Source: Acephala macrosclerotiorum (Eukaryota > Ascomycota > Leotiomycetes > Helotiales > Mollisiaceae). Taken from it: DNA of 64,000 bases. The translations under genes and the position numbers were made by a program. Where the stretch lies: assembly GCA_014904845.1 (NCBI GenBank), contig MU119456.1, positions 1 to 64,000 on the forward strand, given 5' to 3'. This document shows positions 1 to 64,000 of this stretch, in pieces (the stretch's first letter is position 1; every line of letters begins with the position of its first letter). The notes under the pieces are model-generated. The model was not told where the DNA came from. It was given only the letters and a program-made list of their open reading frames with translations, and did not search any database.

Positions 1-3000
1 TAATAATATTAATATTAAAATAAAAATAATTAATTAACGAATTAATAATATTAATAATATATATATTTTTTAATATATTATAAAAATATTTTTATATATA
101 AATAATATTTAAAAATTTATTATTTTATTAATTTAAATCGTTTAATTAATTTATTTTAAAAAATTTAAATACGAATAATAATAATATATAATTATATAAA
201 TAAATAAATAAATAAATTATTATAAAAAAAATTTATATATAAAATATATATATAATACGTATTATTAATTAATATATAAACTTTGTAATTAAAAATAAAC
301 TTTATATTTTATTTATATATATATTATATTTATTATTTTTATAATATTCTTTTTCGTTTTTTAAATAATAAATAATAATAATATTAAGTTTTTATTTTTT
401 TTAAACGATATTATTAATCTTTTAATTAAATATTAATAATTTTTTATTTTATTTTAATTTTTTTAACGTTTTTAATCGATTAATATAATCTTTTACGTTA
501 TTTTAATTGTTTTTAAAATTGAAATATAATTTATTATTAAACGTATTATTTATAAAATTGTTTTTATAATTTTTATAAAGTTTTTTAATCGTTTAATAAT
601 TAAATTACTTTCGAATTTTTTTTTTTAAACTTTTAATTAAATTTTGATCTTTATTTAAAGTTACTATTTAATTTTAATAATAATAATTTTAACGATAACG
701 ACGATAATAACGTTATTAATTTTTTAAATAATTTATTAAATTTTTTATTATTGAACTTATTAAACTTATCGTCGAATCGATTAATTTTATTGTTTTTTTT
801 AAGTTTTTATTTGCTTTTATAATTAACGTTATTATATATTAATATTAAATATAATTTTAATCGTTTTATTATTTTTTTTATATTTTTAAATATCGATTCT
901 CGATTTTAAAATTTTTTATTTTCAATGTTTAAAAGTATATTAATAATATAATTAATATTATATTTATATTTAAAAAAAAAAATATTTAATATTAATATTT
1001 TTTAAAAATATAAATTAAATATAAAAAGTATATATAAATATATAAATTTTATAATTAAAAATAAACTTTATAATTTATTTATATACATATTATATTTATT
1101 ATTTTTATTATTTATATAATATAAATAAATAAATAAAAAGTTTATAAATTTTTAATATTTTTATACGAATTATTTAATAATACGTATTTATATTTTATTA
1201 AAAATTAATAATATTAAAAATAAATTTTAAAATTTTTTAAAAAATATAAATATATTTTTAATATTTTATATAATAATTTTTATACGATTATAATTATATT
1301 TTTTTTAAAAACGTAAATTAAAATTAAACGATTTAAAAATATTATAAATTATATTTTAATTAAAAAATTTAATTTTTTATTATATAAAAAACAAAAATAA
1401 AAATAAAAATTATTATTAATAATTATATATAAATAATTTTATTATTTCTATTATTATATATTTAAATAATAAATTTTAATTTTTTATATAAATACGTTTT
1501 TAATAAATAATAAAATTATATTATATAAATTTAAAAAAAAATTTAATTATTAAATTATTAAATTTTTATTTTTTTAAAATTTTAATTAATTTTATATTAT
1601 TATTATTTTAATGATAATAATAATATTAAAATATTTATTATATAAAATTTATTTTTTATAATAAAAATATTTTATATTTATTATTTTATATTTAATTATA
1701 ATATTTTATTTATTATTATATAAATAATTTTAATTTTTTTTATTATAAATAAAAATTAAAATTAATTTATTTAATTTAATAAAATCGTTTACGATTTTTA
1801 TAATTATTTATAAAATTAACTTTTATTAAAAAAATTTATACGAATATTATAAAAATATATAATATTAATTATTATTATATAAGTTTTTTTTTAATATTAT
1901 ATATAAAAAATGTTTTAAATTATTTTTATTAATTTATTTTTTAAAAATTATATAATAAAAAATATTATTATATTTAATTCGTATAAAAAATATAAATAAT
2001 TATATATTATAATTTTTTTTATAATATAAAAATATTTATATTACGAATTATATAATAAATTAATAAATGAAATTTAATAATAAAATTATAAAAATTCGAA
2101 ATTATATAATAAAATTTTAAATATTAAAATTTTAAAACGAAAGATTTTAATAAATATAAAAATTTTATATTTAATTTAAATAAATTAAATTAATAATTTA
2201 ATTAATAATTAATAATAATTTTATTTAAATTTTTTAATTTTTATTATATAATTTTAATTAATAATACGTTTAATAATTAATTCGTTATAATTTATTTAAA
2301 TAATATTTTAATTTTTATTATATTTTTAATTATTATATAATTTAATAAATAATAATAAAAAATTTAATTCAATTAAAAAATATTATTATAAATTATATAA
2401 TTTATAATACGTAATTAAATTAATATTTAAAATATTAATATATAAAAAAATATAAAATTTAATATTTTATATAATTAAAAAATTTTTAATTTATTTAATT
2501 TAATTTAATAATAAAATTATTATATTAAATTTTTTTAATAATTAAAAACGTTATTTATTATTTTAATATTCTTTTATTTTTTTTATATATATAATTTATT
2601 TAATATTATTTAAATTATTATTAATAAAATATAAATAATTTTTTAATTTATATAATAATTTTAATTTTAATATATATATTAATTATTTAAAAAACGAAAT
2701 TCGAAATACGAAAATTTTATTTTAAAAATAAAAATAAAATAATATTAATTATATATAATTTTAAATCGCACGTAAATATTATATAATATTTATTTTAATA
2801 AATAATATATAATTATATTTTTTAATATTTTTATATATATTAAATATTTAATTTTAAATATTATATTATATAATTATATTTTTAATAATTTTTTTTTATT
2901 TTAAAATAATTTTTAATTATTATTTAAAATTTATATATTTTTTTAATATTTATTTTTTAAATATTATTAAAAATATTATATAAAAAATAAATATAATATA

Positions 3001-3330
3001 AAATTAAATTAAAAATATAATTATTAAATTTAAATAATAATATTTTTAATATTATTGTATAAATTTTTTTTAAATCGAATTTTAATTTATATGTTATAAA
3101 TTAATTTAAATATTTTTTAATTTATTATATTTTAAAAAAAAATTTATATAATAATTTAATTATTTTATAATTATTAATTAATATTAAAAAAATAAATATA
3201 ATTTAAATATAATTTATATAAATAAAATATAATAAATACGAATTATAAAATTAATTTAATAATAATATATTTTATTGTATTTGCTTTTTTATTTAAAAAA
3301 AAATTGCTTAATATATAAAATGTTTAATAC
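1..3330. repeat. AT-rich, RIP-type degenerate block
   Basis: About 3.3 kb made almost wholly of A and T, with no convincing reading frame. The few remaining C/G bases lie mostly in CpG (contexts such as ACGA, TCGT, ACGT), with some CpT/ApG. CpA and CpC are nearly absent in the lines I inspected. This is what heavy RIP of former repeats leaves when CpA, CpT and CpC are converted but CpG is spared. Short TAAA runs occur near 197-219 and 1127-1140. The original element cannot be recognised. A sharp change to normal base composition occurs at about 3330-3350. Confidence 0.85.
284..1110. repeat. possible ~60-bp direct repeat pair inside the AT-rich block
   Basis: The stretch at about 284-345 (TAATTAAAAATAAACTTTA and the T/A-rich run after it) recurs at about 1050-1110 with only a few differences, an offset of about 765 bp. 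It could be the paired ends of a RIP-destroyed element. In such AT-rich DNA chance similarity is high, so confidence is low. Confidence 0.3.
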
Positions 3331-4074
3331 TTCGTACGAGACGTATATTGTTTTACTAAGTGCGCTATCGCACTCGACACGTGCTCTAGTGTCTCAAACC
3401 ACGCTCCTCGCGACAATAAGTTTCATTAACCAAGACAAAAGCTCTATGCGCCTAGTGTCATCAAAATCTTAAAGAGACAATGCTCTTATTGGGCGGAGTC
3501 GCGCAAGCCAAGACCAGGATGGACGATCGGTGGGAGGTTTCGCAACTTGTGGAGCCGCATCTTCGATCGCAGTATCGGTATCAAACCAAGCTAGCGCTTT
3601 CACAATGTTGTTCTTCCATACGCCCGCGATGTAAGTGTCTCCTGTCACTCGTTGGATTTCTTCGACTATACCACCTAGGGCGCGATAACGGTCTTCAGCA
3701 AGCCCGAGCTTCCTCCGGGAGTAAGTGGTTTGTATGCGAGGCCAGAAGTCCGTGATTAATAAGGGGGTTCCTGAAGGAAGATCGAAGATTGCGCTGGGAA
3801 GGCGATATATGTCACCCCATAGAGGACTCGTGCTATAGAGGTCGTGTGATGGAAGGACAGGCTGGAAAGTTTTCAATTGACACTTCCAGACAAGGTCCTT
3901 TGAACCATAGTACAAGATTCGTGGGGAGAGAAGCGATTCTTGGAAAGTCCACCCACGACGGTCTAAAGGCTCTTTCGGGCCTTCGAGCATGTTCTGATGA
4001 ATCCAAAACTTAAAATTGAGTTTCCTGTTGCTCCATATTTCGATAGGGAACTCTGTAATTGGTATTGGACGATC

Positions 4075-5179
4075 TAGGCTGCTCGTGGGAGACCCATGGG
4101 GTGGAGTTTTAAAATTTCTCCCCTACCCACGGGTCCCTTATAAAGCGAAAATATATTAGTCCTCCACCTACGGGTCCTTTATAGGTTTTGTGGGACCCCT
4201 ATAAAAGATATATAAATTATATAAAAATATAAATATATTTATTAAAATTTAATTTTAAAAAAAATTAATAAAATAATAAATATTATAAAATAAATATAAT
4301 TATAATTAAAGTTTTTAAATATAATTTATTATAGTAATATAAAACTAGACTAGTATTATCGTTCCGAATTAGGACTAATTTTAATCACGTGATTAAACTA
4401 AAAATATATTAAATAATTTAATATTTAATATTTAATATTTTTTAAATAAAATTTTATATAATTTATAAATTCGTAAAATAATTTTAAATTTATTATAATA
4501 TTTATTAATTTAATTAATAAAATAAAAAAAATATATAATTTAAATTAAAATTTTAAAATTATTTAAATTTTAAATTTTAAATTAAATCGTATATAAATAG
4601 TTTTTAATTTTTTATTACGATTATTTTTTAATTTATAAATTGATTTTTTTAATTTTTAATTTTTAAAATATATAAATATAAAACTTTTAAAACGATTTAA
4701 TTAAATAATTATTAAATAAATAAATAATTTACGAAAATATTAAAAATAAAAATAAATATATTTAAAATTAAATGTTTAAAAATTTAACGTTTAAAAGTTT
4801 AATATTCGAAAATATAATTCGAAATATATTATAATATATAATATAATAATAAATATATAATTTTAATTTTTATTTATTTAAAATTATTATTATAATTTAA
4901 AAAATACATTTTTATTATTATTATTATTATAACGTTTATTATAATAAAATATTTTTTTAATTTAATTACGTAATTTAACTAGTTTTAATTCGGAACGATA
5001 ATACTATATTTTATGAATATTCTATTTTTAAATGGGGCCCCATAGAGCTCCATGCTGGAGAACTAAAAATAGAACTCCACCCGTGGAGGACTCTTAAAAA
5101 AAAACTCCACCCAGACCCACCCCATGGGGTGGGGTAGAAATGGAGCTCCACACCCCATGGTTTTTTTGCGAGCAGCCTA
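4075..5179. mobile_element. hAT-like DNA transposon remnant (1105 bp)
   Basis: The insert is bounded by inverted termini TAGGCTGCTCG (4075-4085) and CGAGCAGCCTA (5169-5179). Similarity extends inward (CCATGGGGTG blocks near 4094 and 5150). It is flanked by a perfect 8-bp duplication GGACGATC at 4067-4074 and 5180-5187. An 8-bp target site and TAGG-type ends are the mark of the hAT superfamily. There is no transposase frame; the middle is AT-rich with RIP-like composition, so it is a non-autonomous or destroyed copy. It sits in the HET gene and is a main cause of its loss. Confidence 0.85.
4353..5004. mobile_element. nested TA-flanked inverted-repeat element (652 bp)
   Basis: Inside the hAT-like insert, GTATTATCGTTCCGAATTA (4353-4371) is matched in inverse by TAATTCGGAACGATAATAC (4986-5004), with partial similarity further in (ACTA...TTAAT.ACGT). 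Both ends are bordered by TA (4351-4352 and 5005-5006), as for Tc1/mariner/Pogo-type elements and their MITEs. The interior is A/T-converted, with surviving C mostly in CpG, and encodes nothing. It could instead be an internal inverted repeat of the outer element. Confidence 0.65.
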
Positions 5180-6462
5180 GGACGATCTTTAAGAAATCCT
5201 TCATGGACACTGGGGGTGCTCACAGCCGCTATTGTGACTGCTGCATTCTTATAGATCCGACCCATGTTTTTGATTTCCTCGGACTTATCCGCTTCATCAT
5301 CCTGGGCAATGCACAAGAATCCACCCAAAGATAACGTATACCCAAATCTCGTGTCACATTGACGGCATCTTTGATGGTTGCTGGTAGTTTTTCCCAGTCA
5401 AATTTTGAGGGATCATCAAATGTGGATCTTGTTGTAAAACAGTCATGTGGAGGTGGTCCCCAGCAGTAACTTAGGGCAGCATACTGACCCCGCTCATCTA
5501 CTGCGCTGATATGAAGACTTAGTCCTTGGCTGTTTCTGTCCGAATTGATATCAAGGACACGTGTTGGCAGGCGCGTAATGAGACCAGAGGGGCAAGTCGA
5601 AGAGTGCTTGGTCGCACATTCTTGTAGCAGCTTTCTGCTTTCCTCCGCAATTTTCTTCCCCGTTACAGAAATTTGGGGATTTTTTTGGTCGAAGGAAAGC
5701 AACTCCCACTTGCCTGAACAATGTTAGTCATTGTATCATTGGAAATATTTAATCATGCCTACCTCCTATCAAAAGCGGGCATTTACGAATTTGCTCTGAT
5801 ATGTCCGTAAAAACCTTGAAGGCTAAAGTGCTTTCCATAAGAAATGGAGAATTCGGCGCTGGAACATGTAGTATGCATTTTCTAGACTCGAAAATAAATT
5901 CCACAGTAATACACTTCAGAATGGAAGTCCGTTTCCTTTCCCGTATCATCTCTTCGCAATGACCAAAGATATGTGTTCGCACATTCTCGTCGAATGGCAC
6001 CTCGACCTTCTTCTCGTCGGAATCTAGTGTAGCCAGCCGTGCACGTGATAGGTAGCTGAATATCGAAGCACAGAACCCACATCCACTCTTCGCCGAGGCT
6101 TGGAGATGAGGGAAAGCGTGGTGAGCATAACCTTCTGTCGTGATTAGGGATATCAATCCGTCAGAAGTGGCTGTCATTGAATTGCATACTGAGCAAAGCC
6201 CTCCGGGTAAAATTTCGATCGCTTCCAGTGAGGTTGAAAGTTCACCGATGGGATCCGGGCATGTCGAGCTCGGAACTGTCTTTAATTGAATGGTTGATTC
6301 ATCGGACTCCCGAAGAGTATCGCGTGCTATGGAATTCATGGAATTTGGTGTCGAATATGACTAGGATCATGAGGTTTGGTGAGCCTTTGTGTTCAACCCA
6401 GTTTCCGAGTACGAATTTTCCTGCAGTGTTGCATTTTCAGGTGCCTGATGCTCCCGAGGCCC

Positions 6463-6990
6463 TGTAGCTTAGGTAAGCTATAGTGGCAAGTCACTGTAGC
6501 CGCGCTGAAGCTACAGCTGAAGGAGCCCTATAAGCCACGCCGAAGGGGTAGCTGAATGGGCCCTGAAGGGCCCTGGAAATCTGAGCTTTACAGGAAGTTC
6601 AGCACTATTAGGCTACGATCAGAGTTGCCGATATAGCTGAAGGGTTCAGCTGTACAGGAAAAGTATAGGGGCTGAAGCCTCAATTATAGCATATGATTAA
6701 GGAGTTTCAGGGCCTGCGGCATCTATAAATACAGGCTACTTACCACTGTAGAACAGCAGTCAATTCAGTATCGTTCACCCTGCCTATAGCGTACACATGA
6801 CCTCTTACTCAGCAAGAGTATAGCCTAGAGACAAGGCGAGAAAAGTGTAAGCGAGCCTAAAGGGAGCCAAAACTAGCCTCTGCGGATACTAAAATAGCTG
6901 CTCACGCTTCTTTAGCGTGCTCAGGCGGTGCTCAGGAATGCTTACCCTCGGCTCACCTATAGCTCAGGCTAAAGCAGCAGCTGCTCAGGT
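6463..6990. mobile_element. LTR-like retroelement remnant
   Basis: Non-coding sequence of a different character from its surroundings, beginning TGTAGCTTAGG, with several copies of (T)AGCTGAAGG(G/A), a TATA-like box (CTATAAATACAGG, near 6730) and a candidate ...TACACA end near 6797. After it come CT/GA-rich stretches with repeated GCTCAGG. The layout resembles a fungal LTR with a promoter and leader. No Gag or Pol frame and no clear target duplication were found, so the ends are approximate. Confidence 0.4.
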
Positions 6991-9900
6991 CCAGAGATAG
7001 AAATAGGAAATGGCATGAGAACATTCCCATACCGAACTACTTGTTTCGATCTCAAATTCTGGAAAGGATCAGCTAGATCCCAGCCCCGAGAGGAACTCAC
7101 TAATTTTATGGTGTGTTTGAGACTTGGAGGCTAGAGCGATGGGGTGTTGCAGGAAGTAATTCTCAATAACCTTTTAGATAGGTGAGGCAATGGCTACCAA
7201 ATTTAGCGAAAGTGTATTTATCTGACGTTATGATTGAGATGTCGGAGGATCTTCTCCTCATTTATATACCCTTAAGACCACAGCGGATGGATAATATGTC
7301 TCAAATTCCAACGTTTCCTTCCATGAAATGGAAAGCCCGAGTCTGTGTCGCATTCGCCCCAAATTTCAAGCCTTGCTCGAGCTTCTGAGAATTCTCGGTG
7401 AGTATAAATTCCACTCCTCGACCAACTCAAAACCATTTCACCAGTCCTCGCAGAAGAGCATCGACACTACGCACTGCCACGCCCCTCCAACTTCCTTGAG
7501 CTCAACCTAATTTCTCTCGAGCAGGTTCATCTTTCATTGATGTGTAATGAGCATTGAACTTTAGAAGAAGTCCTACCTGGCTCGGGACGAGAAACAGTGG
7601 CGGGATTGTTGTCAAACTTTACCATACTATCAAGAAGCGAAGCTTCCTTCGATGCTCTATCACAGAGCGGAGGAAACTTCAACTCAAACTCAAACTCGAA
7701 ATAAGGCAAAAGAATCTTCTTAAAGTGCAGACTGCAGCCAAACGCACAGATAAAGGAAGCTGGTTGTGAAGTGACGTATCTGTATCCCACGTATCATTAT
7801 ACGAATTTTAAGTGGAGTCAAGCTGAACCCCGCATCATAGCTCCAGCATGAAGCATATATACCCGTGGAATGCTCAAGTTCAAAGAGTGAAACGGGAATT
7901 GTGTGACTTTACGATGAGCCACGCACTCAAACTCCTCCACAAAACCAGAGAACAAGATTCACTGGCGCGCCCTGGATAGTATGCTTGCTTCAACGCAGAG
8001 GGAAGTCTTGGGGCATCCAAAGGGGTATAAATGGCCCTCTTCTTCCCTCAGCCAGAAACACAACCCCAACTCCGCAACTGTCTAAGAGCGAGACGGAAGC
8101 CGGCTGCCCTTCCTGCATCCTCCTGTTTAATTCAAGATAACGAGTGTATATTCCATTGTCTCCGAATAACAGACTTAAAGACGGAACTAGTCGAAGACTA
8201 CGGAGGCATTATCAGCCTTGAAATCAAAGATGAGTGCGAGGTTGTTGTCATAATTTTCCTCGTTGTCAATTCAAACCCTTCCATAAAACCTGGACTAGGT
8301 CCTGTTAAACAAATCGCCAAAACTATCTCGCGAAGACGTGCCAACGGAGCGGGGGAAGTGACTAAGAAGTTATTGAAGCGGGGTAGTCTAACGACGGAGG
8401 ACCACGCGTAAAACTCCATCATATTCTCCGCACGGACTCCATGAATTTCGTCGGACAGGAGACAGTGCTGACCTGGAGGTATATATACTTTAGGCAAGCT
8501 CAAGTGCAACAGTTGAATGAATCCAGGAAGTGATAGAACTTGATTCCTTGAAATCGAGGCGCAGAAATTCACTTCGCTAGAACATGTGGTCTCGCAGGTA
8601 TCCACAAATCTAGGTTCTACTCACTACTTCCTAAGAGTCCTCTCTAGCCCCGAGGAGTCTTAAGGAAGAAGTACAAATAGCCTACTTCTTCTTGACGTGA
8701 CCTTCAATTGACCTGAGAGTATCGATCTGGCTCGTATATGAATCCATGAGAAAATATGTCTTAGGAAGACGTTCCGCCAAGTTATGTCCAGAAGCCGTAT
8801 CTCCTGACAGAAGAAACATATTATTTTTCCTACCACCCTCTCCAGAGTCTTCATAAATGATGGATGAGTCTTAGAATAAAAGATCGGCACATTTTATAAG
8901 TACTTGCGTTATTGTCAAGTTCGTTCTTGCTGTCAAACTCGAATGAATAAACGAGGAGACAACGGAATAAAGGTCAAGGTTGAAGTGAACCCGCTCACCT
9001 TTGCGCGTAGAACATAATGAATGAATGATAAGACTAAGTGGCCAAGTCAAGGAGTAGGAAGGACGGTTTCTCTTTTCTGTGCCAAAAAAAGGGGATGATC
9101 AGAGCTGGCTACTATGAAAGGTATTCTAGCAGAAGCCTATTTATGGCCTCTGAAAACTAATAATTATAGCAAACTCAATGACATGTAGGCAACGATGAAA
9201 TTTTGCATACGGTGGGATCGAGCGACTGGAACATTCACCTAGTTAACAAGGATAGAGGTTCGCAAACCACCATTTGCCGACTTCACTTCACCTCCTAAAA
9301 GGCACCACAGCAAGATAATCCAAGTCAGAGTTCTATAAATATCCATAGCTTCTCTTGACTTGAATTAACCCACCCGGAAGACAGTAGTGGTTTTAACGAG
9401 CCGAGTCTTCGTGCATCTTGTAAACAATTTCTCGAAGCCATATCTTTCGCCCGTCGAGTACGATGTCTGTCCTTAATAGGTAGCGAGTGGGAGGGTCGAG
9501 GCCGAGGTATGTTTGTAAATGTGAGCTGGGAGAGACGCACTTGTATTGTTGTCATTCTGGGGTCTGTTGTCAAACTTCAGAAGCAGAAAGCGAAGAATTA
9601 GGAACAGGAAACAGTTTAGGCACCTTGAACTGGGTAAGAACTCTCAAAAACAAAAGAGCAAAATCGTTCATGCCTAGTGCCGGATGCAAGGGCACTGGTC
9701 ATGACCTGGTGCGAAACAAATTCTTGACTTCTGAGGACTGTCGAGGTTCTGGTGTCGGAATATTGGATTGAAACACAAGAACATTTTCCCCAGTCTCATT
9801 TATACCATCCCCCTCCCCAATCCCTCCTTCGCTCACCACTCATCCAAGAAATATTCACTCGAAGGGTCGGGGTTTCGTTGGTATTGCCAATTAGATTTGT

Positions 9901-10191
9901 TCTTCCTAAATAAGATCTGAAATCAATATCTAGTGACATTGCGCGTGCGCAGAAATCTACGTCGTACGCTAGCTGACATGGCAACAAATGAACCACACAT
10001 ACGTCAGATGAAAACAGCAGAAATGCCAAGATGATGCATGCAACATCCATCTCCACCCTCTTTCCATATGCTTGCTTATCCAACCTCATCCACTTGCGCC
10101 TCGCGTCTTGTTTCCATCTCCCGCAAGTACCATTACGGTCAGGCAGTGAGACTCTTTCGACAACACCATGCGCTCGACATCCACGACCAGG
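6991..10191. other. intergenic stretch without a recognisable gene
   Basis: No open frame here resembles a known protein. I see several TATA-like boxes: GAGTATAAATT (7400) and GGGTATAAATGG (8023) facing plus, GGTATATATACTT (8478, facing minus), CTATAAATATCC (9333). A CTCACCTTTG string at 8994 would read CAAAGGTGAG, a good splice donor, on the minus strand. TTGTTGTCAAACTT-like strings recur near 7600, 8240, 8915 and 9557. These may be remnants of short transcription units; see the 38-51 kb stretch, which looks similar. Confidence 0.4.
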
Positions 10192-12252
10192 TCAGTACAA
10201 GCCCCTCCCACTGGCCAACCTAACAAAACTATAGGGCACATTCTGCCCAACAAGTAACCTCAGCGTTTCAACCGTCGTAAAAGCACTCGTATCCGCAACC
10301 CCATAAGCCGTCCACCCACTCGCCTCCGCCACAGCAAGAGGATCACCTTTCCTCGGCCCATTCGCCAAGTCCACGAATACCTTGCCTTTCCCACCATTGC
10401 CTCCATTCACACTTACCGCTGCTGTGCTCGCCAAGTTCGAACTCGAGCGATTGGTGTTGGAGAAGTGGCGAAGAAGGGGTTGGACCAGGTGAGATTTCTC
10501 TGGTGGTAAGGCGGAGATGATAGCAAATGGTTGGTCGACTCGTTGGACGCTTTCTATGCTCGTGAATGGTTCTATACCTGCTGCTAATGGACCGTGGGCT
10601 TTGAATCCGACGGTGTAGATCTTCCCGATGTTCAGACTCCTCAGAGCGAAGATGACTGAAGCGGCATCTTCACCGTTGCTGCTGAGAATGATGGCTGCTC
10701 GGTCTTTGTATGCTGATGGAGCGAAGTCACGGGTGAGAGTGGCTCGGATCCCTTTCCATGTTGCGTTGTCGCCGATGAATGTATCGCCTCGGACGACGAT
10801 AGTGTCTACGGCGCCGATAGTGCGTGCTGCGTCGCTGAGGAGAGGTATGTATGGTTGAGAGGCAGCAAGAGGAGGATTGATGTATGCACCTCCGAAGTTG
10901 GGCTGGAGACAGAATGCTTCGACTGAACCTCTCACACCGCGATCGACGGACTGGAAGTTGTGAGGAAGCCCAAGCTCGTTGAAGCACTTCTCGAAGAAAG
11001 TGGCTTGTGGTGTCGAGCGGAAGGAGCCGATGGCGTAGATATTCTTTTTGGGAAGCTGACCCATGGTCGATAGCGCACCGTTGATTTCTGCTGCGGACAT
11101 TTGGCCTGGTGCTGCAACAATGGGAAGGAGCGGATGTGTGATGGGACTGAAGACTGTATTCAACGCTCGTGACAGCTGGCCGAGTTGGCCCATGTTGACA
11201 GCGGACAAGGGAGGGCCGTCAGGGTTGTTAGCTTTGATTTGTGAGCGGAAGTATTCTAGCTCGTAGTTCTCTGACACGGAGTTGATGATTGTGATCATCT
11301 TCACGATATCACCATACTTGCGGGACTCCTGGAAGATGGATTGGGCTTGAGGTGACGGCCACTTGAAGGTACCGGAGAAATCGTGGAAGGCGGAAATGAT
11401 GCGACTGCATCCTCTCTGTTCGTAGAGACGCCGTCGAATGTCTTCCGGTAACCATACTTCCACGTCGATGTATTCACATCCCCACTGAATTGCTCGGTAG
11501 AGATACTGGTAATAGAGATCCGGATTGTCCATTGGGAAGCGGCCATTCTCACGTGTACAACGGGTGGTAAAAATGATGGGTAGCTCGGTCCTTTGCCGCA
11601 GTAGCATCACTTGCTCTCCAACATAGCTTAAGCTTGGCACAGAACTAAACGTCCCATCCTGTAGAGGCTCCTTCAAGAGATCGACTCTTATTTCCACGGC
11701 ATCCGAACCCACGGATAGAATATCCAAATTCGAGAGCGCCGTCCGGACATCGGGAAACGTGGTAGAAATGAAATATGTTCTGGGTTTGGTGATCAAGGCT
11801 TCGTGGTGACTGATCTGCCCTAGTGTAAATGCAATGAACCGCGAAAGATCCCTCCGGAAAAATGGTTGCTCTGTATACAAGAATTCGTAGTCCGAGGCGG
11901 CTGAGAGGTCAACATCTGGTGGCATTCCTAAGTTCACACAATGTGCGTTGATGGCTACCATCAGCATCCGGTTCCTTCCCCCAATATCTGCCTTCGCATC
12001 ACTCGTGTGAATCCCTATCACCGTTCCATGATCCTCACTTCCAACCTGTGAGAAACTTGTAGCCAGACGGTACGGCTTCCCCAATACGTCTGCAAACACC
12101 GACACGATCTTCTCTTGTCCTTGTCCGTAGATGATAACCACTATCCTCGTATCACCTGCACCCGCTTTCGTCCCATTGATAACTCCATTTGTGCTTTTCG
12201 GCCTCGTAGGCGTCGGCGCAGACTGCGCAGACTGGAGCTGCTTGGTCGTCAT
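10192..12252 (-). CDS. quinate repressor-like protein (AROM-derived, QutR / qa-1S type), 686 aa
   Basis: Related to the C-terminal domains of the pentafunctional AROM protein. In Aspergillus and Neurospora such proteins repress quinate catabolism genes by binding the activator in the nucleus. Order: a degenerate shikimate-kinase-like part (about 35-150) in which the Walker A loop reads YGQGQEKI, without GKS/T; a type I dehydroquinase-like domain (about 157-345) with EIRVD at 187-191, R231, H290 (FHDF) and K318 (DIVKM), so the Schiff-base Lys and His are present; then a shikimate-dehydrogenase-like domain (about 400-600) in which the usual N-x-T-x-P-x-K reads YINPPLAAS (Lys lost) and NTDW reads NATW (Asp lost). 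It is shorter than known repressors (about 890-920 aa). The single-exon frame starts at the first ATG; an upstream exon is possible but none was found. No quinate structural genes lie nearby. Confidence 0.85.
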
Positions 12253-15144
12253 ATGTGCGACGGTAGATGTAACCCCAAGTTGGAGAAATGTCTAGAGACT
12301 TTGGAGGCCGCGTCGCAAAGAGGAGTGTATGAGCTGAGTATTCGAGGGAGGTGCCAGTAGGGGAGGGAGAAAGTCCAGCAACCCCTAGCATGGCAATGCG
12401 GCAGGTTCGCGTTCTCGGAGGATATATCGCCCCGCCGTTGGTCGTGAGGGAGGTGCAGCGCAAAAGCAGTTCGCTCTTGTGATACTTCTTCGCAGTCTTA
12501 ACACGACTGTTAATGTGACTTGGAATGAACAATTAAGGTCAGGGTCGAATCTGGATAATACTCGAGATGGCTGTCCTACATGGCAGCCTGTAATCCCGCG
12601 ATCTGGGTCCAGTGGCAGACATCCGTAGTGGGACGGGAGAATCTGGCACGCAGTGATCGCTGAAGCCGTATGGACGTTCCGCTGTGAATCTGCTGCAGAG
12701 AGAAGGCGATATTGCAAGCAGCAGACACATTGGTTCCGGCGGAAGTTTTGTTTCGGTCGTCAGGCCCAGCGGTAGGGTTCTGAGGGCCAGAGGGTCGAGA
12801 GGCTGGCGATGAGAGGAGGGCGTTCAGATCTTGGGTCGCATTTCTGCCAACCAATGCGGGACGAGAAAAGAATGCTGGGTACAAAGTACGATTTTTCCGT
12901 AGAAGAGCGGCAGAAGGAGACTTCGGGCTTGATTGTTCCACCGACAAAGGAGTGATGGCTGAGAGAGCTGCGTGGGAGTGCTGCAAGTGGTATGGTGGGA
13001 ACGGGGACGCATGGGGTGAAGTCCAGAAGATGGGGAAGGGACTCGAAAATGTGGGGAACAGGGTCGTAGGGACCAAATCTTCCGCCAATGATTCTCCATA
13101 CAATTATTTTCTACCCGAGTAGACGAGCATCTTGTAAAGCCTTTGATTTGATGCAACACGGACGGCTTTTCTCTATATTGGATTTCACATATTAGCCTCA
13201 GGCCGCATCAGGTACAGGGCCTCGATGTATACAAAGTACTGTCCACTCCACTAGCAGAAATGCGGCGGAGTATTTATCCCCTTCAGGCTGAGACAAGGAT
13301 AAATTTGGATTTTTGTCTAGAGACGATCTTCGGGATGCAAGGCATCTAGAATAATTCTCCATGAGGCAATCCATCTCCACGCAACAGAATCTACGGGATT
13401 TCTCCCTCTGGGCATGCTGCACGTTGCTGCATGTGCTGCTTATCTTCACGACGGGACGTTCTGGACCGACAATCCATATTATCTTGATTCTTCAGCAAGG
13501 TTATCATCTTGAGATTCTTGATCTCCAGGAAAAATGTTTCATATTTCGTTTCGTTTCATGGCTATTCGTGTCTCCACAATGGTAATGAAAATAGATGGAC
13601 GACCCCTCTCCTCGGTCGACTAAAGACGCGTCCAGAGTCTACCATCATATGGAGGACGGGGAAAGAAGACGACGAAGTGAGTGGAACTTCATCTACCAGA
13701 GGGGAAGAAGTCCTTTTTACTGCGAAACTTCGAATAGGAGGGGTCGAAAAACAGCTTGGATGGAAGAAAGTCGCTCTTGAAGACCCCATTTGCAAAGAAA
13801 CGTCTGCATACTCTCTTCCTACTCCTCTTATTTTCCCTTCATACCCCCATCACCAGCTGCCTTTCTTCGCACTTGCGCTTGATACTCGCATCTCTAGATT
13901 CTCCAACCCCTCATCCGGATCACGGCTCAGTAGCCACATTACTTGAAGCTGTCACCCTAGATCAACAGCTCTAGTTCAGTATCATAACACTTATTATGCA
14001 GCTATTCCATCTGGTTGACAGTAGTCTCTTTAAAAGTCTGACAATCTGACTTGGCTGGAGGAAACTCTGGAAGACTTTCTGCCTTCTTCAAAGGTCGATT
14101 AGGTAGCATCGTCACTCCGCCCGATCCGATCAGAAGAAGAGCTCCTGGCTCTGAAAGCTGGAGAAAGCTTACCAGACCTTTTCACGAGACCAAAAAAAAA
14201 AAAAAAATTCTCGAACGTCGAAAGCAACTTCTAGATGCATCCCACGATGTTTGGCAATCATACCGGGCCTCAATTGACGTCGTCGCCTCTTCTGCAGTCG
14301 TGTGACCTCGGAGTTGATGCGCTTCAACGTTTTTTCTCTGGGACGACATTGTCATCGCCACGTTCGGGCATCGCGGATTCCCTCCACTCTCCACCACCAC
14401 AAGAGAGCCCCATGGGATTTCAAACACGCGTTCCGATCAACCGTTTCGTTAACATTTCTAGCAGAAAAAAAAGGGGACAGCATAAAGTGTCTCCAGATTG
14501 TGACCGAAGAACGACCGTCTTGCGTTCCTTAGATCTCAACCTGACCCGCATCCGGCATCTGATAAAAGCCGTCATTCGCCGTGTGCCTGAAAAGACTGGG
14601 TCATCACGTGCAGCGGTTGAGGCTCAGGAGCGGGCTAACGTCGGATCGGCAGTCGGTTGAGCTTGGCAAAGATGCTTGCACGGCAAGGCTTGCATCGCAT
14701 CTTCAAAAAAAGGGAAAACATCTCAAAATCGACGTCATCGATTCAACTACCACCAACGGTTCCACTCTGCCTTCCAGATCGGCTTTGCTTTGCCTTTGGG
14801 GACTCCGAGCTCTCCAGTCTGGGGCCTTGGCTTATTACGCACCGCTTTTTACTTCTTTCCTGACTAAGGAACGTGTCACAGGATGATGGCACTGATGCTT
14901 CCAGTAGTCTGGGTTAGCAACCACATCGTCACACTCGGTCAGCAACTGGGCAGCAAAGGACCCTGGGGAGCGTCCGATCCGACAGACCCCGTATCGTGGA
15001 CGTCTGCTACGAGTAAGTTCAGCGTAGGAAGCTTCTATGTCATCCCCACTCCATGACTCTGTAGGAAGCGTATATACACTTCCCCTCCTCCCCGTCCCCT
15101 TTGCCTGTCAGTCTCTGATTAATCTACCCCTTCCATACATCACC
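12253..15144. other. intergenic region between repressor-like gene and transporter
   Basis: About 2.9 kb with no supported gene. Frames on either strand up to about 175 codons are Ser/Pro/Arg-rich, match nothing I know and overlap each other. A 14-A run lies at 14194-14207. The last 100 bp (CT-rich CCCCTCCTCCCC tract, TATATACAC at about 15070, then CACCATGG) look like the transporter promoter and leader. Confidence 0.5.
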
Positions 15145-17085
15145 ATGGCAGGCTTCAACTTCAGACGAAACCGCAATGCGGATGTAAGTAGCGCTTCTAC
15201 TGCAGTACCTTCAACAGCCAATTCTCTCGACCACCCCCGAGCACCAATTGAGCCAGTCACGGGCGATGTCCACCGACACATTCATTCCCCCGAGAAAGGA
15301 GACCACAGCATGAAGGCTGTCCCCATCACACTTCGCACAATCATCATGGCTATCCTCGTTGCGATGGGAGGATTCATCTTCGGCTACGACATTGGACAAA
15401 TTTCCGGATTCCTCGAAATGAACGTTTTCTTGCAGAGATTCGGTCAGCCCACTACCGACCGTGTGAACAATCCGAGTGGTTACTACTTCACCAACGTGCG
15501 GTCTGGGTTGATTGTTGGCTTAGTAAGTCTTCCCTATACACGGCAGAGACGATAATGCTAACGAGAATAGCTGTCAATTGGTACTCTCATCGGATGTTTG
15601 ATCGCTGCTCCAATCGCGAACCGCTTCGGACGAAAGCCCTGCGTCCCAATATTCTGCTCTGTCTTTATTATCGGTGTCGTGGCACAAATATCCGTAGGAT
15701 CTAGAGACTGGGTCGGTATTGTCATGCAGATGGACTGCAGGTCTTGGTGTCGGAGGACTCTCCGTCATCGTCCCAATGTACATGTCTGAGACGGCCCCAG
15801 TCCCAGTTCGTGGAGCTGTCGTTTCGTAAGTCTTGTATCTTCGCTAAATCTTGACCTGCTAACCCTTCCCAGCTGTTACCAACTCTTCATCACAATCGGT
15901 ATCTTCACCGCCGACTGCATAAACTACGGCACCGAAGGCTTCACCAACACGGGTTCCTACCGCATCCCCATGGGTGTCGGGTTCATCTGGGCCCTCATCC
16001 TCGGCATCGGTATTCTCTTCTTGCCCGAAACTCCTCGACACGACTGGAATCACGGCCGATCTGATCGAGCAACAACCACAATGTCCAAATTCTACGGCCT
16101 CCCAGAACACCACATCATGATTCAAACCGAAACTGCTGAAATCGAAAAAGTGCGCGCCGCGACTGCAGAATCAGCCCGCGAGCCATGGCACGCCCCTCTC
16201 ACCGGCCCTCGAATGTTCTACCGCGTCGCGTTGGCTATGGCTCTACAGATGCTGCAGCAGTTAACGGGTGCAAATTATTATTTCTACTACGGCACCACGA
16301 TCTTCAAAGGCGTTGGACTGGATAATTCGTACGTTACGGCTATGATCCTAGGCGGTGTCAATGTTGGCGCTACATTCTTCGGTGTCTGGATGGCGAATCA
16401 TTTCCGGAGGAGAGAATCGCTTTACATCGCTGCTTTGTGGCAAACAATGTGTTTCCTCATCTTCGCTTCAGTCGGTCAGTTTATGTTTAAAGACGCGCCT
16501 GAAGGTTCGGCTACTGCTAAGACGTCCGGAACTGTCATGATCGTCTTCGCATGTCTATTCATCGTTGGTTTTGCTACGACCTGGGGACCGCTTGTTTGGG
16601 CTTGTATTGGTGAGATGTTCCCCTATAGATACAGAGCTGTCGGCATGGGACTCGCTACGTCCGCAAACTGGTTCTGGAATTTCATGCTTGCGTTCTTTAC
16701 CCCGTTCATCACCAACGACATCGACTACGCTTACGGCTACGTTTTCGCTGGCTGCAATTTAGCAGCTTTCTTCGTCGTATTCTTCTTCCTGGTCGAATCA
16801 TCAGGAAAGACGCTCGAAGAGGTGGATGCGATGTACCTTCTCCACGTCAATCCTATTGGATCTGCGGGATTCAGGTTCGATGAGGAGACGAGAAATAATA
16901 TTGGTGGTGGTGGATTGGGGACGGATAATATGAGACTTGATGGGAGAGGAAGGAAGTTGAATGAGGCGGGGAGAGAGGGTGTATTCCAGGATGAGGGGAA
17001 GCCAGTTGAGGCGGGGGATTTGAGGCATGTTACTGATCATACCAATGGCACTCTACCTGTGGCTTCTACTGGAGCTCAGAGGTAG
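15145..17085 (+). pseudogene. MFS hexose-type sugar transporter with a 2-nt frameshift
   Basis: Major facilitator sugar/H+ symporter of the plasma membrane. Exons are 15145-15522, 15571-15825 and 15873-17085; both introns have GTAAGT donors and CTAAC branch sites. Family signatures in order: GGFIFGYDIGQISGF (TM1), NRFGRKPC, SETAPVPVRGAVV, FLPETPRH, QQLTGANYYFYYGT (TM7), and VESSGKTLEEVDAMY at the end of TM12, then a hydrophilic tail. The start ATG has a CACCATGG context. In exon 2, at about 15726, two bases (most likely GG of a Gly codon in the V-M-G-R-W-T-A-G-L-G-V-G motif) are missing. The summed exons give 1846 nt, which is 3n+1, as expected for a 2-nt loss. This is either a young pseudogene or an assembly error. 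It resembles hexose transporters more than quinate permeases. Confidence 0.85.
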
Positions 17086-18047
17086 TTGGCCGAGGTTATG
17101 ATCCATGATTGTTTTAGTAGGAAGACTTGCTCATTTGTTTAGCATGGTTGGAGTTGAGGGGGTGGTTATGATAATGACTGTATATATAGTAGAGATAAGG
17201 GATAGAGTGTACAAATCAGCATTCCAAAACTCGATCTCTTTGTTCAACTTTGATTATCTTGACATTAACCTTTTCAATGTAACAATTCATGTCAGAATTG
17301 TAGGTTTATTACAAACCAAAGTCAGCAAAATTTTGTTGCATATCTCACAACCTGACCAGTCTTCGGACATTGAGACTTGTCTTTTCAGACAAAATTTCAC
17401 GTAGAATTGAAAACTTCCGCCCTAGCATATCTACCGACTGAAAGTCTGGGCTGAAGTTGGGACACTAATGAGGGTATCTTCTGGCGACTCACTTCTGAGA
17501 GTGAAAGTGAAAAGAGGTCAGGTTTGTGAAATCTGTCACTCAACCAACCTTGAGTTCAGTTCATCTTAGCCTCCCGAATTGGTATCACTAAAGGGTGTCA
17601 GAATTCTGTCCGCACTCTCCAAAAATAACCGAAAACACACTAAAACTAGACTACTTTGGTTTTTAATAAGATGGCTTACTTTTAATAAAACTATTTCGCG
17701 CTTTAAATTTAAAGTAAAAATAAAGTATTAATATACATTTAATTAATTAAAATTATAATAATAATATTTATTATAATTATATTTAAATATTTTTTTTTAA
17801 TATAAATTTATTAATAAAAACGTAATTTATTAATAATTCGTAAATTAAATTTTTTTAAAAAAAAACTTTTAATATAAAACTTAATACGATTATTATTAAA
17901 AATTTATTAAAAATTTAATACTAATTTTTTAAATTATGTTTTAATATAAATTTATTAAATTGTAAAAACTTAAAATAATTAAATTTTAGTATATTTTTAC
18001 TTGTTTTTTAGAAGTGCGAATAAAATTCTTATACCCCCTAGTAATAT
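17086..18047. other. intergenic with AT-rich RIP-like patch
   Basis: No gene. From about 17690 to 18000 the sequence becomes nearly pure A/T with the few C/G often in CpG, like the left end of the window; this is probably a small destroyed repeat. The proximal part will contain the transporter 3' untranslated region. Confidence 0.55.
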
Positions 18048-18289
18048 CCTCTACGGGAAAGAAAAAAGTGGCCGATTTTGGCACCATTCTAAAGTTCACA
18101 CTTTAACCGCGATTACTCAACCTTTTTCTATTGAAAAAACTTCGAAGGTTTTCTAATTAATTAACCATCAATTAGTCCACTTTTTATGGGTTCCTGCCTG
18201 TTCAAAGAATAAATAATCGCGTTTGAGAAATGTGAGTTTGGTGTTGGCGCACGAGCCAAAATCCGCCACTTTTTTCTTCCCCGTAGAGG
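18048..18289. mobile_element. 242-bp MITE
   Basis: Long imperfect terminal inverted repeats. The left end begins CCTCTACGGGAAAGAAAAAA and the right end, read inward, CCTCTACGGGGAAGAAAAAA; similarity continues for about 90 bp (GTGGC.GATTTTGGC, then CGCGATTA). The element is flanked by TAT at 18045-18047 and 18290-18292. No coding capacity. The short target duplication fits a Harbinger- or mariner-type MITE; the superfamily cannot be fixed from this copy alone. Confidence 0.75.
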
Positions 18290-18702
18290 TATCTTATACC
18301 CCTCCATCCGGATAAAAAGTTCATCCGGACCAAAATTGTTGCCTTTCTGCCTCAGGAGTTCCTCTCGCCTGCCGACCTCAACCAAATCTCCAACATCGTT
18401 CGATCATCCACAGAGATGGGCCCATTCCTACATGATCGACTTCGGCTTGGGCCGGGTGCTCTACCGATGCTCTGATGGATTTTCCTCGAGAAGAGCCAGA
18501 TCGTAAGTTGACAGTAAGATATATACTCTCCTTCCTCCATCCTCCTTCTTTCTCCCCTTTTCCCTCTATACCATTCACAATACTCAACCTATCCTCCACC
18601 TCGCATCATGATCTCCTCATCCCTCTCCTTCCACTTTTCATCCCATCTCCGCTCTGCAAACCATCCCATCCAGAAACCATCCACCAGCAGAGCAACATCA
18701 AC

Positions 18703-19437
18703 ATGGGAGGACAGAAATCCCAATCCCGATTCCATAGCGCCATCACCGGTAGTCTCACAGCAACAATCAGAATCTCACAAGCAGATCACCTCGCAAGAGT
18801 CTTCGAACAAGATTCTGAAGTCGGCGAGGTACGTCCTCTCTCCTCTTTCCCTTACGCATCTTTTCCAATCCGCAAACCTTCTCTGCGTACAGTTCGCTAA
18901 CATGTTCATCAGGTAGGAGCCGACATCCGAATCCCTCAAAATCCTCGAAGCCTGGGGAGCATTCGACGAAATTAAAGCCCAAGCCGTCATCTCGAACAAC
19001 TACATCGTCCGCTCCTACGAGATGGTCACGTCCCATCAACTTAAAATACATTCCCCACACGATGGATAGATATTAAACTCCATATCCACATATCTATCGC
19101 GCACAGTACCATCGAGTTCTTGTTTTCGAGGCAAGGAGATTGGGTTGAGATGCGACTTGATGCATAAGTTGCGAGGATTTATTTTGAGAATTCGGTAGTT
19201 TTGTGTGGTGTTTAAGGATGTGAGTGCATTTGAAGCAGGTACAGGACGATACGAAAGGCACGAGCAACAACTATAGACACACCTTCCATATGCACGCTTT
19301 ACCGATTCAAAACGAGAGAAACTGACAGTTGATGGAATACGACCGAAACCCATTCGAGGGCTACCCAAACAGATGGAAAGGTCATGCCTTCCAACAATGG
19401 CTCTGGAGAGACGATATTCAGACTTGGGTGTAAGGGG
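18703..19437 (+). pseudogene. decayed FAD-dependent monooxygenase (salicylate-hydroxylase-like)
   Basis: Pieces of a flavoprotein monooxygenase in order. The N-terminal Rossmann segment runs from ATG 18703; the position of the GxGxxG loop now reads ITGSLTA, followed by LARVFEQDSEVGEV. A good intron (GTACGT at 18829, GCTAAC branch, CAG at 18912) joins E-V to GADIRIPQN. After that the frame shifts: SLKILEAWGAFDEI lies in another frame, and the chain soon meets a stop. A C-terminal trace, GHAFQQWLWRDDI, lies near 19370-19420. Most of the middle of the protein is missing. The family hydroxylates aromatic acids with NAD(P)H. The lost Gly-rich loop and missing core mean this copy cannot work. Confidence 0.75.
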
Positions 19438-19800
19438 CGTGGAAGAAGCACAGTCAGGGTGTTTACTGGGACGGGTGGTGCTACTGTGTGTAGGAGCCGA
19501 CGCTGGAGTGAACCTGAATATTGTCGGATTTGATTCTTGATGCTTTGAAGAAGCGAGTGCGGTGTTCGGAGTTCGAGCGATTGGTACTCTAAGAATGTCG
19601 GTTTCCGTATCTAATACTGTGTTCTATTTACGAATCAAAATCATCAACGTCGTGGCAGTCATCTACGTTGCTTTTCATCTCATGTCGTCCCCTCCCATTT
19701 CGTTCCTTTTTCATCTACAAATGCTCGTCAAATCATATCATATCACATTCCATCATCCCTTCATTTCCCTTCATTTCCCTTCATAACCCATCACCACCAC

Positions 19801-21374
19801 TCATTCCTTCTTCTCATACGGCGTCTCGTAAGGCTTTTCAGCTTGCAATGCTATGCGTGCTAGATGTCGACGCTCTCCTGTATTCCAATTCATAGTTGCC
19901 GTATGAGCCACCAATCTATTATCCCAAAAGATCACCATGCCAGGTTTCCATTGAATCCGTGCTTGGAAATCGGCGCCGAAGGCGATGTGGTCGTAGAGGA
20001 AGTTGAGGAGGTTGTCGGATTCTTCTTTTTTGTAGCCTACTATGCTACGAGTGACTTTTACCTTCTGTCAGTCGTTTTGACTAAGTTGAGAGGAGAGAGG
20101 AAGATGGCGAGAGATAGAGTGAAGTAGGATAGGAAGGAGAAAAGACGAGGATAAGTCCAGGGGTGGAGGCGTACAAGATTTGTTGACGAACAGAGCTTTT
20201 TCACCAGTTGCCGGGTGTGTTCGTACTATTGGATGCTCTGATCTCTCGTCAATCTGGTTTCTTGACAGAGGCAGGAGGGGGGAAAAGGAAGGCGAACCTG
20301 TGGTGACTGGATCACGCTTGACGACTCCGCCTCTGCCTAAACTCATTTGTCCTTGTTCTTTCCCACTGCTTCGGTATTAGCACAGCACAAGATGACTTTC
20401 TATAGAGGCCTCGAAAGCTGAGAACCGTCTTAAATTGAAGTCATAGAGTAAGTATGAAGACACACACCTATGAACAGCCCTCAACCCATGCAACCTCTCT
20501 TTAAACCCCTCACTCAAATTCTCATACGCTGTCCCCTGATCAACAAATAACGTATCCCCACCACTCCTCGGCACCTCCAACGCATACAATATCGTCGTTC
20601 CAGGCGGTTGCTCTTCAAATGAACTATCGCAGTGCCAGCCAACGGAAGAGTTGCGGGTTGACATAAAGCGGGAGGTTGAGAGGTCGCCGGCGCCGCGGTG
20701 CACGAGGCTTCTTCGTTTTAGTATATTGCTTCTTACGAGGAAGTGCGATAGATGGTAGGCGTGAAATACTGTTCGGAGTCATAATACAGTGAAATGAAAG
20801 AAGGGAGCCAAAGAGAGGGTTGGGTTACTGTATCTCTGGTGCGTCTCTTGGAGAGCCAGATGTCAGATGCACGTATGGCCTCCCAAAATACGAAGCCCAT
20901 TCAATCGCATCCCGGATTGGCAAATCTTTGAAATCTTGGTTAGTGAAAACTAGTAGTTTCCTCTTCGCCAACAGCAACGCAAGCTGATCCTTCGCGGGCC
21001 ATCTTTCAATGAGGAGAGTTGAAGACCTGAGATCTCAGATCCAATACTGGGTGTCATCTCAGATATCTCAATACCGGACGAGAGTAAATCGGGGAAGTCA
21101 GGATCAGCACCTTTTCCATGTTCGATATGCTCGAATGGTTCGAGTGGAGGATCGTGTTGGTCTGGATCCCAGGTTGGAAGGTAGTTTGGATACTGGTTAT
21201 ATCAGCCAATGTTGAGGTGGAATACATAGGATGGGGCACTTTGGCAGCTGGATACTTGTCGTTTCCGTTCAGCTCCAGCTCTTTGTTGAAGGACTTTGGG
21301 CCAGGGATAGGTCGCGCTTGAGCTATGGTTGGTTTGGTCGGGTCTGTTGCGGAAGGCGCTGCGGAAGGTGCCAT
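19801..21374 (-). pseudogene. TauD/TfdA-type 2-oxoglutarate dioxygenase with one frameshift
   Basis: Fe(II)/2-oxoglutarate-dependent dioxygenase of the fungal sulfonate/taurine family, cytosolic. Reconstructed exons, all minus: 21374-21240, 21192-20829, 20707-20468, 20365-20298, 20237-20175, 20054-19801. Joins give continuous family sequence such as PEIH|LVHRGAGD and VNKS|FTRSIVGYK. The iron ligands are present: WHCD (HxD) in exon 3 and the distal His in NRLVAHTATMNW; the 2-oxoglutarate Arg is in RRHLARI. At about 21008 the frame slips between LQLSSL and ERWPAKDQLALLL. Total exon length is 1124 nt (3n+2), exactly one base short. The first intron has an unusual GTGCCC donor. Either a recent pseudogene or a sequencing error; everything else looks well preserved. 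Confidence 0.85.
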
Positions 21375-22438
21375 CTCGCTTCGAGAGTCTTGGAAATGAA
21401 ACAAAAGGGGTTGCAGAAGCACGTGGGGGCTTCAAAATAGTGGAGGGATCTTCCCCACGAGGGGTTCACTCGATAAGGAGGGGCTGAAAATGCGGGGTCA
21501 TTGTCGGGTCCAAGTTTGCCGAATACGAAATCCGAGAGATTAGATTTTAGGAACAAACCGTCGAGCTCGTCCTTCCTTTCTCATCACATCTTGATTCCTT
21601 CCAAAATCCATGCCGTCGCAACGATATCCGATGGCTCCTCATTGATCAACAATAACCTGTTTCTAGCTCTTTCCAGGTCCATTTACCTGAGATTTCAGTC
21701 CCTACGCCACAAAGCTCGGGGAAACAAAATGGATTGACGGTCATCCTCTTCGGCGAGTTCGGGAACAATTCAAGACTGCATGATTCTTGAACCATGTCCT
21801 ATGTCTCGTACAGCGTCCCGAATAATGTACAAGTGGCATGATGTTCGTCTCGTTTCGCCGTTACTGCTTATCATCCACATTCTCTCGGCGCCAAGACATA
21901 ACCTCGAATCATCCTTCGTCTCAGGAACCAATTTGACAGCTCTTGCGAATTCTTGTTTCTACTTGGCACGCCTATACTTTACCAGGAACGCGTACACGTG
22001 GTCCCTTTATCACGAGATTTTGAGGCTGTGAAACTTTGTTTCCTCAGGGGTTGCAAGCGAAATGTTCGGATGAGAGGTGTTTGCCAAGTCCGAATTTGCG
22101 AGAATAAGGATTTATGAATTCGGACAACAGCTATTGTGATTTGCACAAAGCAAAGAAGGCGTTTTCAAAGCTGTAAGAACGAGATACGTGGATATACTGG
22201 AAACTTTCGAGGTCAGCGCCAAGGCGAGGGCGATGAAGTCGACGAGGGCACTCTGTCAGGCAAGCAGACTCACAGAGAGGAGAGACCATTCTCAGCGGAA
22301 TTGGAGGCACGAGATGCTTTCGATACCGTTCCGGGACCATTCGAGATGTTCTATAAGTATACCCTTCCTTTTTGCCATGATAACTCATCATCTAACACAT
22401 TCTCTTCATAACTTTCGCTCATTCCCAATCACTTTCTA
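21375..22438. other. intergenic, no gene seen
   Basis: About 1.06 kb upstream of the dioxygenase and of the carbonic anhydrase relic. Short frames only; none resembles a known family. A TCTATAAGTATACCC stretch near 22349 could be the promoter of the carbonic anhydrase remnant. Confidence 0.4.
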
Positions 22439-23336
22439 TTGTCAATTCCTCTCTTAGCATTTGCCCCCACGCTCCTGGCCTGCCCAGACCATTCTCGGTC
22501 CTCCTGCAGACTCGTTTCTCGAGCGAATGATACTAAAGACTGGAACTACACCGATCCATCATCATGGGGATCTATCAAGGCCGGCATGTACTTTGCCTCT
22601 CTCATCTACCATCTTACTCTCCCTCTTCTCCAGCTAACAACCTCAGAATACGCCATATGTTCCTCCGGCACTACTCAAAGTCCCATTGACCTTCCTGCCT
22701 CCACTTTCTCCACAACCCACGCTGCCACCTTCAACTGCCCCAACGGTGTAGCTGGTGAATTGAAGAACTAGAGTTACGGACCGAGTCGCTCTCAACCGAA
22801 CCAACGGCAAAGATTACAGCGAGAATCCATCTTTCACCGCCGACGGCACTGCCTACTACCTGATCTCTTGGGTATGTCCTCCTTCCTCTCCTGTCTGGAC
22901 AACACTAACCAACAGCACACACACCCCCTCCGAGCACAAAATCTCCGGAACTTCCTACCCCGCCGAACTGCACCTCGTTCACGGCACCTCCTCAGGCACC
23001 GCCGCAGGCGTAATCGGCATCCCCCTCACCATTTCCTCAACCTCCTCTGCCTTCTTCGAGCAATTTCTCTCCTCGATCCCCAGCACGACTTCAGACTCTC
23101 ATGCGGAATTAGATGAGGTGGATATGAGCTTGGTGTTGAGTGGGGTTGGGGATTTGGAGAGTTATTGGACATACAAGGGGAGTTTGACGACGCCGGCTTG
23201 TACGGAGGGCTTGAGATAGTAAGTTAGTGGCGTTCCGATGGGTATGTCGGAGGAGCAGATGGGGAAGCTTGAAGGTGTGAGTGGGTTTAGCTCGAAGGGT
23301 GTTCAGAAGATTAATGCGCATGCTTTGAGTGTTTAG
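22439..23336 (+). pseudogene. decayed secreted alpha-carbonic anhydrase
   Basis: Alpha-type carbonic anhydrase, zinc-dependent CO2 hydration, normally secreted. Pieces in order: hydrophobic leader (PLLAFAPTLLAC), DWNYTDPSSWGSIKA, EYAICSSGTTQSPIDLP, GKDYSENPSFTADGTAYYL, the zinc-ligand region WHTH.PSEHK and AELHLVH, and SYWTYKGSLTTPACTEGL. Lesions: no ATG in frame at the expected start; the first intron has GC instead of GT (22584-22585); TAG at 22769; a frameshift near 22785; a 1-nt loss in the CACACA run at 22917-22930, beside the His ligands; and TAG then TAA at 23217-23222, where Trp is expected. Several stops fit G-to-A or C-to-T changes, as from RIP. Clearly dead. Confidence 0.85.
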
Positions 23337-23810
23337 GATGATAGTGAATGGAGTTGTTTGGATATTTGTGAGGCGTTGGGAGATTTGGTTCGAGTAGGTG
23401 TATATGGAGAGAGTATTTGGACACATTTTCTAGGGATCTGTCAGTTGATTGTTTATAAATTACCTGGGCAAAAATTGGTGCAACCATACCTCTTCATCTC
23501 TCTTTAATCTGTCCGGCACTATGCTTTGAGACTGAAACAACTTTAACTACGTCCCTGGAACAGTATCTCCGGACCAATCATGACTCCCGTCTCGAAGAAT
23601 CTGCAAGTCTCAATGCTTCTCAATGTCATTGCCCATGAAACATGTACATTCAACATCTCAAATTACAGAAGTCGGTCGTTAAAAGATGTGCTCATAGTAG
23701 CTATGCACCCTTGCTATATACAAACCCCACTCCAATGAAGTAGCGATGCACAGCACCACTCCTTCCGCTCCCCAAAATTTCCCACTCGCTACCCTCTCCT
23801 TCCTCTACAT

Positions 23811-24697
23811 TTACAGCGCAAACGTACCCCTCGCTAACCTCGCGACCTCCTTTCTCGCCCTAACAGCAGACGAAGGACTCGGCGTAGCTTTTGTCCCAGC
23901 ACCACCCGCACCTGTTGCAGCCGGAGCTGTGCAATTTGACATCGCAGCCGCGAGGTTCTTCATATTCTGCACGATGCCTCCCTTGAAATCTCCTTTGAGT
24001 GCCTCGACGGTTGCGTTTGCTGTTGCTACGTTGACTTGTCCTGTGGATGGGACAGCCAATCTGTTTGATCATCAGCACTTATTCCTCTTCTCTCCCCCTT
24101 ACCACTCCCCTCAATGGCTCGAAACAGAAGGAAGGAAAACTCACCCCATAGTCAAATTCAACTCCGTCATCTGCGCCATCGCCACCGTAGCCAACCCGGG
24201 CAACGCCGGATTCCCCTGCGGCGCAATCTTCTGATTATTCTCCCTAATCGCAATCCCCTTCGTCACAAATCCAAGCAAAGAACTCTGTGTAGCAGCGTAT
24301 AAGGTAGTGTCGAGTGGGTTTTGTGCGAGGACGTTGCCGAGGGCGGTGACAGTGGTGACTTCGTTGTTTTGGTCATCGATGTTGGATTGTATTCCTTGGG
24401 CTAGGGCCATTACGGCGGAGCTGCAGACTTGACCTGCTCCTGTGCTGCCTGTACCTGGGTGGGTTGTTAGATGAGAAGGAGGAGAGAAGGAGGGAAGGTG
24501 AGAGAGAGGAGGGACGAACCGGCACCAGAGCTAGCGGCTGGTTTTGTGGATGTAGACGAGGCAGCAAGTTGAGCTGGTGATGCGGTATCGGGAGTAGTTG
24601 GTGTCGAGGCATCTTCGATGATGATGAGTGCAGGAGCGGAGAAGGAGAGAGAGGTGAGTGCTCCAAGGAGGATAAGGAGTGTGGATGTGTATTGCAT
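23811..24697 (-). CDS. small secreted protein of an unnamed fungal family, 245 aa
   Basis: Three exons: 24697-24520, 24454-24145 and 24060-23811, total 738 nt, all in phase; donors are GTTCGT and GTGAGT. The N-terminus is a signal peptide (MQYTSTLLILLGALTSLSFSA), then a Ser/Thr/Pro/Ala-rich stretch. The core resembles a family of secreted fungal proteins about 200 aa long, with CSSAVMALAQGIQSNI, DDQN, a GIAIRENNQKIAPQGNPA block, ATVEALKGDFKGGI and QNMKNLAAAMSNC; the conserved Cys pair is C(SSA) and the late NC. After the core comes a basic tail (RARKEVARLARG). Function is unknown. Unlike its neighbours on the left, this gene is intact. Confidence 0.75.
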
Positions 24698-27589
24698 CTT
24701 GACGACTTCTTGGTGGAGGATAGTATATACAAGTTCTTCGAAGTCCGATATTAAATGAGAGTATAGAAACCAAGGAAGAGAAAGAGTGAATCTGGCTGGC
24801 TCAACCAAACCAATCTACGTAGAAACTAAACTCGTGACTGATGTGATGGAATACCAACAAGCACAAGGAGGTACACCAGAGACGGGATAACGATATTAAG
24901 TACAAGCCTTTTCACCAAGAAAGCAAGCGAAGCAGCTTAAAGTTGTGAACGGTGCATGAAAAGGATAGAGTTTCCTTCAATGAGACGGCCCTAGTGAAGC
25001 TTCTGGTTCGAAGATAACTCTATTCCTGCTTGGCACTCAACATCCAATCTCCTGGTCCTACAGACCAATGAATTAGACTCGTCCGGATGACGGGAGTGGG
25101 AGTGAGTATACTTTCGGCAAAGGCCCACCTTTCGTGGTTGGGGAGTGATGAACTTTCGTGTGGTGTGGGTGGTGGACTGAGATACCCTTGCGAGGGTTTG
25201 AGGTGAATTAGGTTCGAGGAAAAGGAGGTGTGGTTGGTGGTTGAGAATTAAGAGGATGGATACAGAAGTTGAGGGAGGACTAATGCATGTCCCCAAATGC
25301 TTGATACAAACAAGAATCACGACCAAGAAGAATCTATCTCTTGCCTAGCTCAAGACTTTTATGCGTGAAACCTAAAGAAAGCGAACACTTCGTAGGCGCA
25401 CCAATTCCACCAAAGAGAAGTTCTGATGATTTCGGACATTTCGACATCACGCTCGTCATTTCTGAGCACCGACTCCCGAGAATTCAGATTAAGCTTCGAT
25501 GATCCGTTTCCAATGTCAACACCCATGCGATTCGTGAGGTTGGGGTTCTGTGCCTCCGCACGGATGGGAGAAAAGTTTATGTCGCAACCTCGAAACATCT
25601 TGTGCTACAAATTGGCGCTGATGGAACGATTGGGACGTGCGAATAAGGTTGTACCAATAACCTACTTGCTTGTTGGGGGCCAAGCCGGGCCAGCGAGTAC
25701 CCATGCTTTTCTGCATAGAAGCGACATCTGAGCTGGTCCTTTGATCGTGGGCAGAGGTGGACAAAGAGTGCATGTTATAACTCGCAGGACTTCCAGCTCT
25801 CATGGCATGACTAGGACGTGAGTATATGGTTCGAGTGACATCTCACTTGAGGGTTTCTCGAGTCAGGTGCTGTGAGTGTCGAACCGGCCGGGACATCTTG
25901 CCAGGTTGTTGCTGTAGATCCACGAATGTAAATTTGCACTTGCAGCTGTCAAATCAAACTTTCCTCCATACTGCGTGAACTTTGCCGCAAAATCGAAGTC
26001 TCTAGGTAACCTCTTCATGGCCCCTCCTAAGGTCTTCGCCGCCACCTCCCAGGCGATACGATATACACACTCTCACATCCTGCATGCATCCAGAGACCTA
26101 CCCAGCGCTCAGAGCCATAGTTAAACACCAGATGAAGAAATACATAAAACAGCAACCCCCTCCCTCGCAACTCACTGACTCGAAACAAATGAGCGAAACG
26201 CTCTCCCATCTTCTCCATACCTGACGATCACTCGGCTTCGTGACCTGGGTCGGGTGGGGAAGAGATCGGTTGCGATGCACCCGCCGTCATACCCCCTGTC
26301 TTCCGTGCCCATCCATGACGAATTTGCTATGTCTGTCTAGGACATCAGATGAACCGTTCGGCACACGGTGAACACGTCATTTCCATAAAGAGCAGCCTGC
26401 CCCGAAGAAACAAATGACCAAGAATCACTTTTCCATCCGCAGCCGGAAAATGTCCAAACTACGAGTAAAAGAACCACTCCTACATATACAATCGTAACCA
26501 TTGTTCAAAAAGTCCAAAGGCCAAGAAGAACACCTGCTTCAAATCCAACTTTAGCAGTGAACAAAAAGTCCTCCCTCGCTTCGGCACCCACCGAGCCCAT
26601 TCGTCACTTCTTTCCCTCCCATTACCCTAAACTTTAATTTTAACTTCCGAGCCCAACCGCGCATCAAACAACCACCATCTGATGAAGCAGCCATAAAACC
26701 ACTTCCCCTCCCTCCCAAAGCTTCGCATCCCCTCCAACCCCACTGAAACGAACCTGGATCTTCGTTTGAAGTTCATGTGCTTTCTCTCAACTACCGAACG
26801 AACGACTTGGCCTGACTCGATCAAGATTGGGGAAAGTCGTAACGTAAAATCGTGGCATGATTTTGAGCAGCGCAAAAGCACACCATCCAACATGGCTGCA
26901 TTCCGGTTAGCCTTACATCAGAGACGATGCGGGAATTGTCCACGCCGGTGAGATGCTGCTGTCTTCTCCTCGCTTGATTCTGCTGCTTCGATGCTTTGTT
27001 GCCGGCATCGCTGTTGGAAGATCGAAGTATAACTCTCTACCTTAAGTCAAAAGTCCACATTCACATGCTCCCAACTCCCCTCCCGATCTCGATCCCATTC
27101 CACTCCTCACTCCTCGTTTGAAGTCCTTATCTTCCCATCAGCATCTCGCTATAATGCATGGCTAAATCCTCGGGCGCTTGGCGGGAAACCTTCATCACAA
27201 GAATGTAATATGCCGCTGTGGGCTTTCATATGAACAAGATTTGCATTTGCAGTCCAATCAGAGCAAATATATACATCGCTTTGCTCCTCTTAGAAACACT
27301 TCCATTCCTAACCAAAACAAAAATCCAATCCAAGGATCCTGTTCCGCCATGTTCCCAACTGGTTTCTGGACGTGATAGGCGTTTCCGATCCCATCCCATG
27401 TTTCAATCCAGCTTGCCAGGCCCGGCAATATACATAAAAAAAGAACCTCAGAACACTGGATATCTGACGCCTTGGAACGCCGACCCAATGCTCGCTAAAC
27501 CGCTTTCTCAAAAATCAAATCACCTCCATTATCCTCTTTTCTTCATCCTCACATCCCTCAAGGTATGAGCTCACGGCGCTCCCTCCACC
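24698..27589. other. intergenic, no gene seen
   Basis: About 2.9 kb between the 5' end of the secreted-protein gene and the 3' end of the membrane-protein gene. Frames on both strands are short (under about 120 codons) and unlike proteins. CT-rich tracts occur near 24450-24500 (reverse) and 27060-27130. I see no repeats or RNA genes. Confidence 0.45.
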
Positions 27590-30377
27590 TCAATCCTTAC
27601 TCCCCACCCTCTCTAAACTCCCACTCCTCTCCCTATGTTCCACAAACGCCAACTCCTGACTTCCCCTCCCACCTTTGGGAGATTTAATCATCTCGAACAT
27701 TGTCGAGAAGCGGCGACTGAGACGTCGGATCGAGGATTCACTTTCTGGGCTATCCCTTTCACCTCTTCCCGCCCACCCGCCTCCACCATTACCACCCCAC
27801 CCACCATTTCCCCATAGACTACTTCGTCGACTTTCGCCTGTTGGGAGACCATGGTGATCGTATGCTGGGTCGACTTGGTGTCTCGCCCCCGGAACCGAAT
27901 TGAGGTAGATAGGATGCAACATCCCAACAGCATAAATCGCCACAATCACGCAGTAGCTATACTCAACACTCAGTCCATCAACTCTCTGCACCGCAAACAT
28001 AACAAACGCAAACACCGCACCCCCAGACGTCGCACCAGTAATAAAACCCGCACCCCATTTCGTCCAACTCCCCAGTCCCCGAAGTCCAATCGCATACACA
28101 AGCGGGAAGATCGGGCCCTCGAAGAAGAAAAACACAATCGCCGGTCCTGCGATAGAGTTTGCATCTATACCCAGACTCATCGTCAAGACTGCGAAGATCA
28201 TACATCCGACAAAGCTGATGAGGAGAAGGATGCGGGGGCTGATTATGAGACATAAAAAGGCGAAGAATAAACGACCAAATGCAAAGACTGCGTGGGATAT
28301 CAAGGTGTAGTTGTCGATAGAGAGTGTTAAACCGCTACCACGGAGAGAGGACAATGATTCTAGCAGCGCACCGAACCAAACGGACATAGCTTCCTGCGCA
28401 CCCACATACAAAAACTGCGCTATGACTACTAGAACCAAACTCGTAATCACCAGCGGTAGTTTCACACCCTTTAATAGAGGGATCGAGATCTTTTGTTCGC
28501 GGTAAATACCCAAGTCTTCGGATTGTTGTTGTAGATCGGAATCCGTGGCTTCGGGGAGAGGCATGTAGTAGAAAAATAGAGCTAAAATGACTGTAAAGAG
28601 TGCGATAGCGAGGTAACTCCACTGGACGTCAATGAGTCCTATATTTCGAGGCCCGTTGGAACTGAGGCCATTAAAGAGGACTTTTTCGGCTAGGACTTGG
28701 GAGAGGAGGGATGCGATGGCTTGTACGCCCTGCGCGAGCAGGAGGCGGAATTCGGAATGATAGCTTGGACCACAGAGAGCGAGGAAGGGATTCGCTGCAG
28801 TTTCGAGAATGGAGAGACCCATTCCAACGACGAAATTTGAGATTATGAATCCGGGGAAAGATGTCAGGACGGCAGAGGGCCAGAACATTAATGTACCGGT
28901 ACCGTAGATGCAGAGACCGACTATGAAGGTTGCTTTGAAGCCGGCTTTGCGGAGGACCCATTGTCCGATTAGGAGGGCGCCGAAGAAGTAGGCTCCGAAA
29001 TAGGCGGTGGAGAGACCGAGGGTTTGGGCTGTGCTTTCTCCGGCTATCATTGCGATTTCGTTGTTAAGGGTGTTGAGGAGGCCGTAGGAGAAGCCCCAGA
29101 GGAAGAAGAGGATTGTTACCATGGTACAGTATTTGAATGATTCCATGTCTTTGGTCTTGAGCATACTTTTTGGTCGTCTCATGTTGACGAATCCGAAGTA
29201 GGTGGTGTTGTCTGTCGTTTGAGTGTGTGCAGTTGCTGTACGGTTCATCGTCCCAGGTTCCATGCCGGGAATGGTGAGGAAATCCATCATATCCATCTCT
29301 GCTTCTCGGTCACCACCAACCTGAGCCGGAGGCAATGCCCGAATCGGAGGGGCGACCAAATCTAGTCGATAGTCTCGATTACTGTTGCTAGATCTTCTCT
29401 GCACTTGGGATGAAATTGACTCAGTCTTGTACGTCACAGTTCCAGAACCACTGCGATCCGTAATCATTGCAGGTAGAATTCGTTTGACAAGCGGTTTCAG
29501 GGTCGGGATACAAGCACAAATAATCCCTACATTCACCTCAACAGCAGACCACATCAAAGCTGTAGCCGCATTCCAAGCAAAGTCCGTTCCAGTACCCAAT
29601 TGCTGATGAGCGACGACCTGGTTATCAACTGCTTGCTGGAGGTAATAAATCCGAATAACATCTACGATAGTGACGAACACACCGAGCGTGAATGTGAAAA
29701 CCAGGACCGTCTTCTGTCGCTGAGGTAATCGCATACCAGTTAGGACTGGGATTGGAAGAACCAATATCGCTAGGTCGGTAATGATGTTAACAGGCGCTGA
29801 ACAGAGATATAATGTCGTGATCGAAGTGCATTTGTTGCTCGTCTGTTTCGGATCGTATGCAGCACTCACAGGACTGCATTGGAACACATTCAAGAATGTC
29901 AATACCACGCCCGCGATATTGACCACAGCAAGCGTAACGTATGAAGCGATTCGAAGCATATTCTGCGTATTCTTCGACATGCGGAGGTAGAAAATCAGGA
30001 TTGAGGTCTTGGTCGCCATCAACGCAGGGTTATATAGAATCGTGAACGCATATTCGCTTCTCCGCAGAGAAGGGCGCCATGATTCTGGTATATCGACATC
30101 GTGTCTGCCCAATCCCTTCGCGGTGCCCCAATCAATCGAGAATGAGAGGCCGAATGCGATGAACTGCAATTGTCAGCGTATTTCTCTACCAGGAATTGAA
30201 TAAACATACCCAGGCGAGGATAATGACCCAATCATCCGCCGTCCTATTTCGCAGGATCCCGAATCTGCTAATGAGTCTCGAAACCACAAACACAGTCGCA
30301 AGCACAAACGTCGTAGTCGTAACAATGAAGACCGACTCGCCGCGCGAGTGGTCCTCATTAATCGTCGAGAACGACAT
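27590..30377 (-). CDS. fusion of fungal rhodopsin-like membrane domain and FucP-type MFS transporter, 913 aa
   Basis: Exon 1 is 30377-30210 (56 codons, ATG at 30377). The intron 30209-30174 has GTATG...CAG. Exon 2, 30173-27590, is one uninterrupted frame. Residues about 15-285 form the seven-helix fungal rhodopsin-like (PTH11/SAT4-related) domain: RTADDWVIILAW, ILIFYLRMSK, CTS...LYLCSAPVNIITDLAILVLPIPVL, and the EVNVGIICACIPTLKPL end of the last helix. A hydrophilic linker carries the FLTIPGMEPG motif. From about 395 the chain is an FucP/Gal-Glc-type MFS domain: FFLWGFSYGLLNTLN, FGAYFFGALLIG, SILETAANPFLALCG, LYVGAQEAMSVWF, FFFFEGPIFPLVYAIGLRGLG. A Gly/Arg/Ser-rich tail follows. It would be a plasma-membrane protein of about 19 helices, possibly coupling sensing and transport. 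Both halves look intact. Confidence 0.85.
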
Positions 30378-32594
30378 TTGAACGTCCTTTCCCTACTTTC
30401 AATCGTCGAGAAATGGGTTTATTTTCATGGTTGTCTTCGAATCCAAGCCCCCATCAGGGACCAGTATGGGGATTTGTAGGGTTCGAGATGGGCTTTCCAG
30501 AAGAATGGTGGAAAGGTAGCCAATGGCCCAATTCAAAGTTTAAGGTATCTGACCGTGGAGATTTGGGTCTGAGGGTGAGGCTTGGATTGTTGCGGGAATA
30601 AAATTGTGATCTGTTGTCGCGGTGTCTCCGTCTCGAGTCCTCTCTTTCTCTCCTCTCTCTCTCGTCGTTCTTCGTTCCTCGTTCCTGACCGAACTGTATG
30701 AACGTGCACAAAGACCCTTGCTTCGCAATTGCAAGCAGATCAGACGTTGAGTTCGTTGTGTTTCATCTGAATCGTGCACGCAACACTCAAACACAAGACG
30801 CAAAGGGGGAGAACGAAGAGAAGAATCTTCAACAAACCTCCCTCCTCCCTCCTCCCTCCTCCTCCGAACCACCTGCCGCTACCCGCAGCTCAACAGGCCG
30901 TCCAGCTCACCCAATCCCATCCCGTCGGATCTGGGGACGCAGCGCAAGAAACGGCGAGCTATAGGACAAAGACCGGGAAAACCCCAGCCTCGACCGTTCT
31001 TCGTGGGCAGCGATTCGTCAAACTATCTCGAGATGGGGCGAAAAGTGAGGGTTTGGGATCGCCAACCTTGACATAAACGACTATTTTTGCGACCACTCAT
31101 GTCTCAGTATTAAGCACTTGCCCCGCATTTTAGGGAGCGAGTGCCTTGCGCCAGTGACGTCTCGACTGCATCTTGGCATCTACGAGTCAGAGGCGATGAA
31201 ATTAAGTTTTTAATTACTCTGAAGTTGGTTAAGCTTGCGTTTATCTTGCTCATTTGTTTTGCCGGATCTGAGAAACGGGAGAGCGTGAGGCTTGCCGCTG
31301 AGTGAACTGAGTTTTTGGCGACATTCAAGGAAGCTATCACGTGCTGTAAGCTAGGCTGTTCTTTGGGAGGGAAGAGCGTTTGCTGCTTTGAGGCATTACT
31401 CGTGAGCTTCTGCTTCCTCTTGGGATTTCCTCTGTTCAGCTTAGGGCAGCTTGGCCTTCCCGAGCCGATCCCAAAAAGAGAGTTTTGCTTCGGCGGAGAA
31501 GATCCCGTCTCAACATCCTTCATAAACATTATACCACGCAAACACTCGCTTAACCAACTTGTGCATTCTTCACCTAACCAACCACAATGCCCATCGAAAC
31601 CGAATCCCAAGAAAAGAAGCGAGGAACCGTTTGTGACGTATATCCGCGAACAATTCCCCTTCCCTTCACCCGCATCAAATTCCCCAGATCTCGTTGCCTT
31701 GGATCCGTGGGTTGGGGGGCGGGATCTTATCGTCTGTGTGTTGCAGGATCAGGAATCAGGATCGTTGGGGACGGGAACTCGATGAAAGGTGGGTGAAAAA
31801 GGCGGGCAGAAGATGCGACCCCGCATGCGCCCATTTTGAAAATGGGGGGAAGTCGGCCCGAACGATTTTGCGGTGGACACACGTGATGGAGGTTGAAGGA
31901 GAAAAGCCTGAATTGAGCGGGAGGATTGATACTCGAGTCTTTTTGGTGAGACGACGGCGAACGGGAGGTGAGATGACGAGATATGGTGTGGAAAGTGGGT
32001 TTGAGCGTTGGAAAATTTATCGAATGGGGGAAGAGGAAGGTGATAGGGTCGAGGAATCAGGTGAGGGTGAGAAAAGTACATATTTTGGAGGGTATTGAGA
32101 TTCCGGTCCAGATTTCTGGAAAAAGGGGAGACGATGAGCCCCATTTTCATTCTCGCTTGTGGAAAGGGGGTGTCGATTCATTTTTTGAGAGATATCTTGA
32201 TTTGAAGAAGTGAAAGATATGTGATTTGGTTTTATACAATAAACATCTGCTATGATGAAAATCCTTTCCCGATCCCAATCCCGAACGCCATGCCTTGCTA
32301 GCTGATGAGCTAACTCGCAATCCAGATATCAAAATTAAGTAAAAGTTCCCAGTAACATGCCTTCGTGACCGACCGCCGCCAGATGAGACGAAACCAAAGC
32401 AGACCAGAACTCCGAAGCAGTTGCTCGCTCGCTGTACCGCGTCATGCATGCCTTTGTACACCTTTCCTCCTTTCCATCCATCCATCCCAAGTCCCTCCCC
32501 TTTCCCGCTTCCATCTAACTCAATTCAATCCTCTTGGTTGAAGAAGCCTGCACCGCTTCACCTTTGGTAATTTGAGTAAAGGTAAGAATGGCAA
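30378..32594. other. intergenic with one doubtful short frame
   Basis: The part next to 30378 should hold the promoter of the membrane-protein gene (TC-rich TCTCTCTTTCTCTCC tract near 30640). At 31587-31796 plus, an ATG in good context (CCACAATG) opens a 69-codon frame starting MPIETESQEKKRG; a second frame over the same bases reads protein-like too. I recognise no family, and it may be a gene relic. Nothing else is supportable. Confidence 0.35.
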
Positions 32595-35485
<2,891 letters not shown>

Positions 35486-37346
35486 GATGATGGAACGAAG
35501 TAAAAAAAAAAAGACAGTGGCGGGGAGGGGTGGGCGTGTGTCGAGCAAATAGGATCGTCACATCATAAAGGCAAATCCCGATGGGCGCATGCCGTCGGCC
35601 AGAAACGCTGCTCCTCTGTCTGTGCCTGCGTTGCCGTATCTCTGTTGAAGAGAGACACTGCAGAGACCAAATGAGAGCTGTGGATTTTAGGGTTGAAGTG
35701 GACGTGAGGCACCAATGGCGCTGGCCTGTCGAGAAGTGACCGGACCGTCCTGCACCGAATTGCCCCAGCTTTGTGCACCCGGCTCCACTGATCAGTTGAC
35801 AGAAATGGCGTTGGAAGACGTGGTAGACCTGGCGCAGTGTTCGAGCTGTATATACGAGATGCCTCGGCACGGTGGTGGCGCTGGCGGTGAATGGGTGGCG
35901 TCTCAGTGATCGGTGACCGTTAGGAGGCTCTCCGATGTCGAGGAAGGCCCTCGTAGTTATCGACAGGAGTCAGGTCCTGAAGAGAAAAATACTTTCGTAA
36001 AAGAACTGCAGAAGGGAGAAGGGCTGGCTGGGCTGACTAGGCTGATGTTTGGCTTGTTCGATTCGAGATTGCGGGGAGGAAGAACTAGTTTTGGCATGCA
36101 GGAGGGCTAGGGGTGATCTCCCTCGCCGAAAACGTGGGTCGTGAAAGTGGGATGCTGGGCTCTTGCTGACACGACGTGAAATTTGGCGTCTGACTTTGAC
36201 TTTGACTTTGACGAACGTGAACGAGATGATGAAGGAGGCACCAGGTTTACAAATATCAGATAAAATGGTAAAACGTGAAAGGAAATAATCATGCCAGCTA
36301 GGTCATTCGCAGAGCAGAGTTGAATCGCTGAGGTCTGTACCTTGCGGGGACATGCCTGATCCAAGACGAGTCTCCGAAACCATGGTTGGAGAAGGTCTGG
36401 TAGAGCACTCTCGTATGTGGAATCGAACAAGCTGGGAGCTGGGCGTCGCAAAACTCTGAATCGGTCGATGCACGCGGCAGGTAGGGGGTGCTCTCACCTC
36501 CTCTGAACTTTACTACCTATCGTCCCTGCGATCCGCCGTGGCAAGTTGGGGACCTGAAAAACGTGCAGCAATACTCAATATCAATCCCTACCTAGCCCAT
36601 CACAATTTGCAAGTCACAAGAGAGAGAGCCGCTGTAGCTGCTCGCCTCCACACATGCACATGCACATGCACATGCCAGATATCGCCGGCAAGCCGAAGAA
36701 AGCGAGTCTCGAGGCATTTGACCTGGCAGGTCCATATTTCCGCAAGTATCCCAACAGCAAAGATGTACAATGCGATCGAGATACGATTGGTGCGCATGTC
36801 CGCAAATACCGGCGTCTTCTCTCCGCGCGCTCGCTGCGGTATCACGAACAGGAAGGTTGCAATGCGCAATGTAGGTAAGCTTTCGAGGCTTTATCATGAA
36901 GCTTGAGAAGCTTCCAAGTTGGGCAAATGAGCAGCGATCTCTCGTCTCCGAACTTGGACTGAAATCACTCAGAAGGTGTTTTCAACACATAGTTTGGACC
37001 CTGAAATCTCATCCTAAACAGCGCTTGCGTCCTGCAAGAACCGTTCCAAGGGTTTCCAGGCTTCGTTGATCCCTATTCAAATAAGCGAGGATCCGGATCG
37101 CGCCAGAATCTCCCTCAGAACCTTCTCTCAGCCTTCTGGAAACCCGTCAAACCCGTCAAACCATCATCGCCCCATCAAAAATCTCTCGTCACTCCACTAT
37201 CACGACCAAGGTCAAGCTGAACGTCGCATTAAACTATCCCTTCATATCAAAACCGCATTGATCCAACCCACAACCCGCTACCGGTTTCCCAGTTTTAACT
37301 ATCCAAGATCTCAACAGCCCCATCTAAATAAATTAACTGATGTTTA
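35486..37346. other. intergenic with two short tandem repeats
   Basis: Upstream region of the zinc-cluster gene and beyond; no supported gene. Two hexanucleotide arrays are present: TTTGAC repeats at about 36191-36212 and CACATG x4 at 36651-36674. Frames of 100-167 codons exist but overlap on opposite strands and lack family features. Confidence 0.5.
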
Positions 37347-37503
37347 CTACCCACAGGGCCTTTTAAATGTTAATTCTGAGGTGGTTGTGGCCGTGTCTCC
37401 AAGGGGTGGTCAGACCAATCCCCTATTCGAGATCACAGTGTTTTACTATATATAGTTAAATACTGGTCATTGCTTATTAACATTTAATAGGGCCTATAGG
37501 GAG
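37347..37503. mobile_element. 157-bp TA-flanked MITE
   Basis: Terminal inverted repeats of about 28 bp. The left end CTACCCACAGGGCC is followed by TTTTAAATGTTAAT; the right end read inward is CTCCCTATAGGCCC followed by TATTAAATGTTAAT. Both ends are bordered by TA (37345-37346, 37504-37505), as for Tc1/mariner-type MITEs. The interior has a TATATATAG palindrome and no frame. Not AT-converted, so younger than, or missed by, the RIP process seen elsewhere. Confidence 0.75.
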
Positions 37504-40500
37504 TATTTCGCAAGCTTCGCGTCGGGTCGTGCAATGGCAAGCATATCGCGGCAACCCACCGGGACATGGGAATCTAAATGCTGAAATGAGAGTCGCTCAC
37601 TGAAACAACGCCAGTAACAATCCGGGTCTCGTTCCTTTCGCTCGAGGGTTCCCCGCAAATTCCGCAAGCTGCACCTTTCTTGTTCCTTCTGCATGTCGTC
37701 TCTCTCTAGTTCCTGCTCGTCTAGCCTTTTCTTGTTGTGGGCTTTTCGGAAGCAAACGGTCCGGTTGTCAATTTTTGTGTTAATGCTTTTGACGACACGA
37801 CAATTGTTGATTTTTCATACAAGGTACCGCCGACCATCCACCAAAAAAGATCTACACGGGAAGATCGTCATCGTATCGTATCGTAATGTTCACTCGTTCG
37901 TCCACCGGATAGGATGAAATATCTTCTAGAAGTCTAGAAGTCTTTTGTCGTCCGGCGTAAACTCCAAAAGTAGATAGGCTCCGAAAGAGGGGAACGACTT
38001 ATCAGATAGAACATTGGCCCCTCAGGGGAATATGCCGGAGGTACCTTACAAGACCCCTCGATTCAGGACCCCATCTTCATGTCGTGGTCATGTACCTCGA
38101 CGGAATCCGGGGAAAGTTCCTCAGGGCAGATGCACGTCTCGGTGAAACAAAGAGGCCGAGATCTATCTAGGAAGGGTCAGCAGGAGAAAGTGCTCCTTCT
38201 ATCCGATATGGTTGCCTTCTTTGCATGTGTTATTGTGCGTTTTGATGCAGGGGAGAGGGGTGAGGAGCGGATGAATTTTTGTCCTGAGGGGGCTGACGTG
38301 CAGGAGGTCTTCTTGAATGAGCGCATGTTACACATGAACGTGGCATGCTTGAAATAGATGGAGAGGTACGGAGAGAGCAAAAGGACCGGTAGCAATTGAG
38401 CCATACTCCACACTCACCTTTGTGGAGAGTGTGGAGGTGGGTTTAGGCGTTAATGCGTCCATCTCCAGAGAATAGAGAGGGTGATCTCCAGAGCATGAAT
38501 TAATTGCTCGGTTTGACGACATCCAAGGTTGAGAATACCTCCGCCTCGGTCGAAGTCCCAAGTAGCTTTCAGACATTCTCCTCTACAAGATACTTCGAAG
38601 CAGACAACCCACAAGATGTCGTCGGCACTGGCTTCCCGCCTTCACTCGAGCTATCGCTGCGACCCGTCCCGCTGCGAATGTCGGTGATCTCATGACACCG
38701 GCGGCTACGGCAATGCTCGCCTCTCCCTCCCTTCGTCTCCTTTCTCCTCCTCCATCTACTCGATCTTCATCATGCTAACGACTCGCCTCAGTGCTTCGAT
38801 CTTTTACCCCGCCATCTACTCTTGCCACGATCACAACACTCCTCTTAACTTACGACTATACGACCCGTCTCATACCTCCTCGCAGATTCAAAGGAGTACG
38901 TTCCCGTCTCGGTGATAGAAAAATCTCCGAGCTTACTTGGTGCATCATCCTCCCGCGAATATTCCGAATAACCTAAAGTCGGGTTAGACGCTCCGACATT
39001 CCGCAAACGATTAATGAGAAATACTATTTCATCCCATCTCGAGGATCTGAAAGCGGCAGAGCACCTCGGACAAGCTTCGATGTTCTCCTGGAGGAGGCTG
39101 GTGCGATAGTTTGGGTGACGGCTTGCACATTGTCAACTTCACACTCGCTCAAAAAGTGTAGGACTTTGCCGCCTGTCCCGAAGACTATTGATAGATTGGA
39201 CTTTCTCCTTTTTGTATTGTACCAGAGTTTCCCGCTAGGCTTTTTTGCACCCAATATTCGTTATTGGCAGCACGTTTCTCGGCTTCAAATCTATTTCAGC
39301 AGCCCTGAGACACCGGGCTCTTATCGCAAAGTCTGCGAAAGGAATATAATCCGCTCCTTCTACATTGTACTATACGTTACTCTTAAGCGAGAGTTTTCAA
39401 ATATATTCGCAGTTACAATATCTTGTTCGCGCCGAATATTGGAATTAGACATCATATCAAAAAGCTAATATCTCATTCACTTAAAGTTTTTGGTTTCTCG
39501 GTTGGACATGTTCCAATTCTGTTTCACGTATACAACGCATTAAAACAAAAACTTTATCATTGCATCTTCCGTCTCCGAGTTTCAATTCACTTCTAGTGAC
39601 TGGAGTAGAGTAATCGAATTCAAGTTCAATTTCTTTCGCGTTTACCTTTTACTCAAATCGAAACCTCCCTTCTTCCTGTCCCGCTCTCATTGCCTTTGAA
39701 TTTCGATTCACCTATTTCAGCACCTGCTCTCGATTTGCGATAGAAATTTCTACCCTTCAACGCGAATATAAAACTCGTGCCTCGAGAACAATCTCCTTTC
39801 CTGTCTTCAACTAAACCTTCACGGTGTTTGATCTAGACTTTAGCATCCGCCCTAGCGACTAACAATAGCATTACAAACTTCATGCCCCTGCCTCTTCCTC
39901 CTTTGGACACCTATTTTGCTTTCAATTCATATCTCCACTGAGAATGCTTCAATGCGTCAAATAACCGCTTTTGTTGTCAATAATCCTTTTCATTACCATT
40001 TTCGCAGTTTTCTTCCGCTTGTTTCTCAGCTTCAGGCACAACAAAGTACAACTGAGACTAAACATCTTCCCAGAATCTCGTCTAGTAATGTATTGTTGGT
40101 GTGCCAGTCCAACACGGTTCTCTCCTGTATTCCGGTTCTTGCATGTTTGGTAGAAGCGAGGTTTAGCCGGATGGTGTGGGGATCTGTAGGAGATTGGAGG
40201 GTTGGCTGAAGCTTCTGCTTCTTCTGTTGATGACTTCATGATTTGCTGTTTGTATTCAATTTTATAACACTTACAGTCAAGAAATGCCTTGCAGTTGAGG
40301 TGGTTACGCACTGTCGAAGAGTTGGTTCGTTTACGGCTCTCTATATAATCCTGCATGTTGTTTGATCTCATTTATGAAAGGAACGAGTTTTTAGGCTTGA
40401 TCGAGGCATGCTCAAAGGTTCTAGTGGTGAGGTAATATCAATTATCTTACTTCCCCAGCAGTGAGCACCCGAAGATTTCGGGCTGGCTCCTTTTCTTGGC

Positions 40501-43500
40501 CACACCTAAGCACGTCCTTCCAGATCTCTCGTTCCGCACTCAACTTTCTCAACTCTATTGCACTCTATAACCTTCCTGTTTTTCAAAGAAAACATAATGC
40601 GAATTCGAGATGTTCGAAGTATTGATCTCAAAATCGAAAACTCTATCCCACCCGCCTTACATTTACACTCCTCTTTGCCCCGTGCACCGAACGAGAAAAT
40701 GACATCAAGTTCGCCATTGGAAACTACAACTGCGCCATTTTGGTTGATTGGTTTACAATTACTTCTTTGTTGAAGCCATTACTAGTCTTCCATTGTTCGA
40801 GTCCCGGTTCGTTACTGTTCTTCGCAGAGATCTTTTCAGCCCTCGTACTTTGGAGCGATATCGATGTTGCCAAGGGACAGGCATGAATTCACTTCTTCGT
40901 TGAAGATGAGTGCGAATCAGTGCTATGCACTCAGCCATTCTTGTATTGTGCGAATGTCTATTGGCCACGGTTCCCTTGAAAATCTGCAGGCTGTCTAGCT
41001 ACATCTTCGTCAGTTGATTTCTCGTAATTCGGTAGTATTGAGGAATGATGCGCTGGAATATCGTATCATGTTGGCATGGGGCCGCACAATTGATCATGCA
41101 TCGGCTCATATATGCATTTGGCCGGGCCGGGCCGAGATGCCGCGGTGAGAGCACTTTATTGAGCATTCCCACTTAGCTAGAAGGGCGGACTATATATCAA
41201 TGCCACTCCTTTTGCCCTCCCAGCTGATAATTTTGGGGAACATGCATTGCTAAGTGATCTTGCATTCACCTTTGTTACTGGCCTCAAAACTCACCTTGAG
41301 TTCGAATTCACGTCGATTGCCATCCATATCTGTCTATACTACAGCTCACATTGAGCCGTAGCCCATGGTATAAAAGACCTCTCGAGGACAGGATATTTTT
41401 TCTCCCTGCTTCCATCAAAGCTGAACGAAGCCTGGCCAGATTGCCTGTTCTGCTTCCTCGACCTCCACGAACCACCCTTCGCTACATATTGGCGGCTAGT
41501 ATCTGCCTTTTGCCTTAGGTCTTCCACCTCGATCCGATGCCAAAGCCTTGCAAAACAAGTATTTAAACTTGTTTTCGCTGTTAACAGTTTCCTTCGCTGT
41601 TATTAATCATCACTGAGTTCGAAACTCTACCTTCCCACTCGAATGCAATGTCCAGGAAACTGAAAGCCCTCCATATCCTCCTAGGTTCTGTAACCTGTTA
41701 AACTTTACGACTAAGGCCTGCATCTCGGCCTCCTCCTCATAGCAAGAACTTCATCCTCAGTGTGGTTGAGGACCGAGGTGTTGCCGCGAAGCGAGGTATA
41801 TATACTCAGACAGGAGTGTGAAAGAAATGCAAGGAGAAGATGGATGACGGTATTCACTTTCGTGTCTGAGGCTTTGAGAGTGGTTTGATTTGTTACCATA
41901 ATCAAGTTAGAAGTCGAGGCAGTTGATACTTCTTTTCTTTCCAACTTCCTTTTCGAGTTTCAACCTCCGTGTGAAGGTTCGAGCTCTAAGTCAGTCTTTT
42001 ACAGTACAATAAAGTGTAAAAAGGCCTTGGTCTTCGATAACCCCGCCTCTCCATTAGAGACACAAGACTAAGATGACGGCATTTAAGTTCAGGATAACGA
42101 GTGGCCCCATCATCACAGCCGGCGATCGCTCGCGATGAATTCCCCCCAGCGGCGGATTTCTTGCTAAGCTTCAGCTTCTATCCTTCATATATCAGCTCCT
42201 TTCAAATTTTTCTTGAACTTCTCGCCGTCAATTTTCCTATTTGTTATCATCACCCCTTTTTTTGGCGAATCCTTCGTCACAAAACCATGGGTTTCGGACC
42301 TCCGAGCAATGTTCAAAGGATAATTTCCCTCTCTGTCTTAGGCATGGCACGACTAAATACCTCAGTACGAAACAAGACCCTTGGCAGAAGAACAAAGGAT
42401 TCTCCTAGTTCCAGTTCTCCTTCTGCCTTTCTTGTTTGCGGAATGTCTATAAGGAGGACGGACACGAATATATATAGTGGTAAAGCGGGGCGGGACCTAC
42501 TCTGACAGCACTGCTGCTGCGTCGGGAGTGATTCACTTAATCGAGATTCGAGCTGCTCCTAAGCTCCTTATTTCTAATTAGGTTTTGAGATCTTAGTGTG
42601 TCAAGTTTTGAAAAGGCTACCAGAAAGTGAATAGTCCATGGGCAGGCATGTCCCGCTTTCCCTTTCGCTTCATCTTTTCTCAACTATATAAAGCCGGGTC
42701 ATTTTCGGCCTAGAGACACAACCAACAGATCCACCAAGATTATCGCAACGAGAAGAGCTCAAGTGGATTGAGTAGAATATGTTTTACTTTACATTCTAGA
42801 CGACGTATATTTCTGCTTTGTAAAGTGCTGTAGAATGGTCGAATACGGTGATAGTGTGATTGACGGTACATGCTAGGATGTCTAACTAATAAGTGAATGA
42901 TCACCGTCAAACGCTGGAATGTTGTCAATGACCTTTCTGCTGTTGACAATCGAGCATTACAGATTCTCAATCTAGTCCGTTCCGAAATAGGATATCGCAG
43001 TTCCCATTCAATCCCTTTCTGGATGAAGGAAGCTAGTCTAAGGCCCTTTCAACCAAACCTCGGGCACTGGCCCTTGAGCCAATAGAGTGTTCTTCAAACA
43101 GCTTATGCAACGCTGTACACTACTCGTTGGCCAGCTGCTGACTTGAAACACGCAGAGGGAGGCAATATATACTCCTCTCACTCCTCTTAAGTTCTCGAGG
43201 CTAGAAGAAATGAAGGAGAAGAGATGAAAGTCCCAGCAATCGAAGGAGTTTGATGTCAATAAGGAGCTACTATCCCAGGGTGCTTGGAAATCTTCAGCAG
43301 TCACCGGATGTCGAGCGAATTGAATGCCGCTGGTCGATATTGTTGGTACTAGACGTGGACAGTAGTGTCGAGCTCGATTAGAGAGCAAAGATGCTGTGGA
43401 AGCCACCTCGCCTAGCACTTCCCCCGTTACCCCACCTGCCTTTTTGGGACATTCCTTGGCAACCTCTCTTCTGGATCGTTTGAATACCGAAATCCAACTA

Positions 43501-45465
43501 TTTTCATGTTGCATCGAGCTTTATGGGAGACATATATATAAGCTTCGGCAAAGAATTTTCTACCACGAACATGCACCACCAGCCTTCAGATGGACGATCT
43601 ACAGCAGCTGGTGGAGGTTGAGATGAAGTTGCGTGTTCTATCATCACGCCTCGTTCTTTTAGGTAAGCTCTCGGAATTCCAAATCGCTCTAAACGCAGAG
43701 GAAATTGGTTGACTCTCTGCCCTAGTTGAGGTGAAGTTGGTCCGAGGTTGACAACGGGGAATGGCAGCTCAGTCTTCACCCCCGACCTCACCTTCGCAGC
43801 CCCCCTCCTAGAAGTGGTAACAAAGCAAGGAGTCTGACAATTCTTATCGCCCGGAGTGAGATGCTGTTTTGAGGGAAAGGTTGCAGCATGAGGGCACGCG
43901 GCCTTGATGGTGTCGCATCTTAAGCTCGTTCTTCGTCTCGGGATGAGCGGTATTTATACTCGTCTTTCAAGTCAATTTTCAGTCGCTTGACGCGGTTCGA
44001 GAGTGGTTTCACTCGTAAGGCAGATACGTGTATGAAATGAAGTCTGAGATTATTTTAGCGCAAAAGATGAAACTGCTCTCTCTATAAGGGATGGGAAGAT
44101 AATATGAGGAAGCTTCAACCTTGACCTTCCAGCCGTCCCCGCCAAGAGGGAGTGTCCAATGTCTTGAGTATGACCAACAGATACTACCTATTCTCTGCTA
44201 GGCTGTTCCCCCTCTTACTGAATTGTCCTCTTCCTCCATAGGATGAGTTTAATCCATATTTGCTTGAATTGAGATTGGGGTCGGCGAAAATGCATCCGAG
44301 ATAATTTGACAGCGACGAGCATTTTAGCAACAATCTCTATATCAAATCGCAAGTCTTACTCTAAGCAAAGAATAGGTAAGCCAGTGCCACACTTCAGCTA
44401 GGATCTTGGCAGATAGCTTGCGACTCCGTCGAGTTCATGCGAGATCCTTCTTGCCCTAGTCTCACATGTTGAGAAGTTGATCTGTGCCTTGGGCAAAGGA
44501 GAGGTGATATTTATACCCGCATGGCTGTGATGTCACTCCTCCACAAAGTGAATAGACGAACAAAGTTGAATTTACCTTCTCGCTCTTCAAGAGGAATGCC
44601 TATTGCGAGACTCGCTCTCGAAGAGCGCTAATGAAAGTCCAAGGTACTGAGGGTATGTACACCTTTCTCACGCATACCGTACTACGTTGTAGGGACGTCC
44701 CACCAGGACGGAAGCTACTTACGAAGGAATATGGGAAGGGATTATCCTTCAGTCCGACTCTCATCGCATGCCTAGACTGGCCTCCTGAGCCTTTCGTGAA
44801 TTTCATGTTTTCTTGGAGGTTGGGGAGACATGGCTGAAATGTTCATTATGTTCATGAGCACGGCATGAAGGCGAGAAAGATTGACAACGTCATCCTTGCT
44901 GTCATTATCACAAAAACTTCACATGTGGGGAATAAATGAGCCATGAAATCCCTTGTGGCCCATCGCACTCTTTTCATTAAGGAAAAACATGTTAAGGTGC
45001 GAGAATGTCCGAAAGCTTCGGGATCCTCATTAGCATGCAGCTTCTGTAACTCCGCAGTCCTCTTCCGTGTCTCCTCGCTCTCCAGCCAGTGCTGCCAGCA
45101 TATGAGCTCGCTCACCTCGAAGTAGAGTTTGGTAGCTCGCTGGAGTCCCAAACACATGTCTCACATCGAAGTCTTGATGCCCCCGTGGCACTAGCGAAGA
45201 ACGGAAAGATGGCTCTATGGACACTGGAATCGCGAGTCACGCCTCAGATGCTAATGATCGATGTTCCGGTCTATGGCTATTCACTGATTTGGATGATTCT
45301 TAACGGTATTGGGGACTTTGAGATGCCCCGAGAAGCCAGTTTGCCGCCTCCGGCATGGCATTCAGCATGACTTAGTCCTCACTAAGAAAATTTGTCGAGA
45401 GACATAGAAGTAAGAGCGCGGCTAAGTGGCGATCTCTGAAAGCGTTTGACCTGCAATCGTGTGAT
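37504..45465. other. gene-poor stretch, possible short transcription units
   Basis: Almost 8 kb without a supportable protein gene. It has TATA-like boxes such as GGTATATATACTC (41795), TGGTATAAAAGACC (41367, plus) and CTATATAAAGCC (42684, plus). CTCACCTTTG-type strings, which read as CAAAGGTGAG splice donors on the minus strand, lie at 38412 and (ATTCACCTTTG) 41264. At 44852-45157 a minus-strand frame contains ELICWQHWLESEETRKRTAE and looks coding, perhaps part of the broken gene next to it. The rest matches nothing I know. Confidence 0.4.
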
Positions 45466-48400
45466 TTATGGCCATGATTGAATTCCTAGAGAAGCAGGGT
45501 CGGAGGATTCACTTCCAGTATTTGCTAAAGGCCGTGGCTCTCTCAGCGAGAATGTTTCCCCCTTTCTTGCCGCTTTGACAGAGTGTACCGCAGACCGTGC
45601 GGAGAAAACGTTATCAATGCCTTTTTCGTCGGCCTCCTTCATTATCCCGTCTGCGTAATCCCGAGCCTTTTGCGCCGCATTCCGTACGATTTCCGGTCGT
45701 GGTTGGCTTTCATCTTCTCCTTCCTGTAAGTCGGAGATGAACTTGACAGTAGTTGCAATTGAAACTCTGATGATGCCATCGGAAGTGGCTGGGACATCGG
45801 ATCTGGCTACGGGGAGACACAATCTATTCGTCCTCAGACTTTCGAAACTTATCGGAGCACGGAGGTGGGAATCGTCTCCAGTCTGGATGAGCAACACCTT
45901 TTGCTTTTGCGTCTACTTATGAAGAACTATAAATTCACCACGGTCTAGCTCAAAATCTGGCTCCGTGAACTGATTCATCAAGATGATGATGCCAGTATAG
46001 GTTGGTTTTATGACGCACTTTTCAAGGTTCCGCTGGGTACGAGAGCTTGGGGTTCCTGAGCTCCGCAACTCTTGTAGTTTTCCAGGAGCGATACAGATTG
46101 CTGGCAGATGCTCTTATGCGCCTCAATGATTCCCTCGGTAGTGGGGGGGTGGACTTCGACGAGATGAGCGAAGAAGTTCTGGTACTCGATAGGTGGGCGG
46201 TTATTGTGGTATTTGAACTATTCTTTGTAGATGCGGCCGAAAGATAGCATAGGTATAGGGGTCCCTTCGATATGAGCAGAATGCATGAAGTAGAATGCCG
46301 CAAGTTTATGGGAGAGTCGATAAAGATATATTGGCTCAAACGAGACAACTGGCTGTTTGATCGTCTGGTAGTATGCATCGCTGATCCATGAACCCTTGAG
46401 GTATCTTCGATATTCTTTCATGAGACCATAACGACAGTCTTCTTTGAGATCATTAATAACCGGGCCCTCGTTTCAGGGGACAAAGGCTCCTCGGTAGGAG
46501 GACGTATCCATGCTGGGTCGAGAGGGTCATCAAGTTCTGGCATCGGGGGCACCAAAACAATTCCTGAATTGTCAGCAAGATTGTCTCAGATGCAAAGAGA
46601 GAGACTGATGTGCTCACATGGTGAGTGTGATGCGATACCAGCGCACGACAGCAATCGGGATGCAGTCTCCAGGAGATGAGGTCGAGCGCGAGGTTCCGCT
46701 AAAGCCAAGGGTCGTGTTCTCGAAGAAAAAGTAATGTGACCTGACACGAACGAGTCTCGGACAAATTTTGTTGAACTAGACGAGGTCTCCCAGTTGATGA
46801 TGAAATTTCGAAGTCCTTGTGAGGTTGTGAGATTTGCACGGTGTGAATCAGAAGTTGTGGCGTCTGTGGCTGCACCGTTGGCGCTTGCCTGCACCAAGTC
46901 TAGCATGCTCATTTCCTTCTTCCAGTGCACTAAGCCTGCCGTTCCTTCTTCACCCCCAAGAGAAGTTTCTCCAAAGTTGGTTCCTTCACGAAACAGAGGT
47001 GTTCGCACTCGTTGTATATACATAGTGTCTGGGAGGCCAATCTCATACAACGAAGGAGGCACAGCATGAGGCCCCACGAAGAGGCGGACATTTTGTTGCA
47101 CCATTGTCGTGTTCTTGCTGTTTTCTTTCAGGTGTTCGTGTGCTTCGCTACAGCACCCATCCCAGCGACCTTAGGCTACGACGTAGATCTCTATCTGCGC
47201 ACGCGCATCATTAGACATGTTTTCATGTCAGGAATGACAAATTCAATTGGAAATTCTGAGTATTCACCACGTGCAATTTATGTAGGAGCTATGAGTGTGG
47301 TTTGGGGCGGAGTGGATGAATGGCCAAGTGGGGAAACGACCGGAGTAGTGAGGGGTCGAGCAAGACAGAAGGATATATAAGTACCAGCGCTGTTACTCTG
47401 TCCGTATCGTTCAGCAATGGGACATGACGCAGGGCATACTTGCGAGAGTTGGTGTCACCGCGAAGTGGTGTCCAGTCTCCTTCCATCTCCTTAAGCATAA
47501 CTCCCCTCCTGTTTTATGTTCTTCCGTCCATGGCCTCGTTGAGGCCCTACTCCATTTGAATTTTAGCGCCGCTTCCCTTTTTGGGGCTTTGATAGCGATG
47601 ATATGTTTGACAGCGACGCAAGTGCGTCTTCCCTTCTCGTCGCTATCAGCCCTCGAAGGTGCTTGTGAGTCAAGCGAGGATAGACTACTCACGCCAGCTA
47701 GTAGTGAAAGCTAAAGTCAAGTCGCTCTACCAGCTCTCGCTCGTTGTGCGCGTGGCCTCTGTTAGCAGTGTTTGTTTGACTTGCTTCGTACATGAATTTC
47801 CATCCCAGTATTTGAGTTTGGTGCCGTTTTGTTGTGCTCTTCAGCGAGATGAGGGGCTTGCTGAGGAGGGGTATTTATATCCCTTCTCGGCCTGTTTGCT
47901 GATTTGAATTTGAAGTTGAGTTAAGGTGGATTTGGATCTTGATTCGCTTTCTTGGATTTCTGCAGGGACGAGAAGGTGGTGACGTAGATCTGGTGGATGA
48001 GGTAGAGAGGGTGGGAGGTATGTAATCCCCCACATGACCTCATCTCATTGTCATGTTGCCCAAAGGACACGGAAAATGCAGCCGGGGTAGAGGGTATTGC
48101 TTCGTGCCTCCCGGATATGTACCTCGAGCTCTGGCCCACAGATTCGCTACTGGAGGACTTTAAGCAAGTTTTCTTGCACCTCGTTTCAAAGGGGATCTTC
48201 TGATGTTCGAGCAAGGAGAGTTTAAAGCCGCAAGTTTGACAACGACCAGGGAATTAATAGCAACACAAATGCGTCACCCCATCCCTCTTCACCTCTTCGA
48301 TTCAGTCTCACCGTCTCTCGCACGCGAGCCAACCAGGCTCACCTTTGTCTGGCAAGATATCGACTAGGCCTAAGTACGGCACTACATCCACCAAGTATCA

Positions 48401-50557
48401 TAATTAGTCGAACTCCGTACTTGGCGACTTGGGTCTTCAATTTTGGAGTGGGGATGTGGTATTTATATCTCGTCTCTTGGCGTTTGCTTTCAAGTCTGCC
48501 TTGAGAATCGTAGATCTGAGTGGGTTCTCAGTTGATGTTTGCTAGAGCGAAGTGCCCTATTTTGAAGTTCCTCGCGATGAAGAGGGAGATTATTTATATA
48601 CTCATCCTCTCCTTCGCTGGTTTAGCTTTGGTTGCGTTGATTCCAAAACATTCTTCCTGTTCAATTGACAGCGGATGAATTTGTGAAAGAGCGGAGAAGG
48701 GAACTGGTGTTTTCTTGCTATAAATACCTCCCTTACATTGCCGTAACCAAGTTCAATAGTGTATGCTGCTCCCTTGGGAGCAACTGATATCCTTGGCTGG
48801 AAACCGCACCTAACCGCGGTATGTAGTCTCTATGTCTACTACAGGACCTCGGCTGAAATTTTCGGGTAATTTGCGTGCTGGTTCAAGCTGAACTTCACCT
48901 TCCTCTTCTAATCTTTAGCTCTTGATAACAACGACTCGATTGCAACAGAAGTATTTCTCCACATGTGCCAACATTGGAGTTCGAATCTCCTAGTCTCTCG
49001 TGAATTGCTCAGGAATCAGCTGGGGCTTTCGCACGCGGACACATAGCCGAGAGTAATACTACGGTTCTTTCCGTTACCTCTCGGTCGATGGAGTATGTGA
49101 AGCTTATGAAAAGAAAAAGCTATCTCCTTGTCAAGTGAGAGGTGTTACTTGTAACTCTATCCACGCTCCCGACATTCTCTAGTTGCGCCCGATTTAGTCA
49201 ATTTAGTTGATATCTTGAAAGCGGAGGTGGCTGAGAATCCGAGGGTGGAAGGTGAGCATAAACTTGATTTTGCCCTCGCTACTATAACCCCACGATCAAA
49301 ATCAAAGTCAGGTGCGGTGGCGAAAGCACACGCTTTCAAATTCTTCAACCTGATCTCTGGCTCTGCTCTTCCTGCTATGCAACTTCAAGGAAGGTCATTT
49401 GATTCATTCGAGATCTTCTAAGCTTTCGAATTTAGAGATCCTTGCTAACCTTGATACTTGATAGCAGTGATAGAAACGAGAGCAATACAAGTGCGACTTT
49501 CTGACCCACAAGCGTTCTGAGCTCATTCAATATCATCAAATTTTAATGAAATGAAGGCATCGAGTACATCGCCTAGCATCGTAAGATTGGAAGTAAATCC
49601 TCTTTCATGGGATCTCTGCCCTCTGTAATTTGATGATCTCGTTCATTTTGGAACAACTTGCACTTTACGCGGAGTGGTTAGAGGAAAATTTTATAGGCAC
49701 TTACTTTTTTTTATATTAGATTGAAGCGAGCTTATTTGCCCCTGCCACGTTCTCATTGCCTTCTTCTTGCGCGATGTGTTAGAAAAGTGAAATAGGTTGG
49801 TAGACGAGCGACGTGACTGCAAATACTCTTCCAGAACTCTTTAATCGCCCTGATCAGTATTTCATGGGTGGGGGGGTTTGGATATTTGTATCATTGTAGC
49901 AGAGCCTCCTCTCGTGGTGTCCTTAATGCAGGAATCTCAACTTTTCAAGTAATGGCCTAATTCCACTGTCAGGCCCATCACGAATAAATACTTCCTATGC
50001 TTGATCGTTCACCCTCCAATACGCTTCAGATTCATGATTTGTACTCAAAATCGAGTCTTTCAGTCATGCAATCTGTCTATCTCCTACCTTAGATTCGGCT
50101 TTCTCGACGACTATAAAGATAGACATTTCTTCCCAGATTTCGAACTTCCTCTTTCACCATCAAAAATTTCAAACGATGGACGTTCGAAGCTTGACACCAC
50201 AGTCAATCACATGCACATACATATATATCTCACCACTTTAATTGGGTCGCTCGCAATCCACCATCATCTCAGACGCTGAAGGTAACTATTCAGAAAATGT
50301 CATCGAATTGAACTCTCAAATTTGAAACCGGTAACTACATTGACGATGTTATTATTCATGTACCTTCCCATCCTACGCTAACAGCTTCATTACTGAAAAT
50401 TTTGGCTTGTTGTTTCGGTCGGCGATTTGAGGCGTGAGAAGATGAAGTGGAGAACTTTCGATCAAGAAAAGCTGCACGGGCTGGGATCTGATGCAAGGCA
50501 GCCAAAAGATTTATTGGAAGTTTGGCCCTCAAATTCACCGAGAGAGGGGTATTTATA
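43950..50557 (-). promoter_or_regulatory. series of TATA-like boxes of one type, facing minus
   Basis: GTATTTATA, or a one-base variant, preceded by a G/A-rich run and often followed by CTC/TCTC, occurs at 43950, 44507 (ATATTTATA), 47871, 48459, 48590 (TTATTTATA), 50549 and 50699 (GTATTTACA). On the minus strand these read TATAAATAC with a purine-rich flank, like strong core promoters. Related GGTATATATACTC forms lie at 41795 and 43164. Downstream of each I see only short frames that do not match one another. They may drive short non-coding or peptide-coding RNAs or be relics of a duplicated module. Confidence 0.4.
45466..47104 (-). pseudogene. unrecognised broken protein gene
   Basis: Coding-like sequence runs through different frames in one direction. 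From ATG 47104 comes a 160-residue segment (MVQQNVRLFVGPHAVPPSLY; later LRNFIINWETSSSS). A plausible intron (GTGAGC at about 46617 to TTCAG) leads to IVLVPPMPELDDPLDPAWIR and PPTEEPLSPETRARLL. After a frameshift near 46455 come MKEYRRYLKGSWISDAYY and YRLSHKLAAFYFMHSAHIEG, then an in-frame TAG at about 46220 followed by coding-like YHNNRPPIEYQNFFAHLVEV. A last part, EIVRNAAQKARDYADGIMKE, ends at 45466. I do not recognise the family. The consistent direction and amino-acid make-up argue for a real gene damaged by a few mutations. Exon limits are approximate. Confidence 0.5.
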
Positions 50558-51325
50558 CTCTACCCACTCAAACTTGGCATGGCTCTAGGTGGTTGAGACA
50601 TGCGAGATTCAGATGGGTTGAATCGGGTGGGGCTGAGGGTATATTTTAACTCAAGGTCGATCGAATGAGTTAAAATTTCCGCCAATGCAAGGAGCGGGGT
50701 ATTTACACTCAGATTATATGTTCCCGGGTCAAGTCTTACTATGTCCACTAGAGCATAGGCCTCGCACTGACTTTCTGACAAGATGCCAGGACCATATAGC
50801 TTATTTCAAAGGATCTGCTATCTTCCTACGAAAGCGTCTATCCACGATCCAAGGCCGTGTCTCTCACATCGAGTCCCCATGTACATCCTCGCAACCTGGG
50901 GATTGGTGGAGAAACCCTTCCCGTACTAATTCTTAAGTATCTTGGAGTGCATTGCCTCGCAGGAAAAAGGTGAGAGTAGCCGAGGGATGTGCGATCCAGG
51001 ATCGTGAGACCTTGGGAGACGAGGGGATTCCGTGCGAGATATTATAAGAATGAATATATTCGGCGATGGTAAAGCAAAGCAAACATGCCAGAGATAGGCG
51101 GCAAAGCGGGTGGGCGGTCCGGTTCGACTCCGACGTCGAGTGTCGAGTTCACTTAGCGAGACTGAAAAGGGGGTACGTGCCGCAACACTTGGCCGTTGAA
51201 ACTCGAAATCGCCTAGAGTGAAGACGACATAAACATTGAGTGCAAACCAAAACTTCTTTGTTCCGTGGGAGAAGTCCAAATGAGTATAGGTACCCTAATC
51301 TCCTCCACCCCTTTCTATGCCTTTA
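47105..51325. other. gene-poor stretch
   Basis: About 4.2 kb without a supported protein. It contains several of the TATA-like boxes noted separately, a CTCACCTTTG string at 48338, and short strings of the type GACGCA(C/T)TTG(T/C) with TTGTCAAAC nearby (minus strand near 47610 and 48240). The string at 48981 (GGAGTTCGAATCTCC) resembles a tRNA T-arm, but no other tRNA part is present. Confidence 0.4.
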
Positions 51326-52036
51326 ACGACAGTTAAAGGTTTCCTGCTAGAGAAAAAAAGTTTACCTTGAGGTTACGTAATAAAACGTGATATTTCTGGT
51401 TCATTTAAATCACGTTTTTTCGCCAAGGTTTTGCCAAGAAACGCCAAGATGTGTCGCTTTTGGCACTTAGCGCTCTCCGTAAAGCTCCAGCTCTAGCTCC
51501 AGCTCCACGCGGGGGAGTTGTAGGGGGGGAACGCCCCTACTCGCGCCGGCGGAGCCGGTGCGATTAAAAGCTTTATATCATTTCAAAGTTCAAGTCGTTA
51601 AAGGCAGGGCATGGCGCGAGGCACGAGGGTCATCCCACTATTCAACAGGCTACTACCATAGACACCGTCACGTGAAGAATTTGCTTTTGACGATAGTTAA
51701 AGGTTTCCTGCTAGAGGAAAAAAAGTCCACGTAGAGTTTACGTAATAAAACGTGAGACTTACGGCACGTGTTTGCGCCAAGAAACGCCAAGATGTGTCGC
51801 TTTTAGCATTTAGCGCTCCCCGTAAAGCTCTTCGTAAAGCTCTCTATAAAGCTCCTCGTAGAGCAGCTTTAGCCCCACGTGGGGAAAAGGGGGGGGGGGG
51901 GTTGTAAAGGGAGAACGCCTCTACTCGCGCCGGCGGAGCCGGTGCGAATAAAAAAATCCATATTCTAAAAGTTTCATAATAAATTCAAGTCGTCAAAGGC
52001 AGGGCATGGCGCGAGGCACGAGGGACATCCCACTAT
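51326..52036. repeat. two-copy direct repeat (~315 and ~347 bp)
   Basis: Copy 1 is about 51326-51640 and copy 2 about 51690-52036. Shared landmarks in the same order: AGTTAAAGGTTTCCTGCTAG, GTTACGTAATAAAACGTGA, GCCAAGAAACGCCAAGATG, TTAGCGCTC.CCGTAAAGCTC, CTCGCGCCGGCGGAGCCGGT, GGCAGGGCATGGCGCGAGGC and CATCCCACTAT. Copy 2 differs by expansion of a GTAAAGCTC-type unit and a G13 run ending at 51901. GC-rich palindromes (GCCGGCGGAGCCGGT) recur in each. No coding frame. Nature unknown; it could be a non-autonomous repeat or a structured RNA-like unit. Confidence 0.75.
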
Positions 52037-53019
52037 CGAAGCTACAGCCCAACACCATGCCAATTTGCGTGCACACCTGCGTAATAATAGTATGCGTAAT
52101 AGAAGCGGTCCTCATTGAATGAGGCTATCACGTTTCCACGGTTAATCTACCTGCTGTGCAAGGTTGGTTGAAGATATATGGCAGCAGAATCGGCCTTGAC
52201 AACAAACCACCCAGGGCTTCTCTTTGATCTGTTCTTATATAGTACTTAGCCTTAGAAAAATTTACGGCTAGAGTGCGGCGGTACTTGGAGCCCAGAAATG
52301 AGCAAAGTAATTGAGGGGAAGGAAGAAGGGGAGGTCCGGAGCAGGTGAGGGCTGGCGTCCCAAAACGACCAAAGTAGGTGAGGAGCTATAATATAAAGTT
52401 GCCTAGATGATAGGAGTAAAGGGAGAGGTTCGAGTTGACATGGCTGTGGATTAAGGATAGACAGGACCGCAAGATGAGGGTGGCTGATTGATCGGGGGAA
52501 AGGGGTGCCATCTTGGTCCTCAAAAAGAGAGTCTAAAAGGGGACCGTCAGATGTGAGGCCTTTATTCGCCATATTCAAGAGAGTTTTCCCGATACAACCC
52601 GCAAGTGCAACAATTGGAGGGCTTCATTCCTTCCCCCGCAGGTAACAACAAATACGCCGTTGACTCTGTATCAGAGTGTCTGCTCTTTGGAGGATAGGTA
52701 GACAGTGTTTGACCAGGTTGTTGTTTTGGACCGGATATCGAATCTGTCCAAAATAACCCAAGGACCGGTGTTCATCGTTCGAAGAAGTAAGGAAGTCATG
52801 TCTGCTGCTTCAAACCTAGCCTCTTTGAGGTCGAGAAGCCGGTTGCAGCCTTTCTAAGCGACGTTATTAAGGTAATCGGCGAGTAAAAGCTCAATAATGG
52901 CCTTTTAACCATCAGCTAGGGCTGTGTCCAGCAATGCTAAACTATCGGTATTAATGGTGAAACTTTTCTCCGAAAAGCTTTACCACTGTATCATGCCTGC
53001 CCACGACAACGGCGTCCTA
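52037..53019. other. 3' flank of the STAND gene with ankyrin relics
   Basis: Read on minus, about 52860-53019 continues the ankyrin pattern beyond the stop of the STAND gene in shifted frames: NNRTPLSWAG, then HDTVVKLFGEK, then LLDTALADG, a stop and KAIIELLLAD. This is a degenerate tail of one or two former repeats. At 52252-52572 (minus) an ATG opens a 106-codon frame starting MANKGLTSDG that I do not recognise and do not call. Confidence 0.6.
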
Positions 53020-55717
53020 TTATTGCAGTTCGGCTCCTTTTTCGAATAGCAGTTTGACTATAGCCTCGTGCCCGCTCGCGGCGGCCCACGAGAGCGGCGT
53101 CCGGCCATCTTTATCCTTTGCGTCGACGTCGGCCTTGCCTGTATCGAGTAGCCGCTGGACAATAGCCTCATACCCATACGAGGCGGCCCACAAGAGCAAC
53201 GTCCGGCCATATTCATCCTTCGCGTCGACGTCGACCTTGCCTGAGTCGAGCAGCCGCTGGAATATAGCCTCGTGCCCATACGAGGCGGCCCACCAAAGCA
53301 ACGTCCGGCTATATTCATCCTTCGCGTCGACGTCGACTTTGCCTGAGTCGAGCAGCCGCTGGAATATAGCCTCGTGCCCGTTCCGGACTGCCAACCACAG
53401 CGGCGTCCGGCCATCTTTATCCTTCGCATCGGCATCGACCTTGCCAGCGAGCAGCCGCTCTACGACGGCTTTATGGCCTTTCTCTGCGGCAGAAAGGAGC
53501 ATTTCTCTTCTTATAGTATCCGCCGAACCTACCTTGATTTCTCCCACAAGCAGCTTCTCCACTGCCTCATGTTCGCCACAAATAGCATACGATAGCGGCG
53601 TCCCATTAATTTCATCTTTCAAGTCGACCCGAGCTCTCGCCCTAAGTAACAGCTTAACTACCGCAACATGCCCATTCCAAGCGGCATACGATAGTGGTGT
53701 TCGACGGTATTTATCAACCGAGTCGACTTCAGCTCCTATGCTAAACCTCAGTGGCATCTTCTTCCTCCAGACACTACCACCGCCCCTAATCAAAAGCTCG
53801 ACAATAGTGTCGAAGCCGTTTTCTGAAGCCCAAGATAGTGCAGACCGCTTATATGTACTATCCTTAGAATTTACGTCAACGCCATCCATTTTAAGAAGAT
53901 GTCTCACTGCTGCAGTGAGTCCTAAATAGGAGACAATCATTAGGGAGGTGAATTTCTTGGGAAAATCCGTTTGTGTGCCCGTCCAATAGATCCTAAACCA
54001 AGTCGAGCAACGCTTTGAACTCGCATCACAGATTTTCAGCACCGATTGCATCACCGAATCGACCTTGATCTGTGAGTTACGGAGGTGTGCGGCCCAGTTT
54101 TTGGCAGAATAATCGAGGAAGACGTGATTCTCTGCGTACTTGGACAACCCCTTGTCTCCCCTGAGGGGATGGGTTTCAAGTTCTGAGAAGAGCAGATGCC
54201 AGATACAGATCTCGGCAAGAATATTGTGAGACTCTTGAGGCTGTAATGCGTGTTTCCATTTGAGATTTCTGGAGACACCTTCGGGGGTAGTTGCTTGGTC
54301 ATTCGGAACCAGGAATTCTTTTGCCGTTTGATGAAGCAAATAGATCTTCTCGTCAACAACCGTCACGAAAAGGCCGCAGAGATCTCGTACGTTCTCGCGA
54401 AAGCGCTCTTCTGGTTTAAGGTCAAGGCCAAGGTCGGCATACGACTGGTGACTTGCCCGGTGAGCTAGCGCTGAATTCATCTCTTTTAGAGTCAAAGGCC
54501 GTGCTGCCGCAACGATGATATGTAGTAGTCTCTTGGCCTTTCCGGGATCGTGACTCTTGGATAAAATTCTTTCGTAAGCCTCATTAACGGTTTGGGGGAG
54601 GTGTGTAATGGCGTGGGATATTCCAACTCTGTCGATATCGATATCGTGCTCTATTAGGTCTAGTGTAAGATGAATCCATAGATATGTCCGGTTCGGAACA
54701 CCTATAAGCCCTTGCAATAAAAGATCTTGCTCGTCCTGTTTAAGCCTCCGTTTTGCTCCGATATTCTGAACTCTGTCTTTGATAAAAATATCGATTTCTC
54801 GGGTAATCATTTCCATCTCAACACCGCTCTCGCCACTTAGATGAATGACAGGCGCTTGCGGAATCTCCAGCGGATGGAAGCCCTCTCGGATCTGTCCATA
54901 GGGCCGAGTGGTTAAGAGAACCTTCAAATTAAGCTTCGCTTTAGTACTATACAGTTTGCACAATGCTTCGGCGAGCTGAAACCTTCCATAATCGTCGCAT
55001 TCGTCGAACGCATCGAAAATACAGACGACTTCGCCAGCGTTCTCATCTCCTGCAGCGCTGATAAGGACGTCCCAAAGTTCACCAAATGAGCTGGTGAGGT
55101 TTTCTCTATCTGCTTCGAACTGCTTAAGGATCTTGTCGGAGAAAAGGATATTTTTTTGTTTGAAGAGTTGATGCAAGATACAGCAGAGAGCACCATTCAC
55201 GCTCCTTTGATCCTCGAAATCGTCCTTGAAGAAGAAGTAGCAGGTTGTTCTGGAATCAGTGGTTGGAAGCACGGAGTTAATCAGATGTTTCGCAAGGACT
55301 GACTTTCCGCACCCAGGATCCGCAGACACCCAGAGCATATATGATGATTTGCTCTGTTGCCACTCTTTAAAAGACTTATGAGTTACGAACCATTCACACG
55401 TCCCCGAAATCCTTTCTGGGTTCCTCTCCATCCTCTCTTTATAATCCAAAGTTCTGAGTCTCTGAAGGATTGCACTTTTCCGAGTATATGTCTCGTCGTC
55501 TCCTTGAGATGTTTAGCAAGGAAACCACATGTCATCGATGAGAACGCTCAATCTTACCGGAATTCTGATGAATATTCAGAGTCTGAATGTGAGCCTCAGG
55601 GAATTGGTTGCCACTGCCTGTATTGTTGTTTTGAGTTCCCCCAGGAGCGTTGTATTGAGCCCCAGAGCCGCGGTTGTTAAAGGATGAGCCTTCAAACGAG
55701 GGCCCAGGCTGTTCCAT
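53020..55717 (-). CDS. STAND/NLR-type receptor: sigma amyloid motif - NACHT - ankyrin repeats, 880 aa
   Basis: Exon 1 is 55717-55558, intron 55557-55503 (GTAAGA, GCTAAAC branch, AAG), exon 2 55502-53020; 2643 nt in phase. Residues 13-40 are a sigma (NACHT_sigma) motif: FNNRGSGAQYNAPGGTQ, then NNNTGSGNQF. A linker (LQRLRTLDYKERMERN) and the NACHT domain follow: GTCEWF, Walker A ADPGCGKSVL at 114-123, Walker B VVCIFDAFDEC at 212-222, LLTTRPYG. Residues about 572-880 form about nine ankyrin repeats; the last four are nearly identical (TPLxWAAxxGHEAI). Such proteins sense ligands with the repeats, oligomerise through NACHT and template amyloid folding of the motif. SesA and SesB genes with the same motif lie next door. 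An open frame runs about 40 codons upstream of this ATG, so an extra 5' exon is possible. The C-terminus appears truncated. Confidence 0.9.
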
Positions 55718-57102
55718 CTCGGGGCGTGATCGCGGATTAGATAGGGCAGGGTCGCCGCTTGCTTGCGGTTGCTCGCTTCCCGACGGATAGCTGGTAGTCC
55801 GAGGAGATTAAGATGTTGCGTCTGTGTGTCTCTTCGTTGTCTAACGTACGTTAGATTAATTGAAGAAGTGCCGAGGACAAAGCTAAGATAATTGGAGTTG
55901 CGCCTGACGAATGTGAGCTTGAATGCAGGGCGGGTAGATCCGAGGGTTTTACCAAGCAAACACTCCTCAAGGACTGGTATTTCCGGCGAAATGACGAAAG
56001 CGGAAGGCGATTTATCAAACCTCTTCGTCTTTACCAGGAGAAGGGCAAATGTGCGAGAAAGTGCGACGTGAACCTGTAAGATATTCTTTGGCGCTTATCG
56101 CGAGGCTGAAGAGGCTAGAGGTGGCCAGCTTGGCGTCGTTAATGGAGCTTCGCGAAGCTGTGAGGGTACAAACGAGACTCCCACCGTAATGAGAGAAACA
56201 AAACAAGTACAGCACATAGAGGTTCGTTTGCGAGCCCAGCGGCAGCTTGACACTCTTGTAAGGCACGAAAGCACCTCAGGCGTCAGATTAGGGTGACCCT
56301 TGCAAAGCCAGACACATTCTGCCCCACAGGCGAAGACAAAGTTATTTGAGCGCAGCACGCTCGGCAGGAACAGGTCATGAGGACGGGCAATTGATCTTTG
56401 GCTTGGTTTCTTTCCACTCGTTTCGTACAGGCGGCGGCATATTCTGCTGAAGTTGTGGCGCCGCGGAACCCAATAACAACAAGTGACGTGGTCATCCGCA
56501 ACGGATCCCGAAGCGCTGAGGTTAACAACGACGGAATTTGGCGTACCGGCAGCCTTTCATCTCCGCCAATGGTCGTTATAGGCTGGTCATACGTGGCATA
56601 GCGATTGCCACTAGCGGTTGGTGGTCACGCTTACTCCCTCTCCCTACACAAAAAAAGAGAAAAAGAAAAGCCAATGGCGCATCCTACGCCCAAATCGGTG
56701 CTCGGCGGCGGTCGCGCACCTTGCAGTAGACATCATAGTGATGAATTGTCGAGTTCACCGACTGCTGGGTGTTTTGGCGGGCGATGAGGAGGCTTAGAGT
56801 TGGCAGGGTCCTCGCGCAAGTGGTCTGATCAAGCCTTCCAGTGTAGCAATGCAGCAAACAACATTTTGAGGCGCTAAACCCACCACGCCTTCAAACCCAG
56901 CAAATGAGAATCGAGAATGCCTATGTACGATACTGCAGGATGTTGTCAGCTCCCTCCTCCAGGAGGGAAGGAAACCAGATATCTTATTTTTAAGCACTTT
57001 GAACGGCTTTTTTTAAATTCCTTTTCGAGTCCCATTAGTACATTAGTAGAAATACGCCTTCTTTCACACATCAATATTACTCAACTCGTGTTCCGTACAA
57101 TA
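55718..57102. other. intergenic between divergent receptor and SesA-like genes
   Basis: About 1.4 kb that must hold both promoters. It includes the block conserved with the SesB-like gene (separate entry). No frame resembles a known protein. Just before the SesA start there is a T-rich tract (CGGCTTTTTTTAAATTCC). Confidence 0.5.
55845..55993 (-). promoter_or_regulatory. upstream block of the receptor gene, conserved with the SesB-like gene
   Basis: Shares with 59150-59299 a series of matching stretches in the same order and orientation: (+ strand) GATTAAT.GAAGAA, GAGGACAAAGCTAAGATA, CGAATGTGAGCT, TTACCAAGCAAACACTCCTC and ATTTCCGGCGAAA. It lies about 130-275 bp upstream of the receptor ATG, on the gene side of the divergent intergenic region. 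Confidence 0.7.
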
Positions 57103-57714
57103 ATGACAAACGCCAACGTCACCAGCTTGGTCTCCAGCACGATCGCCATTCTCAAGGCCACCACAAAAAGCTACAATATTGTCAGCGATGATAAGGGTCT
57201 CCGAGACGCCTTCCATGAAGCAGGTCGAGGGCTACTCCTTGTCGAGGAGGCTCTCCAGCCTCTAGCTGGAGACCCTCAAAGCGCCATGAGCTCACTAGAG
57301 GCCTGCAACGCAAAAGCAAAGCTGTCCGAGAGTATATTCAAGGACGTTGCTCAAGCACTGGAGGCCTCGAGGTTCGAGCGTTACAAAGTAGCTGTGAGAC
57401 AAGTGGGCAAGGGAAACATGGTGGAGGTATTGGTAAAGGGGATGATGAATGACGCGTGTGACCTGGTCAAGAACAGCGCGATCGAAGCAGCAATGAAAAC
57501 CCAAATCAAGGGATTACACGATGCGATCGACAAGTTGTCAACGATGGAGCCGTCTGTGCCAAACGAGCAGTTGTGCAACACTTTTTCCAATTATGGCTCT
57601 GGCAGCCAATTCAACGCTCCTAGGGGAACTCAAAACAACAGTACAGGCAGTGGTAACCAATTCCCTGGGGCTAGTTTCAGTGGGCCTGTGCATTTTGGCA
57701 ACAATCCGTCTTGA
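57103..57714 (+). CDS. SesA-like putative cell-death effector with C-terminal sigma motif, 203 aa
   Basis: Single exon; the ATG at 57103 begins the family-like N-terminus (MTNANVTSLVSSTIAIL). Residues 1-150 are all-helical with an amphipathic/hydrophobic start and match the SesA N-terminal domain found on fungal NACHT proteins and on stand-alone effectors; the conserved middle has KGLRDAFHEAGRGLLLVEE. Residues 161-199 are a full sigma motif: NYGSGSQFNAPRGTQNNSTG, then SGNQFPGASFSGPVHFG. By family knowledge, the motif is converted to an amyloid fold by the receptor's own motif, and the helical domain then acts at membranes to kill or alter the cell. It is divergent from the receptor (1.4 kb apart) and convergent with the SesB-like gene (260 bp between stops). 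Intact. Confidence 0.88.
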   Translation: MTNANVTSLVSSTIAILKATTKSYNIVSDDKGLRDAFHEAGRGLLLVEEALQPLAGDPQSAMSSLEACNAKAKLSESIFKDVAQALEASRFERYKVAVRQVGKGNMVEVLVKGMMNDACDLVKNSAIEAAMKTQIKGLHDAIDKLSTMEPSVPNEQLCNTFSNYGSGSQFNAPRGTQNNSTGSGNQFPGASFSGPVHFGNNPS

Positions 57715-57973
57715 GAAGGAGGCTTTTTGTAGATAGCCCCTCATAGTACCATAAAGATAGCTAGGAGCTGAGGACCGGGTTCTCGGCAGCATGTGTTATT
57801 CGTTGCTGTCTGGGCAGTGCAAGCAGGCGTTATTGCGCGTTTGGTACCATGGTTCGAGAGCAGTTACTTCCTCGGCAGCCTTGGGTTCAAAGAAATAAAT
57901 TACGGCAATATAACAATTATATATATCCCTGATTTGTTTCGCAGCCAATTGCTCGACCTCTGCCCAGATATCT

Positions 57974-59143
57974 TCAGACACATGCTGTCGAGAGCCCGCT
58001 AAAATACACGGTCCCATTAAAAGTACCAAGGATTTGGTTGCCACTGCCTGTATTGTTGTTTTGCGTGCCCCCAAGAGCGTTAAATTGGAGTCCAGGGCCG
58101 TAGTTGTTAAAGGAAGAGCTGGCTGGCTTGTCGATCTGCGCTTCTTCCACCGATCGTGTTGGTTGACTGGCGGCTGAATCCCTGATTTGTGATTCCCACC
58201 TGATCAGCTCGCCAAGCAACCTTTTGAATCCATTGTCTTCCGCGGAGCCAAACCTGGTCATGTCTCTATGGTTGGCGTGAATGCTGAAAGAACTGTAACC
58301 TTCAAGGGTTGCTGATTCCTTGGACACGACTTTCCCAACCACAGGCAGAGGCAGTTCTTCCAAGAAGCATGTAACCTCAAGACGCCTGCCGGCTTCTCGC
58401 AGTTCCCGTATCATCGACCAGAACCTGACTTGAATGGACTCTAGGAACTGGTTATCCGTCTCCAAGATCTCTAACAGCAACTTGTTAGTAGACTTGACGA
58501 GACCAAGAGCCGAAGCCGGTATCTTGGCCCAGTTAGCCATCCAGGACCCCTTGTGAGGAGTGCCCATGAATACGATGCCATTAGTGCAATCAAATATGCC
58601 CCGAAGATGAGATTCGGGGTTATTTCGCGAGAGGAGAATGGCCTCCTTGCAGACAAGGCCGCCGAGGCTGTGAGTGACGAAAATGAGGGGACGAGATGAA
58701 GCATCGCAAGAAGCTCTGTCCGTCGTTAAATCGTTCAGAAGGTTCGTAGCATGATCGATTAAGCGATTTGATGATGCACCCGATTTTCGCATTATGTATG
58801 CATCGTAGCCATAAGTGAGGATACGAGCTCTGGTGAGCTTGGGTGGGAGGAGCGTCTTTGGCCAGGGTGTGGATTGCCCGTGGGCGGTCCAGGTGCTGTC
58901 CCGATTGCCGGTCAAACCGTGGACAAAGCAGATGTCAAACGTGGCGTCAGGACAGTCGTGCAACACTTCAACTCCATCGGGGAAGGAGTCGGGTGGAGGG
59001 CCTTCGGAAGATGGCCCAGAGTGCGGTCGTGCATTGGGCAGGGTAGGGTCGCTGCTCGTTCTTTCTGGCCGATCGCCCCTTGGGTTGTATGCAGTCTTTG
59101 GCTGCTTCTTCCCAGGCTTAAAAACCGCTTTGAGTTTCTCCAT
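57974..59143 (-). CDS. SesB-like alpha/beta hydrolase with C-terminal sigma motif, 389 aa
   Basis: Start chosen at the ATG of MEKLKAVFKPGKK (59143). A basic, disordered first 50 residues lead into a lipase-like alpha/beta hydrolase: DICFVHGLTGNRDSTW (oxyanion-hole region, about 69-84), nucleophile elbow THSLGG with Ser159, FMGTPHKGSWMANWA, and a likely catalytic His in the IHANHRDM stretch (289-292). Residues about 345-382 are the sigma motif: FNNYGPGLQFNALGGTQ, NNNTGSGNQ, FNGTVYFSG. The last turn is less regular than in the SesA-like protein (GNQILG in place of GNQFPG). SesB proteins are the enzyme effector of sigma clusters; the natural substrate is not known. It shares upstream DNA with the receptor. 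Intact, single exon. Confidence 0.88.
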   Translation of the reverse strand: MEKLKAVFKPGKKQPKTAYNPRGDRPERTSSDPTLPNARPHSGPSSEGPPPDSFPDGVEVLHDCPDATFDICFVHGLTGNRDSTWTAHGQSTPWPKTLLPPKLTRARILTYGYDAYIMRKSGASSNRLIDHATNLLNDLTTDRASCDASSRPLIFVTHSLGGLVCKEAILLSRNNPESHLRGIFDCTNGIVFMGTPHKGSWMANWAKIPASALGLVKSTNKLLLEILETDNQFLESIQVRFWSMIRELREAGRRLEVTCFLEELPLPVVGKVVSKESATLEGYSSFSIHANHRDMTRFGSAEDNGFKRLLGELIRWESQIRDSAASQPTRSVEEAQIDKPASSSFNNYGPGLQFNALGGTQNNNTGSGNQILGTFNGTVYFSGLSTACV

Positions 59144-59149
59144 CGTTCG

Positions 59150-59299
59150 GGGCACGTTGGATCAATCCGAAGAATGGTTGAGGTCGAAGCGTAGATATGT
59201 TAGCTATGCCTAACGAATGTGAGCTCAACCACAGGCTAGCAAGACCAAGGAGCCTTACCAAGAAAGCACTCCTCGCAAGGCCAGAATTTCCGGCGAAAC
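59150..59299 (-). promoter_or_regulatory. upstream block of the SesB-like gene, conserved with the receptor gene
   Basis: Directly upstream of the hydrolase ATG. (+ strand) GATCAATCCGAAGAA, GAGGTCGAAGCGTAGATA, CGAATGTGAGCT, TTACCAAGAAAGCACTCCTC and ATTTCCGGCGAAA match 55845-55993 in order. No equivalent was seen upstream of the SesA-like gene. Confidence 0.7.
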
Positions 59300-60390
59300 G
59301 AAGAACAGAGAAAATGCGAGGTTGCTAAGTGGGAATGGGGAGGAGACGAGAAAAGGTGGGGTGGAAGTCGGCTGAATGCCGCAGGCCATCTTTTGACCCG
59401 GCCCTGCTGCGCACCGTGGATGCATGGCCAGTTCACCGCCATGAAGCGCGATGCAGGATTCATCAACGTAACGACAAGAATATTCCACGTACCGATAGGC
59501 AGGTGGCCGAAGGGCTGTACTGGAGGGCGATTCTGCTTGATTACAGTTTGCTGCTGCTGTGAAGAGGACGAACATAGCTAGCTGCCATGGGAGTTGTGGC
59601 GTGGTAGAAGGCAACATTTCAGATGGAACGCGAAACGTACAGGACGACATTACTTCGGACGAATTCATTTTAAATAGTTGTGATGCTGACCTTGGGAGAA
59701 CTTCTCAAAACGCGATGGTCGTGTTGTGGTGATGTACTGTACATATGGATAGGATCACAGAAACCCGCCATTGCAACTGATCACCTGTGCATATACATAC
59801 GCTACAAAATTTCAGCAACCAATAGATTTGATACCGAGTAGAATGCCATCATGCCTGCATGGAAGGTTCGCAGAATTCGACGAGAGATCAAAATGACGTC
59901 GCGATGTTGCATCAGCCTTGTCCAGAGTTCTACGAAGCAGATGTAGAACAGCTACCGCTTACTGTCCTCCTCAGCTATCACCCTTCGGTTGCAGGTAGTT
60001 CCACATTGGAATGTCGATGTGAAAAACTTCCATTCCCGCCTTTGAACCTGAGCTACTGCTGCTTTAGCCTAAGTCGTGGGTGAGCAAGGCCTGCGCACAC
60101 GCTAAGTATCCCTGAGCATTCTTGAAGAATCATTGAAGTACCCGGAATAGCTTGTTTTAGCTCCCTTAAAGCCTGGTTACACTTCCTCGTCTTATTTTAC
60201 GCGCAAGTCCCATTTTAGCTTCAATTAAGTTTATCCAAACTTATTATTAGATCGATATTTCTTATTTGCTACGCGAAAGTTACGTATTAATAGTAGTAGC
60301 AATCTATTATTTAAAAATTAGAATTTTTTATATTGAGCTGTTCAAAAAGAATACCATAGTAAATCGACTCGAAGAAACGAATTATATTAT
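59300..60390. other. intergenic with a doubtful secreted-protein frame
   Basis: A minus-strand ATG at 59668 opens a 137-codon frame with a hydrophobic stretch (QLAMFVLFTAAANC) and several Cys; it could be a small secreted protein, but it runs into the conserved upstream block of the hydrolase, so I do not call it. The last 150 bp before 60390 are AT-rich and should be the 3' end of the WD40 gene. Confidence 0.35.
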
Positions 60391-62894
60391 TTAATTTTCT
60401 ACTTTCCAAATTCTAATTGCCCCATCAACACTACCAGATGCGAGTTGACGCCCGTCAATCGAGAAAGCAACGCACCAAACTTCAAATTCACGGCCTTTAA
60501 GTTCTTGTATACACTTGAATTTATTATGTTCGTTTGCCCAAATTCGAATTGTTGAATCGCTGCTACTAGACGCGAGTTGGCGCCCATCAGGCGAATAAGC
60601 AATTGACCAAATAGTCATTTGGTGGCCTATAAGCTCTTGTACTTGCTCAAACCTGCCTTCTTTATTTTCCCAAATTCGAATTGTCCTGTCGCCGCTACCG
60701 GACGCAAGCTGGTGCCCATCAGGCGAAAAGGCGACTGACCAGATTCGAACTTTATGGCCTTTAAGCTTTTGCACTTCCTCGAACCTGCCTTGTCTAGCCG
60801 CCCAGATCCGAATCGTTTTATCACCGCTACCGGACGCAAGCTGGTGCCCGTCAGGCGAAAACGCGAGCGACGAGACCTTACCCTTGTGGCCCTTGAGCTC
60901 TTGTACCTGCTCGAATTTGCCCTGCCTATCCGCCCAGATCAGGATTGTCTTGTCCTCAGCACCGGAAGCAAGCGTGCGCCCATCGGGTGAAAACGCGAAT
61001 GACCAGATTATGCCTTTGTGACCCTTAAGCGCTTGCACCTGCTCAAACTTGCCCTGCTTGGCACTGCTTATCAATATTAAGTTGTCGTAACTATATGCGA
61101 GCTGGTGCCCATCAGGCGAGAAAGCGATTGCGAAGACTTTGCTTCCAGAAAGCTTGATCCCTTGTACCTGCTCGAGCCTGCCTTGCTTATCCGCCCAAAT
61201 CCGAACCGTGTTGCCGTAGCTGCCAGACGCGAGCTGGCGCCCATCAGGTGAAAACGCAACTGAAAGGACCTCGTGAGTATGGCTGAGCTCTTGGGAGAAT
61301 GTAAATGTCTGTGGCTTTTGTGCGATCACATTACTCGAGGAAGGCTTATTTCCGAGGTCGGTCGAGGAAGTTCGCGTTCCTGCCGCTGCTGCCGCAGTTG
61401 TAGAACTAGAATTTTTCGAGTTCGTATTACTTATTCTTGAAAATGGGGTGGTGTTTTGTCGTACGGAAGGGCCAGTCTCATCAAATGAGACATTATACTG
61501 AATGGGGAATGTAGCAAATTCTTCATCCAAAGTACTCCATTGTGCGGAGGGGGAAACGGAAGTCGATGTTATACCGGGCTTGTAGCTGGGACTTTTTTTG
61601 GGGGAATGTTAATCTCCCACCCTATTGATACAATCAAGGAACGTACCTTGGCGTTGAACGTTGTTTCCCCTCAATATCTGCTTTTGATAATAGGTCAAGA
61701 TCCTCTTGACTGATGGTCGCTGGCGAGGAGGTCGTCATTGAGATTGGTGGTCCTGTAGAAGGTAGCTCTAGCGATTTAGGCAAGATCGGCTGCGGAGCAA
61801 GTTTATTCTCCTTCACCCAAGCCTGCTCATCACAATTCTGGTTGGTAAAGACTTGAGCCAGAACCTCAAGCATCTCGACTCCAGTAGTAAAAGGGTCTTT
61901 ACATCCAGGACGAAGTCTAGGCTCTAGATGCGTGAAAGCTAGGCCTTTTACTCCATTCAGGATGTAGGTCATTGTGGTGTCCTCATCCGCCTCCCAATCG
62001 TCGGCCGTGACCCTAGCCCTCATCCCCAAGAGCCAGTGTTCAAAATGGGGGGTGTTCAGATCCTCCGGCTCGCCAGTAAAGACTGGCGGGTCTGGAATCT
62101 CAGCCATCGACTTCTTCGAAGATTCAGAAGAGGAATCCCTGCTCTTTGATCGCCGTGATGGGGTGCTCCCTTGTTGCTTTATAGATCCCCGTTCACTGCC
62201 TCTAGACTCATCAAGGTCTTCCAAAAATGGGTCGCACACCGTCTCAGCATAACTTGTGAGGTTATCAAGGTATCTCTCTAACATAAATCCCGCACTCCGC
62301 TGATTTGGATCTCGAGGCAATTGCTCCTGTAAACGAGCGATCTCAGCCAGAATTTGGGTTGTATCTATTTTGATCGCAGAGGTATCGCAGAGTAGTTCCT
62401 GGGTGTCGGCTTTAATCTCTCTAGTCAAGTTTCTGCCGCCGAGATTAGCGAAGCTCCACCACGAGGCTAAGGAACTCTAACAAAGTCACCATATCCAACG
62501 CGATCTCAAGAGCAGATCGGTGTGCCTCCAGACTTGATTGCAACTTTAATACATCGCTCTTTCCCGAAGCAACCCACTTCATAGCCTTCATTCCCTTGCC
62601 GCCTTCATGTTTCTTGAGCGTTTGTTCAATTTCCACAACAACTCCGGTACAATTGGCGATTATTCCAGAGATTTGTTTCTGTAGGGTCTGCGGGATGGAC
62701 TCGTTGGCAGAGCCGTTGAGATCGTCTGCAAGTAGCTCAAGGACAATGCTCAGAGATTGTAGTTCTCTTGAGACGGCATCGAGGTCGCTCCGAGCTGCGC
62801 GGACATCCTTCACGAAGCCAATTACGGCGAGGGAGGTGCGAGTAATGGTTGATGCTAGGCCAACGCAAGTCGCTGTGATTGATAGAGGATCCAT
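60391..62894 (-). CDS. Helo-like N-terminal domain - Gag-like domain - WD40 repeat protein, 797 aa
   Basis: Exons 62894-62482, 62432-61647 and 61585-60391 total 2394 nt in phase. Intron 1 (GTTAGA, GCTAAT, CAG) joins the family-typical VTL|NLTREIKADT; intron 2 is GTACGT...CAG. Residues 1-140 match the Helo-like fungal N-terminal domain of STAND proteins (MDPLSITATCVGLAS, DLDAVSRELQSLS). A coiled coil (ADTQELLCDTSAIKIDTTQI) and a Ser/Arg-rich linker follow. Residues about 250-345 resemble Ty3/gypsy-type Gag: PPVFTGEP, FEHWLLGMRARV, TYILNGVKGLAFTHLEPRLR, PFTTGVEMLEVLAQVFTNQN. Residues about 500-797 are seven WD40 repeats (VAFSPDGxQLASGSxDxTIRIW). There is no NTPase between effector and sensor parts, unlike normal STAND proteins. 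It may be a non-self sensor, its neighbours being the sigma cluster. No lesion seen. Confidence 0.82.
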
Positions 62895-63713
62895 CCTCCA
62901 TCTTCTCAATACTCTGTTGAGATTGTTCTCCCAGCGTGCCTGGTTCGTTCAGGAAGGCAACGTCGCTTTCTGTGATCGTGGTTTTAAAACCCGACGCCAC
63001 GCAGGCTGAGCCTCGCCTCAGAACTGGGGATGAACCCCGCGAGGGATGACTAAGCAGGGACCCCGCCTGGAGGCTTTTTTTTCGTGCTTGTTCTGAATTA
63101 CTGTGTCTGCATTTGTCAGTATAGTTGTAAATATACAATGGTGACTTGTTTGGGATCCCTAGCCGGAGGAGAGGGGCTTTTTCGGTACCTTCGTGATCTC
63201 CAGTGAGATGGGTACCTGAGCCACGGCAGCAATAGTCACGTATTACAAAGTGTTGGGAGGCAGAAATATTCCGGTGGCATAACAATTGCCCCGTCGTAGG
63301 ATTTGGAAGATATAGAGACGAATGCGAATGAGAACTCGAGGCCAAGTGCGAAATAGTCCCAGAACTACGGGGCCTTGCCCTCGATCGCAATAAGGAAGCA
63401 GTAGGTGATGACGACACGGAAGCCTGGACTCGAGAGGAGAGCTCAGCCAAACGGACTTCGTTTCATGCAACTTGCTGACCTCAATGTCCCACCGTCCGCA
63501 AATGAGTGGAGCTAAGGAAATCCCTGAAAGCCACACGCGGCCGACCCTCCGCTCGCGGCGGATTTTAGAAAGAGCAGAGCTTAGGAGAGCTCCATCAGCA
63601 ACATATATCTCCTCCCATCTGCTCTCATGTCTTCTCTCTCACCCATTCTCTTCCTAGACACCAATTCCCACCTCGACAAAGCTCCAGATTGACCAGTACA
63701 TTCACATCCACAA
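62895..63713. other. divergent intergenic region
   Basis: Holds the upstream regions of the WD40 gene (minus) and the epimerase-like gene (plus). Long minus-strand frames here are Ser/Arg/Pro-rich and overlap each other; none is called. CT-rich tracts near 63600-63650 and CACAATG at the plus start look like the promoter and leader of the next gene. Confidence 0.45.
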
Positions 63714-64000
63714 TGCATCTAATCCTCACCGGAGCAACAGGTCTGGTCGGCTCCGCCGTACTGCACGCCATGCTCACCACCCCCTCCGTATCCAAGATCT
63801 CCATCCTCTCCCGTAGACCCGTCCCCCAAGCCGAAGGCCAGCCAAAAGCGAAGGTATTTATTGCTAAGGATTTCAATAATTATGAGAAGAATGTGCTGGA
63901 GGAACTGAGGGATGCGCATGGGGTTGTTTGGGCGTTGGGGATTAGTTCTACACAGGTTGATAAACCGTTCGTCTCCCCTTCCTCTGAGTGTCCTAGGGAC
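63714..64000 (+). CDS. NAD(P)-binding Rossmann / epimerase-like protein (partial, runs off the window)
   Basis: ATG at 63714 in good context (CCACAATG). The N-terminus MHLILTGATGLVGSAVLHAM carries the T-G-x-x-G-x-x-G dinucleotide motif of extended short-chain dehydrogenases. SISILSRRPVPQ follows at the second strand, where NADP-preferring members have basic residues, then VFIAKDF and AHGVVWALGIS. This looks like the nucleoside-diphosphate-sugar epimerase/NmrA-type group. The frame is open to the window edge, though an intron near 63965 is possible. Substrate unknown. Confidence 0.8.

Follow-up and report, generated by a model that had tools for sequence, protein, structure and literature searches.

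A predicted ses-type amyloid-signalling cluster in Acephala macrosclerotiorum whose receptor and hydrolase genes share a 5' leader

The window analysed here is a stretch of 64,000 nucleotides from the ascomycete Acephala macrosclerotiorum (GCA_014904845.1, contig MU119456.1, positions 1 to 64,000). It contains three neighbouring genes, all inside 53020-59143, whose three open frames encode a NACHT-ankyrin receptor, a SesA-like effector and a SesB-like alpha/beta hydrolase (Table 1). An initial annotation, made from the letters alone, proposed that a common sigma motif links these genes and lies N-terminally on the receptor and C-terminally on the two effectors; profile searches bear out both the presence and the placement of the motif, which on the receptor sits on a separate first exon.

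Table 1. Positions of the genes and sequence features of the cluster within the window
Feature	Position	Strand	Details and basis
NACHT-ankyrin receptor gene	55717-53020	-	880 aa with one predicted 55-nt intron removed
Receptor exon 2: NPHP3_N/NACHT NTPase, GPIID winged helix, ankyrin repeats, stop codon	53020..55502	-	NPHP3_N 1.4e-40, Ank_2 5.9e-54
Four similar 102-bp ankyrin units, receptor C-terminal end	53059..53459	-	85% matches; repeat comparison
Predicted receptor intron, GTAAGA...CTCAAG, between motif and NACHT part	55503..55557	-	55 nt; removal gives one 880-aa protein
Receptor exon 1 with sigma motif, from first in-frame ATG (55717)	55558..55717	-	frame and profile match
Receptor sigma block	55597..55689	-	78/93 nt identical to hydrolase 58027-58119; PF17106 match 55583-55687
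Receptor leader, homologous to hydrolase gene 5' end	55688..55998	-	abuts sigma block with 2-nt overlap; local alignments
SesA-like effector	57103..57714	+	203 aa; SesA domain 3.1e-30, residues 10-121
Sigma motif of SesA-like protein	57580..57699	+	PF17106
SesB-like alpha/beta hydrolase	57974..59143	-	389 aa, HSLGG with S159, H292; frame, profiles, paralogue alignment
Sigma motif of hydrolase	57998..58117	-	PF17106
Hydrolase 5' flank and first 48 codons, homologous to receptor leader	59000..59305	-	local alignments

The Pfam profile NACHT_sigma (PF17106, cut-off 27.6 bits) was found in 3/3 cluster proteins, with 57.5 bits for receptor exon 1 (E 1.5e-15), 69.5-71.8 bits for the SesA-like protein (E 2.7e-19) and 56.1-60.4 bits for the hydrolase (E 4e-15). 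These are its only matches up to E 1 in the whole 69.7 Mb assembly, and a single one of 14 control genomes (E. coli) gave a match, which was below the cut-off. In the receptor the motif matches model positions 2-36 of 42, leaving its third sigma repeat incomplete, and the motifs of both effectors extend to position 42. Read from the translations, the submotif order in the receptor is GSGAQYN / GGTQN / GSGNQF, which is kept in the hydrolase and in the SesA-like protein, where the middle submotif is RGTQN; the motifs thus agree with the 2012 definition, i.e. A and B submotifs ordered AAA, ABA or ABB. Similarity of the motif DNA between receptor and hydrolase, also claimed initially, amounts to 78/93 nt, compared to 75/87 columns between receptor and SesA and 90/117 columns between hydrolase and SesA. 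A 29-nt motif core was derived from the three copies; searched for with three positions left free and 3 or fewer mismatches, it occurs 3 times in the window and on average 0.00 times per shuffle (100 shuffles). Furthermore, dN is lower than dS in all three pairs (0.16-0.21 and 0.40-0.78, respectively, over 31 codons).

The receptor NTPase contains a Walker A sequence (GCGKS) together with FDAFDE and TTRP motifs. NCBIfam searches with the receptor gave mostly ankyrin-protein models, none close to its cut-off. Downstream of the receptor stop codon lies sequence that by eye resembles a decayed ankyrin repeat, so the array may once have been longer. Of the profiles named for checking the effectors, SesA matched as expected (3.1e-30) but no Ses_B-named Pfam family matched the hydrolase at E<=1; its best Pfam hydrolase model is DUF676, just short of the cut-off (20.0 bits vs 20.3, E 5.3e-4). 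The Ser of HSLGG is kept in 9/10 aligned SesB copies, window hydrolase included, and His292 in 8/8 copies with coverage. E276 was considered as the catalytic acid but is conserved in just 2/8 SesB copies with coverage, and the full catalytic triad is therefore not established. NCBIfam gave no match for either effector, and the solved-structure look-up returned nothing for the hydrolase at E<=1 and a single chance-level entry for SesA (E 1.8). AlphaFold, run without alignments, drew the SesA-like protein as helical with low confidence, and neither effector yielded a usable model (mean pLDDT 44.2 and 32.0).

A NACHT receptor with an N-terminal sigma motif, a SesA-domain protein with a C-terminal one and an alpha/beta hydrolase with a C-terminal one, albeit with weak hydrolase model matches, are the components of a ses cluster. 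By its sequence the locus is of an already known kind, namely the sesA/sesB/het-eN arrangement of the Nectria haematococca ses (sigma) locus (Graziani 2004, PMC516043; Daskalov 2012, PMC3321046). In the passages of these papers that were covered, the Nectria locus encodes the same trio of proteins and places the motif at the corresponding ends; it has a NACHT-ankyrin receptor, an intron in the receptor 5' part (in het-eN, where it was earlier missed), SesA and SesB on opposite strands, and A and B submotifs by the 2012 definition; protein sizes are also close, with a SesA of 210 (203 here) and a SesB of 386 codons (389 here). The profiles and this match in genes, motif positions and intron support the initial proposal of one receptor and two different effectors with a common sigma motif. 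Two other published systems are related in part. In the sources covered, NWD2/HET-S of Podospora anserina likewise consists of neighbouring genes with the motif N-terminal on the receptor and C-terminal on the effector, which is reportedly templated by the prion fold, but it has the HET-s repeats motif family, a HeLo effector domain and one effector. The PP-motif clusters (PNT1/HELLP/SBP, Chaetomium globosum) are described as having one receptor and two distinct effectors, as here, although their motif differs from sigma, and a search for a PP-like pattern found none in the window or in those other loci that it covered.

The 5' part of the receptor gene is homologous to that of the hydrolase gene over ~160 bp upstream and ~48 former codons, and the homologous leaders extend to 55998 and 59305, respectively. 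The relationship is detected by blastn (E 3e-18, 124/181 columns) and by local alignment, with a score of 60, whereas 100 shuffles reached at most 19 and 116 control stretches (window 1-52000) at most 17. At the protein level, sequence upstream of the first in-frame receptor ATG still reads as a peptide in the SesB N-terminal frame, and the leader peptides align with a score of 62 that was equalled by 0/2000 shuffles. Over its final 20 nt the leader agrees with hydrolase codons 42-48 at 16/20 positions, a level reached by 0/20000 random window 20-mers in the same 71-nt hydrolase stretch, and the sigma block begins in frame where the leader ends. Global alignment that allowed long gaps with cheap extension spread the final leader bases over the hydrolase gene, so the boundary is based on the local alignments and the adjacency count. 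Since the leader adjoins the motif and both are homologous to the hydrolase gene, the start of the receptor resembles a hydrolase gene that lacks 294 codons, with the frame kept. Nine indels separate the SesB-coding part from the receptor and 8 of them are not multiples of 3, as expected if coding sequence turned into leader. Leader identity is 203/287, i.e. 29% divergence, and motif synonymous divergence between the two genes is 31% (6.5/21.2 sites, dS 0.395), which on this small sample is the pattern one duplication would give. The receptor leader and the hydrolase gene 5' part have one origin. Meanwhile, sequence upstream of SesA gave scores of 11 and 15, below the shuffle maximum of 19, indicating that the leader is not common to SesA. 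This homology was absent from the initial annotation, and no earlier report of it was found in the literature searched, which took in few subscription papers. The Nectria ses locus carries repeats 1-4 of 290, 79, 32 and 93 bp, for which the covered passages of PMC516043 and PMC3321046 offer no explanation and the main text of the latter has no mention of inverted repeat, leader, promoter or duplication; by analogy, they may be the same feature as the leader (~311 bp) and motif (93 bp) repeats described here, although the former are inverted and the latter direct.

With a probability of roughly 0.8, the locus is a ses-type (sigma) amyloid-signalling cluster that works and arose along the following lines. 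A ligand would bind the ankyrin array of the receptor and cause the NACHT NTPase to oligomerise, drawing the N-terminal sigma segments together so that they nucleate a cross-beta fold. This fold would then template the sigma segments at the C-termini of both effectors, the helical SesA-like protein and the SesB-like hydrolase, and so activate them, the one membrane-acting and the other of lipase type, leading to cell death or an altered cell state. We infer amyloid templating and cross-seeding, as well as the activity on membranes and the lipase activity, by analogy with known systems; in the sources covered, a sigma cytoplasmic element is documented in Nectria only. As to origin, the 5' region of a SesB-sigma gene would have been duplicated and one copy would have lost 294 hydrolase codons in frame, after which the remaining promoter, leader and sigma motif were joined onto a NACHT-ankyrin body to make the receptor. 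One such step would give receptor and hydrolase both the same motif and related promoters, and we lean slightly towards the view that the receptor was made in this way from its own effector gene, with motif matching and shared regulation arising together.

The leader event may also have run in the opposite direction, since insertion of a hydrolase into a receptor leader that had been copied would give the same picture, and a pair of sequences alone cannot polarise it. The locus could accordingly be a true ses locus in which the leader likeness stems from gene conversion, or from such an insertion into a duplicated receptor leader, and an N-terminus comparison that might have polarised it gave no signal: against the all-in-one SesB-NACHT-ankyrin receptors of two other loci of the same genome, C66 and C261, the hydrolase N-terminus was matched as well by 787/2000 and 1845/2000 shuffles, respectively, while the N-termini of C66 and C261 match each other (0/2000). 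What makes conversion or insertion unlikely is the surviving SesB-frame peptide upstream of the receptor ATG and the excess of frame-breaking indels; conversion, furthermore, leaves unexplained why the blocks abut exactly at the 294 missing codons. A non-functional relic, with a common motif that no longer signals and a truncated receptor, would fit the decayed ankyrin-like sequence past the receptor stop, but is very improbable given three open frames, the P-loop and FDAFDE, the hydrolase Ser and His, and a motif dN below dS in all pairs.

It is also possible, though we doubt it, that a single SesB-sigma-NACHT-ankyrin receptor underwent fission into two genes and SesA was recruited later. The all-in-one SesB-NACHT-ankyrin architecture is already published in the sources covered. 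C66 and C261 unite hydrolase, NTPase and repeats of the same classes in a single protein, with the effector in cis and no NACHT_sigma match. Among the matches listed, and after the window's own, their hydrolase parts take the top two places for the hydrolase, and they rank first and third for the NACHT part. Both apparently have an intron right before NACHT (by eye), as in the window receptor, a break missing from C355, C52, C15, C141 and C185, which read through there; introns could not be placed at C34, C220, C60 and C165, and C13 is broken by stops. The C66 SesB-NACHT linker ends in NTGSG.VIG...G.V.IS, like the second half of the hydrolase motif (score 43; 4/1000 shuffles as high), but this likeness was chosen post hoc as one of three comparisons, the other two of which gave 554 and 374 of 1000. 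In identity, moreover, C241 (45.7%) and C67 (43.3%) come closest among the SesB copies, ahead of C66 (41.3%) and C261 (40.2%), and trees of 15 NACHT and 10 SesB copies did not separate the nearest relatives (support 27-34). The trees drew on 17 loci taken from among the 98 NACHT/ankyrin and the 75 SesB matches listed, with NACHT rows from 14/17 and SesB rows from 9/17 plus the window's own, none being left out for coverage. No NACHT remnant was found 3' of the hydrolase motif (score 11.5, against up to 15 in 100 shuffles). The literature searched held no paper linking gene fission with fungal amyloid NLRs, and among the papers listed the 2012 one alone speaks of a gene split.

The question of how one amyloid motif came to be carried by both a receptor and its effector was raised in 2012, when splitting versus fusion was left undecided and difficulties were noted for simple splitting, as far as the covered part of that paper goes (PMC3321046). 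The leader homology bears on this question. That receptor and hydrolase DNA still share 5' flank, leader and motif, with the enzyme part alone missing, offers a specific scenario that is testable in sequenced ses loci; if derivation of the receptor from its effector gene is correct, the leaders of sigma receptors elsewhere should bear the same trace. It also predicts that receptor and hydrolase are co-regulated via a related upstream element, and SesA is not. The cluster provides a self-contained example, as all three sigma motifs found in the assembly lie inside 2.5 kb of the window.

The three-gene cluster is a real and complete ses-type cluster of a kind already known, and is a further member beside the published ses locus of Nectria haematococca. 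The sigma motif, an amyloid-type tag that the initial annotation had read in all three proteins, was recovered in each by the Pfam profile NACHT_sigma (PF17106), with 69.5 bits for the SesA-like protein, 57.5 for receptor exon 1 and 56.1 for the hydrolase against a cut-off of 27.6. Across the assembly (69.66 Mb, 778 contigs, fungal in gene content) these were the only three matches up to E = 1, all inside 55583-58117. The motif has the A-B-A submotif order of the published definition (Daskalov 2012, PMC3321046) and begins near residue 11 in the receptor, numbered from the first ATG. The SesA assignment also held, the plus-strand protein matching that domain in Pfam at 3.1e-30. In the receptor, Pfam matches comprised NPHP3_N (1.4e-40), ankyrin repeats and a GPIID winged helix (2.8e-8). 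Four of its ankyrin units, each of 102 bp, show 85% matches to one another and are reminiscent of the internally very similar repeat arrays that a 2022 survey reports in roughly one fungal receptor in six. Past the receptor stop (~52820-53019, minus strand), the sequence looks by eye like one or two further ankyrin repeats, decayed and interrupted by stops, and the array was perhaps longer in the past.

Gene layout of the cluster, in window coordinates (contig C255, 1-64000)
Feature	Position	Strand	Remarks
Receptor exon 1	55717-55558	-	880 aa jointly with exon 2
Receptor exon 2	55502-53020	-	880 aa jointly with exon 1
Receptor intron, predicted	between exons 1 and 2	-	55 nt, GT and AG ends
SesA-like protein	57103-57714	+	203 aa
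Hydrolase	59143-57974	-	389 aa

A Ses_B profile match, anticipated for the hydrolase, was not found: no Ses_B-named Pfam family appeared at E ≤ 1, and its alpha/beta hydrolase matches were all weak, DUF676 giving 20.0 bits against a cut-off of 20.3. The protein is called SesB-like because its best two paralogues after itself, on contigs C66 and C261 of the same genome, each lie immediately ahead of a NACHT-ankyrin reading frame, so that its putative identity is drawn from paralogues. Among aligned SesB copies the serine of HSLGG is kept in 9 of 10, the tenth probably being misaligned, and His292 in all eight copies having coverage; E276, a guess at the catalytic acid, was common to only 2 of 8 copies.

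The motif DNA is indeed alike between receptor and hydrolase, as initially noted (78/93 nt), and the two genes have a second block in common upstream (124/181 columns), here termed the leader. Local alignment placed it at 55998-55688 in the receptor versus 59305-59000 in the hydrolase gene with a score of 60, the best of 100 shuffles reaching 19 and the best of 116 stretches from window positions 1-52000 reaching 17; the region upstream of SesA scored 11 and 15 against the leader blocks (shuffle maximum 19). Used as an assembly-wide DNA query, the receptor 5' region found the leader at the receptor and hydrolase sites only. In the receptor the leader and motif blocks share 2 nt, but in the hydrolase gene 880 nt separate them. 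At the junction the receptor reads GPSFEG-SSFNN; in the hydrolase, GPSSEG occupies codons 43-48 and SSFNN begins at codon 343, the receptor being shorter here by 294 codons with the frame kept (codon 48 to codon 342). Of the final 20 nt of the leader, 16 match the hydrolase gene, a level reached by none of 20000 random 20-mers from the window. Leader divergence is 84/287 aligned sites (29%), identity being 113/158 upstream of the hydrolase ATG and 90/129 in the former coding part, while 6.5 of 21.2 synonymous sites (31%) differ in the 31-codon motif core (dS 0.395, dN 0.163); dN is below dS for all three motif pairs. A single event of one age accounts for both divergences, the motif sample being small. 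What the leader homology adds is a record in the DNA of the way in which the two genes may have acquired their common motif, and the related upstream blocks suggest that the two genes are co-regulated.

The in-frame peptide ahead of the receptor's first ATG resembles the hydrolase N-terminus (score 62, reached by 0 of 2000 shuffles), so the leader seems once to have been coding. Of the 9 indels in this part, 8 have lengths not divisible by three, and local alignment places ACG in the receptor opposite the hydrolase ATG. The evidence favours, short of proof, an origin of the receptor leader from a SesB copy that lost its enzyme part. SesB and NACHT trees did not resolve, and the hydrolase N-terminus was not traceable into the all-in-one SesB-NACHT-ankyrin proteins of C66 and C261. 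The C66 SesB-NACHT linker resembles the second half of the hydrolase motif (score 43, 4 of 1000 shuffles as high), a likeness seen first and tested afterwards, with two sister comparisons negative (554 and 374 of 1000). This half-sigma-like stretch, which PF17106 does not detect, ends the linker at ~4180-4280 (minus strand) of the reverse complement of locus L033.

Daskalov 2012 (PMC3321046) reports the sigma motif in all three Nectria ses proteins, in het-eN through a previously overlooked 5' intron, and proposes prion-like templating; simultaneous control of two effectors is described in a 2017 review. A figure legend in Graziani 2004 (PMC516043) gives inverted repeats of 290, 79, 32 and 93 bp for Nectria, the last equal in length to the motif repeat here and the first close to the leader. 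If receptor and hydrolase are oppositely oriented there, leader and motif would appear as inverted repeats. The same paper describes F. graminearum as having repeat 4 without repeats 1-3, which would mean that some ses loci no longer show the leader trace. The 2022 survey places a relative majority of receptor sigma motifs at positions 50-99, compatible with a leader in front of the motif. By analogy with NWD2/HET-S and the ses precedents, the ankyrin array would bind a ligand, NACHT would then oligomerise, and the receptor sigma segments would nucleate and template both effectors.

Adjoining the cluster is a PF17111 (PigL_N) frame (62445-62948, minus strand; 1.8e-8 in Pfam, SesA weakly at 0.019). 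Behind it, also on the minus strand, comes a WD40 frame (60391-61608) whose seven repeats form 132-bp units. The sequence between the two frames showed no NACHT match, and they are possibly a second effector or a receptor remnant. The intervening frame (61634-62476, minus strand) includes a stretch that by eye resembles a retroelement gag protein, with nothing significant in Pfam. At locus L040 on contig C67, a second SesB-like gene (135811-136807, plus strand) faces a NACHT receptor (138251-140113, minus strand), and by eye each contains a stretch rich in Gly and Asn, SGGGNMTVGSSMNF and SGGGTLLAGTNLN, which might be a different common motif.
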